From positions 372,001 to 436,000 of the forward strand of contig NZ_JRHC01000004.1 in NCBI RefSeq assembly GCF_000949475.1: a stretch of 64,000 nt of DNA. Reading direction: 5' to 3'. Position 1 is the stretch's first letter. Each line of letters opens with the position of its first letter. Both the position numbers and the translations under genes were made by a program. The notes under the pieces are model-generated. The model worked only from the letters and a program-made list of their open reading frames with translations, made no database searches and had not been told where the DNA came from. Shown here in pieces: positions 1-64,000 of the stretch. Source of the stretch: Draconibacterium sediminis. Its GTDB lineage: Bacteria; Bacteroidota; Bacteroidia; Bacteroidales; Prolixibacteraceae.

Positions 1-1
1 T

Positions 2-691
2 TCCATTTTTGTTAAGGTGCACCAATTGCTGGCGGCTTATCATCACGAGGGAATTCCGGTAGGATTGGATAAAAGACTTGAAAAAGATTTGCCGCCCTGG
101 GCTGCGTACACACAAAAAATAAAATGGGCATCCGACGAAAAATCGCAGTCTACTTCTCCTGAAGTCAGTTCGGAAGAATTAATTTCATCGGTGTTTAAAG
201 ACTGCCCCGAAAAAATTACTTTGGTAGCCTTAGGATCGTTAAAAACTTATGCCGAATTGGTAGAACAACATCCGGAATATGCAGACAAAATCGAACGAAT
301 TGTTTGGTACAACAATCCGTATGTCGATACCGATTTTAATGAGTCGGTGTCGCCGGAGAGTTACACTTATTTCAAGCAAAAGAACATTCCGCTGGAAGTG
401 GTAGGGAATAGCACCGATCATTACAATGTTGATGAGGCATACCTAAAAACGATCAAAAACGCAAACTCCAAGTATGCACAACAGATTGCCTGGGTGCACC
501 AACATCCGGAGATTGTTTCGCGAATGCAAGCAGAGCATCTGCAGCTTTGGGATGATCTGGTGGCGCTTTATGTGGCGGTGCCCAATCTATTTCAAACTGA
601 AAAGGCGGGAGGTGAAGTGCGTTATGTAACTGTGCAAAACGATCTGCCCGATGAAGTGGTTAACAAGGCCATTGCTAACATGTTGGAATAG
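2..691 (+). CDS. Nucleoside hydrolase-like protein, C-terminal part (5' end outside window)
   Basis: The open frame runs off the left edge, so only the last 230 residues are visible; an internal GTG at 17 is not needed as a start. The stretch ITLVALGSLKTYAEL resembles the core strand and helix of inosine/uridine-preferring nucleoside hydrolases (the 'TLvalGPLTN' region), followed by a segment like their 'vMGG' strand and then 'FNESVSPES', matching the 'FN..vDPeAA' motif. Such enzymes hydrolyse the N-glycosidic bond of ribonucleosides for salvage. The N-terminal Asp cluster that binds calcium is not in the window, so activity cannot be judged. Family assignment is by motif only. The gene ends before a 160-bp stretch without genes and converges with the dodecin gene. 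Confidence 0.6.
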   Translation, partial: SIFVKVHQLLAAYHHEGIPVGLDKRLEKDLPPWAAYTQKIKWASDEKSQSTSPEVSSEELISSVFKDCPEKITLVALGSLKTYAELVEQHPEYADKIERIVWYNNPYVDTDFNESVSPESYTYFKQKNIPLEVVGNSTDHYNVDEAYLKTIKNANSKYAQQIAWVHQHPEIVSRMQAEHLQLWDDLVALYVAVPNLFQTEKAGGEVRYVTVQNDLPDEVVNKAIANMLE

Positions 692-850
692 GGCAACAAT
701 CCGGCAGTTTAACAACTTTCCTTTTGAGGCGATTTGTATATAAAATGAATTGTTGCTTACAGCCAAAACCATTTGTCTCCCGAAAGCTACTCCGGGAATT
801 GTTTCGGATGCTTCAAGCGTATTCGTTTGGGGAATGTTTCCTGTAACTGA

Positions 851-1060
851 TTAGTTTTCGTACTTAAACGATACTTTTAGTTTTACACGATAACATTCAA
901 TTTCACCTTCGGTAATATGAATGTCCATTTGGCACACTTCTGCAATTCGTAAATCGCGCAATGATTTAGATGCCGTGCTTATGGCATTTTGTGCTGCTTG
1001 CTCCCACGAAACGGGACTGCTTCCAATCAGCTCGACAATTTTGTAAACACTGTTAGGCAT
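851..1060 (-). CDS. Dodecin family protein
   Basis: Sixty-nine residues beginning MPNSVYKIVELIGSSP and ending LKVSFKYEN, with the typical dodecin core 'SWEQAAQNAISTASKSLRDL' and 'AEV..MDI.I..G.I..YRVKLKVSF'. Dodecins are small beta-alpha-beta-beta proteins that form hollow dodecamers storing flavins (riboflavin, FMN) or CoA in the cytoplasm. I chose the ATG at 1060 because it gives the usual family length; an upstream ATG at 1093 would add eleven basic residues not seen in the family. It follows the DoxX-like gene on the same strand after about 140 bp and converges with the nucleoside hydrolase gene. Which ligand it binds cannot be told from sequence. Confidence 0.9.
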   Translation of the reverse strand: MPNSVYKIVELIGSSPVSWEQAAQNAISTASKSLRDLRIAEVCQMDIHITEGEIECYRVKLKVSFKYEN

Positions 1061-1199
1061 AACTTTCGTTTTTTTGGTTATTACTATGTTCAAAATGGTT
1101 TCATTATGTACGAAGCGTAACCATAAATAGTTATACGCACAGCTAACTTTAGCTGAACGTTATAATCAATAAAAACGAACCGAATTAAAGGGGAATGCG

Positions 1200-1571
1200 C
1201 TATAACCTAACAAGGAATAATCGTCCGGCAACAACAAGCAAAAGCAGAACCAAAACGATGATATTAAATATCAGGTCTTTTGTTTCTTTTCTTTTTGAAT
1301 GCACAAAGGTGGCCATAACCATAATAATGGTAAGCCCGATGGCCGCAATGGGGATTAAAATTTCGAGTGTAGAATAAACGCCTGGAAGGAAAAGCCCTAA
1401 TCCGCCCAGCACTTCAAACGCTCCAATTAACCGCAGTCGTTGTTCGGTGAAATCTTCGATCCATTCGAAAACTTTTATCAGGTTGTCTTTGGTCAAAACA
1501 AGTTTCAGCGAACCTGTAGTAAGAAAGAGAGCGGCAATAATAATTTGGATAATCCAGAGCGCTATATTCAT
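1200..1571 (-). CDS. DoxX-like family inner-membrane protein
   Basis: A 123-residue protein with four hydrophobic segments, near residues 5-25, 45-66, 69-89 and 98-118, and short basic loops (for example SKRKETKD). The first segment with 'ALFLTTGSLKL' and the second with 'LRLIGAFEVLGGLGLFLPG' match the DoxX/DoxD-like family (the 'G..Kl' and 'E..GglgLl.p' motifs). Family members are small four-helix membrane proteins, some tied to quinone-dependent redox or oxidative-stress complexes; the role of this one is unknown. It stands upstream of dodecin on the minus strand and could be co-transcribed with it, which is inference from spacing only. Confidence 0.8.
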   Translation of the reverse strand: MNIALWIIQIIIAALFLTTGSLKLVLTKDNLIKVFEWIEDFTEQRLRLIGAFEVLGGLGLFLPGVYSTLEILIPIAAIGLTIIMVMATFVHSKRKETKDLIFNIIVLVLLLLVVAGRLFLVRL

Positions 1572-1723
1572 AGTTACAGTTTTTAATTAGCGTTGAGTTG
1601 TTTATTATTTTAATGGATTAACTGTTAAATAGTAACCCAATATTAATTAAAATGTTGCTTTGTTCTATCAATCCGCTCCTTTTTTTTCAGTCATTTACGA
1701 TTATTTGAGATAAGTGTAAATGT

Positions 1724-2848
1724 TTATTTTCTGTAAACCCAAACTTCCGACCCCGGATTGTCTTCCATATATTTCACTTTTGCAGCATCGGCTTCGCTAA
1801 AAGTTTTGTAGCCGGCAATACCTACAATAAAGAAACGACCTTTTTTCCCAACATGAAAGGCTTCGTATCCTTTTTGCTGCAATTCGAGCAAATAATTATC
1901 GGCATTTTCTTTTACCGAAAAGCTTCCGCCAACCAGGTAATACTTCATCGAGTCCTGTTCTTCAGTCGTCATTTCAACAGCTTCGGGTATGTTTTGTGTG
2001 GTGTCGGCAGCCAACGTCGAGTCTTCTGCGGCTATTAATACCGAGTCTGTTGAGGCAGTATCAACAGCAACCGGTGCTTGTTCAATCGTCAATTCTTCGG
2101 TAGTTTTTGTTGGAGGCAGCATTTCTTCTTCGTCTCCATTGGTGTTGTTAAATCCTTTCAAATAAATAAAAACAGAAACGGCAAGTAAAGGAATAATTAT
2201 GAGCAGAAACAGCCACGGCTTTCTCTTTTTTGCTTCTTTTTCCTTTGTTTGAACTGCTTGTTTTTCTTCTTTTATTTCCGGCTCTTCAACCACCGGCTCT
2301 TTGGTAACAGGTTCTTCTTGCTGTGGTTCGGGCTCTGATACTTCCGGCTCAGCCTTTTGTTGTTCTTCTTCCACAACAGCAGTTTCTTCCTCTGTGGTTT
2401 CAACGGTTTCTTCTTCCGGTATTTCCACAGGCTCGGGCTCGCTTATCGACATGGCGCCAAGGCCAAACGAATCGAGCAGCATATTCTCTTCTTCCGAGGC
2501 CTCAAAAACAATTTCTCCCTGTTCGTTGTGCGAAAGTGTACCCACTCCTTCAACAAAAACCTCGTCGCCTTTGTCGAGTTTAAAAAGCATTTCGTCGCGT
2601 TCTTTTTCAATACGAACCAATGCATTAAAATGCGATATATGCAGTTTTTCGGCAATATGGCCAACCAGTAAACCGTCGTTGTTTTTTAGTTGCCCGTTAA
2701 ACGAAATGGTTTTCGACGGAGGTTTAATCTCGTCGCTCTCATCGCTGATTTCTGCCGGCCGGTATTCCGAGACAAAAGCCCCCAATCCGGGAATGATTAC
2801 AATATCGTGCTGTAACAGAAGTGTGTATATTTCTTTTCCGAAGCTCAC
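1724..2848 (-). CDS. HU-like (CCDC81-type) / SPOR-domain membrane protein
   Basis: About 374 residues. The N-terminus (EIYTLLLQHDIVIIPGLGAF, then an HU-like alpha/beta region to about residue 130) is the prokaryotic HU/CCDC81-like domain found fused to SPOR domains in Bacteroidota. A long Glu/Pro-rich linker follows (roughly 140-210), then a basic stretch and one membrane helix ('PWLFLLIIIPLLAVSVFIYL'), another acidic linker, and a C-terminal SPOR domain from KYYLVGGSFS to WVYRK. SPOR domains bind denuded peptidoglycan at the division septum; the HU-like part should be cytoplasmic. The GTG at 2848 is preferred, because an ATG at 2896 adds a non-homologous hydrophobic lead. The gene is divergent from galE. 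A link between nucleoid and septum is inference. Confidence 0.85.
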   Translation of the reverse strand: MSFGKEIYTLLLQHDIVIIPGLGAFVSEYRPAEISDESDEIKPPSKTISFNGQLKNNDGLLVGHIAEKLHISHFNALVRIEKERDEMLFKLDKGDEVFVEGVGTLSHNEQGEIVFEASEEENMLLDSFGLGAMSISEPEPVEIPEEETVETTEEETAVVEEEQQKAEPEVSEPEPQQEEPVTKEPVVEEPEIKEEKQAVQTKEKEAKKRKPWLFLLIIIPLLAVSVFIYLKGFNNTNGDEEEMLPPTKTTEELTIEQAPVAVDTASTDSVLIAAEDSTLAADTTQNIPEAVEMTTEEQDSMKYYLVGGSFSVKENADNYLLELQQKGYEAFHVGKKGRFFIVGIAGYKTFSEADAAKVKYMEDNPGSEVWVYRK

Positions 2849-2971
2849 TTGAATGAATTTAGGCGGTAAAATTACAAAACAAAGGGTAAACTGCAACTGC
2901 CCAAAAATTAAGTTTTTACAAAAGCCTCCTCAACAAGTGGGCAAAGTGTAGATTTCTGTATCGTTTTTTTC

Positions 2972-2979
2972 TACTTTTG
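2972..2979 (+). promoter_or_regulatory. Likely -7 promoter element of galE
   Basis: TACTTTTG fits the Bacteroidota -7 consensus TAnnTTTG and lies 21 bp before the galE ATG at 3001. A -33 element is not clear: TTTC at 2953-2956 is only 15 bp upstream. Confidence 0.5.
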
Positions 2980-3000
2980 CTGGCTAAATCAATAAAAGTG

Positions 3001-4029
3001 ATGGCAAAAAAGATTTTAGTTACAGGCGGAACCGGGTACATTGGTTCGCACACCGTTGTTGAATTACAGGCTTCGGGCTACGATGTGGTAATTGTCGACG
3101 ACCTTTCAAACTCAAGTATTGATGTACTGGATAACATCGAAAAAATTTCAGGAATAAAACCGGCATTCGAACAGTTTGATTTAGCGGATGCTGCAAAAAC
3201 CGACGAGTTTTTTAGTCGTAATTCCGATATCGAGGCAATTATTCATTTTGCAGCCTCGAAAGCAGTTGGCGAATCGGTACAAAAACCTTTGTTGTACTAC
3301 CGCAACAACCTGATGTCGTTGATGAACCTGCTGGATTGCCAGTTGAAATACAATGTGGCAAATATTGTATTCTCGTCGTCGTGTACGGTCTACGGCCAGC
3401 CTGATGTGTTGCCTGTTACTGAAAATACGCCACGCAAAGACGCCGAGTCGCCATACGGAAACACCAAGCGTGTTAACGAAGATATTTTAAGCGACAGTAT
3501 TGCTGCATTTCCACAGTTAAAAGGAATTGCACTGCGCTATTTTAACCCGATTGGAGCACATCCAACCGCACTGATTGGAGAATTGCCACTGGGCGTACCA
3601 CAAAACCTTGTGCCCTTTATTACGCAAACAGCTGCCGGATTACGCGACGAGCTGAAAGTGTTTGGCGACGATTACGATACGGTTGACGGTTCGGCCGTTC
3701 GCGATTACATTAACGTGGTTGATTTGGCCAAAGCGCACGTGGTAGCTATTGAGCGACTACTGGAAGGCAAAAACAAAAAGAACTACGAAATTTTCAATCT
3801 TGGTACCGGAAATGGTTTGTCGGTGTTGGAGATTGTAAACGGTTTTGAAAAAGCAACCGGTGTTAAACTGAATTATAAAATTGTTGGTCGTCGTGCAGGC
3901 GATATCGAAAAAATTTGGGCCGACACTACTTTTGCCAACGAAGAACTGGGCTGGAAAGCTGAAAAAGGAACAGAAGAAACACTACTTTCGGCCTGGAACT
4001 GGGAGAAAAAAGTGCGTGGAATAAAGTAA
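3001..4029 (+). CDS. galE: UDP-glucose 4-epimerase
   Basis: A 342-residue extended short-chain dehydrogenase that interconverts UDP-glucose and UDP-galactose using tightly bound NAD, feeding the Leloir pathway and surface polysaccharide synthesis. The NAD-binding motif TGGTGYIGSH is at residues 9-18, followed by 'VDDLSNSS', the catalytic Ser/Thr region 'FSSSCTVYG' and the catalytic pair in 'YGNTK' (YxxxK). Family length is about 340. I take the ATG at 3001, which starts MAKKILVTGG, rather than a TTG at 2977; a TAnnTTTG promoter element lies between them. It is monocistronic, with a terminator hairpin directly downstream and a divergent neighbour upstream. Confidence 0.95.
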   Translation: MAKKILVTGGTGYIGSHTVVELQASGYDVVIVDDLSNSSIDVLDNIEKISGIKPAFEQFDLADAAKTDEFFSRNSDIEAIIHFAASKAVGESVQKPLLYYRNNLMSLMNLLDCQLKYNVANIVFSSSCTVYGQPDVLPVTENTPRKDAESPYGNTKRVNEDILSDSIAAFPQLKGIALRYFNPIGAHPTALIGELPLGVPQNLVPFITQTAAGLRDELKVFGDDYDTVDGSAVRDYINVVDLAKAHVVAIERLLEGKNKKNYEIFNLGTGNGLSVLEIVNGFEKATGVKLNYKIVGRRAGDIEKIWADTTFANEELGWKAEKGTEETLLSAWNWEKKVRGIK

Positions 4030-4051
4030 GACAATCATAATTGCATACATT

Positions 4052-4100
4052 TCGCCGGGCGACTTGCAGCTTATGCAGCGTTACCCGGCGATTTTATTTA
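4052..4100 (+). terminator. Terminator-like hairpin after galE
   Basis: TCGCCGGG at 4052-4059 pairs perfectly with CCCGGCGA at 4084-4091, followed by TTTTATTTA. The 24-nt loop is long, so an intrinsic terminator is likely but not certain. Confidence 0.6.
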
Positions 4101-4108
4101 GTGAGGCC

Positions 4109-4178
4109 CAAATTACAGGAGAGAAACGAGCTGTAATTTGATGGTCGAACTAATCCCGGTAGCGGAGCGTATCGGGAT
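4109..4178. repeat. Two intergenic inverted repeats between galE and histidine kinase gene
   Basis: CAAATTACAG (4109-4118) pairs with CTGTAATTTG (4131-4140) across a 12-nt loop. ATCCCG (4153-4158) pairs with CGGGAT (4173-4178). The second resembles CCCGA/TCGGG palindromes seen at 35325, 37913 and 52981 in this window. They lie in the convergent gap and may act as terminators or dispersed repeats. Confidence 0.5.
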
Positions 4179-4259
4179 AAATGAGTTAATACTTCGATGC
4201 TTTCATCGTTATTAAACTACACTCAGTATTGATACCTCGTTAGCTTGCTGCGAGGCAGT

Positions 4260-5546
4260 TCATTTGCCGTTTGTTTGCTGCGGCTGTGGCAGTTCAATGT
4301 AAAAGGTACTTCCTTTTCCGGTAGCTGATTCAACATAAATATTACCCTTAAGTTTTTCGGTAAAATCTTTGCAAATCTTTAGTCCAAGGCCAGTCCCTTT
4401 TTCGTTCCCGGTTCCCGGCAACGATTCGGCAGTACCTTCTCTAAAAATATTCTGCAACTTGTCCGGGTTCATTCCTGTTCCTTCATCTTTAACCGAAATT
4501 ACGGGTGTACCGTTTTCGTTTATTTGGCAATCAATATAAATATTTCCCTTTTCAAACGAATATTTAATGGCATTGGCCAACAGATTGCGCAAAATGGGGC
4601 CAAGGAATTTTTTATCTGTATAAATCGAAAGATCGTCAGGGACCTGGCTAATAATTCGTACACCTTTTAACTCGGCTCTGTTCGAAACCTGGAGACTAAC
4701 CTCCCCGATGATCTTACTCAGTGATACCAGAACAGGATTAAATTTAATCTGGTTGGTTTCGAGCGAAGCCCAGTCGAGTATATTCTGAAGCAGTTCGTCG
4801 GCTTGTTTCGCTGATTGCTGAATATGCGAAAGAAATTGTTGATCCTGCTCTTTTTCCAATCCGGATTCGGTAAGTAATATATCAGAGAAACTCACGATAT
4901 TGCTGTAAAAGCCTCTCAGATCGTGTCCGATAACCGAAAACAATTTGTTTTTTGAGGCGATAAGCTCTCTCAGTTCATTCTCTGCTTTTTTCCTCTCGGT
5001 GATGTCTCTTACATAAACGATCAAACGTTTATCTCCGTTAAGGTTAATAAATTTGGTGTTTATCTCGGTCGGGAAAATCGTCCCGTCCTTTTTTTTGTTT
5101 ACGCGTTCCACATAAACCTCACCCGTTGCCATTTCTTCAGGAATTACATCGGGCAGCATTTCAGCAAATTCATCCGGGACCAGATCTCTTATCGACAGCT
5201 GTAGCATCTCTTCGCGGGTGTAACCAAACATTTTGTGTCCCATGGTATTGCAATCCAAAATTTCCCCACGCTCATTCTCCACATATATTCCATCGAGCGA
5301 CAAATCAATCAGTGTTCTGAATTTAATTTCACTTTCCTGTATGCTTCTGTTTTTTTTCTGGTTCTTGTTAATCAGAAGCGCAATAAAAAATCCGGTAATT
5401 CCACCAAACACGATGGATAATGCCAGGGATGGAAAAGTAAAAGGATTAATTTTTAAGAATAAGAATTGAATGAAAGATAACAGAAAGATTATTGATATAC
5501 CGCTTGTAATCCCTGTAAAAAGTACCGGCTTTGATTTGATTCTCAT
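4260..5546 (-). CDS. Membrane PAS-domain sensor histidine kinase (orphan)
   Basis: A 428-residue kinase. Two membrane helices (about 8-31 and 38-60) with a very short loop between them suggest little periplasmic sensing area. A PAS domain follows (about 68-190; 'IDLSLDGIYVENERGEIL' and the PAC end 'YVRDITERKKAE'), then HisKA with the phospho-acceptor His208 in 'FSVIGHDLRG' and a HATPase_c domain (N321 and N325 in 'NLLANAIKYS', G1 'DEGTG' 354-358, G2 'GTGLG' 384-388). It should autophosphorylate and pass phosphate to a response regulator, but none is encoded nearby. The PAS domain is likely the sensory part; its ligand is unknown. It converges with galE. Confidence 0.92.
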   Translation of the reverse strand: MRIKSKPVLFTGITSGISIIFLLSFIQFLFLKINPFTFPSLALSIVFGGITGFFIALLINKNQKKNRSIQESEIKFRTLIDLSLDGIYVENERGEILDCNTMGHKMFGYTREEMLQLSIRDLVPDEFAEMLPDVIPEEMATGEVYVERVNKKKDGTIFPTEINTKFINLNGDKRLIVYVRDITERKKAENELRELIASKNKLFSVIGHDLRGFYSNIVSFSDILLTESGLEKEQDQQFLSHIQQSAKQADELLQNILDWASLETNQIKFNPVLVSLSKIIGEVSLQVSNRAELKGVRIISQVPDDLSIYTDKKFLGPILRNLLANAIKYSFEKGNIYIDCQINENGTPVISVKDEGTGMNPDKLQNIFREGTAESLPGTGNEKGTGLGLKICKDFTEKLKGNIYVESATGKGSTFYIELPQPQQTNGK

Positions 5547-5780
5547 TAATTTCTTAATTTAAGCGATATAAATATATAATTAATTACCGTATTCCATTCG
5601 TGTCGCTATAGTTGAAACAGATACCTCAATATATCTCTGTTTTTGATTTTTGTTACGGACTCACAACAGCTGTTTAGCAACATTTGCTCACTAAATTATT
5701 TATCGAATTTATTTTATTGACTACATTTATAAGCTCAAACGTCTCATTTTTAAACGATGTAAAACCCAAAATCAATTTCA

Positions 5781-6101
5781 ATGGCGTATTTAAAAGAAGC
5801 ACAAAAGCGCGATTTTGTTAATCAAATGGCAATTATTACCCAGGAGAGTTTCGACCTTATTACAAAACACGGTTTTGATCCTACAAGCCGGATAAATACC
5901 TTAAAAGAAACATTAAAAGAGGCCCGGGATGCTGAAGGCGAACAAATCGATGCCGCTGCCCGGTTAAAAGATGCAACCAGAAAATCGCAGGAGAAGCTTT
6001 CCATAGCTTACAAGGAGGCCTCGAAAACCGTAGAGTTGCTGGCCGGGCTGCTGGGCAAAGACCATCCCCTTATTCAACAAATCAGAAAGATGCGAAAGTA
6101 A
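5781..6101 (+). CDS. Small helical hypothetical protein
   Basis: I do not recognise this 106-residue protein. It is hydrophilic and predicted to be almost wholly helical: residues 3-30, then 'INTLKETLKEARDAEGEQIDAAARLKDATRKSQEKL' rich in Ala, Lys and Glu with coiled-coil character, ending in a basic 'IQQIRKMRK'. No signal peptide or membrane segment is seen. Its coding look (codon use like the neighbours, in-frame ATG after an A-rich leader) supports a real gene. It lies directly before the 21-bp repeat array at 6115-6366 and about 230 bp from the divergent histidine kinase gene. A partnership between the protein and the array is speculation based on position only. Confidence 0.6.
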   Translation: MAYLKEAQKRDFVNQMAIITQESFDLITKHGFDPTSRINTLKETLKEARDAEGEQIDAAARLKDATRKSQEKLSIAYKEASKTVELLAGLLGKDHPLIQQIRKMRK

Positions 6102-6114
6102 CTACCCACTGTTT

Positions 6115-6366
6115 TAACCTGTTCTGATTATTAATCAACCTATTCTGTTTCTGTTTCAACCTAAGATGATTGTAAGTCAACCTAAGTTGATAGCGGACTA
6201 TCTAAAGATGATTGTAAACCAACTATAGTAGGTTTCAAAACAACTAAAGATGAATGTGAATCAACCATGGTCGAATAAGAAACAACTAAGGTAGATATAA
6301 AACCAACCAAAGATGATTAAGAGCCAACTATAGTTGATAGAGAATCAGCCTTGGTATGTGCCGTGT
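6115..6366. repeat. Array of 12 degenerate 21-bp units with palindromic CAAC-N4-GTTG cores
   Basis: Twelve units of exactly 21 bp with no indels begin at 6115, 6136, 6157, 6178, 6199, 6220, 6241, 6262, 6283, 6304, 6325 and 6346. Each opens with a 12-mer close to CAAC-N4-G(T/A)TG. Examples are caacctaagttg (6178), caactaaagatg (6241), caaccatggtcg (6262), caaccaaagatg (6304) and the perfect palindrome caactatagttg (6325). The other nine bases are A-rich and variable. 21 bp is two helical turns, so the sites would lie on one face of DNA. There is no open frame through it: on the minus strand it reads as a heptad of the form S-[ST]-[LIM]-V-x-x-x, but with several TAG/TAA stops. The array fills nearly all of the 344-bp gap before rfbB. 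Confidence 0.85.
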
Positions 6367-6396
6367 CATCCTTCATCTTTTTCTTGTTGAAGTATT

Positions 6397-6426
6397 TTTC
6401 TATATCTGGCGAAAAGCCTACTTTTG
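6397..6426 (+). promoter_or_regulatory. rfbB promoter
   Basis: TTTC at 6397-6400, 18 bp, then TACTTTTG at 6419-6426: a good match to the Bacteroidota -33/-7 pattern. It lies 19 bp before the rfbB ATG and 30 bp after the end of the 21-bp array, so the array sits where upstream regulators would bind. Confidence 0.7.
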
Positions 6427-6445
6427 ATTTTCAAAATAATAAAAG

Positions 6446-7501
6446 ATGAACAAGACAATATTAATTACCGGAGGTGCAGGATTTATTGGATCTCACGTGG
6501 TTCGTTTATTTGTAAATAACTACCCTGATTACAAAATTGTAAACCTCGATAAACTGACTTACGCAGGTAATCTTAATAATTTAAAAGATATTGAAGACCA
6601 ACCCAATTACGAATTTGTAAAGGGCGATATTGTTGACAGTGAGTTTATTCAGCAACTGTTTGAAGAGCGTCAGTTCGACGGGGTGATTCACCTGGCAGCT
6701 GAGTCGCATGTTGATCGTTCGATTTCGAACCCGACCGAATTTGTTTTTACCAACGTTATTGGCACAGTTAATTTGCTGAACGCTGCAAAACATATCTGGA
6801 AGGATAATTTCGAAGGCAAACGTTTCTACCATATTTCAACCGATGAGGTTTATGGTTCGTTGGGCGAAGAAGGTATGTTCACTGAAAAAACCGCATACGA
6901 TCCGCATAGTCCGTACTCGGCATCAAAAGCCAGTTCCGATCATTTTGTGCGTGCCTATAACGATACTTTTGGTGTGCCGGCGGTTATTTCAAACTGCTCG
7001 AATAATTATGGTTCGTTTCAGTTTCCCGAGAAATTAATTCCGCTTTTTATTCACAACATAAAAAACAACAAACCGCTGCCGGTTTATGGTAAAGGCGAAA
7101 ACATTCGCGACTGGCTGTGGGTGGTTGATCATGCCCGGGCCATCGATGTAATTTACCATAAAGGCGTAACTGGAGAAACCTACAATATTGGTGGTTTTAA
7201 TGAATGGACAAACATTGACCTGATTCGGGTGATGTGCCGCAAAATGGATGAAAAGCTGGGCCGCCCGGAAGGCGAATCGGAAAAGCTGATTACCTATGTG
7301 AAAGACCGCGCCGGCCACGATTTGCGTTACGCCATTGATGCCACCAAAATTAAAAACGAACTGGGCTGGGAGCCATCGTTGCAGTTTGAAGAAGGTATTG
7401 AATTGACCATCGACTGGTACCTCGAAAATACCGCATGGCTCGAGAATGTAACTTCGGGCGACTACCAGAAATACTACGAGCAACAGTACGAAATAAGATA
7501 A
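6446..7501 (+). CDS. rfbB: dTDP-glucose 4,6-dehydratase
   Basis: A 351-residue short-chain dehydrogenase that converts dTDP-glucose to dTDP-4-keto-6-deoxyglucose, the second step of dTDP-rhamnose synthesis for surface polysaccharides. The NAD-binding motif TGGAGFIGSH is at residues 7-16; the substrate/catalytic region 'HISTDEVYGSLG' with the Thr-Asp-Glu triad and 'YSASKASSDH' (YxxxK) follow, then 'RDWLWVVDHA', typical of the family. Length is normal. The usual partners rfbA, rfbC and rfbD are not adjacent, so this copy stands alone. It has its own promoter directly after the 21-bp array and two strong terminators behind it. Confidence 0.95.
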   Translation: MNKTILITGGAGFIGSHVVRLFVNNYPDYKIVNLDKLTYAGNLNNLKDIEDQPNYEFVKGDIVDSEFIQQLFEERQFDGVIHLAAESHVDRSISNPTEFVFTNVIGTVNLLNAAKHIWKDNFEGKRFYHISTDEVYGSLGEEGMFTEKTAYDPHSPYSASKASSDHFVRAYNDTFGVPAVISNCSNNYGSFQFPEKLIPLFIHNIKNNKPLPVYGKGENIRDWLWVVDHARAIDVIYHKGVTGETYNIGGFNEWTNIDLIRVMCRKMDEKLGRPEGESEKLITYVKDRAGHDLRYAIDATKIKNELGWEPSLQFEEGIELTIDWYLENTAWLENVTSGDYQKYYEQQYEIR

Positions 7502-7514
7502 TTTGAAGAGGCTG

Positions 7515-7553
7515 GTGATACTATCACTACAAGTGATAGTATCACTAATTTTT
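7515..7553 (+). terminator. Terminator of rfbB (13-bp perfect stem)
   Basis: GTGATACTATCAC at 7515-7527 pairs perfectly with GTGATAGTATCAC at 7533-7545 around the loop TACAA, followed by TAATTTTTT. Each arm is itself nearly palindromic. Confidence 0.85.
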
Positions 7554-7566
7554 TATGAAAAATCAG

Positions 7567-7602
7567 AAAAGGAGATACAACATTATGTCTCCTTTTTTGT
7601 TT
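7567..7602 (+). terminator. Second terminator after rfbB
   Basis: AAAAGGAGA at 7567-7575 pairs with TCTCCTTTT at 7588-7596, followed by TTGTTTTTG. It forms a tandem back-up of the preceding terminator. Confidence 0.75.
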
Positions 7603-7698
7603 TTGTATTTAAAGTATTTGAATGCAAAATTGATTGTCGTAACTTGTACAAACACAAAAATTTCGTTCTCAAAACATACAAAATTTAAAAGAATAAAC

Positions 7699-8169
7699 AT
7701 GAAACAAACATTTCTCTTGCTGGCGCTTGTGGCTTTATTGGCGGCGTGCAGCACTTCAAAACAAGTCAGGAGTTCGCAGAAAGGTTTAAAAGGCAACTGG
7801 ACATTGTCTTCGATTACAACCGATCAGGGAAACAAAGTGGAAATTAAAGAGTTGTTTAACCAGGCATCGCCCGATTGTTTCGAGGGCAGCCATTGGAGCT
7901 TCGTTAGCAATAACAATTCCGGAACATACTCTTTTATGGATGTGGCTTGTGTGAATTCCACCCATTCAATTAAATGGTTTATGGAAGAAGATGGCCAGGA
8001 CATTTACTTCTTATGGAAATTTATTCCCGATGGGGTGAAGCCAAAAGATGTAACTGCCGGTTATAAGCTAAAATTAATTTCCGAATCGGAGACCGAATTT
8101 GTTTTGGCACAGGATGCTGCATTCGAGGGCGACATCATTTCAATTTATTATCAATTCGTAAAAAATTAA
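7699..8169 (+). CDS. Lipocalin-like lipoprotein
   Basis: A 156-residue exported lipoprotein. The signal peptide MKQTFLLLALVALLAAC ends in a lipobox with the modified Cys at 17. The mature part begins with 'KGLKGNWTLSSI', the G-x-W pattern of bacterial lipocalin-like proteins, and alternates short beta strands to the end (IISIYYQFVKN). The ATG at 7699 is chosen because it starts the signal peptide; the frame is open upstream to 7555, but that stretch includes a terminator and has no signal. Ligand and role are unknown. It is followed after 10 bp by an OmpA-family lipoprotein, so the two are probably co-transcribed. Confidence 0.8.
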   Translation: MKQTFLLLALVALLAACSTSKQVRSSQKGLKGNWTLSSITTDQGNKVEIKELFNQASPDCFEGSHWSFVSNNNSGTYSFMDVACVNSTHSIKWFMEEDGQDIYFLWKFIPDGVKPKDVTAGYKLKLISESETEFVLAQDAAFEGDIISIYYQFVKN

Positions 8170-8179
8170 GATCACAGTT

Positions 8180-8866
8180 ATGAAGAATATTACAGTATTA
8201 GTTCTCGGTTTTTTTATTGCCGGAATGTTTTTAAATAGTTGTAGCTCATTGCAAAATGCCAACAGTTCGCAAAAAGGTGCAGGAATCGGAGTGGCTGCAG
8301 GAGCTGCCTTGGGCGCGTTAATTGGCGGAAAAGATAACCGTGCGGCAGGCGCTCTGGTAGGGGCTGCTGTTGGTGGTGGTGCCGGTGCAATTATTGGTAA
8401 ACAAATGGATAAACAGGCCGAAGAAATTGAAACAACAATGCCCGGTGCCGAGGTGGTGCGCAGCGAAGAAGGAATTCAGTTAATTCTGGACGAAAATGCC
8501 GATGTGCGTTTTGAATTTGATAGTTCAAAGCTTACAAGTGCCTCGCAAAACAACCTGGGTAAACTGGTTGAGATATTCAATAAATACCCGGATACCGATA
8601 TACTGGTCATCGGACATACCGACAGTGATGGTGCCGAATCGTACAATCAAACCTTATCGGAAAAGCGTGCAGCATCGGTTGTTGGTTTTTTAAAATCGGA
8701 GGGAATTGAGGCTTCGCGTTTAAGTTCGGTAGGAATGGGCGAATCGCAGCCACGGGCAACCAACGATACCAAAGAAGGAAAAGCTCAAAACCGCAGGGTA
8801 GAGTTTACCATTACAGCTAACGAAGACATGGTAGATGCTGCCAAAGCACAGGCTGGCGAGAATTAA
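8180..8866 (+). CDS. OmpA-family lipoprotein with glycine zipper
   Basis: A 228-residue outer-membrane lipoprotein: signal peptide ending 'FLNSC' (Cys about 21), a glycine-zipper region (about 34-73; 'GIGVAAGAALGALIGG' and 'GGGAGAIIG') and a C-terminal OmpA domain (about 110-215) with the peptidoglycan-binding motifs 'FEFDSSKLT', 'IGHTDSDG' and 'NRRVEFTI'. It is close in architecture to YiaD. It probably anchors the outer membrane to peptidoglycan, with the zipper inserting in the membrane. It follows the lipocalin-like gene by 10 bp. Nothing is broken or missing. Confidence 0.9.
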   Translation: MKNITVLVLGFFIAGMFLNSCSSLQNANSSQKGAGIGVAAGAALGALIGGKDNRAAGALVGAAVGGGAGAIIGKQMDKQAEEIETTMPGAEVVRSEEGIQLILDENADVRFEFDSSKLTSASQNNLGKLVEIFNKYPDTDILVIGHTDSDGAESYNQTLSEKRAASVVGFLKSEGIEASRLSSVGMGESQPRATNDTKEGKAQNRRVEFTITANEDMVDAAKAQAGEN

Positions 8867-8933
8867 TTTTGGTGTCGTTTTCTGAGTTCAGATGTTAAGA
8901 AATGAAACGACTTTGAAAATTGTATTGCAAAAG

Positions 8934-8963
8934 TTTCAGGAACAGAAATTTATACTATCTTTG
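8934..8963 (+). promoter_or_regulatory. rpsP promoter
   Basis: TTTC at 8934-8937, 18 bp, TATCTTTG at 8956-8963 (TAnnTTTG). It lies 32 bp before the rpsP ATG. Confidence 0.65.
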
Positions 8964-8995
8964 CGCCACATTTTTCAAAATTAAAAAATAGAATT

Positions 8996-9601
8996 ATGCC
9001 AGTAAAAATGAGATTAGCGCGACACGGTCGCAAACGCTACGCATACTACCACATTGTAGTAGCTGATAGCAGGGCGCCACGAGATGGCAGGTACATTGAA
9101 AGAATTGGCACGTACAATCCTAACACTGATCCTGCTACTATCGATCTCGATTTTGACAAAGCTTACGACTGGCTTGTTAAAGGCGCACAACCAACCGACA
9201 CTGTAAGAGCAATTTTGTCTTACAAAGGTGTTATGTACAAAAAACACCTGATGGGTGGAGTTAAAAAAGGAGCTTTCGATGAAGCTGAAGCTGAAAAACG
9301 TTTAGAAAGCTGGATTGCAGCAAAAGATGCTAAAATTCAGGCAAAAATCGACCGTTTGGCCGGTAATGCCGCTGCAGAAGCTGAAAAACAACTGGAAGCT
9401 GAGAAGAAAGTCAACGAAGAAAGAGCTGCCGCTATTGCTGCAAGAGAAGCAGAATTAGCTGCCGAAGCACAAGCTGCTGTTAAAGAAGCTGAAGCTGAAG
9501 CCGCTGCTGAAGAAGCAGAAGAAGAGGCAACTGCTGAAGTTGAAGAAACTCCTGAAGCTGAAGCTGAGACTTCAGAAGAAGAAAAAGGTGCGGAATCTTA
9601 A
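8996..9601 (+). CDS. rpsP: 30S ribosomal protein S16 with long acidic C-terminal tail
   Basis: The first 80 or so residues ([20 protein letters not shown], then '[19 protein letters not shown]') are canonical S16, a 30S assembly protein that binds 16S rRNA. The family is usually 80-90 residues; here it continues to 201 with a helical, Lys-containing linker and then a very acidic Ala/Glu tail from about residue 120. Long tails on S16 are common in Bacteroidota; their job is not known to me. It has its own promoter and a strong terminator, with rimM next, the normal S16-RimM neighbourhood. Confidence 0.97.
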
Positions 9602-9625
9602 GAAAGACAACTCATCTTATTATAG

Positions 9626-9658
9626 AAAACCATCCGTCGGCTGACGGATGGTTTTTTT
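9626..9658 (+). terminator. Terminator of rpsP
   Basis: AAAACCATCCGTC (9626-9638) and GACGGATGGTTTT (9643-9655) form a 13-bp perfect stem with a four-base loop and a T run. Confidence 0.9.
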
Positions 9659-9754
9659 GTGTTAATATCTATTGTTTAGCCCCTCTGGCTAAAAATTATG
9701 TTGCAAATTTTTGGAACTTTCTACTTATAACTACCGTTTCAAGTGAAAATGCTT

Positions 9755-9762
9755 TACTTTTG
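9755..9762 (+). promoter_or_regulatory. rimM -7 element very close to the start codon
   Basis: TACTTTTG fits TAnnTTTG and ends only four bases before the rimM ATG at 9767. Transcription starting about 5-7 bases beyond would give a leaderless or nearly leaderless mRNA. No well-spaced -33 element is obvious. Confidence 0.45.
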
Positions 9763-9766
9763 AAGT

Positions 9767-10294
9767 ATGGAAACGATACCAAAAACCGATTGCCAAAAAG
9801 TTGGATTCTTCAGAAAGACGCATGGCGTGCATGGCGAAGTAGTCCTGGAGTTTGACGAACAGTTTGAATATTCAGTGGAAGATAGCGACCGCTTTTTTGT
9901 AGAACTGGATGGTTTGCTGGTACCTTTTTTTGTGGAGAAAGACGGTTTTCGTTTCCGGTCGTCCAAAACGGCAATTGTAAAGTTTGATTGGGTTGACGAC
10001 GAAAAATACGCCAAACGACTGATCGGGGCGAGCGCTTACCTGTTTCATTCGGAGATTATCGATGAGCAGGATGAAAACGAATCGACTTTTGAAGGCCTCA
10101 TGCTAATCGATAGCAAACTGGGCGAAATTGGTGTAATCGATCAGGTGGATGACTACTCCGGAAATATTGTTTTTACGGTTTCGTACCGGGGCGAGGAGTT
10201 GTTAATCCCGTTTCACGAAGAGATGCTCGTTTCGTACAGCGAAAGTGAAAGTACACTAACCTTAAAATTACCCGACGGACTGATTGACGCTTAA
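9767..10294 (+). CDS. rimM: 16S rRNA processing protein RimM
   Basis: A 175-residue ribosome maturation factor that binds S19 in the 30S head and helps 16S processing. The N-terminal RimM domain starts 'KVGFFRKTHGVHGEVVLEFD' (family motif G-x-hhk-x-HGl-x-Ge), with a 'GLMLIDSKLGEIGVI' PRC-barrel domain from about residue 100 to the end ('LIPFHEEML'). Length is normal. The start at 9767 is fixed by homology because the conserved region begins at residue 12. Its last 27 bp overlap the 3' end of the convergent thioesterase gene. Confidence 0.93.
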   Translation: METIPKTDCQKVGFFRKTHGVHGEVVLEFDEQFEYSVEDSDRFFVELDGLLVPFFVEKDGFRFRSSKTAIVKFDWVDDEKYAKRLIGASAYLFHSEIIDEQDENESTFEGLMLIDSKLGEIGVIDQVDDYSGNIVFTVSYRGEELLIPFHEEMLVSYSESESTLTLKLPDGLIDA

Positions 10295-10702
10295 GTCGGG
10301 CTCAAAATCCACAAATTTATCTCTCCAATCCTTTGGGATTGTTTCCGAAACTCTGGCTTTCATATCAAAACAAACCATTACCGATTTACATATTGCCACC
10401 GGCTCAGGGCCATTGTTTTTGTATACCGCCTGTGTCATCTCCAGGCTCTTTTCGCCAAGCGAAGATACCGATGTTTCAACATGGATTTCATCCTCGAGAT
10501 AGGTCGGTTGCATGTAATCCACTTTTACCGAAGCAATAACCAATCCTTTGTGTGTCCAGCTAATAAGGTCGCCTAAAACTGTTCCGAAATATTTTAGACG
10601 GGCCAGATCAAAAAACTCCTGGTATTTGGCATTGTAAACATGGCCCATCAGGTCGATGTCGTTAAACCGAATCTGCACCGGTACGCTGTGTTTCTGTTTC
10701 AT
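10268..10702 (-). CDS. Hotdog-fold acyl-CoA thioesterase (4HBT/YbgC type)
   Basis: A 144-residue single hotdog domain. The motif 'IRFNDIDLMGHVYNAKYQEF' includes the Asp of the 4-hydroxybenzoyl-CoA thioesterase family (D..GHv.n..Y..ff). The rest follows the usual order: 'VKVDYMQPTYLEDEI' and 'SLEMTQAVYKN'. It is predicted to hydrolyse an acyl-CoA thioester in the cytoplasm; the natural substrate cannot be told. It converges with rimM, and the two genes overlap by 27 bp at their 3' ends, so there is no separate terminator for either. Confidence 0.88.
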   Translation of the reverse strand: MKQKHSVPVQIRFNDIDLMGHVYNAKYQEFFDLARLKYFGTVLGDLISWTHKGLVIASVKVDYMQPTYLEDEIHVETSVSSLGEKSLEMTQAVYKNNGPEPVAICKSVMVCFDMKARVSETIPKDWRDKFVDFEPDLSVNQSVG

Positions 10703-10889
10703 AAATTGCTTCTTTATACGTTTAAAAGTGCAATTATTTTTGTGGCGTGTGCAACTTTATTCCGAATGTCGCGTCATTAAAACGTAATAATAATATTGGC
10801 CGGAAAGATCACTGGCTCTGGCCGAATTTGAATGCCAGGTCTAGTGCGGATATTGAAAATTAAGAATTAGAAATTTAAATAGTAAAAAC

Positions 10890-11594
10890 ATGAAAACCAG
10901 AATTTTAGTATTTAGCCTTTTTGTAATGGGCTTGTTTATGGCCTCAACCGTTAAGGCACAAGAAGAAACACGCGATGTTTCAAGTTTCTCGGAGATAAGT
11001 TTGCGAATTCCGGGAACGGTACATCTAAAACAAGGCAGTCCGCAAAGTGTGCGCATAGAAGCTAAACAGTCGACACTTGAAGACATTATTACCGAAGTAA
11101 GCGGGAGTAAACTGATCATTCGTTTTCCGGGTAAAAGTATTTTTCAGCGCAATTACAAACCCGGCAAAATAGATATCTACATCACTGTGCCGGATGTTAA
11201 CGGACTGGGTGTTTCGGGTTCGGGAGATATTTTAGCTAACGAAATTCAAGCACGTATTATCGATCTGGCTGTTAGTGGCAGTGGAAATATTGAAATTGAA
11301 GACCTGACATCGGACAAAGTAAAAGGAGCTATTTCGGGCTCGGGTAATATTACGATTGACAGCGATGGTGTTGCCGACGAATTATCCGTTTCCATTTCAG
11401 GGTCAGGTAATTTTAAAGCTGATGGATTTGAAGCCAAAGATGTAACCGTTAGCACATCCGGATCGGGCAATAGTAACGTGAAATCGAATGGCACGTTAAA
11501 AGCAAGAGTCGCCGGATCGGGAAGTGTATATTATAAAGGAAATCCCAGAGTTGATGCATCTGTTGCCGGATCAGGACGCGTAAAAAGTATGTAA
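10890..11594 (+). CDS. Exported DUF2807 (head GIN domain) protein
   Basis: A 234-residue secreted protein. A signal peptide (about 1-23, ending 'STVKAQ') is followed by 'FSEISLRIPGTVHLKQG', the DUF2807 start, and a ladder of at least seven GSG motifs ('VSGSGDI', 'VSGSGNIEI', 'ISGSGNITI', 'ISGSGNFKA', 'TSGSGNSNV', 'VAGSGSVYY', 'VAGSGRVKS') spaced by about 18-22 residues, as expected for a right-handed beta-helix turn repeat. Function of the family is unknown; adhesion or envelope scaffolding is often proposed. It is alone between a divergent thioesterase gene and a strong terminator. Confidence 0.9.
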   Translation: MKTRILVFSLFVMGLFMASTVKAQEETRDVSSFSEISLRIPGTVHLKQGSPQSVRIEAKQSTLEDIITEVSGSKLIIRFPGKSIFQRNYKPGKIDIYITVPDVNGLGVSGSGDILANEIQARIIDLAVSGSGNIEIEDLTSDKVKGAISGSGNITIDSDGVADELSVSISGSGNFKADGFEAKDVTVSTSGSGNSNVKSNGTLKARVAGSGSVYYKGNPRVDASVAGSGRVKSM

Positions 11595-11616
11595 TCCGGA
11601 CGGAATTAAAATATTT

Positions 11617-11648
11617 AAGGCCATCTGTTTTTCAGATGGCCTTTTTAT
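11617..11648. terminator. Bidirectional terminator between DUF2807 and tsaC genes
   Basis: AAGGCCATCTG (11617-11627) pairs with CAGATGGCCTT (11633-11643), with T-rich DNA on the right and A-rich DNA on the left; it can serve both converging genes. Confidence 0.85.
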
Positions 11649-12208
11649 TTTCTGAGAATTTCGATTTGTCCGCCCGGCCCCAGTTTTATTACGCTCGATG
11701 CTTTCGATGGCATACGATCATCCTGCCGGTATTCCACAATATAATCAACCGCTTGTTTTATTTCCTCCGAAATATCATCAAAAAATACCGACGATTTTTC
11801 GCCACTTTTATTGGCTGAAGTTGATACGATAGGCCGGCGAAAACGTTGCAACAGCTGACGCGTAAACTCTTCTTTGGTAAACCGAATACCGATACTGCCG
11901 TCTTCGGCAATTAAATTGGCAGCCAGGTTTTTTGCTCCCGGATAAATTACAGTGAGTGGGGTTGTGCTTACGTCAACCAAATCCCAGGCTACCTCCGGAA
12001 CTTCATCGATATAACGATCGAGCAAAGCCGGATTCTCCATTAAAACCAGCATGCTTTTCGAGTCTTCGCGTTTTTTTATATCGTAAATGCGTTGTACAGC
12101 TTCAGCATTGGTGGCATCGCAGCCAATGCCCCAAATGGTATCGGTTGGGTAAAGAATGATACCCCCGCTCTTCAAAACTTCAACCGCTTTTTTTAAATCG
12201 TTGTGCAT
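11645..12208 (-). CDS. tsaC: L-threonylcarbamoyladenylate synthase (TsaC/Sua5 family)
   Basis: A 187-residue YrdC-domain enzyme that makes threonylcarbamoyl-AMP from Thr, bicarbonate and ATP for the universal t6A37 modification of ANN-decoding tRNAs. Motifs in order: 'GGIILYPTDTIWGIGCDA', 'KKREDSKSMLVL', 'PLTVIYPGA', 'SIGIRFTKEEF' and 'RPIVSTSANKSGE' (the STSAN motif). It lacks the extra Sua5 domain, so it is the short TsaC/YrdC form. The stop codon lies beside the shared terminator. The glycosyltransferase gene lies upstream on the same strand across a hairpin-rich gap. Confidence 0.93.
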   Translation of the reverse strand: MHNDLKKAVEVLKSGGIILYPTDTIWGIGCDATNAEAVQRIYDIKKREDSKSMLVLMENPALLDRYIDEVPEVAWDLVDVSTTPLTVIYPGAKNLAANLIAEDGSIGIRFTKEEFTRQLLQRFRRPIVSTSANKSGEKSSVFFDDISEEIKQAVDYIVEYRQDDRMPSKASSVIKLGPGGQIEILRK

Positions 12209-12232
12209 AGTCCTCTTGTTGTATAGCTTTTA

Positions 12233-12307
12233 CCCCCTGTCGCTTCTTCGGCGCTCCTGTCCTCCGTCAGCTGACGGAGACATTCGGAACGAAGTGACGA
12301 TAGGGGG
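12233..12307. repeat. Intergenic imperfect palindrome (about 75 bp)
   Basis: CCCCCT (from 12233) and AGGGGG (ending 12307) bound a long imperfect hairpin. The centre is CTCCGTCAGCTGACGGAG (12262-12279), a perfect palindrome, with partly paired CTTCTTCG/CGAAGTGACG arms between. It resembles a dispersed REP-like intergenic element more than a simple terminator. Confidence 0.6.
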
Positions 12308-12315
12308 ATTTGTTT

Positions 12316-13425
12316 TTATCCTATTAATTCGGCGTACAAAGAAATCAATTTTTCAACATATTTTTTGGGTTGAAATTCATTGGCTCTCACGCGTCCTTTC
12401 ATTATTAGTTCCTTACGAAAATTGGTGTCGGTAAGTATCTTTTCAATGTTGTTGCCCAACTCGTCAATGTTTTGTGGCGAACAAAGCACAGCAGCATCGC
12501 CGGCGGTTTCAGGTAAACACGAAGCTTTTGATGTGATTACAGGGCAGCCGCAAGCCATTGATTCGATTACCGGCAATCCGAAACCTTCGAATACCGAAAT
12601 ATAAATGGATAATTGTGCCAGTTGATAGAGGCCTGCCAGATCTGCTTCAGGAATATTTTTCAGAAAAATTACCCGGTTATGAAGTTGCTTTTCGGCAATG
12701 TATTTATGAATGTCGTTACAATACGATGTTGGATTTCCGACCAAAACCAGCGGAAGTTTGATGTTCTTTTCAACCAGTGCTTTAATTATCGAAAGCTGAT
12801 TCTTCCGCTCTTCCACCGTACCAACGGCCAAAATAAAATCGTTGGGCAGCTTATATTTTTCCTTGATCTTTCCGGTGTTGGCATTCTCAAAAAACAGGGG
12901 CGAAATGGCCTGATGGAGAATCTCTATTTTTTCCGGGTCAACATCTATAAAATCGATAATGTCGTCTTTGGTTTGCTGGCTAATGGCTAAAATTTTGGTA
13001 GCGGCATTGCAGGCATATTTTGTTTTGCGGAAATAAATAGCCCGGTCGAGTGTTTTGTAAAATTCGGGATAACGAATAAAGATCAGATCGTGAATAGTTA
13101 CCAGCGTAGGGATGGAGGTTTTATGAATTCCCTTGGGAAGTTCGTTGCTCAATCCGTGAAACAGATCAAGGTTGTGATCCTTAATTTCATCACTCAATTG
13201 TATCGAGCGCCAAATCGCTTTTTTAAATCCTGAATGTGCATTTTCAGGTGCTACCACCTCAAACTTATCCTGCTGCTCAAGCATTGCTGCTTTAACTTCA
13301 GGCGAGAACAAAGCATAATGGTGATCTGGAAAATATTTCTGAAGGGCATTCAGGGTATTCCGGCTGTAGTTGCCCAGGCCGGAGGTATTCAGAAATGCTC
13401 TTTTTGCGTCGTATCCTATCTTCAT
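12316..13425 (-). CDS. Glycosyltransferase, GT4 family
   Basis: A 369-residue GT-B fold enzyme. The N-terminal half contains 'GNYSRNTLNAL' and 'LDLFHGLSNELP'; the C-terminal Glycos_transf_1 domain has 'FILAVGTVEERKNQ' and the nucleotide-sugar motif 'ISVFEGFGLPVIESMACG' with 'CPVITS'. It should transfer a sugar from a nucleotide donor to a growing surface glycan. Donor and acceptor cannot be told. It is not part of a visible polysaccharide cluster; its neighbours are tsaC and lysA, and a terminator separates it from lysA upstream. Confidence 0.9.
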   Translation of the reverse strand: MKIGYDAKRAFLNTSGLGNYSRNTLNALQKYFPDHHYALFSPEVKAAMLEQQDKFEVVAPENAHSGFKKAIWRSIQLSDEIKDHNLDLFHGLSNELPKGIHKTSIPTLVTIHDLIFIRYPEFYKTLDRAIYFRKTKYACNAATKILAISQQTKDDIIDFIDVDPEKIEILHQAISPLFFENANTGKIKEKYKLPNDFILAVGTVEERKNQLSIIKALVEKNIKLPLVLVGNPTSYCNDIHKYIAEKQLHNRVIFLKNIPEADLAGLYQLAQLSIYISVFEGFGLPVIESMACGCPVITSKASCLPETAGDAAVLCSPQNIDELGNNIEKILTDTNFRKELIMKGRVRANEFQPKKYVEKLISLYAELIG

Positions 13426-13451
13426 TGTTTGTTGTTTAGTGTGCTTTTAAA

Positions 13452-13485
13452 AATACAAAAAAGGCCGGGTTTTGTCGCCCGGCCT
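13452..13485 (-). terminator. Terminator of lysA
   Basis: On the minus strand AGGCCGGG, loop CGACAAAA, CCCGGCCT (13462-13469 with 13478-13485), followed by TTTTTTGTATT. Strong GC stem with a T tract. Confidence 0.9.
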
Positions 13486-13512
13486 CATTAATTTATTGTG
13501 AAGTATGAATTT

Positions 13513-14772
13513 TTAAAAGTCTTTCACTCCATCGAAGTCGAGCGTTGCAAAATAATCCTCGATTGTTTCTGCTCGACGGATTTCAACCACATCGCCATTC
13601 TCACGAAGTAGCAATTCGGCAGATTTTAGTTTTCCGTTGTAGTTAAACCCCATCGAATGGCCGTGTGCTCCAGTGTCGTGAATAACCACTATATCATCCT
13701 GCTCAATTTCGGGCAACATGCGGTCGATGGCAAATTTATCGTTGTTTTCGCACAACGATCCGGTTACGTCGTATTTTACATTTGCCTCGTCATTTTCTTT
13801 TCCCATAACCGTAATGTGATGGTAAGCACCGTAAAGTGCAGGGCGCATCAGGTTGGTCATACAGGCATCCAAACCGGCATAGGTTTTATAGGTCTTTTTA
13901 ATGTGACGAACTTTGGTTACCAAATAACCGTAAGGGCCGGTAATGGCACGACCCGATTCAAAGAATATTTTCAGCGGAGCAAGTCCGGCTTTAACAATAA
14001 TGTCATCATAGCATTTTTTCACCCCGGCGCTAACAAATTCCATGTCAACAGGTTTTTCACCCGGTTTGTAAGGAATTCCAATTCCGCCACCCATGTTGGC
14101 AAATTCAATTTTTACGCCTGTTTTTTCGTAAACTTCAACCACTAAGTTAAACAGCAACTCGGCAGTTTCTACAAAATAAGACGACTCCAGTTCGTTTGAA
14201 GCCACCATGGTGTGAATACCAAAATGTTTTACACCCTTTTCTTTCAGGATCTTATAGCCTTCAATCATTTGGTCGCGGGTAAAACCGTATTTGGCTTCTT
14301 CAGGATGTCCGATAATTACATTACCTTCTTTCAAACTTCCCGGATTGTAACGCATACAAATCGTATCCGGCAATCCTACATGCTTATCAACAAAGTCGAT
14401 GTGCGAAATATCATCGAGATTGATAATGGCGCCCAAATCTTTAGCCAGCTGAAATTCGTATGCCGGCGTATCGTTCGAAGTCAGCATAATTTCATCGCCG
14501 CTCATTCCAATACGTTTGGCCAGTTCCAGCTCAGCAACAGAACTACAGTCAATTCCAAAACCTTCCTCTCTCAGAATCTTCATCAGGTATGGATTTGGCG
14601 CGGCTTTAATTGCATAATATTCCTTAAAACCTTCGTTCCACGAAAATGCCTTTTTGAAATTACGTGCATTTTCAATCATTGCTTTCTCATCGTAAATATG
14701 AAACGGAGTAGGGTGGTTTTCAATAATGCTTTCAAGCTGTTCTTTGCTAAAAGGTAGATTTTTTTCTGCCAT
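13513..14772 (-). CDS. lysA: Diaminopimelate decarboxylase (PLP-dependent, fold III)
   Basis: A 419-residue alanine-racemase-fold decarboxylase, predicted to convert meso-diaminopimelate to L-lysine. The PLP lysine lies in 'YYAIKAAPNPYL', the phosphate-binding glycines in 'NMGGGIGIPY', and the active-site cysteine region is 'GSLCENNDKFA'. The usual EPGR is ESGR ('FFESGRAI') here. I chose the ATG at 14772 (MAEKNLPFSKE); an ATG at 14799 would add nine residues. Other carboxy-amino acid decarboxylases of this fold cannot be fully excluded, so the substrate is a family-level inference. Monocistronic, with a strong terminator. Confidence 0.85.
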   Translation of the reverse strand: MAEKNLPFSKEQLESIIENHPTPFHIYDEKAMIENARNFKKAFSWNEGFKEYYAIKAAPNPYLMKILREEGFGIDCSSVAELELAKRIGMSGDEIMLTSNDTPAYEFQLAKDLGAIINLDDISHIDFVDKHVGLPDTICMRYNPGSLKEGNVIIGHPEEAKYGFTRDQMIEGYKILKEKGVKHFGIHTMVASNELESSYFVETAELLFNLVVEVYEKTGVKIEFANMGGGIGIPYKPGEKPVDMEFVSAGVKKCYDDIIVKAGLAPLKIFFESGRAITGPYGYLVTKVRHIKKTYKTYAGLDACMTNLMRPALYGAYHHITVMGKENDEANVKYDVTGSLCENNDKFAIDRMLPEIEQDDIVVIHDTGAHGHSMGFNYNGKLKSAELLLRENGDVVEIRRAETIEDYFATLDFDGVKDF

Positions 14773-14870
14773 GTTTTTCGTATTATTTAAGGACAACAAA
14801 ATTAACTAATTTTTCGATCTTGTAGAATCAATCTAAATAAAGGACGTTCTAATTAACCGGAAGTTTACAA

Positions 14871-16406
14871 TTATGCTTGTTCGATGAAATGCATGGCCGC
14901 TTTAATGCCATCGGCGGCACTCGAAATAATTCCGCCGGCATAGCCGCTGCCTTCACCAACGATGTAAATATTCTCGAATCCTTCGCATAGACCACTTTGG
15001 TCGCGAATTACCTGAACGGGTGATGAAGTTTTACTTTCGAAACCTAAAAGGTTGCCATTTTCGAAACCACGCATTTTACGAATAAAATCCTGCAAACCGA
15101 CCTGCATCGATTCTACAATCGGCCTGGGCAGCAAGTCCCATAGCGGAGCTGGTTTTAAACCCAGCGGGTAACTGGTTTCAAACTGCGAGCCTTTTCCTTT
15201 CTGTTTCAGGAAGTCGTTGATAGAACATGCAGGCGCAGCATAACCGTTTGCATATTGATAAAAACTCTCTTCCAGTTTTTGCAGGTTGTCCAGCGCTTCA
15301 ATGGGTGAAACTGTTTTTCCTGCCAGCTCATCAGGATGAATGGCGGCTACGCAGGCAGCATTGGCAAAATTGCCGTTGCGTCTGTAATAGCTCATGCCGT
15401 TTACGATGTTGGTATTTTCGTAAGCCGCTGCCGGAACAACCATGCCGCCCGGGCACATACAAAACGAAAAAACCGAATGTTTGCCGTCGGCTTGTGAAGT
15501 GAGGCGGTATTCGGCGGCTTTAACTCCCGGAAGTTGCGGTTTTCCCCACTGTGCCCTGTTGATGATTTCCTGTGTGTGTTCCATCCGGCTGCCAATGGCA
15601 AAGTTTTTAGTGCGGAAAGGAATGCCTCTTCTGATCAACATTTTATAGGTTTCGAAAGCAGAATGACCGGGAGCAATAAAAAGCGCATCAGCCGGAAAAT
15701 TACCTTTGGATGTAATAACCTCTTTTACGTTCGAATTGGTAATTACCACATCTTCCAGCATTGTTTCAAAGAGAAATCTGCCTCCAAGACTCTCAAAAGA
15801 TTCACGCAGATTCTGCACTATTTTTCTGAGGTTGTCGGTTCCCAAATGCGGGTGTGTCATGTAGAGAATCTCTTCCGGTGCACCGGCTTCCACGTAACTC
15901 GACAGGATAAACTGCTTTTCTTTAGATATGCGTTTAGAGCGCGAAGTGAGTTTACCATCCGAGAAAGTTCCGGCTCCACCTTCACCAAAAGCGTAATTGT
16001 TTTGTGCGTTGAAAGTTCCGGTTCGTTCAAAGTTGGAAATGGCTTTGCCACGTGTTGTAACATCTGAGCCGCGTTCGATCAGCGTAACATCAAAACCGGC
16101 TTTCTGTAATACAAAAGCATTAAAGAAACCGGCTGGGCCGCTACCAACAACCACGATTTTTTTATTGCTTTTCCTGTAAGGTATTTCCAGCTTTTCTTTT
16201 TCAACCTGCTCGTCCCCTTTAATTTCAGGCGATGATACAACAGCTTTTACCAACCAGTGAATGTTCGATTTATTCCGGGCATCCAAACTTTTTGTCTCCA
16301 GCTCGTACGAAAAGTTCTTAATCCGAAGTGTTTTGGCAATTTGGCCTTGCAGCAATTCGGGGCTGTAGTTGGTGGGTAATTTAAATGAAACTGATTTTGT
16401 TCCCAT
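14871..16406 (-). CDS. FAD-dependent dehydrogenase-like protein (COG2509 type)
   Basis: A 511-residue flavoprotein. An N-terminal domain of about 85 residues precedes the Rossmann motif 'VVVGSGPAGFFNAFVLQKAG' (about 86-105) and 'LIERG'. Later come 'FGEGGAGTFSDGKLTSR', 'MTHPHLGTDNL', 'FAIGSRMEHTQ', 'CMCPGGMV' and the C-terminal FAD contact 'IVGEGSGYAGGIISSAADG'. This order is that of the widespread uncharacterised COG2509 family. Substrate and electron acceptor are unknown. It is a single gene, divergent from the efflux operon. Confidence 0.85.
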   Translation of the reverse strand: MGTKSVSFKLPTNYSPELLQGQIAKTLRIKNFSYELETKSLDARNKSNIHWLVKAVVSSPEIKGDEQVEKEKLEIPYRKSNKKIVVVGSGPAGFFNAFVLQKAGFDVTLIERGSDVTTRGKAISNFERTGTFNAQNNYAFGEGGAGTFSDGKLTSRSKRISKEKQFILSSYVEAGAPEEILYMTHPHLGTDNLRKIVQNLRESFESLGGRFLFETMLEDVVITNSNVKEVITSKGNFPADALFIAPGHSAFETYKMLIRRGIPFRTKNFAIGSRMEHTQEIINRAQWGKPQLPGVKAAEYRLTSQADGKHSVFSFCMCPGGMVVPAAAYENTNIVNGMSYYRRNGNFANAACVAAIHPDELAGKTVSPIEALDNLQKLEESFYQYANGYAAPACSINDFLKQKGKGSQFETSYPLGLKPAPLWDLLPRPIVESMQVGLQDFIRKMRGFENGNLLGFESKTSSPVQVIRDQSGLCEGFENIYIVGEGSGYAGGIISSAADGIKAAMHFIEQA

Positions 16407-16699
16407 GTACTGAAATATTAGAAGCCAAAAATACGGAAAGATCGCAGGTTTCTGAACACCATATCAAAAAAACAAAAAATCATTGTAACGTATCAAAAAG
16501 TTGTGCGTCACATAACTGAAAAAACAAGCAAGCTTTAAAGCTATAAAAACAAAAAACGTTCAAAAATATTTTTTTACATGCCCAAATAGGTCGTTCGTCG
16601 AAAAAAGACCTCGGGTAAGCCTTTTTTTCATCAACTTTAGTTCGAAAACAAAAATCAACGGCTTTTAATAGTCGGATAAACAGAAAACAAGTTCAAGCC
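16407..16699. other. Intergenic region between COG2509 gene and efflux operon
   Basis: A+T-rich, no gene. It must hold both divergent promoters, but I see no convincing TAnnTTTG pair. A weak hairpin AGGTC (16588-16592) / GACCT (16607-16611) precedes a run of seven T (16622-16628) and could attenuate the efflux operon; this is weak evidence. Confidence 0.35.
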
Positions 16700-17425
16700 A
16701 TGATTAGTCTAAACAATGTTCACAAGTCGTACGTAACGGGTAGTAACTCGTTGCATGTATTAAAAGGAATCGACCTCGAAATCAAATCCGGAGAGTTCGT
16801 CTCCATAATGGGGTCATCGGGTTCCGGGAAATCAACCTTACTTAACATCCTTGGAATTTTGGATAACTACGATGAAGGATCGTATTATCTGAACGGATCG
16901 TTGGTAAAAGATATGTCGGAAAAGAAAGCCGCCAAACTCCGCAACGAGTTAGTAGGTTTTGTATTCCAGTCGTTTAACCTGATTTCTTTTAAAAACGCTC
17001 TTGAAAATGTGGCGCTTCCGCTGTATTATCAGGGAGTGAATCGGAAAAAGCGAAACAAAATTGCAGAAGAATACCTCGATAAAGTTGGTTTGCTGGATTG
17101 GGCGACGCACTTACCCAGCGAAATGTCGGGCGGACAAAAACAACGTGTAGCGATTGCACGTTCACTTATCTCTCAGCCAAAAATTATTTTTGCCGATGAG
17201 CCAACCGGTGCACTCGATACCAGCACATCGTACGAGGTAATGGATATTCTGAAAGAAATTAACGATGACGGAATTACAGTTATTCTGGTAACACACGAGC
17301 ACGATATTGCTTCGATGACCCAGAAAATTGTCCGATTGAAAGATGGCCGGATCGATGAGATCATTAAAAACGGCGATTTGAAAAACTTTCAGCATCGTTA
17401 CGCCAAAGAACTGGAAACAGCCTAG
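16700..17425 (+). CDS. ABC transporter ATP-binding protein (MacB/LolD type)
   Basis: A 241-residue ATPase with Walker A 'GSSGSGKST' (about 37-45), Q-loop 'FVFQSFNL', signature 'MSGGQKQRVAIARSL', Walker B 'IIFADEPTGALD' and His switch 'VTHEHDI'. This is the MacB/LolD class that drives mechanotransmission-type transporters with FtsX-like permeases. It starts an operon with two permeases, an HlyD-type adaptor and a TolC-type channel, so it most likely powers export of a small molecule, peptide or lipid across the envelope. The C-terminal extension 'NFQHRYAKELETA' is short. Confidence 0.93.
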   Translation: MISLNNVHKSYVTGSNSLHVLKGIDLEIKSGEFVSIMGSSGSGKSTLLNILGILDNYDEGSYYLNGSLVKDMSEKKAAKLRNELVGFVFQSFNLISFKNALENVALPLYYQGVNRKKRNKIAEEYLDKVGLLDWATHLPSEMSGGQKQRVAIARSLISQPKIIFADEPTGALDTSTSYEVMDILKEINDDGITVILVTHEHDIASMTQKIVRLKDGRIDEIIKNGDLKNFQHRYAKELETA

Positions 17426-17500
17426 AGAAGTCTGCAGTCGCAGTTTTCAGTCTCAGTGGGCAGTTTGCTCTTATACTTATCACTTTAAACTTAAGCTATC

Positions 17501-18763
17501 ATGTTCGATATTGATAAATGGCAGGAGATCTTTGCCACCATCAAAAAAAATAAAATGCGCACTTTCCTTACCGGATTTAGCGTTGCCTGGGGGATTTTTA
17601 TGTTGATGATCCTTCTGGGGGCCGGTAATGGATTAAGCAACGGTGTGTCGGAAAACTTTATGCGCGATGCCGTTAACGCCATGTGGTTGTGGAGTGGCCG
17701 TACCAGCATACCTTACAAAGGCATGCAGGAAAACAGGGAAATCCGTTTTACCAATGCCGATTACGATATCCTGAAAGATTTGGAAGGAATTGAGCACACC
17801 TCGGGCCGTTATTATATTGGCGGAAACTTATTCTCTTACGGAAGCGAATACGGCGAGTATTCAGCTATAACTTGTCATCCTGATTTAAAAGATGTTGAGT
17901 CGATTGAAATTGTAGAAGGTCGTTTTGTGAACCAGGTTGATATCGATCAGACCCGAAAATCGGTGGTGTTGGGGAAAGATATTTACGATGCACTTTTTGA
18001 TGGTAAAGAGGCCGTTGGTGAATATGTTCGTGTAAATAACATTCCGTTTAAAGTGGTTGGAATTTGTAAAGAAGGAGGAGGTACACGTCACCGAAATGCA
18101 TACATACCGGTTACTACGGGGCAAAAAGTATTTAACGGATCAAACCGCCTGCATAATTTTGCCTTAACCATTAACGCCGAAACAATAGAAGAAAGCCAGG
18201 CCATTGAAAACCGTGTTCGGGAGAGACTGGCGCGCAAACATAAATTCGACGCTACGGATGAATCGGCCATGGGATCGTACAGTAAACTGGAAGATGTAAT
18301 TCAAACCATGAAGATCTTCCAGGCGATCGATATTTTCATTTGGATTATTGGAATAGGAACCCTGATTGCCGGTGTGGTTGGCGTAAGCAACATCATGCTG
18401 ATTGTGGTAAAAGAACGCACAAAAGAAATTGGCATCCGAAAAGCCATTGGTGCCAGTCCTGCTTCGGTAATTGGATTAATCCTTTTGGAAGCCGTAATGA
18501 TCACAACAATTGCAGGATACATCGGACTGGTGTTGGGAACCGGATTGATGGAAGGTTTGAATTTTATCGTAGAGAAACAATTTGAAGCTTCAGCGGCAAC
18601 TAACGGCGGAAATGGAGAAACCTTGTTCCGCAACCCGACCGTTGACCTGGGAATTGCCCTATCGGCAACATTATTACTGGTAATTGCCGGAGCTATTGCG
18701 GGTTATATTCCTGCAAAACGAGCTGCAAAAATCAAACCTATTGAAGCCTTGCGCGACGAATAA
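17501..18763 (+). CDS. MacB/FtsX-type ABC permease, copy 1
   Basis: A 420-residue permease with the MacB topology: one helix near residues 21-45 ('FLTGFSVAWGIFMLMILLGAG'), a large periplasmic domain (about 50-270), then three C-terminal FtsX helices (about 280-305, 335-355, 385-405). It contains 'GVVGVSNIMLIVVKERTKEI' and 'IGIRKAIGASP', and ends 'AKRAAKIKPIEALRDE', the family coupling region. It follows the ATPase by 75 bp and is 27 bp before its paralogue; the two could form a heterodimer. Confidence 0.93.
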   Translation: MFDIDKWQEIFATIKKNKMRTFLTGFSVAWGIFMLMILLGAGNGLSNGVSENFMRDAVNAMWLWSGRTSIPYKGMQENREIRFTNADYDILKDLEGIEHTSGRYYIGGNLFSYGSEYGEYSAITCHPDLKDVESIEIVEGRFVNQVDIDQTRKSVVLGKDIYDALFDGKEAVGEYVRVNNIPFKVVGICKEGGGTRHRNAYIPVTTGQKVFNGSNRLHNFALTINAETIEESQAIENRVRERLARKHKFDATDESAMGSYSKLEDVIQTMKIFQAIDIFIWIIGIGTLIAGVVGVSNIMLIVVKERTKEIGIRKAIGASPASVIGLILLEAVMITTIAGYIGLVLGTGLMEGLNFIVEKQFEASAATNGGNGETLFRNPTVDLGIALSATLLLVIAGAIAGYIPAKRAAKIKPIEALRDE

Positions 18764-18790
18764 CAGAAACGAAAACAAAAGCAGAAAACA

Positions 18791-20062
18791 ATGTTCGACT
18801 TAGACCTTTGGAAAGAAATATTAAGCGCTTTAAAGAAAAACCGGATGCGCAGTTTTATGACCGCTTTCGGTGTGTTCTGGGGAATATTTATGCTGATAAT
18901 TATGTCGGGAGCCGGTCGTGCCCTTGAAAATGGGGTGATGGACGGAATTAAAGCTTTCGCATCTAACTCGGCATTCTTCTGGACCGAGCGCACCAGCGTG
19001 CCTTATAAAGGATTTCAACGGGGACGACGCTGGAACTACAAAAATACAGATATTGAATACATAAAAGCCAACATCAGCGATATTGAATACTTGTCGCCAC
19101 GATTGTTCGGACCAAGCAGCGGAGGCGGAGATAATGTAATTCGCGGTAAAAAAACAGGCGCCTTTAACATTTATGGTGATTATCCCGAGTTTTTCAAAAT
19201 CGATCCGTGGACACCGCTGCAGGGCCGACTGATCAATACCATCGATATTCAACATTCGCGAAAAGTGGTAAACATTGGTGAACGTGTGGTGGAAGTCATG
19301 TTCGACAAGGACGAAGATCCAATTGGACAATACCTGAAAATTAACGGCGTTTACTTCCAGGTGGTTGGTGTGGTAAAAGGCGAAACCCGCGTAAATATTG
19401 GTAGTGGCCGGAAAAATGAAACCATAATAATGCCGTTCACAACCATGCAAAAGACCTATAACATGGGCGACGATGTGCACTTTTTTTCGGTAACCTCGCA
19501 ACCCGGAGTGCCAGTGAGTAAAGTGGAAAGCCGTTTAAAAGAATTGATGAAAGAACGCCACAGTGTTGCACTCGACGATCAACAGGCTGTTGGGTCGTTT
19601 AACATAGAGGTGGAGTGGAAAAAATATATGGGACTTTTCACCGGAATTCAGATCCTAACCTGGATCGTGGGAATCGGAACTTTGCTGGCCGGTGTAATTG
19701 GCGTAAGCAATATTATGCTGGTAATTATTAAAGAACGCACGCAGGAAATTGGTATTCAGCGCGCCATTGGTGCCACTCCGGGGAAAGTGATTCTTCACAT
19801 TGTTGCCGAAAGTGTTTTCCTCACCGTACTTGCCGGATACCTTGGTTTGGCGCTGGGTGTCGGCCTGCTTGAGCTGCTGAATATGGCGTTGGAAATGAAT
19901 GCCGGTAGCGGAGATGATATTTTCTTCCGCCGCCCTGAGATCAGTTTCCAAATGGCAGTTGGAGCGCTTTCAGTACTGGTGGTTTCCGGAATTTTTGCCG
20001 GATTAATTCCGGCGCGGCGGGCGGTAAGTATTAAACCGATTGATGCTTTGCGCGACGAGTAA
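18791..20062 (+). CDS. MacB/FtsX-type ABC permease, copy 2
   Basis: A 423-residue paralogue of the preceding permease with the same layout: start 'MFDLDLWKEILSALKKNRMR', N-terminal helix, periplasmic domain and three C-terminal helices with 'GVIGVSNIMLVIIKERTQEI', 'IGIQRAIGATPGK', and a matching end 'IKPIDALRDE'. The periplasmic domains of the two copies differ much more than the membrane parts, suggesting an ancient duplication with specialised surfaces, probably a heterodimeric exporter. Inference from similarity seen by eye. Confidence 0.93.
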   Translation: MFDLDLWKEILSALKKNRMRSFMTAFGVFWGIFMLIIMSGAGRALENGVMDGIKAFASNSAFFWTERTSVPYKGFQRGRRWNYKNTDIEYIKANISDIEYLSPRLFGPSSGGGDNVIRGKKTGAFNIYGDYPEFFKIDPWTPLQGRLINTIDIQHSRKVVNIGERVVEVMFDKDEDPIGQYLKINGVYFQVVGVVKGETRVNIGSGRKNETIIMPFTTMQKTYNMGDDVHFFSVTSQPGVPVSKVESRLKELMKERHSVALDDQQAVGSFNIEVEWKKYMGLFTGIQILTWIVGIGTLLAGVIGVSNIMLVIIKERTQEIGIQRAIGATPGKVILHIVAESVFLTVLAGYLGLALGVGLLELLNMALEMNAGSGDDIFFRRPEISFQMAVGALSVLVVSGIFAGLIPARRAVSIKPIDALRDE

Positions 20063-20119
20063 AAAAGGATTAATGATTAAGGATAAATTGAAACAAAAAA
20101 CAATAAAAGCAAATTAGCC

Positions 20120-21250
20120 ATGAAGAAAGTATTTAAAATTTTAGGAGTTGTAGTATTGGTTGCAATATTTGGAGGAACGCTTTTCTTCCTGTACAACAAA
20201 TCGAAAAAGAAAACAGATTTTTTTGAAAACAAGAACCCGTTTTATAGCGAGGTAGTAATGAAAACGGTGGCTACCGGTTCGGTGGTTCCACGTTTTGAAA
20301 TTGAGATCGTTCCGCAGGTTTCAGGAATTATTGATGAATTGTTTGTTGAAGCCGGCGATAAAATTACCAAAGGGCAGGTGGTTGCCCGTATCAAAATTAT
20401 TCCTGATATGGTGACACTGAATTCGGCCGAAACTCGTGTAAACCGTGCAAAAATTGGTTTTGAAGATGCACAGATCGATTACGACCGTCAGCAGAAATTA
20501 TTTGATAAAGAAGTGATCTCCTACGAAGAGTTTAAAGCTGCAAAAGTGGCCTACGATTCAGCAAAAGAAGAATTAACCGCTGCCGAAAATAATCTGGAAT
20601 TAATTAAAAACGGTGTAACAAAAAAGGCTGAAACGGCTACTAATACGCTTGTGCGCTCAACCATCGACGGTATGGTTCTGGATGTTCCGGTTGAAGAAGG
20701 TAACTCGGTAATTCAGGCAAATACCTTTAACGCAGGAACTACCATTGCGTCGGTTGCCGATATGAGCGATATGATATTTGAAGGAAATGTTGACGAAACA
20801 GAAGTAGGTAAAATTCGCGAAGGAATGCCAATTGAACTGGAAATTGGTGCTATCGACAAAGAAAAATTTGCTGCCGTTCTGGAATATATTTCGCCAAAAG
20901 GTGTGGAAGAAAACGGTGCCATTCAGTTTGAGATTAAAGCAAATGTGAAACTGAAGGAAGGCCAGTTTATACGTGCCGGATACAGTGCAAACGCCAATAT
21001 CGTTCTGGAGCGCAAAGACAATGTGATGGTTATTCCCGAAGGTTTGCTTCAATTTGAGAACGACTCGTCGTTTGTTGAGGTGAACATAGGTACGGCCGAA
21101 GAACCAAACTACGAAAAACGTTGGGTACACACAGGCCTTTCTGACGGGATAAATATTGAAATTACCGAAGGATTGAATGTAGAGGATAAAGTTAAAGGTG
21201 AAAAGATTGATCCGAAGAAAGTTCAGGAAGCACAAGCCAATAATGGCTAA
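20120..21250 (+). CDS. HlyD/MacA-type periplasmic adaptor (membrane fusion protein)
   Basis: A 376-residue adaptor anchored by one N-terminal helix (about 5-26, 'ILGVVVLVAIFGGTLFFLY'). It shows the split lipoyl domain ('SGIIDELFVEAGDKITKGQV' ... 'STIDGMVLDVPVEEGNSV'), a coiled-coil hairpin between them (about 95-155), then beta-barrel and membrane-proximal domains. It should bridge the two-permease ABC pump and the TolC-type channel. It lies between those genes, as in MacA-MacB-TolC systems. Substrate unknown. Confidence 0.92.
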   Translation: MKKVFKILGVVVLVAIFGGTLFFLYNKSKKKTDFFENKNPFYSEVVMKTVATGSVVPRFEIEIVPQVSGIIDELFVEAGDKITKGQVVARIKIIPDMVTLNSAETRVNRAKIGFEDAQIDYDRQQKLFDKEVISYEEFKAAKVAYDSAKEELTAAENNLELIKNGVTKKAETATNTLVRSTIDGMVLDVPVEEGNSVIQANTFNAGTTIASVADMSDMIFEGNVDETEVGKIREGMPIELEIGAIDKEKFAAVLEYISPKGVEENGAIQFEIKANVKLKEGQFIRAGYSANANIVLERKDNVMVIPEGLLQFENDSSFVEVNIGTAEEPNYEKRWVHTGLSDGINIEITEGLNVEDKVKGEKIDPKKVQEAQANNG

Positions 21251-21305
21251 CAGTAGGTAATTCACATTGCTTTATGTAAATTAGTGGCAAAACAAAAAAC
21301 AATAC

Positions 21306-22646
21306 ATGATGAAGAATCTTTTAACCTTATTTTTAGGAATATTACTGTCGGGCGGAGCCTTGAATCTGCAGGCGCAAAACGAATGGGATTTACAGACCTG
21401 TTTCGATTACGCCATTCAAAACAACCTTCAGGTAAAACGGCAGGAGATAAATACACGTTACAACGAAACGCTGGTTAAGCAGGCAAAAGATGATAAGCTG
21501 CCTAACCTGAATGGCCAGGTGAGCAACGATTTTAGTTTTGGCCGTTCGTTAACCTACGACAATACTTACGACAATATTAACTCGGCTAGTGTAGCCGGAG
21601 GGTTAAATACCAGCATGACACTGTTTAACGGAATGACGCTTAGCAACACCGTTAAAATGCGTGAGCTCGATTTGCAGGCAACATTGGCCGATCTGCAAAA
21701 AACAAAAGACGATATTATGCTGGCTATTGCAGCCGAATACCTCGAAATTCTTTTTGCGCAGGAGGTACAACTGGTTGCCGAGGCTACCATCGAGGTAACC
21801 AAACAGCAGATTAATCGCACCCGTCAGCTTGTTGATGCAGGAAGTGAAGCACGTGGAGCTTTGCTTGAAATTGAAGCGCAGCTGGCTCGCGAAGAGCTGG
21901 ATTTGGTAAATGCACAAAACCGTGTTCAGTTGGCTTACCTGAATTTGTACCAGTTTTTGGAATTACCCATGGCCGAAAGTTTTAAGATTAAAGAGCCCGT
22001 ATTGCCCGAAGTTCAGGCCAACCTTACCATGATAAACGCTTACGATGTGTTTAGCAACGCAATTAATGTACGCCCCGAAATAAAAGCGGCACAGTTGCGT
22101 GTTGAAAGTGCCATGAAACAGTTGGAAATTGCCAAGGGATATCGTTATCCGAGTTTGAGTTTTGGCGCCAACTATTACAACCAGTATAACAACCAGTACA
22201 AAGACTTTGAAGGAAACCGCATTGATTTAGGCGAACAGCTGAAAAACAACAGCCGCTCGAGTTTGGGATTAACTTTGAGTATCCCGATTTTCAATCGTTT
22301 CCAGGTGAAGAACAATATTTCGAACTCAGAATTGCAAATTGCGGATTACGAGTACCAGTTACAACAAAACCGCAATGTTTTGCGCAGAGACATTGAGCAG
22401 GTGTACACCAATGCGCTGGCTGCATTTAATCGTTACATTTCTACCGATAAAGCGGTGGCTTCAATGAAAGAAGCTTTCCGTTACACCGAAGAAAAGTTTA
22501 ACGTGGGAATGATCAATTCGGTAGAATACAATCAGAGTAAAACAAATCTGACCAATGCTCAGTCGGATCTGATACAAGCAAAATACGAATACATTTTCCG
22601 CACGAAAATACTTGATTTCTACAACGGTGTAGCAATCACCTTGTAG
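21306..22646 (+). CDS. TolC-family outer-membrane efflux channel
   Basis: A 446-residue outer-membrane protein: signal peptide (about 1-24, ending 'LNLQAQ'), then two OEP repeats with long helices ('QTCFDYAIQNNLQVKRQEI' near the start and 'VRPEIKAAQLRVESAMKQL' in the second half). The motif 'SLGLTLSIPIFNRFQVKN' is typical of TolC-like proteins. It closes the efflux operon and is followed by a strong terminator. The whole operon is complete in this window. Confidence 0.93.
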   Translation: MMKNLLTLFLGILLSGGALNLQAQNEWDLQTCFDYAIQNNLQVKRQEINTRYNETLVKQAKDDKLPNLNGQVSNDFSFGRSLTYDNTYDNINSASVAGGLNTSMTLFNGMTLSNTVKMRELDLQATLADLQKTKDDIMLAIAAEYLEILFAQEVQLVAEATIEVTKQQINRTRQLVDAGSEARGALLEIEAQLAREELDLVNAQNRVQLAYLNLYQFLELPMAESFKIKEPVLPEVQANLTMINAYDVFSNAINVRPEIKAAQLRVESAMKQLEIAKGYRYPSLSFGANYYNQYNNQYKDFEGNRIDLGEQLKNNSRSSLGLTLSIPIFNRFQVKNNISNSELQIADYEYQLQQNRNVLRRDIEQVYTNALAAFNRYISTDKAVASMKEAFRYTEEKFNVGMINSVEYNQSKTNLTNAQSDLIQAKYEYIFRTKILDFYNGVAITL

Positions 22647-22674
22647 CAGATCTTGCTTGAACATTGTTTTTTGT

Positions 22675-22706
22675 GCCTCCGGCTGAAAAGTCGGAGGCTT
22701 TTTATT
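22675..22706 (+). terminator. Terminator of the efflux operon
   Basis: GCCTCCGGCT (22675-22684) pairs with AGTCGGAGGC (22689-22698), one G-T pair, GAAA tetraloop, followed by TTTTTATTTG. Confidence 0.9.
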
Positions 22707-22738
22707 TGTAAAACTTATCTAACCTGACAATTTGCACA

Positions 22739-22766
22739 TTGTAATTCCGACAATTTGATATCTTTG
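22739..22766 (+). promoter_or_regulatory. Promoter of the DUF5916 gene
   Basis: TTG at 22739-22741, 17 bp, TATCTTTG at 22759-22766 (TAnnTTTG). The word GACAATTTG occurs at 22726-22734 and 22750-22758, a 24-bp-spaced direct repeat ending just before the -7 element. Confidence 0.55.
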
Positions 22767-22807
22767 TCGCCAACGTATTATACCTAAATCAATTAAAGCT
22801 GTTTCTT

Positions 22808-24982
22808 ATGAAGTTGCCTTTGGTCTTATTTCTCTGTGTATTTTTGGCATATACTGCTGTTGCCAACAATTATAACTCAAAATCGGATACAACGATAAAT
22901 ACCTTCAATAAAGCCTATGTTTATCGCGTAAAGAAATTGCAGGACGTAATAAATATTGATGGTGTAATTGACGAAAACGACTGGAAACAAGCGCAAAAAG
23001 CAGATAAGTTTTACCGGGTGCTACCTGTTGATACCGGTTTTGCCACGCAGCCTTCAACAATGATGATGGCTTACGACGACAAAGCTTTGTACGTAGCACA
23101 AATATTTTACGACACCATTCCCGGCGATCGTGTGATGGAATCGTTCCGCCGCGATTTTAGCTTTGGAAATAACGATAACCTGCTTATATTTTTCGATACA
23201 TTTTTGGATCAGACAAACGGTTTTTCATTTGGGGTTTCGGCCTCGGGAGCCAAGTGGGACGGTACCATGAGTAACGGACACAGTATTTCGTTGGATTGGG
23301 ACTGCAAATGGGAAATGAAAACCAAACATTACGACAACCGTTGGGTGAGCGAAATGCGTATTCCGTTTAAATCGGTTCGGTATCCGAAAGGAAGTAAGGA
23401 ATGGAACGTAAACTTTAGCCGATTGGATTTGAAATCGAACGAAAAGTCGGCATGGGCGCCTGTGCCAAGGCAGTTTCCAACGGCTTCGCTGGCTTACTCC
23501 GGGCGTATGCAGTTTGAGGAGCCGCTACCAAAATCAAAAATGCAATTTTCAGTAATTCCGTATTTATTGGGTGGCGCAGCAAAAGATTTTGAGGCCGGCA
23601 CAAGTACCGATTACCGTACCGATGTTGGTTTTGATGCCAAAGTTGGTATTTCATCGTCGATGACACTCGACCTGACGTATAACCCCGATTTTGCACAGGT
23701 TGAAGTTGATCAGCAGGTTACCAATATCGACCGTTTTGAATTGTTCTTCCCCGAAAAACGGCAGTTCTTTCTCGAGAACAGCGACCTTTTTTCAAGTTAT
23801 GGTTATTCGCATACTTTAACTCCGTTTTTTTCGCGCAGAATTGGTTTGGATGCCCCGGTACTTGCCGGTGCCCGACTGAGTGGGAAAATTGGCAACGACT
23901 GGCGGGTAGGCTTTATGAATATGACTACCGAGGAAACCGGTGAAAACCTGGCGCGGAATTTTACTGTGGCTTCTGTTCAGAAGAAAATGTTTACGCGGTC
24001 GAGCCTTGGATTTATTGCCGTTAACAAAGAATATTTTGATGTGCCATCGGACACCAGCATGTATAACCGGGTGATTGGTTTTGATTATAACCTGGCCAGC
24101 AAAGACAATGTTTGGGACGGAAAGTTCTTTTACCACCGTTCGTTTCAACCCGATAATCCCGACAAACAATATGCACAGGGAGCCATGTTAATGTATAAAA
24201 CCCAGCACCTGAACCTGGGCCTTTTCGAAACTTCGGTAGGCGAAAACTATCGTGCCGAGGCCGGATATGTGCGCCGTACAGGATATAATTTTATTGGTGC
24301 TTCAGCCGGTTATACTTTTGTGCCCAATAAAAAAGTGGTAAATCATGGACCGAGTATAAAACTTGATAACTATTTTAATCCTGATAAGGATTTGATAGAA
24401 CATCAATACCAGTTCGAATATGAGTTAACCTTTGCAAACCGTGCAGAATTGGGGTTTGAATATACCGACCATTTTGTACAGCTACGAAACGATTTTAATC
24501 CTACACAGGATCCTGAACATTATTTGCCCGAAGGATCGGAATATGATTTTGGACTCTTCTCTGTTTCCTATCAATCTACCCGCAAGTCGTTGTTTACCTG
24601 GCAGGCCGAAGCCTCAAAAGGTAGTTTCTATAGTGGCGATATTCAGTACATCCAGGGAGAGATCGGTTACCGCTTTCAACCCTATGTAAACCTGACCATG
24701 AATTTTAACTACACCGATATGGATTTGGGCGATCCGTTTAGCCGCGAAAAATTCTGGCTGGTGGGCCCGAAAATGGATATCACTTTTACCGATAAAATTT
24801 TCTGGTCGACTTTTGTGCAGTACAACGAACAAATCGACAATCTGAATATCAACTCGCGCTTTCAGTGGCGTTACCAGCCCGTTTCGGATATTTACCTGGT
24901 TTATACAGACAATTATTTTACCGGAAACTGGAACTCACGAAACAGGGCGGTGGTTTTAAAAATGACTTACTGGTTTAATTAA
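22808..24982 (+). CDS. DUF5916 outer-membrane protein with N-terminal CBM9-like domain
   Basis: A 724-residue exported protein: signal peptide (about 1-19), a CBM9-like carbohydrate-binding fold (about 40-230; 'INIDGVIDENDWKQAQ', 'YDDKALYVAQIFYD'), then a beta-rich DUF5916 region to the C-terminus with the hallmark 'FELFFPEKRQFFLENSDLF' and many alternating strands ending 'RAVVLKMTYWFN', an aromatic C-terminal strand typical of outer-membrane barrels. Function is unknown for the family; a surface-exposed sugar- or polymer-binding barrel is inference. It is monocistronic with its own promoter. Confidence 0.88.
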   Translation: MKLPLVLFLCVFLAYTAVANNYNSKSDTTINTFNKAYVYRVKKLQDVINIDGVIDENDWKQAQKADKFYRVLPVDTGFATQPSTMMMAYDDKALYVAQIFYDTIPGDRVMESFRRDFSFGNNDNLLIFFDTFLDQTNGFSFGVSASGAKWDGTMSNGHSISLDWDCKWEMKTKHYDNRWVSEMRIPFKSVRYPKGSKEWNVNFSRLDLKSNEKSAWAPVPRQFPTASLAYSGRMQFEEPLPKSKMQFSVIPYLLGGAAKDFEAGTSTDYRTDVGFDAKVGISSSMTLDLTYNPDFAQVEVDQQVTNIDRFELFFPEKRQFFLENSDLFSSYGYSHTLTPFFSRRIGLDAPVLAGARLSGKIGNDWRVGFMNMTTEETGENLARNFTVASVQKKMFTRSSLGFIAVNKEYFDVPSDTSMYNRVIGFDYNLASKDNVWDGKFFYHRSFQPDNPDKQYAQGAMLMYKTQHLNLGLFETSVGENYRAEAGYVRRTGYNFIGASAGYTFVPNKKVVNHGPSIKLDNYFNPDKDLIEHQYQFEYELTFANRAELGFEYTDHFVQLRNDFNPTQDPEHYLPEGSEYDFGLFSVSYQSTRKSLFTWQAEASKGSFYSGDIQYIQGEIGYRFQPYVNLTMNFNYTDMDLGDPFSREKFWLVGPKMDITFTDKIFWSTFVQYNEQIDNLNINSRFQWRYQPVSDIYLVYTDNYFTGNWNSRNRAVVLKMTYWFN

Positions 24983-25040
24983 GCGATTTTGAGCGTTGCC
25001 ATAATTAGCCGAACCATTCCGCTTCGAATTCGTAAAAATC

Positions 25041-25091
25041 AAACATAAGTGACAAAAATCACTTTGGATTTGAGCCATAAATCTTATGTTT
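25041..25091. other. Structured intergenic segment upstream of mdh promoter
   Basis: AAACATAAG (25041-25049) pairs with CTTATGTTT (25083-25091), while AAGTGA (25047-25052) pairs with TCACTT (25059-25064); the two pairings compete at 25047-25049. It may be a 3'-UTR structure of the DUF5916 gene or an operator. Confidence 0.4.
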
Positions 25092-25129
25092 TACCAATTT
25101 GTTAAACCGATTTTGGGGACTCTGAATTA

Positions 25130-25160
25130 TTTCCGTCATAGCGAAAAAAAATTAACTTTG
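25130..25160 (+). promoter_or_regulatory. mdh promoter
   Basis: TTTC (25130-25133), exactly 19 bp, TAACTTTG (25153-25160): a near-ideal Bacteroidota promoter. Transcription should start about 25166. Confidence 0.75.
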
Positions 25161-25165
25161 CGTGC

Positions 25166-25196
25166 CTTAAAACAATTTGACAGACAATTGTTTAAG
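25166..25196 (+). promoter_or_regulatory. 5'-end stem-loop of mdh mRNA
   Basis: CTTAAAACAATT (25166-25177) pairs with AATTGTTTAAG (25186-25196) with one bulged A. It would begin at or within a base or two of the predicted transcript start, so it may protect the mRNA 5' end. Confidence 0.5.
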
Positions 25197-25233
25197 AAAA
25201 CACGATTTTATAATAATAAAACTCACTAGTAAA

Positions 25234-26154
25234 ATGAAAGTAACAGTAGTTGGAGCAGGTGCAGTAGGTGCAAGTTGTGCCGAGTATATCGCAATTAAAG
25301 ATTTTGCAGAAGAAATAGTATTGATTGACATCAAAGAAGGTTTTGCTGAAGGAAAAGCAATGGATTTGATGCAAACTGCTTCGTTAAACGGTTTTGACTC
25401 AACCATCGTTGGTGCCACTAACGATTACACTAAAACAGCTGGTAGCGATGTTGCAGTAATTACCAGTGGTATTCCACGTAAACCGGGAATGACTCGTGAA
25501 GAGTTGATCGGTATTAATGCCGGAATTGTAAAAGACGTTGCTGAAAAATTGATCGCTGAGTCGCCAAACGTAATCATTATTGTGGTTAGTAACCCAATGG
25601 ATACAATGGCTTACCTGGCACACAAAGCTACAGGTCTTCCTAAAAACCGTATTATCGGTATGGGTGGAGCTTTAGATAGCGCACGTTTTAAATACAGATT
25701 GGCTGAAGCATTGGAATGCGCACAGTCTGACATTTCTGCAATGGTAATCGGTGGACACAGCGATACCGGTATGGTTCCGTTAATCGACAAAGCTGTTCGT
25801 AACAGTGTTCCTGTTACTGAATTTTTAAGTGAAGAAAAACAAGCTGAAGTAGTTGAAGCTACTAAAGTTGGTGGTGCTACTTTAACAAAATTGCTGGGAA
25901 CCAGCGCATGGTATGCTCCTGGTGCAGCAGTATCAGAATTGGTTCGCGCCATTGCATTGGATTCTCAAAAAATGTTCCCATGTTCAGCTCTTCTTGAAGG
26001 CGAGTATGGTTTAAGCGACATTTCAATCGGTGTTCCTTGTATCATCGGTAAAAACGGTATCGAGAAAATCGTTGAAATCGAATTGACCGATGCTGAAAAA
26101 GAAAAATTGGCTGCAAGTGCAGAGGGTGTTTCTGCAGTAAACGCTTTACTATAA
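25234..26154 (+). CDS. mdh: Malate dehydrogenase
   Basis: A 306-residue LDH/MDH-type enzyme oxidising malate to oxaloacetate with NAD in the TCA cycle. Motifs: 'VVGAGAVGASCAEYIA' (Rossmann, about 5-20), acidic Asp34 in 'VLIDIKEG' selecting NAD, substrate loop 'SGIPRKPGMTREEL' with the two catalytic Arg, 'VSNPMDTMAYLA' and catalytic His in 'VIGGHSDTGMVPL'. Length fits the LDH-like MDH group. The ATG at 25234 starts at the conserved MKVTVVGAG; an upstream in-frame ATG-less stretch overlaps the 5' hairpin and is leader. Strong own promoter and terminator. Confidence 0.95.
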   Translation: MKVTVVGAGAVGASCAEYIAIKDFAEEIVLIDIKEGFAEGKAMDLMQTASLNGFDSTIVGATNDYTKTAGSDVAVITSGIPRKPGMTREELIGINAGIVKDVAEKLIAESPNVIIIVVSNPMDTMAYLAHKATGLPKNRIIGMGGALDSARFKYRLAEALECAQSDISAMVIGGHSDTGMVPLIDKAVRNSVPVTEFLSEEKQAEVVEATKVGGATLTKLLGTSAWYAPGAAVSELVRAIALDSQKMFPCSALLEGEYGLSDISIGVPCIIGKNGIEKIVEIELTDAEKEKLAASAEGVSAVNALL

Positions 26155-26180
26155 TTCGGAAAAAGAATTACAGCATACAG

Positions 26181-26210
26181 AGGCTCGCACTTATTGCGGG
26201 CCTTTTTTTG
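26181..26210 (+). terminator. Terminator of mdh
   Basis: AGGCTCGCA (26181-26189) pairs with TGCGGGCCT (26195-26203) with one G-T pair, then a T7 run. Confidence 0.88.
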
Positions 26211-26236
26211 TGCTAATTTGTTTTAAATTTGAAGCC

Positions 26237-26662
26237 ATGCGAACGAAAATACCTATCGACATTATAGAGCTGGAATCCTCGAACTATCATTTAATTCTTC
26301 CCACGCAATTCGAAGGAAGCGAAACCGCTTATTGGGTGATTGATACCGGGGCCTCAAAATCGGTATTTGATAAAAACCAGGCTGAATTTATTTGGTCGGA
26401 AGAGGAAGGTACCGAAGAGCTTCATGCAGCTAATATGAGCGAGGAACCTTTAAAAACATCGCTGGGTATTATAAAACCATTGTTTTTTGGAAAGCTAAAA
26501 GTCGGCAATATGAAAGTTGCCTTGATGGACATGGATCACATTAACGAGCTGTACCAAAAAGTAAGCGACTATAAAATCTGCGGTTTGCTGGGAAGCGATT
26601 TCCTGCTGAAATACAATGCCGTTATTGATTATAAACGACGGGTACTAAAGTTGTCAGAGTAA
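26237..26662 (+). CDS. Retropepsin-like aspartyl protease family protein
   Basis: A 141-residue single-lobe aspartyl protease fold. The catalytic motif DTGAS is at residues 36-40, preceded by 'YWVI' and followed by a flap-like strand region; 'GLLGSDFLLKYNAVIDY' near the C-terminus is the second conserved motif (hydrophobic-hydrophobic-G). No signal peptide, so probably cytoplasmic. Such single-lobe enzymes act as dimers. The ATG at 26237 is preferred; TAAATTTG (26224-26231) fits a -7 element and ends five bases before it, so the message may be nearly leaderless. Substrate unknown. Confidence 0.78.
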   Translation: MRTKIPIDIIELESSNYHLILPTQFEGSETAYWVIDTGASKSVFDKNQAEFIWSEEEGTEELHAANMSEEPLKTSLGIIKPLFFGKLKVGNMKVALMDMDHINELYQKVSDYKICGLLGSDFLLKYNAVIDYKRRVLKLSE

Positions 26663-26694
26663 ATAATCCGGATTTTAAAGGATTACGCATGGCG

Positions 26695-27291
26695 TTAATT
26701 TAGTTTTAACGAATTTACAATTGCCTCCAATTCTTGCTTTTGTTTATCTGTTTGATAAGTGATCGTGATATCGATATAAAAATCATTCCTTTTCAAGGCG
26801 AAATGAGTTTGTTGCATCGTCATTTCCTGAATTGTCATGGTAAGATCGAAAGTAAAACACTCAACATCGTTTGATAAAATCGTTTTCTCTATCTCGGAAG
26901 TAATGGGATTTAAATTTGCATATTGCTTTTTAACCTGCGCTAAATAGTCGTTCTCATTTTTAACTTCGGGATAAAGTATACACCTTTCTGCAATCATTGA
27001 AAGATTGGGTTTAAACTCTTCCTTTTTAATTTCCTGGTAAATAATGAGCAAGTTGGCCACTAATGTAGTGTCCGCTTTATTTTCGTCTGCCGGAGTTGCT
27101 TTTTTCTCCACTTTGCCCAAAGTGTTCACTTTCCAATTTCCCGGAACGCTCATCGTTAGGTTGAAATAGTTGCTGGAATAAATCTCATTCTCCAGCTTTC
27201 CTGCTTCAACCGGACTGCGGTTAATATTCGTGCACCCCAAGCCAAGTAGTAACAGAATTAAAGCGAAGAAAAAAACATGTGTTTTTAGCAT
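26695..27291 (-). CDS. Hypothetical lipoprotein
   Basis: A 198-residue lipoprotein with signal peptide MLKTHVFFFALILLLLGLGC and lipobox Cys20. The mature part has 'FNLTMSVPGNWKVNT', a PsbP-like or lipocalin-like opening (a strand, then P-x-x-W), and beta-rich segments to 'IVNSLKLN', similar in outline to small PsbP-type 'eliciting stress response' domains seen in envelope lipoproteins. I do not assign a function. It lies 33 bp downstream of the TolB-like gene on the same strand and is likely co-transcribed with it. Confidence 0.7.
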   Translation of the reverse strand: MLKTHVFFFALILLLLGLGCTNINRSPVEAGKLENEIYSSNYFNLTMSVPGNWKVNTLGKVEKKATPADENKADTTLVANLLIIYQEIKKEEFKPNLSMIAERCILYPEVKNENDYLAQVKKQYANLNPITSEIEKTILSNDVECFTFDLTMTIQEMTMQQTHFALKRNDFYIDITITYQTDKQKQELEAIVNSLKLN

Positions 27292-27324
27292 GATATATAA
27301 GTTTTTATCTGGTTTGGGTAATAC

Positions 27325-28839
27325 TTAATCGCTGTTCGAAACAAACGCAATCTTCTTGCTGTCGGGCGACCAGCTCGGAACATTTATCGATCCCTGTCCG
27401 CCGTAAATGTAGGCTATAATGCGTGGTTCGCCACCTTCGTATGGCATTAAGCGAATCAGACAGTGTTTGTAAAACGGATGATCAGCAGGATCAACATCTT
27501 CAGGAAATGAAATAAATACGATCCACTTTTTATCCGGGCTTACATGCGGGAACCAGTCGTTGTATTTGTCGTCGGTTAGCTGTACCTGATTTTTGCCATC
27601 GGCATCCATTCGCCACAATTGCATTTTTCCGCTTCGGGCCGAATTAAAAAAGATGTACTTCCCATCGGGGCTGTATTCCGGTCCGTCATCAAGTGTTTTG
27701 AAGTTGGTGAGTCGTGTCTCTTCTCCGCTTTCAACATCCACGCTGTAAATATCGTATTGCCCGTTTCGTTCGCCGGTAAAGACCATCGTTTTTTTATCGG
27801 GCGACCAACCATGAAAATACGAGGCACCAAGTCCTGTTTTTGTAACCTGAACAGGTGTGGAATCGCCTTTGGCCGGCAGGTAGTAAATCGTGGATTTTCC
27901 ATCGTTATCAGCACTGTGATGCGAAATGCCCAGCAAACTTCCATCGAAAGTTAAAACGTGGTCGTTGTTGTTACTGGTGGCAAAACCGGTATTCAACGGA
28001 TTTATTTCACCTGTTGCCAACAGGTAGGTGAATAAATGTCCTTTTGAATTATAGATCAGCTTTTCATCATCAGGAGTCCAGTTAGGTGCCTGAATCGAAT
28101 GTGCCGAATGATATATCACTTTTCGCAATCCGCTTTCAATATCCAGTATTTCAAGGTTGCTTCCAATGTAATCCCGGTAAGGCACATAGTCTTCTTTTTC
28201 GGGGCGTATGATTCGCACATTCCGGTAAACAGCACTTTCCATAACATCTGAGTTGTGTGCACAAACATATATTCCCACATAAACTTCATTGTCGAGCGAA
28301 AGATTGTCAAGTTGAACCACTTTAAGCGGTTCGCCAAACCTGGCTGTCGACATAATGAAAGTTGAGCCTTTTCTTTCCAGCTGAATTACATCCGGTGCCT
28401 GATCTTCCGACTTAACTTCTTCTGTATCTGCTCCTGCAGTTTTTCGGTATTGCAGAGATGTAAGCCCGTCGCCATGAACGGTTGCATTGGCATGTGGCGA
28501 ATTGCTGTCGAGGTTATTCCGAACCATCAAACCAACTTTGCGGTGCGGATCAACACCATTGCCAAGAAATTTTACTTCGGCGCGCAAAATAAAATCGCCC
28601 TGAAGTGTTGTCCACAGGTAATGAAACTGGTCGTCGGAAAACCACATATTAAATCCCGATCCACCGATTGTGTATGTTTGGTCGTTTGCATTAAACGAAG
28701 CAAAACCGGGGTGTTTGCAGGCTCCAATATCGGTGTGGTTGTCAAAGATTCCTAATTTATTTTGTGCCATGGCAAAATTTAAACTGATTAATAAAACACA
28801 AATAGCGGTGGTTAAACGAAAGAAAGCAGATTTGATCAT
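27325..28839 (-). CDS. Exported TolB-like beta-propeller protein with N-terminal lectin-like domain
   Basis: A 504-residue secreted protein: signal peptide to 'FAMAQ' (about 25), a jelly-roll region resembling DUF1349/LamG-like domains (about 28-215; 'GGSGFNMWFSDDQFHYLWTT', 'FILRAEVKF', 'KVGLMVRNNL'), then PD40/TolB-type propeller repeats ('PNWTPDDEKLIYNSKG', 'HGWSPDKKTMVFTGERNG', 'PEYSPDGKYIFFNSARSG', 'PHVSPDKKWIVFIS', 'PSWSPDSKKIAFVSN'). It probably binds a polymer or protein in the periplasm or outside. No catalytic motif is apparent. It is the first gene of a pair with the lipoprotein. Confidence 0.85.
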   Translation of the reverse strand: MIKSAFFRLTTAICVLLISLNFAMAQNKLGIFDNHTDIGACKHPGFASFNANDQTYTIGGSGFNMWFSDDQFHYLWTTLQGDFILRAEVKFLGNGVDPHRKVGLMVRNNLDSNSPHANATVHGDGLTSLQYRKTAGADTEEVKSEDQAPDVIQLERKGSTFIMSTARFGEPLKVVQLDNLSLDNEVYVGIYVCAHNSDVMESAVYRNVRIIRPEKEDYVPYRDYIGSNLEILDIESGLRKVIYHSAHSIQAPNWTPDDEKLIYNSKGHLFTYLLATGEINPLNTGFATSNNNDHVLTFDGSLLGISHHSADNDGKSTIYYLPAKGDSTPVQVTKTGLGASYFHGWSPDKKTMVFTGERNGQYDIYSVDVESGEETRLTNFKTLDDGPEYSPDGKYIFFNSARSGKMQLWRMDADGKNQVQLTDDKYNDWFPHVSPDKKWIVFISFPEDVDPADHPFYKHCLIRLMPYEGGEPRIIAYIYGGQGSINVPSWSPDSKKIAFVSNSD

Positions 28840-28942
28840 GACGTTTTAATTTAGTTGGTTAGTGTTGCAAGAAGGGTAAAAATAAGGAGTTTAAATTCAA
28901 ATTTCGGAATACAGCACCTATTCTTGAACACATTCTGCCCAA

Positions 28943-29368
28943 CTAATTTCTGCTGAAATATTCTGCCCGTGTTGCCGGAACAATTTCGTCGCGGTAAAAT
29001 GCCAGCGATTCCGATTCAAATTTATCTTCGTCCCAGTCAAAGTCTTCCAAAAATTCATTTCCGGCCATCCAAACAAAAGCAACCGCATTTATAATTCCTG
29101 AATTGGTTTCTACTTTAACCGGTACCATCCCATATTCATCGCCTTCGTAAAAAGTTAGCAGGTATATCGCATTTTCATCGAGGTTGCGAAGTACTTTTCC
29201 TTTTACCGTGAAGTTATCTTTTTTTATAATTGCCGGATAGTCGGCCCCTTTTAAAGCAAAGCGCGCGTAACCATTAAGAGTTGCATTTTCCGATTTTAAC
29301 TTTTGCCCGCACAAACCATCAGCTATTTCAGGAAACAGCAGCGATCCATATACAAATACATTCATCAT
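28943..29368 (-). CDS. Gamma-glutamylcyclotransferase / AIG2-like protein
   Basis: A 141-residue GGCT-fold protein. It opens with 'VFVYGSLLFPEI', the substrate-binding YGSL motif, and has 'YPAIIKKDNFTVKGKVL' and a candidate catalytic Glu in 'LTFYEGDEYGMVPV'. Family members turn gamma-glutamyl peptides to 5-oxoproline or act on gamma-glutamylamines; the exact substrate is unknown. Two Met codons open the frame (29368 and 29365); either is possible. Divergent from the hypothetical gene at 29535. Confidence 0.85.
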   Translation of the reverse strand: MMNVFVYGSLLFPEIADGLCGQKLKSENATLNGYARFALKGADYPAIIKKDNFTVKGKVLRNLDENAIYLLTFYEGDEYGMVPVKVETNSGIINAVAFVWMAGNEFLEDFDWDEDKFESESLAFYRDEIVPATRAEYFSRN

Positions 29369-29414
29369 AAATTGTTGGCGTTAAACGAAATACTTCAAAA
29401 TAACAGCTGTCGTT

Positions 29415-29445
29415 TTTGGAAAGCTGGAGTATTTCGGTATATTTG
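29415..29445 (+). promoter_or_regulatory. Promoter of the gene at 29535
   Basis: TTTG (29415-29418), exactly 19 bp, TATATTTG (29438-29445): near-ideal match. The predicted leader is about 80 nt. Confidence 0.75.
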
Positions 29446-29534
29446 CTCCGCTTAAAAATAAGGTGTAAAAACCAGTGTAAAAAGTTTTTTTTACGACAAA
29501 TGTTTTAAGTTGTTGCAGACGAGAAGTTTAAAGT

Positions 29535-29942
29535 ATGATTTCTAAAATTAAAATAACCAGAAGTATTGTAGTTCGCATGGCCATGTTTATGGCAATTATT
29601 GCGGCTGCCTTAGTTTTGGATAATTATTTTGGAAATAATCCTGAAGAGGTTTTAAAGATTCAGGCCGAATCGCAGGAGCAGAGTAATGAACAGAGTGCTG
29701 TTTACCTGATTGCTCAAACCTCTACAAATACTATAAAAACATTCGAAGATCGTGTGTATTCGAAACATACAAAACCTCAGTTACACGACAAATTTTTACG
29801 CAATTATCACTCCATTCGTAATTACCAGGTTTTAAAAGCAGAGGCAGTTATACAAACTACCCCGCTTATCTCATCCTATCACTACCTGGTATTTCAAAAT
29901 CACGTCTTTTCCCCCGAAGAAGACGCCGACGCTTTATCGTAA
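29535..29942 (+). CDS. Hypothetical single-pass membrane protein
   Basis: A 135-residue protein that I do not recognise. One hydrophobic segment near residues 11-28 ('IVVRMAMFMAIIAAALVL') could be an anchor or signal peptide. The rest is hydrophilic, with 'FEDRVYSKHTKPQLHDKFLRNYH' in the middle and an acidic end (SPEEDADALS). A near-ideal promoter precedes it, which supports a real gene. It lies about 100 bp before secDF, which has no clear promoter of its own, so the two might be co-transcribed. Confidence 0.65.
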   Translation: MISKIKITRSIVVRMAMFMAIIAAALVLDNYFGNNPEEVLKIQAESQEQSNEQSAVYLIAQTSTNTIKTFEDRVYSKHTKPQLHDKFLRNYHSIRNYQVLKAEAVIQTTPLISSYHYLVFQNHVFSPEEDADALS

Positions 29943-30044
29943 TTCTTTTATTCGTTTAAAAGAATAACAGGTGCAATGTGTGCCTGAATTAGCTTGAAAT
30001 CAATCAAATAAAAAATATCAATAAACATTTAAATTCAAATTAAA

Positions 30045-33000
30045 ATGCAAAACAAAGGTGCAGTTTTAACATTTGCAATTCTGTTGGCAGCGGTATGTTT
30101 ATACCAATTATCATTTACCTGGGTATCGAACAAGGTAAAAGATGATGCCATTGAATATGCACAAGGTGACGAAATAAAAGAGTTTCAATACCTTGATTCG
30201 ATGAAAAGTGAAGTGGTTTACAACTTCCTTGGATTGAAAAAATTTACTTACAAAGATGTTCAGGAGCTGGAATTGAACCTGGGTCTTGACCTTAAAGGTG
30301 GTATGAACGTTACACTTCAGGTTGAAGTACAGGATATCATCCGTGCGATGTCGAACTACAGCGACGACGAAACTTTTAACGCTGCTTTGGCGCTGGCAAC
30401 TAAAAACCAGCAAAACAGTACAAAAGACTTTGTAGCACTGTTTGGCGAAGCTTTCGAAGAAATTGATCCGAACGCTAAACTGGCTTCAGTTTTCAATACT
30501 TTGGAATTGCGCGATCAGATAAACTTTAACACCAGTAATGCTGATGTTCTAAAAATTATCGATGAGCAAACCAAGGCTGGAATCGCCAATGCTTTTAATA
30601 TCATCCGTACACGTATCGACCGTTTTGGTGTAGCACAACCTAATATTCAGAACCTGCAAACCAGCGGGAGAATTTTAGTTGAATTGCCGGGTGTAAAAGA
30701 TCAGAACCGTGTTCGTAGCCTGTTGCAGGGAACTGCAAACCTTGAGTTCTGGGAAACATACGAAAACCAGGAGGTTTATCCATATCTGGCTCAGGCCAAC
30801 GAGCGAATTAAAGAGTTGGAAGTTCTTGGAAAAGAAAAAAGTGGCGATGAGGCTACTGCTGAAACAACAGAGGCTGAAACAACTGCCGACGAATCGGAAG
30901 AGAACTCTTTGCTTTCGGAACTGGAAGCCGGTGCCGCCGATGATACTACTGCTACACTTGATAATTTAGCTGCGTACAAAGAGCAATTTCCGTTGTTCGC
31001 GTTGTTGAATCCAAGTGCTGATCAGCAAACCGGTCAGTTTTACCCTGGCCCGGCTGTAGGTATAGCCAATGCGAAAGATACAGCAAAGATTAATTCTTAC
31101 CTGAATAATCCACAAATCAAAAGTGTATTCCCACGCGATCTGAAGTTTGCATGGACTGCAAAATCGATGGATGAAGCGGGTAATTTTTACCGTTTAATTG
31201 CTTTAAAAGTTACTACCCGCGATGGAAAAGCACCTCTTGATGGTGGTGTAATTACCGATGCTCGTCAGGACTTCGACCAATTTGGCACAAACCCTGAAGT
31301 AGCTATGCAAATGAATGCAGAAGGTGCTAAGGTTTGGCAACGTATGACTAAAGAAAACGTTGGTAAATCAATTGCAATTGTTCTTGATGGTTATGTTCGT
31401 TCATTCCCAAATGTAAATGGCGAGATTCCCGGAGGACGTTCAAGTATTAGCGGACTGGAAAGTATTGAAGAGGCACAAGACCTTGCAAACGTACTGAAGT
31501 CGGGTAAAATGCCGGCTCCAGCACGTATCATTCAGGAAGACATTGTTGGTCCTTCACTGGGTCAGAAAGCGATTAACAGTGGTTTACTTTCATTTGTAAT
31601 TGCTTTTGCGCTTGTATTGGTTTACATGTTGTTCTTCTACAGCAAAAATGCAGGTTTGGCTGCAAACATCGCACTGGTTGCCAACATGTTCTTTATCTTT
31701 GGTATTCTTGCTTCATTGGGTGCAGTACTTACACTGCCTGGTATTGCAGGTATCGTACTTACCATTGGTATGTCGGTTGATGCCAACGTGCTGATTTACG
31801 AACGTATTCAGGAAGAAATGCGCGCCGGTAAAGGTGTGAAACTGGCCATTGCCGATGGTTATAAAAATGCTTACTCAGCAATTATCGACGGTCAGGTTAC
31901 TACCTTATTAACCGGTATTGTACTTTACCTGTTTGGTTCAGGTCCGATCAAAGGTTTTGCTACAACGCTGATCATTGGTATTCTTACCTCATTGTTCTCG
32001 GCAATTTTCTTAACCCGTTTGATTTTCGAATGGCAATTGAAAAAAGGCGGCCGTATCTTGTTTGCTTCAACAGCTACAGAAGGTTGGTTGCGTAATATGA
32101 AAATTAAATTCCTCGAGAAAAGAAAAATGTTCTATGTGATTTCAGGTGTATTCATTCTGATTTCTATCGGATCTTTCTTTGTTCGTGGTTTGGATTACGG
32201 TATCGATTTTAAAGGTGGTCGTTCGTATATTGTAGAATTCCAGAAAGATGTTGAAGTTGGAGAAGTACGGGCAGCACTGGCCGATGTTTTCGGAACAGCA
32301 CCGGAAGTGAAAACTTCGGGCGAAGACATTAAAATTACTACCGACTATAGAATCGAAGACCGCAGCGAAGATGTTGATAACGAAGTGGAAGCTTTGTTAA
32401 TGAAAGGTTTGCAGGATGCCGACCTGATCGACCAGTCGGTAACACTTGAAGAATTTACTCAGGATTATCAGCAGAGTTCACAAAAAGTTGGTCCTACCAT
32501 TTCGGATGATATCCGTAAGGATGCAGCTATTGCAATCGCTTTCTCGCTGATCATTATTTTCCTTTATATCCTTGTTCGTTTCCGCGACTGGCAATATGGT
32601 TTGGGAGCCGTTGCTGCATTGGCACACGACTCGTTAATCGTATTGGGTATCTTCTCATTATTATCAGGAGTACTGCCATTCTCATTGGAAATCGACCAGG
32701 CGTTTATCGCGGCCATTCTAACAGTGCTGGGTTACTCGATTAACGACACCGTGGTTGTATTCGACCGTATCAGGGAGTACCTGGGCTTGCACCCAAAACG
32801 CGACCGTGAAGAGAACGTTGATGCTGCATTAAACAGCACGCTGCGTCGTACATTTAGTACATCGCTGTCAACTTTTGTGGTATTGTTAGCTATTTTCTTA
32901 TTTGGTGGAGCTACCATTCGAGGCTTTACATTCGCTTTGTTGGTAGGTGTAGTTGTGGGTACTTACTCATCGCTTTTCATTGCAACACCAATTGCACACG

Positions 33001-33047
33001 ACACACGTAGCCGTGTTGCCAAAGTAGTTGCAAAACGCAAAAAATAG
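30045..33047 (+). CDS. secDF: Fused protein translocase subunit SecDF
   Basis: A 1000-residue fusion of SecD and SecF, accessory parts of the Sec translocase that use the proton gradient to pull proteins through. SecD: N-terminal helix, 'LGLDLKGGMNVTLQV' (D-x-x-GG motif), P1 periplasmic domain with an unusually acidic insert of about 60 residues rich in Glu, Thr and Ala (about 262-310), then six helices with 'GMSVDANVLIYERIQEEM'. SecF: 'DYGIDFKGGRSYIVEF', and 'LGYSINDTVVVFDRI' in the helix bundle. The fused form is usual in Bacteroidota. Terminator directly downstream. Confidence 0.97.
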   Translation: MQNKGAVLTFAILLAAVCLYQLSFTWVSNKVKDDAIEYAQGDEIKEFQYLDSMKSEVVYNFLGLKKFTYKDVQELELNLGLDLKGGMNVTLQVEVQDIIRAMSNYSDDETFNAALALATKNQQNSTKDFVALFGEAFEEIDPNAKLASVFNTLELRDQINFNTSNADVLKIIDEQTKAGIANAFNIIRTRIDRFGVAQPNIQNLQTSGRILVELPGVKDQNRVRSLLQGTANLEFWETYENQEVYPYLAQANERIKELEVLGKEKSGDEATAETTEAETTADESEENSLLSELEAGAADDTTATLDNLAAYKEQFPLFALLNPSADQQTGQFYPGPAVGIANAKDTAKINSYLNNPQIKSVFPRDLKFAWTAKSMDEAGNFYRLIALKVTTRDGKAPLDGGVITDARQDFDQFGTNPEVAMQMNAEGAKVWQRMTKENVGKSIAIVLDGYVRSFPNVNGEIPGGRSSISGLESIEEAQDLANVLKSGKMPAPARIIQEDIVGPSLGQKAINSGLLSFVIAFALVLVYMLFFYSKNAGLAANIALVANMFFIFGILASLGAVLTLPGIAGIVLTIGMSVDANVLIYERIQEEMRAGKGVKLAIADGYKNAYSAIIDGQVTTLLTGIVLYLFGSGPIKGFATTLIIGILTSLFSAIFLTRLIFEWQLKKGGRILFASTATEGWLRNMKIKFLEKRKMFYVISGVFILISIGSFFVRGLDYGIDFKGGRSYIVEFQKDVEVGEVRAALADVFGTAPEVKTSGEDIKITTDYRIEDRSEDVDNEVEALLMKGLQDADLIDQSVTLEEFTQDYQQSSQKVGPTISDDIRKDAAIAIAFSLIIIFLYILVRFRDWQYGLGAVAALAHDSLIVLGIFSLLSGVLPFSLEIDQAFIAAILTVLGYSINDTVVVFDRIREYLGLHPKRDREENVDAALNSTLRRTFSTSLSTFVVLLAIFLFGGATIRGFTFALLVGVVVGTYSSLFIATPIAHDTRSRVAKVVAKRKK

Positions 33048-33050
33048 TTT

Positions 33051-33225
33051 GAAGACCAAAGTCCGAAGTCGGAAGACGGAAGACTGAATTTATACAAAGG
33101 ATGTCATCGCTTAATTGGGATGACATCCTTTTTTTCTGGCAATAAAGGAACAGGAATTCTTCTTTTAAATTTATGTATTCAAGTTTCAAAAACTATCTTC
33201 CGTCTTCGGTCTTCCGACTTCCAAC
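33051..33225. repeat. Inverted pair of CTTCCG-rich repeats flanking the secDF terminator
   Basis: The left copy (33051-33087) contains 'gaagtcggaagacggaag'. The right copy (33195-33225) carries the inverse, 'cttccgtcttcgg' and 'tcttccgacttcc'. Both are built of a 7-8 bp word TCTTCCG repeated with changes. They are about 107 bp apart with the terminator between them. Similar CAGTC-type low-complexity runs lie at 17430-17463 and 35262-35300. Confidence 0.6.
33096..33138 (+). terminator. Terminator of secDF
   Basis: AAAGGATGTCATC (33096-33108) pairs perfectly with GATGACATCCTTT (33119-33131), then a T run. Confidence 0.9.
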
Positions 33226-33260
33226 TTTTTATATATTTGTGATCTAAATCAATTTTAACG

Positions 33261-33527
33261 ATGCAGTATTTATTATTCATAAGTGGTGGTGAGATAGTTT
33301 TGGTGATGCTATTGGCATTGTTGTTTTTCGGATCGAAAGCGATACCCGATATTGCCAAAACACTGGGGAAAGGAATGCGTGAGTTTAAGAAAGCCACAAA
33401 CGAAATAAAACGCGAACTCGATAACCATACTTCTGATATTAAAAAGGACATTGATGAGGTTTCTTCAACGGTAAAAAAGGAAACTACTGACATACAAAAA
33501 GGTATTACCGACAAGTTGAAGGATTAA
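33261..33527 (+). CDS. tatA: Sec-independent translocase subunit TatA
   Basis: An 88-residue TatA/B-family protein: short N-terminal helix ('GGEIVLVMLLALLFFGSKA', about 9-27), a hinge 'FGSKAIPDIAKTLGKGMREF' with the conserved FG, and an amphipathic helix, then a charged tail of the form 'IKKDIDEV..TVKKETTDI'. It builds the pore of the twin-arginine pathway with TatC (encoded here at 46048-46896, 13 kb away). No separate TatB is visible, as is usual in Bacteroidota. An exchanger gene follows after 18 bp. Confidence 0.93.
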   Translation: MQYLLFISGGEIVLVMLLALLFFGSKAIPDIAKTLGKGMREFKKATNEIKRELDNHTSDIKKDIDEVSSTVKKETTDIQKGITDKLKD

Positions 33528-33545
33528 ACACAAAAAATCATTTTA

Positions 33546-34574
33546 ATGATTATACTTTCCATATTGGCGTTGCTGGCTTGCTTTATTTTGCTTGCCCGTG
33601 TTGTCGATTTGTTTTTTATATCGTCTTTGGATAAAATTTCGAAAGACCTGCGCTTATCAAGCGATGCCGCCGGAGCTACATTAATGGCTGTGGGGTCGAG
33701 TGCCCCGGAGTTGTTCGTGGCTTTGTTTGCCGTTATAAAACCCGGCGAACACCAGGCAATCGGTATCGGCAGCATTGTAGGTAGTGCCATCTTTAACCTG
33801 CTGGTAATTGTTGGTGCATCGGCATTGGTGCGAAAAGCTACATTAACAAAAAGTCCGGTAATTCGCGATCTTATTTTTTATTCGCTTTCGGTGGCTCTCC
33901 TGGTGGTTTTTATCTGGGACGGAAAACTGGAAATGTGGGAAACCGGCGTTTTTCTGGCCGTTTATGTGCTGTATGTAATTTCTGTGGTATACTGGCGAAA
34001 GTGGTTTAAATACGAAGACAATCAACGTGATGAGGAAGAAGAACCCGATTGTAATCCGAAAGGAATTCTGGCGCCATTCGATCATGTACTTTGTTTTATT
34101 TTTCCGAAACCCAAACGTTACTACCTGGTATTTTTTGTCTCCATCGTTTTAATTGCCGCATTAAGTTGGGTGTTGGTTGAGCTGGCTGTTGTTATATCGC
34201 ACGAATTAAATATTCCTGAAGCGATAATTGCACTTACCGTATTGGCAATCGGAACCTCTATTCCCGATTTGTTTTCATCACTAATTGTGGCACGCCAGGG
34301 ACGTGGCGATATGGCTGTTAGTAATGCCATTGGTTCGAATATTTTCGATATTCTGGTAGGATTGGGATTCCCTTTCATTCTCGTAATGCTTATTTCGGGA
34401 GGTACTATCGAAGCCGGTGGAAACCTGTTGGGTTCGTCGCTCATTTTGTCAGGATCGGTATTGTTACTGATCGTACTTTTACTTGTTCAACGCTGGAAAG
34501 TGGGGAAACTTACAGGAATTGTACTTTTATTGGCTTACCTCGCATATGTGTTGTACGAAATACTAAAGCTGTAA
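33546..34574 (+). CDS. Sodium/calcium exchanger family protein
   Basis: A 342-residue CaCA antiporter with two inverted halves of about five helices. The alpha-repeats carry the ion-binding residues: 'VGSSAPELFVALFAV' with 'GSIVGSAIFNLLVIVG' in the first half and 'LAIGTSIPDLFSSLIVA' with 'AIGSNIFDILVGLG' in the second (Glu in repeat 1, Asp in repeat 2, versus the usual Glu/Glu). A hydrophilic loop at about 155-180 separates them. It probably exports Ca2+ in exchange for Na+ or H+. It lies 18 bp after tatA and 29 bp before lolD; these are probably one operon. Confidence 0.9.
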   Translation: MIILSILALLACFILLARVVDLFFISSLDKISKDLRLSSDAAGATLMAVGSSAPELFVALFAVIKPGEHQAIGIGSIVGSAIFNLLVIVGASALVRKATLTKSPVIRDLIFYSLSVALLVVFIWDGKLEMWETGVFLAVYVLYVISVVYWRKWFKYEDNQRDEEEEPDCNPKGILAPFDHVLCFIFPKPKRYYLVFFVSIVLIAALSWVLVELAVVISHELNIPEAIIALTVLAIGTSIPDLFSSLIVARQGRGDMAVSNAIGSNIFDILVGLGFPFILVMLISGGTIEAGGNLLGSSLILSGSVLLLIVLLLVQRWKVGKLTGIVLLLAYLAYVLYEILKL

Positions 34575-34603
34575 AATTTGTGTTTATCCTATAAATAATT
34601 GCA

Positions 34604-35254
34604 TTGATAAGAGCTGAAAACATAACAAAATCGTTCGGAGCACTTGAGGTGCTGAAGGGAATTGACCTGGATATTCCAAAAGGGAAACTTTATTCCATCG
34701 TTGGAGCCAGTGGGGCAGGGAAAACTACTCTGTTGCAAATTCTCGGAACACTAAGTAAACCCGACAGCGGTGAACTCTTTTTTAACGACACGAAAATATC
34801 TGAGCTCAATGATAATAAGCTGGCAGAATTTCGGAACCGCGAAATTGGTTTTGTATTTCAGTTTCATCATTTACTGCCCGAGTTTACAGCCTTGGAAAAT
34901 GTTTGTATTCCGGCCTTTATTGCCAAAACACCAAAGGCAAAAGCCGAAGCGCGTGCAAAAGAACTGATCGATTATTTGGGACTGGCCGACCGCATGACAC
35001 ATAAACCATCTGAATTGTCGGGTGGCGAAAAACAACGGGTGGCGATGGCCCGTGCGCTGATAAACAGCCCATCGGTGGTAATGGCCGATGAACCATCGGG
35101 AAACCTTGATTCTACCAACCGCGACGAATTGCACGACCTGCTTTTTAAATTACGCGACGATTTGGGGCAAACTTTTATTATTGTTACGCACGATGATCAT
35201 TTTGCCGAACAGTCCGACCGGATCATCCACATCAAAGATGGAATTATCGAGTGA
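34604..35254 (+). CDS. lolD: Lipoprotein-releasing ABC transporter ATPase (LolD type)
   Basis: A 216-residue ATPase with Walker A '[11 protein letters not shown]', Q-loop '[18 protein letters not shown]' (the [10 protein letters not shown] string is typical of LolD), signature '[15 protein letters not shown]', Walker B '[12 protein letters not shown]' and switch 'VTHDDHF'. LolD powers release of lipoproteins from the inner membrane with LolC/E-type permeases; none is encoded here, so its partner is elsewhere. The start is TTG at 34604: [12 protein letters not shown] is the expected N-terminus and no ATG or GTG lies in frame nearby. Confidence 0.88.
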
Positions 35255-35261
35255 AAAAAGT

Positions 35262-35372
35262 CGCCAGTGAGCAGTCGCAGTATCCAGTTGAGCGAAGCGA
35301 ATTGAAAATCGGCCACAGCCAAATCCCGACCGAAAGCGTCGGGGGATCCAGTATCCAGTATCAATCTTTTCA
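35262..35372. repeat. Low-complexity CCAGT-type repeat and CCCGAC/GTCGGG hairpin
   Basis: 'cagtgagcagtcgcagtatccagt' type words (35262-35290, and 'tccagtatccagtatc' at 35347-35362) fill most of the lolD-TIGR02757 gap. In between CCCGAC (35325-35330) pairs with GTCGGG (35338-35343). The same style of words occurs at 17430-17463. Confidence 0.5.
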
Positions 35373-35384
35373 TAAAATTGAAGA

Positions 35385-36152
35385 ATGGAGAAAATAGCTG
35401 ATCTAAAAGATTTCCTCGACGAAAAAGTTGAAGAGTACAACCAACCCGAATTTATTGAAACCGATCCGATTCAGGTTCCCAAGCAGTTTATCGAAAAAGA
35501 AAATATTGAGATTGCCGGTTTTCTGGCAGCAACCATTGCTTGGGGAAACCGGTCGGCTATTATAAAAAATGCCTTGCGTTTAATGGCTTTGCTCGATGAT
35601 CAGCCACATGACTTTGTATTAAACGCCTCGGAAAAGGAGCTTGACCGCCTCCAAAAGTTTGTGCACCGCACATTTAACGGCGACGATTGTATTTATTTTA
35701 TTCGTTCGCTGCGAAATATTTATAAAAATCACAATGGTTTGCAAGCCATTTTTGAACGTGGATTTCAACAGGAACAGACAGTAAAATCTGCATTGGCACA
35801 CTTCCATTCTGTATTTTTCGAAACGGAAGGCGAACGAACACGCAAACATATTTCGAATGTTACCAAAGGGGCGTCGGCCAAACGCCTGAACATGTATTTG
35901 CGCTGGATGTGTCGTAACGATAAATCGGGAGTGGATTTTGGTTTATGGAAAGGAATTCCGCAATCGGCCTTGATGTTACCGCTTGATGTGCATACCGGAA
36001 ATGTGGGGCGTAAGCTAGGGCTGCTACAACGAAAATCCAACGACTGGAAAGCGGTGGAAGAAATTACCAGCACTTTGCGTGAATTCGATCCGGACGACCC
36101 GATTAAATATGATTTTGCCTTGTTTGGGTTGGGTGTTTTCGAAAAATTTTAA
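35385..36152 (+). CDS. TIGR02757 family protein
   Basis: A 255-residue cytoplasmic protein of the uncharacterised TIGR02757/DUF2400 family. Typical strings: 'DPIQVPKQFIEKENIEIAGF' near the start, 'IAWGNRSAIIKNALRL', 'KGASAKRLNMYLRWMCRND', 'GVDFGLWKGIPQSALMLPLD', 'VHTGNVGRKLGL' and the end 'DPIKYDFALFGLGV'. The last strings resemble HhH-GPD DNA glycosylases (helix-hairpin-helix then Asp), so a nucleic-acid role is possible, which is inference. It ends before the repeat leader of the GxxExxY gene. Confidence 0.85.
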   Translation: MEKIADLKDFLDEKVEEYNQPEFIETDPIQVPKQFIEKENIEIAGFLAATIAWGNRSAIIKNALRLMALLDDQPHDFVLNASEKELDRLQKFVHRTFNGDDCIYFIRSLRNIYKNHNGLQAIFERGFQQEQTVKSALAHFHSVFFETEGERTRKHISNVTKGASAKRLNMYLRWMCRNDKSGVDFGLWKGIPQSALMLPLDVHTGNVGRKLGLLQRKSNDWKAVEEITSTLREFDPDDPIKYDFALFGLGVFEKF

Positions 36153-36166
36153 CCTTTGTTTCTTTA

Positions 36167-36257
36167 TTACACAGAGAACTCGAAGGAGACTCAGAGATTC
36201 ACAAAGTAAAATAAACTTTGTGGCTCTTTGTGTGGTCTTGGTGAATCTTTGTGTAAC
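36167..36257. repeat. Imperfect 90-bp inverted repeat upstream of the GxxExxY gene
   Basis: The left arm (36167-36206: 'ttacacagagaactcgaagg' onward) and the right arm (36216-36257: ending 'aatctttgtgtaac') are imperfect reverse complements around a short A-rich loop. A further partial unit 'caccaaaacacgaaggag' at 36269-36286 repeats the left-arm word CGAAGGAGA (36181-36189 and 36279-36287), and the gene's ATG overlaps that word. Confidence 0.7.
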
Positions 36258-36285
36258 TTTATTTTTTCACCAAAACACGAAGGAG

Positions 36286-36657
36286 ATGGATACAAATGAA
36301 TTATCTGGTTTAATTATTGGTAAAGCTATTGAAGTTCATAAGGCACTTGGTCCGGGCCTACTGGAGTCCACTTACAAGGAATGTCTTTATTATGAGTTGA
36401 CAGCATTAGGTTTGAATGTTGAGAAGGAAAAGCCACTACCTATTATTTATAAAGATATAAAACTAGATCATGGTTATCGGATCGATCTGTTAGTAGAAAA
36501 CAAAATTGTAATTGAGCTAAAAGCAGTTGAAACATTTACAGATGTTCATTTTGCACAGGTACTTACCTATTTGAAGGTTGGGGATTTTAAGCTAGGATTG
36601 TTGTTGAATTTTAATGTGCTGCGGTTAAAAGATGGCATTAAGCGATTTATAATGTAA
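36286..36657 (+). CDS. GxxExxY protein
   Basis: A 123-residue member of the widespread GxxExxY family: 'GPGLLESTYKECLYYEL' (residues 22-38) gives the name, followed by 'IDLLVENKIVIELKAVE', a pattern of the PD-(D/E)xK nuclease fold (D, then E-x-K). 'FAQVLTYLKVGDFKLGLLLN' and 'LRLKDGIKRF' complete it. Function is unknown. The ATG at 36286 directly follows CGAAGG and lies inside a copy of the repeat that makes up its leader. The frame is open upstream to 36079, but that part is repeat DNA with no family match. Its stop codon overlaps the trmN6 start by one base. Confidence 0.88.
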   Translation: MDTNELSGLIIGKAIEVHKALGPGLLESTYKECLYYELTALGLNVEKEKPLPIIYKDIKLDHGYRIDLLVENKIVIELKAVETFTDVHFAQVLTYLKVGDFKLGLLLNFNVLRLKDGIKRFIM

Positions 36658-37370
36658 TGGGCAGAAACAATTATTTTCAATTTAAACAATTCCGTATCGA
36701 ACAACAACGTTCGGCCATGAAAGTAGGAATCGATGGGATTCTGCTGGGGGCGTGGGCTGATGTTCGCGACTGTAACACGATTCTCGATATTGGAACCGGA
36801 ACCGGTTTAATTGCCCTGATGCTGGCACAGCGCTCCAAAGCCCAAATCGCTGCGATCGAAATTGAAAACAATGCTGCCGAAGAAGCTGCTGAAAATGTAG
36901 CTGCATCGCCCTGGGAAAACAGGGTAGAAGTAGTGAATGTTTCGTTACAAAAGTATGCCGCTGAAACTGCACAGCAATTCGATTTGATTGTGTCAAATCC
37001 TCCTTTCTTTCAGAATTCGTTAAAAGCGGGTAATGAAAGCCGGTCTTTAGCACGGCATACTGATAGTTTATCATACGAAACGCTATTACAGTGTACTTCG
37101 CAGTTGTTATTGGACGAGGGGCGATGTGCATTTATTTTTCCCGAACAGGCAGTAAAGGAAATAGAAAGGCTGGCACAGCAACACCATCTCTATTTAACGA
37201 GAATTACGATGATCGCTCCCAACGAGAAAAAACCGGCGAACCGGGTTTTACTGGAGGTGAGTAAAAAGGAATCAGCTACAGTAACTGACCACCTGACAAT
37301 CTATAATAATGATGGATCGTGGAACGAAAAATTTAAAAGGTTAACGCGTGATTATTACCTGAACTTCTAA
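36657..37370 (+). CDS. trmN6: tRNA1(Val) (adenine(37)-N6)-methyltransferase
   Basis: A 237-residue class I SAM methyltransferase of the YfiC/TrmN6 family. It opens 'YFQFKQFRIEQQRSAMKVGI' with 'DGILLGAW', has SAM motif I 'ILDIGTGTGLIALMLAQRS' and the catalytic motif 'LIVSNPPFF' (NPPF for N6-adenine methylation). It methylates A37 of tRNA1(Val) in E. coli. It starts one base inside the GxxExxY stop codon (translational coupling) and overlaps the convergent flavodoxin gene by four bases. Confidence 0.9.
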   Translation: MGRNNYFQFKQFRIEQQRSAMKVGIDGILLGAWADVRDCNTILDIGTGTGLIALMLAQRSKAQIAAIEIENNAAEEAAENVAASPWENRVEVVNVSLQKYAAETAQQFDLIVSNPPFFQNSLKAGNESRSLARHTDSLSYETLLQCTSQLLLDEGRCAFIFPEQAVKEIERLAQQHHLYLTRITMIAPNEKKPANRVLLEVSKKESATVTDHLTIYNNDGSWNEKFKRLTRDYYLNF

Positions 37371-37870
37371 ACAAAAAACATAAACGGATTAAAAATCTGG
37401 TTCATTTGCTGCGAGAAACGTTTGATGGCATCGTGGTTAAGGTGCGAAACACTGTTTTCTACCTTCGACACTTTTTTTACGATAAGTTTCTGAAAGAAAT
37501 TCATTTTATTAAAATCGAACTCTCCGCCCAGGCATGCTGTTGCTTTGGCACTTAGTAACAACCCTTCGGGGAAAGCGTCGTGTAACTGAATTTCCGCTTT
37601 TTCGCCTTCTTCCATACAACAAATAAACAAGCCGAGTTCTTTGTTTTTCAGCGTTTCAAGATGGTCGTTGCAAAACTCTTTAACTTTTTTCTGAATCTGG
37701 CCGGCATGAATAGAGCCGCCAACAATTATCCGGTCAAAGGAAGAAAGGTCATTAACCGCTTCTTTTTTTAGGTTAATCAATAAAACTTCGCCTCCCAAAA
37801 ACTGTTTTAGTTCGGTAGCTGTTTTTTCGGTACATCCATGTGTGGTGCAGTAGGTGATTAATGTTTTCAT
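37367..37870 (-). CDS. Flavodoxin-domain protein (HemG-like)
   Basis: A 167-residue flavodoxin-fold protein: FMN phosphate loop 'TYCTTHGCTEKTATEL' (about 6-21), then 'FDRIIVGGSIHAGQIQKKVK', the pattern of protoporphyrinogen-oxidase HemG-like flavodoxins (GaSih.G...k...Fv), 'LGLFICCMEEGEKAE' and a basic C-terminal half. It could be a HemG-type enzyme or a general flavodoxin; the family is too mixed to decide. It overlaps the trmN6 3' end by four bases. Confidence 0.75.
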   Translation of the reverse strand: MKTLITYCTTHGCTEKTATELKQFLGGEVLLINLKKEAVNDLSSFDRIIVGGSIHAGQIQKKVKEFCNDHLETLKNKELGLFICCMEEGEKAEIQLHDAFPEGLLLSAKATACLGGEFDFNKMNFFQKLIVKKVSKVENSVSHLNHDAIKRFSQQMNQIFNPFMFFV

Positions 37871-37912
37871 TGGTTTCTTATTGTTTGTTTTCTATGGTAT
37901 AAGATTTGACTC

Positions 37913-37930
37913 GTCCCGATCAATCGGGAC
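37913..37930. repeat. Perfect palindrome GTCCCGAT-CA-ATCGGGAC
   Basis: GTCCCGAT at 37913-37920 and ATCGGGAC at 37923-37930 are separated by CA. Located 43 bp upstream of the flavodoxin gene start, 200 bp before the ferredoxin reductase-like gene. One of several CCCGA/TCGGG elements in this window. Confidence 0.6.
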
Positions 37931-38100
37931 TCCTTTCATTTTTTCTGCTTACTTGGTTTTTAAGAAATTGAGATCTATATTCGAAAATTTCTATCCAAAA
38001 TTATGGCACACTATTGAACATTCGTGTTAATAATCGGTTAATTCTCTAAAACTATCGGTGAAATAGAATACCAAAAAGTCTTTAAATCAATAATTGCACA

Positions 38101-38108
38101 TATTTTTG
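38101..38108 (+). promoter_or_regulatory. Likely -7 element of the reductase gene at 38134
   Basis: TATTTTTG fits TAnnTTTG and lies 25 bp before the ATG. The best -33-like word, TTTA at 38081-38084, is 16 bp upstream and weak. Confidence 0.5.
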
Positions 38109-38133
38109 TGTCGAAGAAAAAATTAGATACATC

Positions 38134-38814
38134 ATGACAATTGATATGAAACCAGAAGTACAGCTTGATACAAATTATTATAAGGTTGTTGGAATCAGGA
38201 AATTAACAGAACACACTTTTGTGTTGTCTTTACCTAAAAGTCGCTTCGAATTTGTTGCCGGACAACATGTGTCCCTGTCGATTACAGGCGACTATCAGAG
38301 CCGCGAATACTCGATTTACAGTGCCGAGAAAGGGGAAAACCTGGAGGTGTTGGTAAAAGAAGTTGAAGGTGGTTACTTCTCACCAAAACTAAAACACCTG
38401 AAAGTTGGCGACATGGTAGAAGTGCACGGCCCTTTCGGAAAATTTGGTTTGGATGTGAAAAATAAAGATACGCACAAGCATATTTTTATTGCCAGCGGAA
38501 CCGGAATTGCGCCGTTTCATAGCATGGTAAAAAGTAATCCGGGTTTGAATTACCAGTTAATTCACGGGGTTCGTTATGCTGAGGAAGGCTACGAGCAGGA
38601 AGATTACAATAAAGGAAATTACACACTTTGCACATCGCGCGATAAAAGCGGCGATTTTAACGGCAGGGTGACCGATTACCTGAAAAAGACAGATTTTGAT
38701 AAAAATACCTCCTTTTACCTGTGCGGAAACAGCGATATGATCTTCGACTCGATGGAGATTTTGAGCGACAAAGGATTTGGAAGAGAGAATATTACCGTTG
38801 AGGTATATTTTTAA
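38134..38814 (+). CDS. Ferredoxin/flavodoxin--NAD(P)H reductase-like protein
   Basis: A 226-residue FNR-family protein without a ferredoxin domain. FAD-binding barrel: 'QSREYSIYSAEK' (the R-x-Y-S motif, about 51-60), 'LKHLKVGDMVEVHGPFGKF' ; NAD(P) domain: 'HIFIASGTGIAPFHSMVKS' (GTGIAP) and 'FYLCGNSDMIFDSMEIL' (C-G motif). It ends in 'ENITVEVYF', close to the usual C-terminal aromatic. It should move electrons between NAD(P)H and a small carrier. A second ATG lies four codons in (38146). Confidence 0.88.
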   Translation: MTIDMKPEVQLDTNYYKVVGIRKLTEHTFVLSLPKSRFEFVAGQHVSLSITGDYQSREYSIYSAEKGENLEVLVKEVEGGYFSPKLKHLKVGDMVEVHGPFGKFGLDVKNKDTHKHIFIASGTGIAPFHSMVKSNPGLNYQLIHGVRYAEEGYEQEDYNKGNYTLCTSRDKSGDFNGRVTDYLKKTDFDKNTSFYLCGNSDMIFDSMEILSDKGFGRENITVEVYF

Positions 38815-38855
38815 GATAGAATTGCAAAAGAATAGTTTGAGAGAGTTTTTCAAGA

Positions 38856-38890
38856 AATGCCAGTCCTGTAAAGGGCTGGCATTCTTGTTT
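38856..38890. terminator. Terminator between reductase gene and upp
   Basis: AATGCCAGTCC (38856-38866) pairs with GGGCTGGCATT (38873-38883), one G-T pair, then CTTGTTTATT. Convergent genes; possibly used by both. Confidence 0.75.
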
Positions 38891-38893
38891 ATT

Positions 38894-39556
38894 CTATTTT
38901 GAATCGATTTTTTCGCCAAATGCCAAATCTCCGGCATCGCCAAGTCCCGGAACGATGTACGATTTTGGAGTCATTTCAGGATCGACAGCCCCAAGCCATA
39001 AAGTCACATTTTCGTCTTTAATGGCATTCTTTACATACTCAACTCCTTCTTCGCTGGCAATAATAGCCACCAGGTGAATGTGCGCCGGTTTTCCTTTGCT
39101 GAATAATGCTTCGTAACCAATTTCCATCGATTTTCCCGAGGCCAGCATCGGATCTGAAAGTATAACCACTTTATTATCAAGCGAAGGCGAAGCCATGTAT
39201 TCAAATTCAATTTCAAATTCACCTCCTTCGGTGTATTTTCTGAAGGCTGAAATAAAACAATTTTCTGCCCGGTCGAAAATACGCAGCAAACCGTTGTGCA
39301 TGGCCAATCCGGCACGTAAAATAGTTGCTAAAACCGGTTGTTGGCATAATTTCGGAACTTTTGCAACGCCAAGTGGTGTTACAACGTCATTCACTTCAAA
39401 CTGCATCTCTTTGCTTATTTCGTATGCAAAAATTTCACCAATACGGTTAAGGTTATCACGAAAACGAAGTGGGTCGGTTTGAATGCCTGTATCCCGAATT
39501 TCTGCCAGATACTGATCTAAAATGGAGTGGGTGTTGCCTAAAACTCGAACGTTCAT
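38894..39556 (-). CDS. upp: Uracil phosphoribosyltransferase
   Basis: A 220-residue UPRT that makes UMP from uracil and PRPP in pyrimidine salvage. The PRPP motif is 'VVILSDPMLASGKSMEIGYE', the flexible loop 'ATILRAGLAMHNGLL', and the uracil-binding C-terminus 'KSYIVPGLGDAGDLAFGE'. The ATG at 39556 starts MNVRVLGNTHSIL, matching the family; an upstream ATG at 39595 would add 13 unconserved residues and overlap the preceding gene. It is the last gene of the radC-to-upp block, ten bases after the GNAT gene. Confidence 0.95.
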   Translation of the reverse strand: MNVRVLGNTHSILDQYLAEIRDTGIQTDPLRFRDNLNRIGEIFAYEISKEMQFEVNDVVTPLGVAKVPKLCQQPVLATILRAGLAMHNGLLRIFDRAENCFISAFRKYTEGGEFEIEFEYMASPSLDNKVVILSDPMLASGKSMEIGYEALFSKGKPAHIHLVAIIASEEGVEYVKNAIKDENVTLWLGAVDPEMTPKSYIVPGLGDAGDLAFGEKIDSK

Positions 39557-39566
39557 AATTTTTTTT

Positions 39567-40652
39567 TTAGGTGAAGAAGAGATCTCCGTCACCATCCTGA
39601 AATGTATGTTGCTTTTTATTTGATACCTGAAAAGTACTGTATATTTTTTGCCCGTATCTTTTCGCGTACAAAAATGGGAATTTTCTACTTAAAAGCTGGT
39701 CTGTCAGCTCCTTTTTATAAATAGTAATGTGCTCAATTTTATTACTCAGGCAATATTTTTTTAAAAAGGCGGCAATTTCTTTTGTGCAATCTTCGGTGAG
39801 GTTAAAATACAGTGTTTTTAAATGACCTTCGCGTACCGAGAAAATAAAAAGGCCCAGCAGTTTATTGTCTCTTTTCACTTTAACTGTTCTGTAGTAAAAG
39901 TTTCCCGAAAAAGATGAAAAAGGGTAGCGGGAGCTTTCATCATTTTTTTGTTGTGTCAGCCAGGGATACTCAAAAATCCATTTTAACTCGGCTTCTCTCC
40001 GCTTGAAAACACTGTTAGCCGGGTTGGATTTTATAAACTGATAACAGGCTTCATCCGGTTTTTCAATTTCTGAGAATAATACCGTAGAGTTTGTCTTGGG
40101 CTTATAAAAGATGCCAAATACATTAACTATTAGCTCAATAAAAAAATCGGTTATTTTGAATAGAACTGCAGCAACAGGATTTATTCTGGCCTGAAAAAGT
40201 TTGGTAGTTTTTGCATACAAATACAAACGCGCTCCTTCAAACTGGTGAATCGGTTGAAAGAGGCCGGTTTTTAAATACAGTTTTTCCGAATTGGGAGCGT
40301 AATTGGTGAAGGCCAGTTTTTTGTCCCAGTCGTTATATGCTTCGCGCAGAAGTTGTTCGGAATAACCTAGGCGGCGGTGTTGTTCGTGTACCCAGCTTCC
40401 GCTGCACCACCCAAAACGAATCAGTTGATCTTCAGAAATGAGCGTATCGGCAAAAATGCTTCGGAAGGCCACCAATTTATTGTCGGTAAAACCAAGATAA
40501 AGTACAATGTCGTCAGGATGTCCGTGTGGATTGGCAAGATACGATTGGGCGCGAATTGTTGAAATGGGAATCACTTCGTAATTCTGAAATTCTTTGCTGT
40601 TCACAAAATTTTCCAGCTCGCTGAGTCGTATTTTTTTTACCTGTAAAGTCAA
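39567..40652 (-). CDS. GNAT-like N-acyltransferase, large
   Basis: A 361-residue protein with an N-terminal GNAT domain (about 1-150): 'DDIVLYLGFTDNKLVAFRSI' then 'GWCSGSWVHEQHRRLGYSEQ' with 'LLREA', where R-R-x-G-x-S is the acyl-CoA pyrophosphate loop, and 'YAPNSEKLYLKTGLF'. The C-terminal half contains a hydrophobic segment (about 163-186) and a second, weaker acyltransferase-like fold. Start overlaps the deacetylase stop by four bases. Role in envelope glycan or lipid decoration is inferred from neighbours. Confidence 0.75.
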   Translation of the reverse strand: MTLQVKKIRLSELENFVNSKEFQNYEVIPISTIRAQSYLANPHGHPDDIVLYLGFTDNKLVAFRSIFADTLISEDQLIRFGWCSGSWVHEQHRRLGYSEQLLREAYNDWDKKLAFTNYAPNSEKLYLKTGLFQPIHQFEGARLYLYAKTTKLFQARINPVAAVLFKITDFFIELIVNVFGIFYKPKTNSTVLFSEIEKPDEACYQFIKSNPANSVFKRREAELKWIFEYPWLTQQKNDESSRYPFSSFSGNFYYRTVKVKRDNKLLGLFIFSVREGHLKTLYFNLTEDCTKEIAAFLKKYCLSNKIEHITIYKKELTDQLLSRKFPFLYAKRYGQKIYSTFQVSNKKQHTFQDGDGDLFFT

Positions 40653-41623
40653 TGTTTTACTGTTGCTTTGCCAATTGTTTTGCGGAGTTTAAAATAAAGA
40701 AATTCTGCTTTTATATTCAATTCAAAATCACCCGGTTGTTCAGCGGGGTAGCGTTGAAAATGGTTGGAGATTTCGTCGTATTTTACGCCGGCCGTCCCAA
40801 AACTAATATCGCACCATCCGTTGTCGTGTATCTTTTTTATCAGTTTTCCGGAAACGCCATCATCGGTATACGGAAACGCAAAGGCTTTTACTTTTGGATT
40901 TACATTCTCCTCCACCCACTTCATACTTTTTTTGATCTCCTTCAGCTGTTTTTTCTCCGAAATCTTCCGGAATTCGGGGTGTTTATGACTGTGTCCGCCA
41001 ATGGAAAAACCTTTGTTATGCAACTCTTTAATTTGGACGGTAGTCATGTACGGTTTTTGTGTCTCCAAAAACGATTGAAAATCGATTTCAAGTAACTCTG
41101 CTGCATAATCAAGTATTTCTCGTTTTGAGTATGGAGTTTGCAATAATGCTTTTAGTGGAATGCCGTTTTCGTGCAGGTAATTTTCTGCTTCTGCATCAGG
41201 TTGTGTGCGCATTTTATTGGCAATTAAACTGGCTTTGTACCGATGAAAAAGTTCTTTGTTGTCGACAAAACCGCTATTCACAAAAAAAGTTGCCGGTATT
41301 CCTTTCTGTAAAAGAATAGGTGCAATTATTTCGGTACATTCTTTTAGTCCGTCGTCAAAACTTAAATGAAAAGTGCCGGGTTTGGCCGATTTTGTTAGCT
41401 CTTCCAGCGAAACAGGTTTAAAATATTTCAAATAGAAATCGAGTTCCTGCTTAAACTGTTTTTCATCAATTACCGGGTAATTTAAAATGTGTGGTAAAGG
41501 CTGGTTGCTAACGGTGTGGTAAAAGGGCAAAAAAGGAGGCGTTATTGCTGTGAGAAGTTTTCGGGTTGAAAACAGCGGACTCAGTTTTTTACTTACTAAA
41601 CGCGGGAAATTCCTCATTGCCAA
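40649..41623 (-). CDS. Polysaccharide deacetylase family protein (NodB domain)
   Basis: A 324-residue protein with a NodB fold. Motif 1 'FHLSFDDGLKECTEIIAP' (about 88-105) includes the metal Asp; motif 2 'FSIGGHSHKHPEF' supplies the two His; later strands contain 'VKAFAFPYTDDGVSG'. It should remove acetyl (or similar) groups from an N-acetylated sugar. There is no signal peptide, so the site of action is unclear. It directly follows the FemAB-like gene without a gap and overlaps the GNAT gene by four bases. Confidence 0.85.
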   Translation of the reverse strand: MAMRNFPRLVSKKLSPLFSTRKLLTAITPPFLPFYHTVSNQPLPHILNYPVIDEKQFKQELDFYLKYFKPVSLEELTKSAKPGTFHLSFDDGLKECTEIIAPILLQKGIPATFFVNSGFVDNKELFHRYKASLIANKMRTQPDAEAENYLHENGIPLKALLQTPYSKREILDYAAELLEIDFQSFLETQKPYMTTVQIKELHNKGFSIGGHSHKHPEFRKISEKKQLKEIKKSMKWVEENVNPKVKAFAFPYTDDGVSGKLIKKIHDNGWCDISFGTAGVKYDEISNHFQRYPAEQPGDFELNIKAEFLYFKLRKTIGKATVKH

Positions 41624-42541
41624 TTATCGTTTAAGCCACCTTAGCAGCAAAGGTAAACGATTATATTTAAGTTGAAAGTAGGTTTCGGGTCTTGCTCCAA
41701 AACCTGCGTAAAAGCGTTCAACTCCCGGAATCATTGATCCTTCAAAATCCAGCAGCAGATTTTTTCCGGCATTGTCTTCAATAAAACGGTTGACCAGATA
41801 ATACATCGCTCCCGTGTTTTTCCCTTCTTCGTTTGAGGCTGCATTAAAATAGATCACACGGTCTTTCCAGCGGCAAAAATAAACGGCTGCACAAAGTTCA
41901 TTTCCCGGAGTGTATACGCCGTATATTTTTCCAAAGCCTTTGTATTCGCCAAAAGCGATAAGGCTTTTCAGTTTGGCGACAGCCGACTGATCAACTCCGG
42001 CAGGTAGATTTTTCGATTTAAATTCGAGGTAATCTTCAAACCGGATACCTTCAATTATTGAAAGATCCTGCTTTTGTGCTTTGGCAATATTTCGTTTTGT
42101 ATTGTTTGAGTAGCCGGAAATGATCGATTTAAAATCTTTTGTTAGCGAAAGCAGGTAATTTTTACGTTCGAAAAAAATATCACCGTCATTTTCTCCGGGA
42201 ATATTTACTGCATTTAGTTGCACATCGACGTATTTAAAACGATTTTTTATGGCTGTAATAAATGTTTCAAAAATCGCTTTCGATGGAGGAGGGAAGATTC
42301 CAAGCTGCTGCGAAAAAAGTGGTTGATAAAGGTATTTTATGCCCAGTTTGCTTCGAAAGGGCAGCGGCATTACATATTCGTAATCGCCATAAATCAGGGC
42401 ATCCCACTCAATGGCAGTTCTGTCGAGGTGCCAGTCGTAGGCATAAATTCTGCAATTTAACGCACCATCAATGCATTGATTCCATTTCTCGGAATCGATT
42501 TGTGCATGTTTTATATAGTGAATCTTTTTTACGCTGCTCAT
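41624..42541 (-). CDS. FemAB/BioF2-like acyltransferase
   Basis: A 305-residue member of the GNAT-related FemAB/BioF2-like superfamily: 'ALIYGDYEYVMPLPFRSKLG', 'KYLYQPLFSQQLGIFP', 'GYSNNTKRNIAKAQKQDLSI' (the 'N.r..i.kA.k' motif), 'GVYTPGNELCAAVYFCRW' and 'GAMYYLVNRFIEDNAGKNLL', ending with 'MIPGVERFYAGFGA'. Such enzymes add aminoacyl or acyl groups to peptidoglycan or surface sugars. Its last base abuts the deacetylase start. Confidence 0.82.
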   Translation of the reverse strand: MSSVKKIHYIKHAQIDSEKWNQCIDGALNCRIYAYDWHLDRTAIEWDALIYGDYEYVMPLPFRSKLGIKYLYQPLFSQQLGIFPPPSKAIFETFITAIKNRFKYVDVQLNAVNIPGENDGDIFFERKNYLLSLTKDFKSIISGYSNNTKRNIAKAQKQDLSIIEGIRFEDYLEFKSKNLPAGVDQSAVAKLKSLIAFGEYKGFGKIYGVYTPGNELCAAVYFCRWKDRVIYFNAASNEEGKNTGAMYYLVNRFIEDNAGKNLLLDFEGSMIPGVERFYAGFGARPETYFQLKYNRLPLLLRWLKR

Positions 42542-42554
42542 TTAAAAATGCCGG

Positions 42555-43877
42555 CTACTCATTCGCCCATTCAAATCCCAGTTTGTTCATCTGTTCAAAC
42601 ACTTCTCTGAAACCTTTCCATGTTCCCAAATCGTTTACGGTTTCGTTGTGCCAGACACTTACAAATGTACCACCAACATTTTTAACTTCCCGCATAATCC
42701 TTTTTATTTCTTCAAAAGCTTGTTCCGGCGACAACTGCAGGTAATAGCGCAACGTCCCGTCCATAATGTTGAACGGTATGATTTTCAGGTTCGTTACCGA
42801 TTCATGTTTCAGATCGTAAAAACAATAGGGCGTGCAGATACCACCCCTGAATCCCGGTTGGGCTGAATAACCCAGTGTGTAATCTTCTTCAATTCCGGCT
42901 TTTATTAATCGGGTGTATGTTTTCGGAAATTTTAGTTGTAAATAGTGCTGGCGACTTTTGGATATGCTTTTCCCAATAATTTCTTCCAGTCGCTGTTTTT
43001 CCAATTTTACTTTCTTTTTGCCTTTTTTCCTGCTACTTCCATACGATGGGTGAATACCAACGTCGTATTTTTCGGCTGTCTTTTTTATCAATTCCCGGTA
43101 TTCCTTGTTGGTGTGGGCAATGTTTTTGTCGTAGCGTCCGTAATCGCCCAGTAAAAAGAAAAATTTTACCTTATCCTCGTTTCCTGCAAAAACACTGTCG
43201 AGGTAATCGTAGGTGTCGTACGGATCGGATTCTTCACCGTCTAAAACCCGTTTACGTTTTAGGGTGTCTTGCCGGTTGCCTTTTATCAGCGACTTTGCCC
43301 TGGCCGCTGTTGTTCGCAAAAAGCCTTTGTTTTGGTAAGCGTAAGCATTGTCGACATCGATGGTGGAAATAAACTTAAATTTCGATTCGCTGTAGCTAAA
43401 CTCCGGGTATTTTTCTTTCAGCAGTTTGCCCAACAGTTTTGCCCAGATATTTACAACTGGCTTTTGCATTAGATTATATTTCGATAATATGCTGTTCTGG
43501 TATGGATAACGCCCCAGTTTGTCGCGGTTTTTATCGACGTATTCTTCGTGGCGGGTAACCAAATAAAACGACGCTGCAAAGGGATCGAAAGGCAAGTCGG
43601 AGTCTTTTGACGTTTCGCAGAAATATTTTTCACCCTCGTACCAAACCGAATTTATGGTAGGTTTTATAAGTGCATTCTGAAAAATAAGTTTATGTGGTTT
43701 AATGTAAAATTCGTTGCCAAATTTTTCGCACGAATAGTTGATCTTTGGGATTTCCGACTTTCGAAATTCCGCAGAATTCTGAGTAAACGCAATTTCCGTT
43801 TGCAAAATGTTCGCGAAAATCAGTTTTGCAATGTACTCAATCCGTGGGTTAACTTCGTCGGAATAAAAAAGTATCAT
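42555..43877 (-). CDS. Polysaccharide deacetylase-like protein (DUF7033 type)
   Basis: A 440-residue protein. The N-terminal part (about 1-150; 'SVWYEGEKYF', 'LPFDPFAASFYLVTRHEEYV') is the DUF7033-like region seen before a divergent NodB-like domain, which starts at 'FKFISTIDVDNAYAYQNKG', goes through 'KYDVGIHPSYGSSRK' and ends with 'GGTFVSVWHNETVNDLG'. The Asp/His metal ligands seem partly kept (D-V-D, H-P-S). It opens the glycan-modifying part of the block and is 11 bp after radC. Substrate unknown. Confidence 0.78.
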   Translation of the reverse strand: MILFYSDEVNPRIEYIAKLIFANILQTEIAFTQNSAEFRKSEIPKINYSCEKFGNEFYIKPHKLIFQNALIKPTINSVWYEGEKYFCETSKDSDLPFDPFAASFYLVTRHEEYVDKNRDKLGRYPYQNSILSKYNLMQKPVVNIWAKLLGKLLKEKYPEFSYSESKFKFISTIDVDNAYAYQNKGFLRTTAARAKSLIKGNRQDTLKRKRVLDGEESDPYDTYDYLDSVFAGNEDKVKFFFLLGDYGRYDKNIAHTNKEYRELIKKTAEKYDVGIHPSYGSSRKKGKKKVKLEKQRLEEIIGKSISKSRQHYLQLKFPKTYTRLIKAGIEEDYTLGYSAQPGFRGGICTPYCFYDLKHESVTNLKIIPFNIMDGTLRYYLQLSPEQAFEEIKRIMREVKNVGGTFVSVWHNETVNDLGTWKGFREVFEQMNKLGFEWANE

Positions 43878-43888
43878 TTTCGTTCGGT

Positions 43889-44590
43889 TTATTCGTTTAA
43901 CATTCCCTCGTCGGCTAAACTCAGGTAATTGTTCTGGCCAATAATAATATGGTCGAGCACCGTTATATCCATAATTTCAGCCGCACTTTTAATTTTACGG
44001 GTAATATTCAGATCGGCATTTGATGCCTGCATGGTTCCTGAAGGATGGTTGTGACAAAGAATAATGGCACAGGCCATTTTTTCCAGCGCATTTTTTAATA
44101 TCAGTCGCACATCGATTACGGTGCCTGAAATTCCTCCCTGGCTTACAATAAACGAGTCGATTATCCGGTTGCCGCGGTTAAGAAGCAAAATCCAAAACTC
44201 TTCGTGATTCAGATCGCCAAGCATGGGCTGGAAATATTCAGCTGCATCTTTACTTCCGGTAATTTGCTTTTTATTGAATACATCAGCTTCTTTCCGGCGT
44301 TTGCCCAGCTCTAGTGCAGCAGCAATGGTAACGGCTTTTGCTTCGCCAATTCCCTGAAATTTGGTGAGGTAATCGATGCCTTTACGGCCCAGTTCGTTTA
44401 AATTATTGTCGGCTGATGCTAAAATGCGCCTGGAGAGTTCTACGGCTGTTTCTTCAATATTGCCCGAGCCAATCAATATGGCAATAAGTTCGGCATCGGT
44501 TAGCGATCGTGGTCCTTTGTTTAGTAACTTCTCGCGCGGACGATCTTCAACAGCCCAGTCTTTTATATTTAGTTTTTTGTATTCTCCCAT
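43889..44590 (-). CDS. radC: RadC-family JAB-domain protein
   Basis: A 233-residue protein: N-terminal helix-hairpin-helix region with 'RPREKLLNKGPRSLTDAELI' and 'AILIGSG', then a JAB/MPN metallo-fold with 'IILCHNHPSGTMQASNADL' carrying H-x-H and the later Asp of the JAMM motif, ending 'VLDHIIIGQNNYLSLADEG'. RadC proteins bear a DNA-repair name, but the role is not settled. It is first in the block of six minus-strand genes that ends with upp. It is complete and has all ligands. Confidence 0.93.
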   Translation of the reverse strand: MGEYKKLNIKDWAVEDRPREKLLNKGPRSLTDAELIAILIGSGNIEETAVELSRRILASADNNLNELGRKGIDYLTKFQGIGEAKAVTIAAALELGKRRKEADVFNKKQITGSKDAAEYFQPMLGDLNHEEFWILLLNRGNRIIDSFIVSQGGISGTVIDVRLILKNALEKMACAIILCHNHPSGTMQASNADLNITRKIKSAAEIMDITVLDHIIIGQNNYLSLADEGMLNE

Positions 44591-44679
44591 TTGTCCCGGA
44601 GTTCTATCCTAAAATTAATTATAATTAGTTATTTCGGAAATACTAAATTATAGTTACAGAACATACGGGATTATGAAAC

Positions 44680-44712
44680 ACAAAAAAAACCTCCCCGAAA
44701 CTCGGAGAGGTT
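44680..44712 (-). terminator. Terminator of rpsT
   Basis: On the minus strand AACCTCTCCGA (44712-44702) pairs with TCGGGGAGGTT (44698-44688) with one mismatch, then TTTTTT. Confidence 0.85.
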
Positions 44713-44738
44713 TTCTATATAATGTGGTTTTTCTCTTC

Positions 44739-44990
44739 TTACAATGAATTAACCTGTGTAGTTAATTTCGATTTTAAGTTTGCAGCTTTGTTTTTATGAA
44801 TGATATTGCGTTTCGCTAATTTATCAATCATAGCAACAACTGAAGGATACATTTTCTCTGCTTCAGCTTTATCAGTAGCATTACGCAAAGCTTTAATCGC
44901 ATTACGTGTAGTTTTTGCGTAGTACTTGTTGTGTACTCTCTTTTTTTCGTCTTGACGAATTCTTTTTAATGCTGACTTATGATGTGCCAT
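44739..44990 (-). CDS. rpsT: 30S ribosomal protein S20
   Basis: An 83-residue basic helical protein, [20 protein letters not shown] to TTQVNSL, with the expected '[11 protein letters not shown]' end. S20 binds 16S rRNA early in 30S assembly. It lies 30 bp downstream of tRNA-Glu on the same strand and shares its promoter by position; a terminator follows. Confidence 0.96.
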
Positions 44991-45020
44991 TTTCTTTCTT
45001 TCTCTCTTTTTAAAAATTAG

Positions 45021-45092
45021 TAGCCCGTAGGGGATTCGAACCCCTGCTACCAGGATGAAAACCTGGCGTCCTAACCCCTAGACGAACGGGCC
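45021..45092 (-). tRNA. tRNA-Glu (anticodon TTC)
   Basis: The minus strand reads ggcccgttcgtctagg..., with acceptor stem GGCCCGT/ACGGGCT (a G-T pair at 1:72), anticodon stem CCAGG/CCTGG with loop TTTTCAT (anticodon TTC), T-arm AGGGGTTCGAATCCCCT-like and discriminator A. CCA is not encoded. Confidence 0.97.
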
Positions 45093-45123
45093 TTCCTATT
45101 TAACTCCCTTAATTTTGGGACTG

Positions 45124-45154
45124 CAAAAATACATCATTTTTGTAATCGACCAAA
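45124..45154 (-). promoter_or_regulatory. Promoter of the tRNA-Glu/rpsT unit
   Basis: On the minus strand TTTG (45154-45151), exactly 19 bp, TATTTTTG (45131-45124). Transcription should start about 25 bases before the tRNA 5' end. Confidence 0.8.
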
Positions 45155-45292
45155 TTTATTCAGGATTTTTTTCTCAGCTAAAATCGGTTTGCTTTTCGTT
45201 TAAAGCGCCGTTTTTATTTTAGCGCTGCAAAGGAAAGAAACATTTTTTAATCTGCAAACAAAAAAATAAAAAAAAATGTAAAAATGTTTTTC

Positions 45293-46015
45293 CTAACGTA
45301 ATTCGAAGTTCTGACCGAGGTAAACACGGCGCACATCCTCATCGGCAGCCAACTCATCAGCTGTTCCTGCTTTTAGGATATTTCCTTCAAACAAGAGATA
45401 AGAGCGGTCTGTAATACGCAGTGTTTCGTGTACATTGTGGTCGGTAATCAACACGCCAATATTTTTCTCTTTCAGCTGCATTACAATTTGCTGAATGTCT
45501 TCCACCGCAATCGGGTCAACCCCGGCAAAAGGCTCATCAAGTAAAATGAATTTCGGGTCGATGGCCAGTGCACGTGCAATTTCTGTACGGCGTCGCTCAC
45601 CCCCCGAAAGCTGAATACCTTTACTTTTCCGGATATGCTGCAAACTGAACTCATCAAGCAATGTTTCCAGTTTTTCTTTCTGATACTCTTTCGAATAATC
45701 AGTCATTTCCAACACTGCCCTGATGTTGTCCTCAATACTCAACTTACGGAATACTGAAGCTTCCTGGGCCAGGTAGCCAATACCTCGCTGTGCTCTTTTG
45801 TACACTGGAAGTTTTGTGATCTCCTTTTCGTCGAGAAAGATCTTTCCCGAAAAGGGCTGAATCAATCCAACAATCATATAAAATGATGTGGTTTTACCGG
45901 CGCCGTTCGGTCCCAGCAGTCCTACAATTTCACCTTGCTCAACCTGAAAACTAACTCCTTTTACTACGGTTCTTTTTCGGTATTTTTTAACGATATTTTC
46001 TGCTCGAAGAATCAT
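45293..46015 (-). CDS. lptB: LPS export ABC transporter ATPase LptB
   Basis: A 240-residue ATPase that powers LPS transport from the inner membrane with LptF/G/C. Walker A '[20 protein letters not shown]', Q-loop '[18 protein letters not shown]' (the 'YLpQEaSiFRkLtv.dN' string diagnostic for LptB), signature '[15 protein letters not shown]', Walker B '[16 protein letters not shown]' and '[11 protein letters not shown]'. Its partners are not in the window. It is 32 bp downstream of tatC. Confidence 0.95.
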
Positions 46016-46047
46016 AATGGTTCAAATAACGTCAATTTTTGACGGAA

Positions 46048-46896
46048 TTACATGGCTTCCATTGCTTTTTCACGATTTTTAACTACGCGGCGCGAAATGA
46101 CAATACCTATTTCGTAAAGGAAAACCAGTGGGAAACAAACCATAATCTGGCTAAAAATATCCGGCGGCGTAATAATCGCCGACAGTAATAACATTACCAC
46201 ATATGAATGGCGTCGGTATGTTTTCATAAATTCAGGAGTAAGAAGTCCAACTTTACTTAAAAAGTAAGAGAAAATCGGAAGAAGGAAAACCACTCCTGCA
46301 GCAAGCGATATAGATGTAACCGATCCGATATACGACCGGAGATTAATCGTGTTTTCAACCTCGCTACTTACCTGGTAGGTACCTAAAAAGTGAATCGATA
46401 AGGGCACAATTAAATAGTAGCCAAACAATACACCCAGTAAAAATAATACGGAAGTAAAGAATACTGCACCTCCTGCATGTTTTCGTTCGTTTTCGTATAG
46501 TGCGGGTTTAATAAAACGCCAGAATTCGTAAAAAACAACAGGAGAAGCTATGATCAATCCGGCAATTATCGATACCATAATATGCGTAGAAAACTGCCCT
46601 GCAATTTTTATACTCTGCATTTTTAATGGTACCTGGTTAATTTTTAATGCCTCCGATCCAACCATGTCGCCCAGTTTGGCAAACATCCGGTTGGTCCAAA
46701 AGTCGGGCATTCTCGGACTAAGGATAACCACATCGAAAATAAACGATTTCATAACAAATGCTACGATGGCAAAAATAACAATGGCCGCTGACGACCGGAT
46801 AATGTGCCAACGAAGTATCTCCAGGTGTTCAAGAAAGGACATTTCTCCTTTTGAACCTTCTTCGCCTTGTTTTTTGGTAGTACGCTCTTCGCTCAT
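46048..46896 (-). CDS. tatC: Twin-arginine translocase subunit TatC
   Basis: A 282-residue membrane protein with six helices, the receptor of the Tat pathway. Conserved points: 'MSFLEHLEILRWHIIRS' (the F-x-HL-E-L-R motif), 'ASPVVFYEFWRFIKPALYENE' with the key Glu, 'FFTSVLFLLGVLFGYYLIVP' and 'SAIITPPDIFSQIMVCFPLVF'. It has about 30 extra residues at the N-terminus rich in Glu and Lys. It is upstream of lptB; tatA is at 33261. Confidence 0.95.
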   Translation of the reverse strand: MSEERTTKKQGEEGSKGEMSFLEHLEILRWHIIRSSAAIVIFAIVAFVMKSFIFDVVILSPRMPDFWTNRMFAKLGDMVGSEALKINQVPLKMQSIKIAGQFSTHIMVSIIAGLIIASPVVFYEFWRFIKPALYENERKHAGGAVFFTSVLFLLGVLFGYYLIVPLSIHFLGTYQVSSEVENTINLRSYIGSVTSISLAAGVVFLLPIFSYFLSKVGLLTPEFMKTYRRHSYVVMLLLSAIITPPDIFSQIMVCFPLVFLYEIGIVISRRVVKNREKAMEAM

Positions 46897-47122
46897 GAAT
46901 TCTGGTTTTCAAAAAAAAACTTCACAAATGTACACGAATTTTTCGCATTTAAAATCTCAAATATTACTTATATATTGCACGGCTCAAACTTTTCACATAA
47001 TGTTAGTCTTTATCAAATACATCTTATTTTAAAATATAAAATTTATTAAATTGTATTGCCATTTTGCTTACTTTTAATAATTTAGAATTTACTTATGCTA
47101 GAGATATTGGGAGATTGGACAT

Positions 47123-49309
47123 ATGAGTAAAAAAGTTGTATTAGCAGAAGAGTTGCAGCGTTTTTTTGGCTTCGATCGTTTTAAAGGGCAACAGGAAGAA
47201 GCGATTAAAAGTGTGATGGACGGGAAAGACACCTTTGTGTTGATGCCTACAGGTGGAGGAAAGTCGTTGATTTATCAGTTGCCGGCCTTAATTCTCGAGG
47301 GCACTGCCATCGTGATTTCCCCTTTAATTGCCCTAATGAAAAATCAGGTAGATGCAATTCGTGGTACACATGCCGAAGACAGTGTTGCGCATTTTCTGAA
47401 TTCGTCGCTTTCAAAAGCAGCCATTACCCAGGTAAAAGAAGATGTGCTGGCCGGGAAAACAAAACTGCTTTATGTTGCTCCTGAGTCGTTGACAAAAGAA
47501 GAAAATATTGAATTCCTTAAGCAAATAAAGATATCGTTTTACGCCATTGATGAGGCGCATTGTATTTCGGAGTGGGGACACGATTTCAGACCGGAGTACA
47601 GACGGATAAAACCGATTGTTGAAGAAATAGGGAAGTCGCCAATTGTTGCACTTACAGCCACGGCAACTGCAAAGGTTCAGCACGATATTCAAAAGAACCT
47701 CGGTATTTTGGATGCAAAGGTTTTTAAGGCATCGTTTAATCGCGAGAATCTTTATTACGAAGTGCGTCCAAAGGTGAAAACCGAAACGCAGATTATAAAA
47801 TTCATAAAACAAAACGAAGGCAAATCGGGCATTATCTATTGTTTGAGCCGGAAAAAAGTTGAAGAGCTGGCCGAAACCTTAGTGGTGAACGGAGTTAAAG
47901 CACTTGCCTATCATGCCGGTATGGATGCCACTACCCGCTCAGGAAATCAGGATAAATTTCTGATGGAAGAGGTGGATGTGATTGTGGCTACCATTGCTTT
48001 TGGTATGGGTATCGATAAACCTGATGTGCGTTTTGTAATACATTACGATATTCCCAAAAGTCTGGAAGGTTATTACCAGGAAACCGGACGTGCCGGTCGT
48101 GATGGTGGCGAAGGACAATGCATAACTTTTTACAGTTATAAAGACATTCAGAAACTGGAGAAGTTTATGCACGGGAAACCGGTTGCCGAGCAGGAGATCG
48201 GTAAACAACTTTTGTTGGATACCGTTTCGTATGCCGAGTCGGCCATTTGCCGCCGCATAATATTGTTGCATTATTTTGGCGAGCACTACAGAACGGATAA
48301 TTGTGGAAACTGCGATAATTGTCTGAACCCGAAGGAGCAGATTGAGGCGAAAGACGAAATTGTTACCGCCCTGAAAGCCATTCTGGAAGTAAACGAAAAA
48401 TACAAAGGCGACCATATTGCCAATATCCTGATTGGCAACAGTACTGCTGCCATAAAATCGTTTAAACATTACACGCTAAAATCGTTTGGTACAGGTAAAG
48501 AACATGACGAACGTTTTTGGAATGCTGTGTTCCGCCAGTCGATGGTAGCCGGAATCATCAACAAAGACATTGAAAATTACGGTTTGCTAAAGGTTACCGA
48601 AAAAGGGCATGAGTTCCTTGAGAAGCCGCATAGCTTTATGTTGGTGAAAAACCACGAATACGAAGAAGAGGATGATTCAAACAGTGCGGGAGGTGCTCCT
48701 TCGGGAGGAGCAAGTGGCGATCCGCAATTGTTTGCTATGCTGAAAGACCTTCGGAAAAAGATAGCCAAAAAGCACAATTTGCCGCCTTTTGTGATTTTCC
48801 AGGATCCGTCGTTGGCCGACATGTCTATTCAATACCCGGTAACTACCGAGGAGTTGCAAAATATTCAGGGAGTTGGACAGGGGAAAGCCCGCCGGTATGG
48901 AAAAGAGTTTGTGGCGCTCATAAAATCGTATGTGGAAGAAAATGAGATTGAACGCCCGGAAGATTTGGTGGTACGTACCGTAGCCAACAAATCGAAAATG
49001 AAGGTGTTTATCATTCAGAGTATCGACCGCAAATTGTCGTTTGAAGATATTGCCGACTCAAAAGGAATTGAGGTGAGCGATGTGATTGGCGAAGTGGAGG
49101 CGATTGTGAATTCGGGAACCAAATTAAATATCGATTACTACATTGATGATGTGATTGACGAAGATCATCAGGAGGATATTTTTGAATATTTCCGCGAGGC
49201 CCAAACCGACTCCATCGAGGATGCGCTGGAGGAATTAGGCGAAGAAGAATACTCGGAAGATGACATTCGTTTAATGCGCGTGAAGTTCTTCTCCGACATG
49301 GGTAACTAA
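47123..49309 (+). CDS. recQ: ATP-dependent DNA helicase RecQ
   Basis: A 728-residue 3'-5' helicase. Walker A 'MPTGGGKSLIYQLPALI' (about 41-57), DEAH box 'AIDEAHCISEWGHDFRPEY', motif VI 'QETGRAGRDG', RecQ zinc-binding region 'RRIILLHYFGE...CGNCDNCLNP' with four Cys, winged-helix RQC domain, and an HRDC domain (about 535-610; 'AMLKDLRKKIAKKHNLPPFV'). The C-terminal 100 residues form an extra acidic helical domain ('YIDDVIDEDHQEDIFEYF'). Upstream 226-bp gap holds no clear -7 element. Confidence 0.96.
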   Translation: MSKKVVLAEELQRFFGFDRFKGQQEEAIKSVMDGKDTFVLMPTGGGKSLIYQLPALILEGTAIVISPLIALMKNQVDAIRGTHAEDSVAHFLNSSLSKAAITQVKEDVLAGKTKLLYVAPESLTKEENIEFLKQIKISFYAIDEAHCISEWGHDFRPEYRRIKPIVEEIGKSPIVALTATATAKVQHDIQKNLGILDAKVFKASFNRENLYYEVRPKVKTETQIIKFIKQNEGKSGIIYCLSRKKVEELAETLVVNGVKALAYHAGMDATTRSGNQDKFLMEEVDVIVATIAFGMGIDKPDVRFVIHYDIPKSLEGYYQETGRAGRDGGEGQCITFYSYKDIQKLEKFMHGKPVAEQEIGKQLLLDTVSYAESAICRRIILLHYFGEHYRTDNCGNCDNCLNPKEQIEAKDEIVTALKAILEVNEKYKGDHIANILIGNSTAAIKSFKHYTLKSFGTGKEHDERFWNAVFRQSMVAGIINKDIENYGLLKVTEKGHEFLEKPHSFMLVKNHEYEEEDDSNSAGGAPSGGASGDPQLFAMLKDLRKKIAKKHNLPPFVIFQDPSLADMSIQYPVTTEELQNIQGVGQGKARRYGKEFVALIKSYVEENEIERPEDLVVRTVANKSKMKVFIIQSIDRKLSFEDIADSKGIEVSDVIGEVEAIVNSGTKLNIDYYIDDVIDEDHQEDIFEYFREAQTDSIEDALEELGEEEYSEDDIRLMRVKFFSDMGN

Positions 49310-49350
49310 TCCTTATCGTTGATTTTCAACTTTTTTGTTGCAGAAATTGT

Positions 49351-49358
49351 TATTTTTG
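49351..49358 (+). promoter_or_regulatory. -7 element of ahcY promoter
   Basis: TATTTTTG fits TAnnTTTG and is 37 bp before the ATG. Several T-rich words upstream (TTTC 49324-49327, TTTG 49334-49337) could serve as -33, none at the best spacing. Confidence 0.5.
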
Positions 49359-49395
49359 CACCCCTTTTTATTTGAAAAAATTAAAGTAATAAGAT

Positions 49396-50814
49396 ATGAC
49401 TGTGTCAGTTCAGGAAAAACTAGATTACAAAGTGGCCGATATTTCATTGGCAGAATTCGGAAGAAAAGAAATTGAGATCGCGGAGAAGGAAATGCCGGGA
49501 TTAATGGCCATCAGAGAAAAATTTGGCCCGCGCAAACCGCTTAACGGCGTGCGTGTAATGGGTAGCTTGCACATGACCGTGCAAACTGCTGTTTTAATTG
49601 AAACTTTGGTTGCCCTTGGAGCCGATGTTCGTTGGGCAAGCTGTAACATATTTTCAACTCAGGATCACGCGGCGGCAGCTATTGCAAAAGCCGGAGTGCC
49701 TGTATTTGCCTGGAAAGGTGAAACACTGGAAGAGTACTGGTGGTGCACCCGCGAGGCAATGAGTTTTCCCGATGGAAAAGGCCCGCAATTGATTGTTGAC
49801 GATGGTGGCGATGCTACCTTGTTGATTCACAAAGGTTATGCTGCCGAAAAAGATGCCAGTGTTTTGGATGTTGACGCGTCAAGCGAGGAAGAAGAGGTAA
49901 TTCTCGAGTTGCTGAAAACTACATTAAAAGAAGATAACCAAAAATGGCACCGCACGGTAGCCGAATGGAAAGGTGTTTCGGAAGAAACAACTACCGGAGT
50001 GCATCGTTTGTATCAGATGGCCGATAAAGGAGAGTTGTTGGTACCGGCTATTAATGTTAACGATTCGGTAACAAAATCAAAATTCGATAACCTTTACGGA
50101 TGTCGCGAATCGCTGGCCGATGGTATTAAACGTGCTACCGATGTAATGATTGCCGGAAAAGTGGTTGTAGTTGCCGGTTATGGAGATGTTGGTAAAGGGT
50201 GTGCACACTCAATGCGCAGTTATGGTGCCCGCGTAATTGTTACCGAGATTGATCCGATTTGTGCGCTGCAGGCTGCCATGGAAGGTTTCGAGGTAAAAAC
50301 AATGGAAGATGCATTGCCCGAAGGAAACATTTATGTTACCACCACCGGAAACTGCGATGTAATTACTGCCGAGCACATGGCAAAAATGAAAGATCAGTCG
50401 ATCGTTTGTAATATTGGCCACTTCGACAATGAAATTCAGGTAGCACGGATGGAAAAATGGCCGGGCATCGAGAAAGTAAACATCAAACCGCAGGTTGATA
50501 AATATACTTACGAAGATGGCCACTGTATTTACCTGTTGGCCGAAGGTCGTTTGGTAAACCTGGGGTGTGCAACCGGGCACCCGTCGTTTGTAATGAGTAA
50601 CTCGTTTACCAACCAGTCGCTTGCACAAATTGATTTGTGGGAGAATGATTATGAAGTGGGTGTTTACACATTATCGAAAAAGCTGGATGAGGAAGTTGCC
50701 CGTTTGCATTTAGCGCAAATTGGTGTTAAACTGACTGAGCTTACCGAAAAGCAAGCCGCTTATTTGGGCGTTTCAAAAGAAGGTCCGTTTAAGCCCGAGC
50801 ACTACAGATATTAA
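49396..50814 (+). CDS. ahcY: Adenosylhomocysteinase
   Basis: A 472-residue NAD-dependent enzyme that splits S-adenosylhomocysteine to homocysteine and adenosine, removing the inhibitor left by SAM methylations. N-terminal domain: '[20 protein letters not shown]' and '[17 protein letters not shown]'; NAD domain: '[19 protein letters not shown]' (GxGxxG), '[17 protein letters not shown]'; C-terminus ends in 'PFKPEHYRY', the strictly conserved Lys-x-x-x-Tyr tail. The insert of about 40 residues (about 145-190) is typical for the bacterial long form. Confidence 0.97.
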
Positions 50815-50835
50815 GAAGAAATTTTTATACGATAG

Positions 50836-50872
50836 AAAATGGGTTTCACTTAGTGGAGCCCATTTTTAGTTG
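50836..50872. terminator. Bidirectional terminator between ahcY and the Rieske-like gene
   Basis: AAAATGGGTTTCAC (50836-50849) pairs with GTGGAGCCCATTTT (50853-50866), loop TTA, two G-T pairs, T run beyond. The TAA of the convergent gene (50866-50868) lies in its tail. Confidence 0.85.
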
Positions 50873-51276
50873 TATATTTTTAATGTATTTCCGACAAGCG
50901 ATATGTTGTATTGTTTTAAAGGGGCGGCTGCCGGCCCTTTGACAGGAGTGGCAGAATAGAAGAGTTGAAATTCAGAACTGCAGCATGAGCATGTTCCGAT
51001 AAGGCCTGTTGGCTCGACCTGGCATGATGGTAGGATTTCGTGGGTGCACGCTGCGTCATAGGCGAAATGTTCGCCTTCGGTTAAGCAGGTGACGATTATT
51101 CCGCCAAATCCTGCATTTTTTAACAGCATTGTGTTGCCAGGAAAAGTTAAGTCGTTATATAATGGACTATTAAGGTTGAGTTCAATCCTTACTGGGACAT
51201 CCGGAATCTCAGAATCAATCTCGTCGCACGACGAATACATCAGAAAAGTTAGTGCGATAAAAAACAAATACTTCAT
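50866..51276 (-). CDS. Rieske-like lipoprotein with Cys replacing a His ligand
   Basis: A 136-residue lipoprotein with signal peptide ending 'LMYSSC' (lipobox Cys17). The first Rieske box is 'YDAACTHEILPSC' (C77, H79, C85); the second, normally C-P-x-H-G-S, is 'IGTCSCCSSEF' (C96, C98, C99), so the final His is a Cys. 'GPAAAPLKQYNISLVGNTL' matches the end of a Rieske fold ('GPA..pL..y.v'). Canonical extra cysteines at 85 and 98 match the disulfide pair of true Rieske proteins. Whether it binds a 2Fe-2S cluster through Cys3-His1, zinc, or nothing is open. Such CCGS-type proteins occur in other Bacteroidota. Start ATG at 51276 opens the signal peptide; an ATG at 51318 adds 14 residues. Confidence 0.75.
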   Translation of the reverse strand: MKYLFFIALTFLMYSSCDEIDSEIPDVPVRIELNLNSPLYNDLTFPGNTMLLKNAGFGGIIVTCLTEGEHFAYDAACTHEILPSCQVEPTGLIGTCSCCSSEFQLFYSATPVKGPAAAPLKQYNISLVGNTLKIYN

Positions 51277-51341
51277 TCCCGAATACCCCGACTTCCTGTT
51301 GATGTTCTTTTTTTGCATGATGCTAAATTTGTTTTGTTACA

Positions 51342-51386
51342 CCAATTTGAAAATGATTAAGCTATTTTGAATTATTTTCAAATTGG
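51342..51386. repeat. 13-bp perfect inverted repeat between divergent genes
   Basis: CCAATTTGAAAAT (51342-51354) pairs with ATTTTCAAATTGG (51374-51386), 19 bp apart (arm centres 32 bp, about three helical turns). No gene; likely an operator for a dimeric regulator of the flanking divergent genes. Confidence 0.65.
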
Positions 51387-51551
51387 TTAATGCCGATATA
51401 AAAACAAAGTCATTGGGAGTGCGCGAGCCAATAGCTCAATGTTTTTAATAATCAGTATTATTCTTTAACGCGAAAATTTTTATTTCCGTACACGTTTCGT
51501 ACTTTTATGAACTGAACAGCCAAAAATACAATTTATTGCTGATAGAAAATT

Positions 51552-51941
51552 ATGGATGATATAGTAGTTATCATATTGACCTTGATAGTTGCCGTGTTTG
51601 GCATTCTAAATAAAACACGTAAAAAGAGTGCCGCACCCGGAGAGTCCGCTTCCGAAACCGGCAGTGCACAGGATTTTTGGGAAATGCTGATGGATGACAA
51701 TGAGGATATGCCACGTCAGCCACAACCACAGGAAGTGCTGGACGAAATGGTAGAAGAAGAGCCAGTACAGGAAATTCGTCCGGCATACCAATATAGTACT
51801 GAAGTAAGAAAATCAGCACCGCTAAGGCGAAAAGTTGAGCAACCAAAAAAAACGAAAAAGAAGTCGTTGATACTGGGTGAGAAGTTTTCGTTGAAGAAAG
51901 CCGTGATATATAGCGAGATTATCAATAGGAAGTATGTCTAA
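51552..51941 (+). CDS. Hypothetical small membrane protein
   Basis: A 129-residue protein with one N-terminal membrane helix (about 3-19, 'DIVVIILTLIVAVFGIL') followed by a basic stop 'NKTRKK', an acidic middle region (Glu/Pro-rich, 'FWEMLMDDNEDM...PQEVLDEMVEEEP') and a basic C-terminal part ending 'GEKFSLKKAVIYSEIINRKY'. The last segment is well formed and looks conserved in kind with Bacteroidota proteins of similar size, but I cannot name the family. It precedes greA by 163 bp. Confidence 0.7.
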   Translation: MDDIVVIILTLIVAVFGILNKTRKKSAAPGESASETGSAQDFWEMLMDDNEDMPRQPQPQEVLDEMVEEEPVQEIRPAYQYSTEVRKSAPLRRKVEQPKKTKKKSLILGEKFSLKKAVIYSEIINRKYV

Positions 51942-52007
51942 CTGCGTAAATATCACCCGTTTTCGATATTTTTTTGCTTAGAATATTTTAATATTCAAGA
52001 AATTATA

Positions 52008-52097
52008 TAATTTTGCAAAAGGAAGAGTTCCGGGCAGATCGGGATTCTTTCTATTTTTTTATGCCTACGTTGAGGCGAAACAATTAAATAAAGGAGG
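52008..52097 (+). promoter_or_regulatory. greA leader: -7 element and strong Shine-Dalgarno
   Basis: TAATTTTG (52008-52015) fits TAnnTTTG. AAGGAGG at 52091-52097, seven bases before the ATG at 52105, is a perfect Shine-Dalgarno site, unusual in this window where most genes have none. Confidence 0.7.
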
Positions 52098-52104
52098 ATA
52101 CAAA

Positions 52105-52578
52105 ATGTCCGAAGTAACATATTTAACAAAAGACGGATTAGAAAAGCTAAAGAAAGAGCTGGAACACTTGATGACTGTTGAGCGTCCTAAAATTTCGAAG
52201 CAGATTGGCGAAGCCATTGAAAAGGGAGATATCTCGGAAAATGCCGAGTACGATGCAGCTAAAGATGCCCAGGGTATGCTTGAGGCTAAAATCGCCCAGA
52301 TAAAAAATAAAGTGGCCAATGCCAGGATTCTCGACGAGTCGAAAATTAATACATCGCAGGTTCAGATTCTGAATAAAGTAACCATCAAGAACATAAAGAA
52401 TAATGCAACTATGCAATATACTTTGGTTCCCGAAAGTGAAGCGAATCTGAAAGAAGGAAAGATATCGGTACAAACGCCAATTGCCAAAGGATTGATGGGC
52501 AAAAAAGTTGGCGATGTGGTTGAAATTAAAGTTCCGTCAGGAGTAATACCTTTTGAGATTGTAGAAATTTCAATTTAA
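52105..52578 (+). CDS. greA: Transcription elongation factor GreA
   Basis: A 157-residue Gre factor that rescues backtracked RNA polymerase by stimulating transcript cleavage. The N-terminal coiled coil ends in a tip with the acidic pair 'EKGDISENAEYDAAKDAQG' (D-I-S-E-N-A-E), the catalytic site. The C-terminal FKBP-like domain contains 'YTLVPESEANLKEGKISVQ', 'TPIAKGLMGKKVGDVVEIKV' and 'PFEIVEI'. It is followed after five bases by a HIT-protein gene. Confidence 0.95.
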   Translation: MSEVTYLTKDGLEKLKKELEHLMTVERPKISKQIGEAIEKGDISENAEYDAAKDAQGMLEAKIAQIKNKVANARILDESKINTSQVQILNKVTIKNIKNNATMQYTLVPESEANLKEGKISVQTPIAKGLMGKKVGDVVEIKVPSGVIPFEIVEISI

Positions 52579-52583
52579 GAACG

Positions 52584-52979
52584 ATGGCAAGCATTTTTAC
52601 AAAAATTATCAATGGTGAGATCCCTTCATACAAAGTAGCGGAGGACGAGAATTACTTTGCTTTTCTCGATATTTTCCCAACTGCAAAAGGACACACTTTG
52701 GTAATTCCGAAGAAAGAGGTAGACTACCTTTTTGATTTGGATGATGAAACCTACGCAGGTTTGCAAATGTTTGCCAAAAAAGTGGCCAAAGGACTGGAGA
52801 ACGCTGTTCCCTGCAAAAAAGTTGGGGTAATGGTTTTGGGTCTCGAAGTGCCACACGCACACATTCATTTGGTGCCCATGCAAAGCGAACATGATTTGCT
52901 GAACTTTGCCGACAAAACAAAATTCCCACCAGAGGAAATGGAGCAGCTGGCAAAGCTCATCGCTGAAAATATTGACTAG
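52584..52979 (+). CDS. HIT-family nucleotide hydrolase/transferase
   Basis: A 131-residue HIT protein with the histidine triad 'HAHIHLVPM' (H91, H93, H95) and the usual start 'MASIFTKIINGEIPSYKVAE' and 'FLDIFPTAKGHTLVIPKKEV'. It probably hydrolyses adenosine 5'-phosphoramidate-type substrates; exact substrate unknown. It is five bases after greA and so part of the same transcript, before a terminator. Confidence 0.93.
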   Translation: MASIFTKIINGEIPSYKVAEDENYFAFLDIFPTAKGHTLVIPKKEVDYLFDLDDETYAGLQMFAKKVAKGLENAVPCKKVGVMVLGLEVPHAHIHLVPMQSEHDLLNFADKTKFPPEEMEQLAKLIAENID

Positions 52980-52980
52980 C

Positions 52981-53011
52981 AGTCCCGATCAAAGTATCGG
53001 GGCTTTTTTTG
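52981..53011 (+). terminator. Terminator of greA-HIT
   Basis: AGTCCCGAT (52981-52989) pairs with ATCGGGGCT (52996-53004), one G-T pair, then T7. Confidence 0.87.
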
Positions 53012-53099
53012 CTCCAAAAAATCCATCAAAAATTATTAACATCCCCCGGATAAGGCTGCGAGAATTGGTATCTTTAAAAACTTTTTTAGCATAGTTTTT

Positions 53100-56000
53100 A
53101 TGGTTCCATTTACGCATTTACACGTACACTCGCAATATTCTATTCTGGATGGTGCTGCCAGCATCGGCGACCTGGTTGGCAAAGCAAAATCGGATAATAT
53201 GCCGGCTTTGGCTTTAACCGATCACGGAACAATGTTTGGCATAAAAGAGTTTCATGCCGCCTGTTCAAAGGCCGAGATTAAACCCATTTTAGGATGTGAA
53301 ACATATGTGGCTGCCCGCACAATTAATGATAAAAGCGATAAGGTCGACCGCTCGGGGCATCACCTTATTTTACTGGCAAAAAACAGGGTTGGTTATATTA
53401 ACCTCATCAAGCTGATATCGACAGCAACTACTACCGGTTTTTATTACAAGCCGCGTATTGATAAGGAGTTGCTGGAAAAACATCACGAAGGACTGATTGC
53501 ATCATCGGCCTGTTTGGGAGGCGAGATTGCACAGCATATAATGGCCAATAATATAAAGGCGGCCGAAGACGCTGTTCTTTGGTATAAAAAACTGTTTGGC
53601 GAAGATTACTACCTGGAATTGATGCGGCATCCGGCGCAATCGCAACGCGAGCGCGAAGAGGTGTACGACTGGCAGGTAAAAGTAAATAAGCAACTGGTTC
53701 CGCTGGCTAAAAGATTGGGGGTGAAATTAATTGCTACCAACGATATTCACTTCACTAACGAATCGGATGCGGAAGCGCATGATTTGCTGATCTGTTTGAA
53801 TACCGGGAAAGATTTTGACGATCCGAACCGGATGCGTTACACCAAACAGGAGTGGTTTAAAACGCAGGCCGAAATGAATGAGCTTTTTAAAGATCTTCCC
53901 GAGGCCTTGGCGAACACCAACGAAATTGCCGAAAAAATCGAGTCTTTTGAGTTGAATAGTGCGCCGATTATGCCCATGTTTCCCATTCCTGAAGAAATTG
54001 GAACAGAGGAAAGTTTTAAAGAAAAATATTCGGAAGCTGATTTGCGCGAAGAATTTGGCGATTCGGCATTCGAACGTTTGGGTGGATACGATAAGGTAAT
54101 TCGTGTAAAACTGGAGTCGGCATTTTTAGAGCACCTTACATTCGAAGGGGCAAAAGAACGTTATGGCGATCCGCTTGAGAAGAGTGTGGAAGAACGCCTG
54201 ATTTTCGAGCTGAATACCATTAAAACAATGGGTTATCCCGGTTACTTCCTTATCACGCAGGACTTTATTAACTGGGCAAAAGATAATGGCGTTCTTGTAG
54301 GTCCGGGGCGTGGTTCGGCTGCCGGAGCGGCAGTATCGTATTGCGCCGGAATTACCAACATCGACCCGATTAAATACGACCTGCTTTTTGAGCGTTTCCT
54401 GAATCCCGACCGTATATCGCTTCCCGATGTCGATATCGACTTTGATGATGACGGACGACAGCTGGTATTGGAATATGTAACCAATAAATACGGGCAGGAT
54501 AAGGTGGCTCACATTTGTACGTTCGGTACTATGGCTACCAAGTCTTCCATTCGTGATGTGGCCCGTGTGCTGAAATTGCCCTTACCTGAAGCCGATCGTT
54601 TGGCCAAGTTGGTCCCCGAAGCTCCGAAAATGAGTTTCAAAAAGGCGTTTAAAGAGAGCCCCGAACTGGCAAGGGAAAAGGATTCGCCTATTCCTTTGGT
54701 TGTTGATACGCTGAACTATGCCGAGAAGCTGGAAGGTTCGGTGCGAAATACCGGGGTGCACGCCTGTGGAATTTTAATCAGCCGTGATCCGCTAACCGAT
54801 CATATTCCGTTGATGCCTACCAAAGACGAAGAGCATTTGCTTACAACACAGTACGACGGGCGTTTTGTGGAAGACATCGGTTTGCTGAAAATGGACTTCC
54901 TCGGACTGAAAACCCTGTCGATTATAAAAGAGTGTTTGGAAAACATCAAGCTGTCGAAAGGAATTGAAGTTCCGATCAACGAAATTCCGCTGGATGATGA
55001 AAAGACATTCGAGCTTTTTAGTCATGGCGAAACCACTGCCATCTTCCAGTTTGAATCGGACGGTATGAAAAAACACCTGCGCGATTTGAAGCCTAACCGT
55101 TTTGAAGACCTGGTGGCCATGAACGCGCTCTATCGTCCGGGGCCAATGGAATACATTCCCGATTATATTGCACGTAAACACGGTAAACAGAAAGTGGATT
55201 ACGATGTGCCGATGATGGAAGAATACCTGAGCGATACTTACGGTATTACCGTGTTCCAGGAGCAAGTGATGTTACTCTCGCGTTTGCTGGCGGGTTTTAC
55301 GCGTGGTGACTCCGATACGCTGCGTAAAGCGATGGGTAAGAAGATTATGTCGGTAATGGAAAAGCTTAAGGTTAAGTTTGTTGACGGCTGTAAAGCTAAC
55401 CGGCAGTTTGTTGACGAATGTAAAAACAAAGGGAAACAGACCGACGAAGTAATCAATAAAATCTGGAAAGACTGGGAGGCATTTGCTTCGTATGCATTTA
55501 ACAAATCGCACTCGGTTTGTTACGCTTACATTGCTTACCAGACAGGCTTTTTAAAAGCGCATTACCCGGCCGAGTTTATGGCGGCCAACCTTAGCCGAAA
55601 CCTTAATAATATTGTTGATATTACCAAGTTAATGACCGAGTGCAAGCGCATGAAACTGAACGTACTTGGCCCGGATGTTAACGAGAGTTTTATCAAATTT
55701 ACTGCTAACACTGAAGGCGATATCCGTTTTGGGATGGGAGCTATTAAAGGGGTTGGATCCGCAGCGGTTCAGCATATTATTGATGTGCGTAACGAGCGAG
55801 GTCATTTTAAAACCATTTACGATTTGGTGGAGCATGTAAACCTTCAGTCGGTTAATAAAAAGAACCTCGAAGCACTTGCTATGGCCGGAGCTTTCACCAA
55901 CCTGGAAGGGGTAAACCGCAGTTGCTTTTTTGCCGGTGAAAATGAGAACGACGATACTAATTTTATCGAAAAACTGATTCGTTATGGTAACCGTGTTCAG

Positions 56001-56747
56001 CTTGAAGCCCAAAGTGCACAGCAAAGTTTGTTCGGCGGAATGGGAGGCGGGCAGGACATTCAAAAGCCGCCAATCCCAAAAGTTGACGAGTGGGCAAAGT
56101 TAATTCTGCTGGAGAAAGAGAAGAACCTGATCGGGATTTATTTAACAGCACACCCGCTTGATGATTACCGTTTGGAGATCACCAATTTCTGCTCTAGAGA
56201 TGTGGCGCTGAAAGACCTGAACAACGATATCTCGAAATACCAGGGGAAAGACTTTACGTTTGGTGGAATGGTTACGGCAGCGCGCGAAGGGCAGTCGAAA
56301 AACGGAAATATGTATGCCGTTATGACCCTGACTGACTACACCGATTCAAAAGAACTTTTCTTTTTTGGAAATGACTATGTAAACTTCAGTAAATTCTGTA
56401 AAGTGGGGCTGTTTATAATGGTAAGAGGTTCGGTGAAGCAGCGTTTTAACAGCGATTTTTACGAGTACAAAGTGAACAGCATTGAGTTGCTCGACGATGT
56501 GCGCGAAAAATATATTAAAAGTCTAACCATTAACATACCGCTAAAAGTATTAACCGAAGACTTTGTAAAACGCGTTGAGCAGTTGGCCGGAGAATACAAA
56601 GGAAAAGCCCTGCTGAAATTTAATGTTTTTGATCCCGAGAACAATATGTACATTGAAATGTTTTCAAGAACTACAAGGGTAAATCCTTTGGATGGATTTC
56701 TGAACTTTTTTGAAGAGCAACCGGAAATGAGTGTCAGAATTAATTAG
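53100..56747 (+). CDS. dnaE: DNA polymerase III alpha subunit
   Basis: A 1215-residue replicative polymerase. The PHP domain opens 'THLHVHSQYSILDGAASI'; the catalytic Asp pair lies in 'LPDVDIDFDDDGR', with 'GPGRGSAAGAAVSYCAG' before it, then 'TVFQEQVMLLSRLLAGFTRG', the beta-clamp region and a C-terminal OB-fold ('FTFGGMVTAAREGQSKNG'). It is DnaE1-length (about 1160-1220). The catalytic Asp residues are intact and no frameshift is seen. The start ATG at 53100 gives the conserved N-terminus. Confidence 0.97.
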   Translation: MVPFTHLHVHSQYSILDGAASIGDLVGKAKSDNMPALALTDHGTMFGIKEFHAACSKAEIKPILGCETYVAARTINDKSDKVDRSGHHLILLAKNRVGYINLIKLISTATTTGFYYKPRIDKELLEKHHEGLIASSACLGGEIAQHIMANNIKAAEDAVLWYKKLFGEDYYLELMRHPAQSQREREEVYDWQVKVNKQLVPLAKRLGVKLIATNDIHFTNESDAEAHDLLICLNTGKDFDDPNRMRYTKQEWFKTQAEMNELFKDLPEALANTNEIAEKIESFELNSAPIMPMFPIPEEIGTEESFKEKYSEADLREEFGDSAFERLGGYDKVIRVKLESAFLEHLTFEGAKERYGDPLEKSVEERLIFELNTIKTMGYPGYFLITQDFINWAKDNGVLVGPGRGSAAGAAVSYCAGITNIDPIKYDLLFERFLNPDRISLPDVDIDFDDDGRQLVLEYVTNKYGQDKVAHICTFGTMATKSSIRDVARVLKLPLPEADRLAKLVPEAPKMSFKKAFKESPELAREKDSPIPLVVDTLNYAEKLEGSVRNTGVHACGILISRDPLTDHIPLMPTKDEEHLLTTQYDGRFVEDIGLLKMDFLGLKTLSIIKECLENIKLSKGIEVPINEIPLDDEKTFELFSHGETTAIFQFESDGMKKHLRDLKPNRFEDLVAMNALYRPGPMEYIPDYIARKHGKQKVDYDVPMMEEYLSDTYGITVFQEQVMLLSRLLAGFTRGDSDTLRKAMGKKIMSVMEKLKVKFVDGCKANRQFVDECKNKGKQTDEVINKIWKDWEAFASYAFNKSHSVCYAYIAYQTGFLKAHYPAEFMAANLSRNLNNIVDITKLMTECKRMKLNVLGPDVNESFIKFTANTEGDIRFGMGAIKGVGSAAVQHIIDVRNERGHFKTIYDLVEHVNLQSVNKKNLEALAMAGAFTNLEGVNRSCFFAGENENDDTNFIEKLIRYGNRVQLEAQSAQQSLFGGMGGGQDIQKPPIPKVDEWAKLILLEKEKNLIGIYLTAHPLDDYRLEITNFCSRDVALKDLNNDISKYQGKDFTFGGMVTAAREGQSKNGNMYAVMTLTDYTDSKELFFFGNDYVNFSKFCKVGLFIMVRGSVKQRFNSDFYEYKVNSIELLDDVREKYIKSLTINIPLKVLTEDFVKRVEQLAGEYKGKALLKFNVFDPENNMYIEMFSRTTRVNPLDGFLNFFEEQPEMSVRIN

Positions 56748-56793
56748 TTTTGCAAAACAGAGATACGATATACAACAATAAAAAGATAATAAT

Positions 56794-57111
56794 ATGGCTT
56801 TAGAAATTACAGATGCCAATTTTGAAGAATTGGTAATGAATTCAGACAAACCGGTGATGATCGATTTTTGGGCAGTTTGGTGTGGCCCTTGCAGAATGAT
56901 TGCACCTATTGTTGAAGAAATGTCGACGGAGTATGAAGGCAAAGCAGTAATCGGTAAAGTTGATGTTGACAACAACCAGGATGTTGCAATGAAATACGGA
57001 ATCAGAAACATTCCTACAGTATTGTTTGTGAAAAACGGCGAAGTTGTTGACAAACAAGTTGGTGCTGCTCCAAAACAAGCTTTTATCGACAAGCTGGAAG
57101 CATTGCTGTAA
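56794..57111 (+). CDS. trxA: Thioredoxin
   Basis: A 105-residue thioredoxin with the active site WCGPC at 29-33, 'DVDNNQDVAMKYGIRNIPTV' (cis-Pro) and 'FVKNGEVVDKQVGA'. It reduces disulfides in the cytoplasm (no signal peptide). It follows dnaE by 46 bp on the same strand. Confidence 0.97.
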   Translation: MALEITDANFEELVMNSDKPVMIDFWAVWCGPCRMIAPIVEEMSTEYEGKAVIGKVDVDNNQDVAMKYGIRNIPTVLFVKNGEVVDKQVGAAPKQAFIDKLEALL

Positions 57112-57124
57112 TAGCATTTAATTC

Positions 57125-57203
57125 AAACTGTCATTTCGACGAGTAGGCGAGAAGAAATCTCTTATTAAAGAGTGAACTTTTCCCATCTCCGAAATGACAG
57201 TTT
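57125..57203. repeat. Long inverted repeat after trxA
   Basis: AAACTGTCATTTCG (57125-57138) pairs perfectly with CGAAATGACAGTTT (57190-57203) and a T run follows. Between the arms lies 'cgagtaggcgagaagaaatct'-type DNA, a dispersed-repeat style sequence. It may be a terminator and mobile repeat at once. Confidence 0.7.
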
Positions 57204-57220
57204 TTGTTTGGAATTACCAG

Positions 57221-57259
57221 ACTTCGACTAAGCGTCACCCTGAGCGTAATCGAAGGGTG
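57221..57259. repeat. Dispersed palindromic repeat before DUF58 gene
   Basis: 'cttcgac' and 'tcgaag' (57222-57255), with CACCCT (57236-57241) and AGGGTG (57254-57259), form an imperfect hairpin of a kind often dispersed between genes in Bacteroidota. Confidence 0.55.
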
Positions 57260-57294
57260 TTCAATAGAACAACATTGCTTTTCTTTTTATCATT

Positions 57295-58224
57295 TTGAAG
57301 AATCTCATCGACATAGAACAATTTCACCGTTTTGATAACCTGGGGCTGGTGGCTCACGAGGTTGTTGAAGGTTTTATAACCGGATTGCACCGAAGTCCTT
57401 TTCATGGATTTTCGGTTGAATTTGCCGAACACCGCTTATATAACCAGGGCGAGTCGACCAAGCACGTCGATTGGAAATTGTTTGCGCGCACCGACAAACT
57501 TTTCGTAAAACAATACGAAGAGGAAACCAACCTGCGTTGCCAGTTGGTTGTCGATACTTCTTCATCCATGTTGTTCCCTTATACAAAAGGGAAAAAGCAT
57601 TTACACAACAAACTGGCTTTTTCGGTTTACACGGCCGCTGCATTAATTTACCTGATGCGTAAACAGCGCGATGCCGTTGGTCTTACACTTTTTTCCGACG
57701 AAATTGAGTTTCATTCGTCACCACGAATTTCATCGGTAAATGCCGAGGTGATGTACGGAAAACTTTCGGAGCTCATTCAGCCCGAAAATGCCGTTTTACG
57801 AAAAAACACCAATACCACACAGGTGCTTCATCAAATTGCCGAGAATATTCATAAACGTTCGCTGGTAATTATTTTTAGCGACATGCTCGACAGCTCGAAA
57901 AACGAGGAGTTGTTTTCGGCACTTCAACACCTGCGTTACAACAAACACGAGGTGATTCTTTTTCATGTGACCGATCATTCATTGGAGCGGGAGTTTGAAT
58001 TTAGTAACCGTCCGCACAAGTTTGTTGATTTGGAGAGCGGGCAGGTGGTTAAGTTTAATCCTTCGGAAGTAAAACAGCACTACACCAATACGGTTAGCGA
58101 GTATTTCGACGACCTGAAAGTAAGGTGTGGGCAATACCAGATCGATTTGGCCGAAGCCGATATCAACAACGATTTTAAGGAAGTTTTGTTTTCGTATCTG
58201 GTAAAACGCAAAAAACTGTACTAG
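57295..58224 (+). CDS. DUF58 domain-containing protein
   Basis: A 309-residue protein with a DUF58/vWA-like fold: 'GFSVEFAEHRLYNQGESTKH' and 'VDWKLFARTDKLFVKQYEEE' (the DUF58 signature), then 'LVVDTSSSMLFPY', a MIDAS-type D-x-S-x-S motif. Such proteins usually accompany a MoxR ATPase, but none is adjacent here. The start is TTG at 57295 (MKNLIDIEQF); no ATG or GTG lies in frame nearby. No membrane helix is seen. Confidence 0.85.
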   Translation: MKNLIDIEQFHRFDNLGLVAHEVVEGFITGLHRSPFHGFSVEFAEHRLYNQGESTKHVDWKLFARTDKLFVKQYEEETNLRCQLVVDTSSSMLFPYTKGKKHLHNKLAFSVYTAAALIYLMRKQRDAVGLTLFSDEIEFHSSPRISSVNAEVMYGKLSELIQPENAVLRKNTNTTQVLHQIAENIHKRSLVIIFSDMLDSSKNEELFSALQHLRYNKHEVILFHVTDHSLEREFEFSNRPHKFVDLESGQVVKFNPSEVKQHYTNTVSEYFDDLKVRCGQYQIDLAEADINNDFKEVLFSYLVKRKKLY

Positions 58225-58289
58225 AACTAACCTTTTAAATTTCAGCGCTTTTTATTACATTTAACTAATATTAAACTAAATCCCCGTTT

Positions 58290-59777
58290 ATGTTAGTTAA
58301 AACCTTCGGAAGCGCAGTCTTCGGCATTGATGCCACTACAATTACCATTGAAGTTGATGTAACCACCGGAATTAAATTCCTGCTTGTGGGGCTGCCCGAC
58401 AGTGCGGTGAAAGAGAGTCAGCAACGAATTGAATCTGCCTTGCGCCTAAACGGCTACAAATGGCCCAAAAAGAAAATCATCATTAACATGGCTCCGGCCG
58501 ATATCCGTAAAGAAGGATCGGCTTACGATTTGCCGCTGGCAGCTGCTGTTTTGGCTGCATCGGGACAAATTAATCACGATAAATTATCAAAGTATGTGCT
58601 AATGGGCGAACTCTCGCTCGACGGAACTTTGCAGCCCATAAAAGGTGTTTTACCCATTGCCATTAACGCCCGCGCCGAGGATTTTGAAGGATTTATTCTG
58701 CCCAAACAAAACGCACGCGAAGCAGCTGTTGTCGATCGCCTGAAAGTTTTTGGTGCCGAAAACATTAAAGAAGTAATCGACTTTTTAAATGATGAAGGAA
58801 GCCTTGAGCAAACCGTAATCGATACCCGTGCCGAGTTTTATGCTCAGGTGAATAATAACCCACTCGATTTTTCGGATGTAAAAGGACAGGAAAATGTAAA
58901 ACGGGCTTTGGAAATTGCAGCGGCAGGTTCTCATAATATTATTTTGGTAGGGCCTCCCGGTTCCGGAAAAACGATGTTGGCGAAACGAATTCCCACAGTA
59001 TTACCTCCGTTTTCGTTAAAAGAAGCGCTGGAAACCACAAAGATTCATTCGGTAGTTGGGAAGATTGATAAAGAAACATCATTGATGACCCGCCGTCCGT
59101 TTCGGAGTCCGCACCACACGATTTCTGACGTGGCTTTGGTCGGCGGCGGAAATTATCCACAACCGGGAGAAATTAGCCTGGCCCACAATGGCGTTTTATT
59201 CCTCGATGAATTGCCGGAGTTTAAACGAACAGTGCTGGAAGTGATGCGCCAACCGCTGGAAGACCGGAATATTACCATTTCACGAGCGAAATTTTCGGTG
59301 GAGTACCCGGCAAGTTTTATGCTGGTAGCTTCCATGAATCCGTGTCCGTGTGGGTATTACAATCACCCCACAAAAGAGTGCGTTTGTGCGCCGGGAGTGG
59401 TGCAAAAGTACCTCAATAAAATTTCGGGGCCGTTGCTCGACCGCATCGATATTCATCTGGAGGTGGTTCCCGTTCCGTTCAAAAAACTATCGGAGATGGA
59501 GTCGTCAGAGAATAGTGAAGCTGTTCGGGAGCGGGTTTTAGCTGCCCGGAAAATTCAGGAGAATCGTTTTGCGGAACATCAGGGAGTTTACGCCAACGCA
59601 CAAATGACTTCGAAACTGATACGCGAATATGTGGTGCTCGACAATGAAAGCAATAACCTGATTAAAAATGCCATGGACCGGCTTGGCCTCTCGGCCCGTG
59701 CTTACGACCGTATTTTAAAAGATGTGAAAAATAATATAAAGCATATAGGAAATATTATATTTGTATCGTTGAATTGA
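58290..59777 (+). CDS. yifB: YifB/ComM-family Mg-chelatase-like AAA ATPase, C-terminus replaced
   Basis: 495 residues. It has the Lon-like N-terminal domain ('VKTFGSAVFGIDATTITIEV'), Walker A 'GPPGSGKT' (221-228), Walker B in 'GVLFLDELPEF' and the Mg-chelatase C domain as far as 'GLSARAYDRILK' (ending at residue 477, base 59720). In intact homologues about 30 more residues follow, of the form 'vartiAdL...i...hi.EAi.YR.lDr'. Here they are replaced by 18 unrelated residues (478-495) and a stop. A serine recombinase gene follows within 13 bp, so the gene was almost certainly interrupted by an integrated element. ComM is a helicase that aids natural transformation; the truncation may alter it. 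Confidence 0.9.
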   Translation: MLVKTFGSAVFGIDATTITIEVDVTTGIKFLLVGLPDSAVKESQQRIESALRLNGYKWPKKKIIINMAPADIRKEGSAYDLPLAAAVLAASGQINHDKLSKYVLMGELSLDGTLQPIKGVLPIAINARAEDFEGFILPKQNAREAAVVDRLKVFGAENIKEVIDFLNDEGSLEQTVIDTRAEFYAQVNNNPLDFSDVKGQENVKRALEIAAAGSHNIILVGPPGSGKTMLAKRIPTVLPPFSLKEALETTKIHSVVGKIDKETSLMTRRPFRSPHHTISDVALVGGGNYPQPGEISLAHNGVLFLDELPEFKRTVLEVMRQPLEDRNITISRAKFSVEYPASFMLVASMNPCPCGYYNHPTKECVCAPGVVQKYLNKISGPLLDRIDIHLEVVPVPFKKLSEMESSENSEAVRERVLAARKIQENRFAEHQGVYANAQMTSKLIREYVVLDNESNNLIKNAMDRLGLSARAYDRILKDVKNNIKHIGNIIFVSLN

Positions 59778-59791
59778 AGCAATACAAATAT
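59756..59791. promoter_or_regulatory. Recombinase promoter with overlapping inverted repeat
   Basis: TATATTTG (59756-59763) fits the TAnnTTTG -7 element. ATATTTGTAT (59757-59766) is the perfect inverse of ATACAAATAT (59782-59791), with the recombinase ATG at 59790 inside the right arm. This layout suits autoregulation or part of an attachment site. Confidence 0.6.
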
Positions 59792-61211
59792 GAGTAAAAA
59801 GATTGGTGTTATCTATGGGCGTGTAAGTAGCGAAGATCAGGACTATACAAGACAGGTTGAAGAGTTGACTAAATGGGCGGTAGCATTGGATATAGAAGTA
59901 TCAAAGGTATTCGCTGAGAAAATAAGCGGATCAAGAACTGAGGCAAAGGAAAGACCTCAGTATATGGAAATGCTCCGATACATCGAAGAGAACAGCATAA
60001 AACACATACTGTGCCATGAGGTATCACGATTAGGTCGTAATAATAAAGAGGTGGTGGACTTTTTTGAGAGTACAGTAGCGAACAAAATATGCCTGTACAT
60101 AAAGAAAGACAATTTAATAACACTTGATGAGCACGGTAAGAAGACTTCTATAGCTACACTAACAATTAATATACTGTCTGCTCTTGGAGAGATGGAGGCA
60201 GAGCAATTATCAACGAGAATACAATCAGGAAAGTTATCAGCAGCAAAACAAGGAGGTGATTTTAACGGTAAGATATACGGCTACGATTCAGTTGATAAAC
60301 GCCCACAGGTAAATGAGGTACAAGCCGAAAACGTTCGAACTATCTTCAATATGTTAGCCAAGGGTATTGGCTCACGTTCAATAGCTGCACACCTTAATGC
60401 CAATGTAGGTGACAAAAAATGGACTCCAGCTGCCGTTCATTCTATCGCAAGAAATTCATTTTTTAAGGGTGAGAGAAAATACAAGGATATTATTATTCCA
60501 GTTCCTTCAATAGTCAGTTCCGAGTTATGGCAGAAAGCTAATGATTCAATCGATAGTAAAAAACAATATGCAGGGAACAATACTGTGAATGTAAATTTAC
60601 TACAGGGGCTCATAAAGTGTAAGAAGTGTGGTTCGACCATGCATCAAGTAGTTAATCCATCGCAAAGGGCGAACCTCTACAAATGTTCCAACGGATGCAA
60701 AACACAAATCAATCGGCCATGGTTGTATTTTGTGGTAAGACAACATGTGGAGGAGTATGCAAAGGCATCAAAGGATGCAGATAAGCGCAAACAGTTACAG
60801 ACTGATAAGGAACTAAAACAAGCTGAAATAGTTGTTCTAAAAGCCGATATAGAGAAAGTAAAAAAGAGGCTTAGTGCTTTGTTAGACGTATACTTGGATG
60901 GTGATATAAGCAAGGAAAACTACCATGAAAAGAAAGATAGTCTAGAGAGTCAGATTAATGCAATAAATACAAAGATATTTGATTATGAGGGCTTCATTCG
61001 TTCAGTTGACAACACACTATCTTCCGACATTAGTCATTTTTCTACAGATGAGGAGGTATTCAAGTCTGAACTAGCATCTATATTGGAGCATGTATTGGTT
61101 TGGGAAGGCATGGTTGAGATACAGATTAAAGGTTGGTTTAAATTTCTATTTCGAAAACGTAATGGAGCTGAGATTGGATGGATGATTCGCAACGGTGAGT
61201 TTCGTTTGTAG
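59790..61211 (+). CDS. Large serine recombinase (site-specific integrase)
   Basis: A 473-residue recombinase. Resolvase domain: 'GVIYGRVSSEDQDYTRQVEE' with the nucleophile Ser13, 'HEVSRLGRNNKEVVDFF' and 'ALGEMEAEQLSTRIQSG'. A recombinase DNA-binding domain (about 165-260), a zinc ribbon with C277/C280 and C299/C303, and a coiled coil (about 330-400) follow, the layout of large serine integrases. It cuts and rejoins att sites without a host factor. It starts 13 bp after the truncated yifB stop and is first in the element. Terminator downstream. Confidence 0.95.
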   Translation: MSKKIGVIYGRVSSEDQDYTRQVEELTKWAVALDIEVSKVFAEKISGSRTEAKERPQYMEMLRYIEENSIKHILCHEVSRLGRNNKEVVDFFESTVANKICLYIKKDNLITLDEHGKKTSIATLTINILSALGEMEAEQLSTRIQSGKLSAAKQGGDFNGKIYGYDSVDKRPQVNEVQAENVRTIFNMLAKGIGSRSIAAHLNANVGDKKWTPAAVHSIARNSFFKGERKYKDIIIPVPSIVSSELWQKANDSIDSKKQYAGNNTVNVNLLQGLIKCKKCGSTMHQVVNPSQRANLYKCSNGCKTQINRPWLYFVVRQHVEEYAKASKDADKRKQLQTDKELKQAEIVVLKADIEKVKKRLSALLDVYLDGDISKENYHEKKDSLESQINAINTKIFDYEGFIRSVDNTLSSDISHFSTDEEVFKSELASILEHVLVWEGMVEIQIKGWFKFLFRKRNGAEIGWMIRNGEFRL

Positions 61212-61277
61212 TTTTTATTTGGAAATTAAAATAATTCTATGTTAATTTGCACACAGAAAATAAAACACTAGATAGTG

Positions 61278-61306
61278 AGAGCATCTTAACGGGTGCTCTA
61301 TTTTTA
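61278..61306 (+). terminator. Terminator of the recombinase gene
   Basis: AGAGCATC (61278-61285) pairs with GGTGCTCT (61292-61299), one G-T pair, then ATTTTTATTTG. Confidence 0.8.
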
Positions 61307-61318
61307 TTTGTAAAATTT

Positions 61319-61489
61319 GGGGCTTAACGAAGCCCACGTAGGCCGACCACGTACATAGTGGAGGCATGACAAAAACCCACGTGTTAAGCAGTTTGTTGAA
61401 GCTGTTTAGTCTCAGAAGAGGCAGTCAAAATGCATTAAGCGAAATAGAAGTGTATGACACTTAATGCGAATTGACTGCCTCTTTTTTTT
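61319..61489 (+). ncRNA. Candidate structured RNA of the integrated element
   Basis: About 170 bases with no convincing gene. GGGCTT-AACG-AAGCCC (61320-61335) makes a tight hairpin; alternatively GCTTAAC (61322-61328) pairs with GTTAAGC (61383-61389), with ACGT pairing inside, a mutually exclusive fold. GAGGCAGTCA (61418-61427) pairs perfectly with TGACTGCCTC (61472-61481), and GCATTAAG (61432-61439) with CTTAATGC (61460-61467) inside it, ending in TTTTTTTT (61482-61489). The end is an intrinsic terminator, so a short transcript that ends at about 61489 is plausible. It may instead be a transfer or recombination site. Confidence 0.55.
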
Positions 61490-61605
61490 CAAAAATGAAA
61501 AAGTGAACAAAATAAAAGAGAAGTTAAATACAAATAGTAGTAACAAATTGACAGTTGAGAAAATGAAGATTCGAGACAGTTGTAAAAAAGAGGAGAGAGA
61601 GATTT

Positions 61606-62535
61606 ATGGTAGTAGAAAAAAGAAAAAGCGCACCTACTGGGAGCGTATTGAGTGAGCAGATTTTAAATTATGGATTGGATTGGGTAATGAGCCAATACAA
61701 CCTAACTATTGCACAGATTCAAGACAGGGCGTACGGAGTAGGTAGTCTTCCCACACCTGAATCAAATGTGGCAAAAGTAGAACAGGCATATTTGAAAGAC
61801 ATCGAACCATCCAAGCGTGTTTTGAGTTCATACCGCAATGATCACTTTGTTTGGGATGATCCAAACAGTGATCACAAAAAGTGCAGACAGGCTGAGGAAA
61901 ATGAGCTTTATAGCTGGGATTCTGAAATGGAATTAAGTCAGTTTTTATGCGAGTATGAAACCATTTTCAGAATGCAACCTAAAAAAGTAATGAAGATTAA
62001 TAAAGTGACCTCGTTGGAGAAAAAGGATTTGATTCAGGATAGATTCATAAGTCTGTATTTACGAGGAGCAGAACCTTCAAAATACATAGCAAAATATATT
62101 AACCATGACTTCCATCGCAATAGTGAGAAAGTAAATTGGGAAACTCAAGAAAACGAACATGAAAAATTTCATGTAGATGGTTTAGAATTAATTCAAAAAG
62201 ACCAAGAGAAGAGGCAACTAATTAAAGAGACCATGGAACGTTCGAGAAAGGCATCCAAAGAAAAAACATTGATTGAGCAGGTTACGATGTTTCTATATAT
62301 GGGTAAACAGAAGAGTGCAGAAAGACTGATGTGGTATTTTGCGGAGGAGAAAGGTGAGGAAAAAGCTAGAAAACTAATTAATCAATTAAGTCAAGAAGAT
62401 GAACTAGAACAATGCTTTGTTAATAGCGGGATTGAAGACTCTGTGACCTATGCAGGTGCAAAAGGGCAAACTTTCAATCTGTCAATTAATAGGGATTGCT
62501 GGGGAGAATTTAGTAATGATATTCTAAGTGATTGA
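61606..62535 (+). CDS. Hypothetical protein, element-encoded
   Basis: A 309-residue hydrophilic protein with no signal peptide and no membrane helix. I do not recognise it. The region 'SLEKKDLIQDRFISLYLRGA' with 'EPSKYIAKYINHDFHRNS' looks remotely like sigma-factor region 2 ('dliQe.fi.ly...yi..yi..d..R'), but no region 4 helix-turn-helix is clear, so this is a weak hint only. A purine-rich leader with GAGGAGAGAGAG precedes the ATG. It follows the structured RNA and precedes a gene-poor gap. Codon use is A+T-rich, as in the rest of the element. Confidence 0.75.
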   Translation: MVVEKRKSAPTGSVLSEQILNYGLDWVMSQYNLTIAQIQDRAYGVGSLPTPESNVAKVEQAYLKDIEPSKRVLSSYRNDHFVWDDPNSDHKKCRQAEENELYSWDSEMELSQFLCEYETIFRMQPKKVMKINKVTSLEKKDLIQDRFISLYLRGAEPSKYIAKYINHDFHRNSEKVNWETQENEHEKFHVDGLELIQKDQEKRQLIKETMERSRKASKEKTLIEQVTMFLYMGKQKSAERLMWYFAEEKGEEKARKLINQLSQEDELEQCFVNSGIEDSVTYAGAKGQTFNLSINRDCWGEFSNDILSD

Positions 62536-62845
62536 TAAGTAAGGAATGAAAAAAGTGCATTTTTTTCTAAAAATGTATGATTTTTAATTCTTCAGGTCGT
62601 TATATAATTGAAGGGACAGTGGAAAAATTAATAAAATATTCCTGCTGGTAGTCAATCGAACTTCTGACAATCCCAATGTCATATTTGCAGTAAAGTATTG
62701 ATTAAACCCTTCTTTTAAAAAGACTTCATTTAAGTTTTTCGTAATACGGTGATTGGGGCGGCTATTCATTATTGAAACCGCCCCAATATTTTTTTAGAAT
62801 TCACGTGCTTAAGGCACAAGTTTATAATTATAAAAATTAATCAGT
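62536..62845. other. Gene-poor gap with two hairpins inside the element
   Basis: TGCATTTTT (62556-62564) pairs with AAAAATGTA (62569-62577), an A+T-rich hairpin after the 309-residue gene, perhaps a weak terminator. ATTGGGGCGG (62752-62761) pairs perfectly with CCGCCCCAAT (62778-62787), then ATTTTTTT, a strong terminator about 215 bp beyond the end of that gene. Between them I see no gene; it may be a second small transcript. Confidence 0.55.
62752..62796 (+). terminator. Strong GC-rich terminator in the element
   Basis: ATTGGGGCGG/CCGCCCCAAT, a 10-bp perfect stem with a 16-base loop, then TTTTTTT. It stands out in very A+T-rich DNA, about 50 bp before the next gene. Confidence 0.8.
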
Positions 62846-63562
62846 ATGATTAAATTGAAAAAAAGGGAGCTAAACAAAGCTCCAGAGGTACAAGAGCCTC
62901 AAAAAACGGAATTAACAGAGTCTGAATTGTTAGTAATTGCTACCAAGATCTTACCAAACCTGTTATTCACCCCAGCGTTTCAAAAATCCTCATTGTTGGG
63001 TCAGTTGAAAAAACATTCAATCGAAGACCAAGAGCTGGTCTTTGAACTATTGAGGGAAATGGAAGTTATCATTCCTTACCGCTCAGTCGATGCTTTTGGA
63101 AATAAAAACACAACAAGCTTCAAAAGCGGAAAGGAAGCCTTTAAACTAGTTAAGAAATCTCAAACAATTGAACAGACCAAAACAACAAAGGAAATTTTTA
63201 AAGCTATTTACAAAACATTTCTAAGAAACGGCAACGCGATAATTATAACTCCTGATACATTAGCAGAGGCACTTATAGTTGCAGGTTATAAAGTGGATAA
63301 TTATAGCGATGTTAAAAAGGTTGCAATTGCCTTAACAGTTAACCGTATGGTAAGTAGATCATTAATCAGATCAGAGCACGGTTATATACTTGAAATTCAT
63401 GAGAATGGATTGACATATCTACAAAATGTATTAGATAAGTCAGAAAGGGTTAAAAATCTGCCAGATAACTTCAAGTATACAGATGAGGAGAAGGCTAGAA
63501 TACTACAACCTAATTCTCATGGTATAGCGAGTAGGGTCGAAAAGAAAGTAATTAACCTATAA
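62846..63562 (+). CDS. Hypothetical protein, element-encoded
   Basis: A 238-residue protein that I do not recognise. It begins very basic ('MIKLKKRELNK'), has 'TPAFQKSSLLGQLKKHSIED' and 'IAIALTVNRMVSRSLIRSEH'-like helical segments ('VAIALTVNRMVSRSLIRSEH' about 162-181), ending in a basic tail. Winged-helix folds are possible in the middle, which would fit a DNA-binding role, but the evidence is weak. It lies 11 bp before the next gene on the same strand; the two probably form an operon. Confidence 0.7.
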   Translation: MIKLKKRELNKAPEVQEPQKTELTESELLVIATKILPNLLFTPAFQKSSLLGQLKKHSIEDQELVFELLREMEVIIPYRSVDAFGNKNTTSFKSGKEAFKLVKKSQTIEQTKTTKEIFKAIYKTFLRNGNAIIITPDTLAEALIVAGYKVDNYSDVKKVAIALTVNRMVSRSLIRSEHGYILEIHENGLTYLQNVLDKSERVKNLPDNFKYTDEEKARILQPNSHGIASRVEKKVINL

Positions 63563-63573
63563 ATCAAAGCATT

Positions 63574-63960
63574 ATGATTATTGAAATTGATAGGTATGGG
63601 AGGCAAAGGGTGATAACTCCAAGTACTCAGAAGATAAGCAGGAGAGAATTGACCGAGGATCAGAAGGCTAAAATTGAAAAGTTAGCTGAACAATCAGCTG
63701 AACGAATAACGAAAAGACTGAAAGCTAAAGAGCATGAAAGAAAGAATAAGCAGAGAGAAGAGACTCGAAGAGTCATAGAGGGACAAGAGAAATTATTCAA
63801 AATTCAAGGTCACCACATTCGTTCAGCATCAATGGAAGAAGCTGAGGAAATAGCAAAGGAGCTTTTAAGCGGCTCAGGATCGTTTAAAAGAAGCCTTATG
63901 AATGATGACTGTCAATTATGTTATGGAAGTGGAACTATCCCCGAACTGGTGACCTCATAA
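63574..63960 (+). CDS. Hypothetical protein with C-terminal CxxC, element-encoded
   Basis: A 128-residue protein, strongly charged and helical (about 25-75; 'EDQKAKIEKLAEQSAERI', 'RLKAKEHERKNKQREETRR'), ending with 'CQLCYGSGTIPELVTS', a CxxC-x-G-x-G motif like half of a zinc ribbon (DnaJ-type CxxCxGxG). With only one pair it would need a partner or be a redox/zinc half-site. Function unknown. A stop codon is present (63958-63960), 40 bp before the window edge. Confidence 0.7.
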   Translation: MIIEIDRYGRQRVITPSTQKISRRELTEDQKAKIEKLAEQSAERITKRLKAKEHERKNKQREETRRVIEGQEKLFKIQGHHIRSASMEEAEEIAKELLSGSGSFKRSLMNDDCQLCYGSGTIPELVTS

Positions 63961-64000
63961 GGTAATCCCAGGCACATTAAAACACCATTCAAGTTATTGA

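Follow-up and report, generated by a model that had tools for sequence, protein, structure and literature searches.

The 21-bp array at 6115-6366 of the window (the whole stretch of DNA that was analysed, 64,000 nucleotides long) is one copy of a gene-plus-array cassette, whose gene encodes a 106-residue protein that we call P106, and is not mainly a feature of rfbB, the gene that follows it here. The features concerned are listed by position.

5781-6101, plus strand: P106 gene, 106 aa, helical/coiled-coil product; the ORF directly 5' of the array
6115-6366, no strand assigned: 21-bp array of 12 units, each a CAAC-YWWR-GTTG core and a 9-bp spacer; from lag identity and unit scoring
6178-6189, no strand assigned: core CAACCTAAGTTG with both arms intact, read from the sequence
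6325-6336, no strand assigned: perfect palindromic core CAACTATAGTTG, read from the sequence
6419-6426, plus strand: candidate rfbB -7 element TACTTTTG, kept in G006, G009 and G012; no sigma-70 match
6446-7501, plus strand: rfbB, dTDP-glucose 4,6-dehydratase-like (Pfam PF16363, E 2.7e-98; name from an earlier sequence-only reading of this DNA)

The window array and P106

The array is real, which confirms the observation made in the sequence-only reading. Identity of 6115-6366 to itself is 0.602 at lag 21, 0.61 at lag 42 and 0.545 at lag 63. The autocorrelation proposed there as a check lies far above its null of 2000 dinucleotide-preserving shuffles of the same stretch, which at lag 21 average 0.276 (sd 0.029, maximum 0.372) and never reach 0.602; the best value at any lag from 10 to 60 in any shuffle is 0.397. 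No other stretch of the window is as strong at lag 21; Tandem Repeats Finder detects only two fragments of the array. As claimed, 12 units start in phase (6115, 6136 and so on to 6346) with zero indels, and the palindromes CAACTATAGTTG at 6325 and CAACCATGGTCG at 6262 match the description given there. Scored over the eight arm positions of CAAC-N4-GTTG, two units (6178 and 6325) match at 8/8, six at 7/8, one at 6/8 and three (6115, 6199 and 6346) at 5/8, the degenerate units being those at both ends and unit 5. Phase is retained despite drift of the sequence, in this array as in its relatives.

AlphaFold2 predicts for P106 one long helix with short flanking helices at high local confidence (pLDDT 92.8, pTM 0.58; helices 6-22, 24-29, 35-91 and 96-105). 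P106 sequences show a 3.5-residue hydrophobic periodicity, an acidic body and a basic C-terminus, with a median pI of 5.4 over 49 proteins. Best matches to known families are weak and discordant (Pfam E 0.017; PHROGs E 0.014), and NCBIfam and PADLOC return zero matches for the window P106. Neither a PDB nor a viral structure matches at E<=0.001, and no PDB sequence matches; P106 has no transposase, ribbon-helix-helix or HTH match, the window P106 matches nothing in plasmid and phage collections, and the P106 alignment finds no confirmed relative among viral contigs. P106 may bridge rather than read DNA.

Elsewhere in the window, low-complexity 27- and 18-bp repeats at 9464-9567 encode the acidic Glu/Ala-rich tail of ORF 8996-9601, a protein which we take to resemble ribosomal protein S16.

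Linkage of P106 and arrays across genomes

In a search of 140 family genomes, the P106 alignment gives 53 matches, counting the window's own copy; they fall in 31 genomes and in 6 of 23 genera. Surroundings were fetched for all 53; the linkage test needs at least 500 bp of flank (n=51 on each side), so that two matches with less were dropped from the downstream test, and an array is called where the 1 kb that follows P106 reaches an identity of 0.52 or more at lags 21/42/63. A 21-bp-periodic array lies downstream of P106 in 40 of the 51 cases and upstream in none, a positive outcome for the look beside homologues of the 106-residue gene that the sequence-only reading had suggested. Downstream of the same genes, the neighbouring periods 20/40/60 pass in 1/51 and both 22/44/66 and 24/48/72 in 0; as background, the array criterion is passed by 2/64 window tiles and 4/54 rfbB/cobS locus ends. 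The 11 genes without a detectable array include copies followed by insertion-sequence-like ORFs (L205), carrying an in-frame stop (L242) or truncated (L251). Two of the 40 arrays (L211 and L235) fall below the length cut, leaving 38 delimited P106-linked arrays. A tandem-repeat scan also finds period-21 arrays with other words past other P106 genes.

Outside the family, 395 genomes sampled across the class hold two P106 relatives, and a phylum-wide sample of 395 genomes adds no further one. G488, from another family of the class, has a TTCTTC/GAAGAA array directly 3' of its P106 relative; this 21/42-bp array reaches a lag-42 identity of 0.79 and is palindromic at p=0.005. G511, the SW_6 genome, has no array past its P106 relative and a CAAC array elsewhere in the genome. 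A 238-aa protein beside the SW_6 array was considered as a P106 relative and rejected as unrelated.

When neighbouring ORFs were clustered for 20 of the 53 P106 loci, the P106 cluster spanned 17 loci and the next widest, of DUF559 type, at least 6. An HNH_2-domain ORF cluster is found no more than about 2 kb from P106 in 9/53 loci; by the clustering and a Pfam run on ten neighbour ORFs, DUF559 and Schlafen-group helicase genes lie near others. A defence-island reading was rejected: the neighbourhoods differ, and P106 is without a PADLOC match. Past arrays of quite different words (for example L199, L201, L209, L222 and L228), 14 of the 51 downstream stretches carry a box close to GCTGAAAGGCCTRTGAATAAAGGGAT with at most 8 of 26 mismatches, found in 0/51 shuffles and derived from some of the same sequences; it is absent after the window array.

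Arrays also occur away from P106. The strict CAAC pair pattern is present in 6 of 37 genomes of the genus (reversed control, 0). With one mismatch allowed it is present in 30 of 120 family genomes, a sample outside which G005 falls; nine or more forward matches occur only in G000, G006, G009 and G012, the remaining genomes having one or two, within the reversed-control range. These same four, out of 22 genomes read there, carry a CAAC array between two genes that we take from their ORF sequences to be cobT and cobS: all four genomes whose rfbB locus has a CAAC-type P106 carry it, as against 0/18 others. On an 18-species tree built from rfbB and cobS, G005, G024 and G051 lack both the cobT-cobS array and a CAAC-type P106 though they sit amid carriers, and the distant G006 has both. 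This co-occurrence, which amounts to few independent contrasts on a tree with some weak forks, speaks in favour of a putative functional link between P106 and the cobT-cobS array. Upstream of cobS, at the place of the CAAC array in other genomes, G003 (L142) and G043 (L139) have a 42-bp tandem repeat (2 x 21), which is not palindromic against permuted columns; both genomes are without a P106 match.

More CAAC arrays adjoin one gene in G012, presumably inorganic pyrophosphatase-like, and two in G006, presumably aminotransferase-like and SusC-like. Beside the latter gene, at L081:2829-3311, the 21-bp units lie in a 105-bp higher-order repeat. GTAC arrays occur in 5/37 genomes (reversed control, one genome), and at a conserved place, which we take to be between ligA and a thioredoxin-like gene, they are kept in G007, G012 and G051 without a GTAC-type P106. 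The metagenome-assembled genome Md513_bin63 (Bacteroidales; 1.8 Mb, completeness unstated) has CAAC arrays at four loci and no P106 match. At two of its loci, L156 and L165, 21-bp CAAC arrays adjoin Fic-domain genes: the L156 neighbour is presumably Fic-like by its HPF-GNGR motif, and that of L165 combines Fic with Bro-N. Strict dependence of arrays on P106 is contradicted by these Md513_bin63 arrays and by the GTAC arrays that lack a cognate P106. The partnership of P106 and array is thus unproven, since arrays without P106 exist. In another family of the order, G188:C216:6900-7037 (L092-L098) is a near-identical 21-bp tandem array with CAAC-N4-GTTG words. Viral matches to the CAAC pattern (9 stretches) were set aside, each having just two in-phase core units.

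At rfbB itself, the gene is found in 36 of 37 same-genus genomes; 30 loci were fetched, 29 of them with a readable upstream region, and six of these (G000, G005, G006, G009, G012 and G024) carry the array. With arrays at other loci besides, a tie to rfbB as such is unsupported. Relic rfbB arrays stand without an intact P106 in two genomes: G024 has the array with P106 absent, and G005 keeps three to four units and about 27 residues of P106. ORFs that are presumably IS110-like separate this remnant from the histidine kinase gene (L075). In G009 (L234), the P106 ahead of rfbB has 51% identity to the window P106, rfbB has 98%, and the array word is the same.

Words, palindromy and arm conservation

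The step, 21 bp or a multiple of it, is held across unrelated words. Consensus words include CAACC, TTACC, GTACC, TATCC, TACCC, GCCCC, TGTCC, GACCC, AACCC, ATTCC, AAGAT, TGCCGA and others, which pair with their own reverse complements (CAACC..GGTTG, GTACC..GGTAC, TTACC..GGTAA and GCCCC..GGGG, for example); by eye, many are centred on CC-NN-GG. Against permuted columns, palindromy is significant (p<=0.05) in 31 of the 38 delimited P106-linked arrays and not in the other seven; the count is 42/53 with 15 further arrays added, several of which were found via the CAAC pattern itself. In the single genome G001, five P106 genes each have a word of their own, and palindromy is significant for three of the five. 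Word types follow P106 clades in good part (CCCC, CAAC apart from G009, AAGAT, AACCC and TACCC), a grouping judged by eye on a tree with many weak forks (51 rows including the two distant relatives, with four of the 53 matches excluded as short or stop-bearing). P106 is acidic overall, has no structural match and varies rather little between paralogs with different words, so the DNA reader may be a protein other than P106.

Across the 53 arrays (38 P106-linked and 15 others) the units depart from consensus 3366 times and 19 indels are inferred, often at array edges, and 40 arrays are indel-free; the arrays were delimited by lags 21/42/63, which favours unbroken phase and overstates the regularity. 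In the pooled CAAC arrays of rfbB and cobS (nine arrays, 111 units), base preferences are symmetric, and information is 1.45 bits per column in the arms, 0.74 in the centre and 0.53 in the spacer. A CCCC array is orthologous in four species, with 12 units, the same copy number and no indels. Variable columns there number 10/96 in arms, 34/124 in spacers, 12/24 at the two central bases and 44/95 in flanks (arms vs spacers, p=0.002; arms vs centre, p=5e-5). In a fifth species, G008, the CCCC array is shorter; one alignment shows a 63-column gap (three units) and another, made from slightly different stretches, places the gaps differently. Divergence among the four species is 0.34-0.50 at rfbB fourfold sites, 0.09-0.19 at P106 fourfold sites, 0.12-0.19 in array spacers and 0.02-0.08 in arms; thus spacers drift like P106 fourfold sites, whereas arms do not. 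The CCCC locus may postdate the species or have been exchanged. The sequence-only reading gains support here, in that the palindromic arms are the conserved part, in the CCCC orthologs as in the pooled CAAC units.

Runs of at least four A are placed unevenly: 26/34 have their end 1.5-3.5 bp to the left of the axis. These come from 10 of 27 arrays examined, a count that omits 11/38 arrays (four CAAC, one A-rich and six with a weak axis). Five of the ten are of CCCC type, and L241 alone provides 7/26 runs. This A-run arm, often GAAAAAC-like, occupies the left-arm place while right arms differ. The mirror T-run arm is weaker, with 10/36 beginning in the right-arm place and 14/36 within the spacer. 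Such a pattern would suit half-sites that are read independently, without being proof of them.

Possible roles and known systems

Two readings treat the array as something expressed. A decayed or living coding repeat, giving a heptad protein from seven-codon units, had been the alternative named in the sequence-only reading; 21 bp does equal seven codons, at least one frame is stop-free in 33/53 arrays, and heptad ORFs can be read in several. Yet this reading fails the stop-codon test: stops are as frequent as in column-shuffled arrays (p<=0.05 in 2/53, L077 and L156; median 0.77) and interrupt all six frames of the window array and of the tested Draconibacterium rfbB/cobS counterparts, which leaves a coding origin very improbable. 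The other reading is a transcribed structural RNA, a chain of short hairpins that P106 would bind and that would act as an attenuator, an RNA scaffold or an element of the 3' UTR. The palindromic arms could pair, the window array folds modestly, with z of -3.5 on the minus and -1.9 on the plus strand, and the cob arrays sit between co-oriented genes. However, the 38 arrays show no arm covariation: complementarity within units is +0.04 of 6 over background and pairing between neighbouring units is 0.10 below it, and a compensation that L230 seemed by eye to show was not borne out across the set. Predicted folds of the window array are also without a regular hairpin chain, terminator-like sequences (noted by eye, unscored) stand between P106 and several arrays, and no Rfam family matches the array sequences scanned, a loose threshold yielding one match far below gathering score. 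We give the RNA reading a low probability. At gathering score, the sole Rfam match in the window and six loci is a tRNA gene at window 45021-45092, minus strand. With no coding, covariation or Rfam signal, the symmetric arms are best read as putative half-sites for protein subunits.

The remaining rivals accept the array as DNA. One is an ordinary operator array of an rfbB regulator, with dimers stacked upstream of the promoter to control nucleotide-sugar synthesis. In all six array-carrying species the last scored core of the rfbB array begins 99-100 bp ahead of the rfbB start codon, and 12 dispersed array copies (4 at cobS, 4 at the ligA/thioredoxin-like place, 4 others) each lie 5' of at least one gene. 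The Bacteroidota -7 consensus is TAnnTTTG, and TACTTTTG at 6419-6426 fits it. The 'clear promoter' of rfbB that had been seen past the array is unconfirmed, a sigma-70-type scan of 5500-6600 giving five sites where 3.9 are expected, every one of them on the minus strand. Against the operator reading, 23 of the 29 rfbB genomes read have no such array upstream of the gene, G024 keeps its rfbB array without P106, and P106 genes whose arrays have other words are located elsewhere than at rfbB. The next ORF (at least 100 aa) after the 38 P106-linked arrays is convergent in 21, co-oriented in 16 and out of reach in one; most of these arrays therefore do not precede a promoter, in contrast to the dispersed copies. 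We think a plain operator improbable. The main rival is a selfish or neutral minisatellite, perhaps within a non-autonomous element with a conserved tail, that spreads by slippage and transposition with P106 riding along or hosting it, much like BrickBuilt. Species differ by whole units in the copy number of their rfbB and cob arrays, the tail box recurs past different words, the distribution is patchy, arrays occur without P106, and near some copies lie ORFs that we take to be insertion-sequence-like. Yet, compared unit by unit, orthologous arrays keep their arms better than their spacers and centres and show no homogenisation; indels are few, the same step recurs with unrelated words, and the association is confined to the 3' side of P106. 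We consider a minisatellite unlikely.

The reading we prefer, tentatively and at somewhat short of even confidence, is a platform of half-sites for dimers, set in helical phase, whose partner protein would be the coiled-coil P106. Starting from the linkage, the step, the palindromy, the lack of coding and base-pairing signals and, in one ortholog set, the arm conservation, we infer the binding and function of such a platform as follows. The array would be the DNA half of a two-part cassette, a P106 gene followed by roughly 6-16 palindromic sites, and the 21-bp step, as two helical turns, would place all sites on one face of the helix. Each palindrome would be bound by a dimer reading two half-sites of 4-6 bp; neighbouring dimers may be bridged by P106 or by a complex containing it; and the resulting nucleoprotein filament would mark, anchor or insulate the locus. 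Paralogous cassettes would bear half-site sequences of their own, and secondary arrays (cobT-cobS, ligA/thioredoxin-like and others) could serve the same kind of complex as additional addresses. The window array also borders on the rfbB promoter region and could influence transcription of rfbB. Gene and array stay together while words change and geometry is constant, which points to a complex that reads geometry.

Taken further, P106 and its array could be a new class of self-contained DNA-addressing module, pairing a fast-diversifying palindromic array, stepped at exactly two helical turns, with a small coiled-coil protein. Paralogs would then be different addresses with modular half-sites, either a specific arm or a GAAAAAC-like A-run arm common to several array types, and the module a chromosomal anchor, bridge or insulator whose secondary arrays form a trans-acting network; this we regard as possible but on balance doubtful. 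Many words at one step would in any case offer a natural series for the evolution of dimer specificity and the role of helically phased arrays, and the arrays account for heptad-repeat ORFs that gene callers could report at such loci.

Among known systems, BrickBuilt of Porphyromonas gingivalis is a MITE-minisatellite with a 23-nt unit, one sequence family and IS5-like terminal inverted repeats (PMC4596501). Like our arrays, it is an intergenic tandem array of a short, near-constant unit at many loci in Bacteroidales, with leader and tail segments and a varying unit count (PMC4596501). Unlike them, it has in the parts of that account considered here no linked gene and no set of palindromes at one step, where we find P106 linkage, a step of 21 bp or a multiple, and many differing words in place of a 23-nt unit of one family (PMC4596501). 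REPs are 20-40 bp palindromes, most of them GTAG- or CGTC-tagged in the sections of the source used, the GTAG ones being tied to tyrosine transposases (PMC3733652). The arrays resemble REP/RAYT systems in having several intergenic palindrome copies that are gene-linked in some cases, and differ in their 10-12 bp cores, strict tandem order and a linked protein without a transposase match (PMC3733652); neither a GTAG/CGTC tag nor a RAYT transposase is found in the array cores or P106. PARCELs, described in the portion of the report consulted as encoding a 25-residue protein repeat, share tandem repeat DNA, dyad symmetry and a patchy distribution, whereas P106 arrays show no coding selection, and a frame is not kept through the repeats (PMC2996958). 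Nor do paired arms show the compensatory changes of a structured RNA. A literature search that took in loosely matching lists, with subscription journals and preprints outside its scope, found the P106-array cassette in no title or abstract among the matches listed. We could not file the cassette under any known family among those compared, which does not establish its absence from print.

In centromere and iteron arrays (parS/parC-type, with ParB/ParR-type proteins), tandem sites are spaced at close to whole helical turns, next to the gene for a small partner protein. The cassette is like them in its palindromic or direct tandem sites and in a specificity that differs between copies. Unlike at those loci, no ParA/ParM/TubZ-type partner recurs among the P106 neighbours listed; unlike at plasmid partition loci, the copies are chromosomal, often several per genome, and P106 matches neither ribbon-helix-helix nor HTH proteins. 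With a helically phased array of dimer sites the cassette shares two properties: spacing is conserved over sequence, in whole helical turns, and the palindromic arms are conserved above the spacers.
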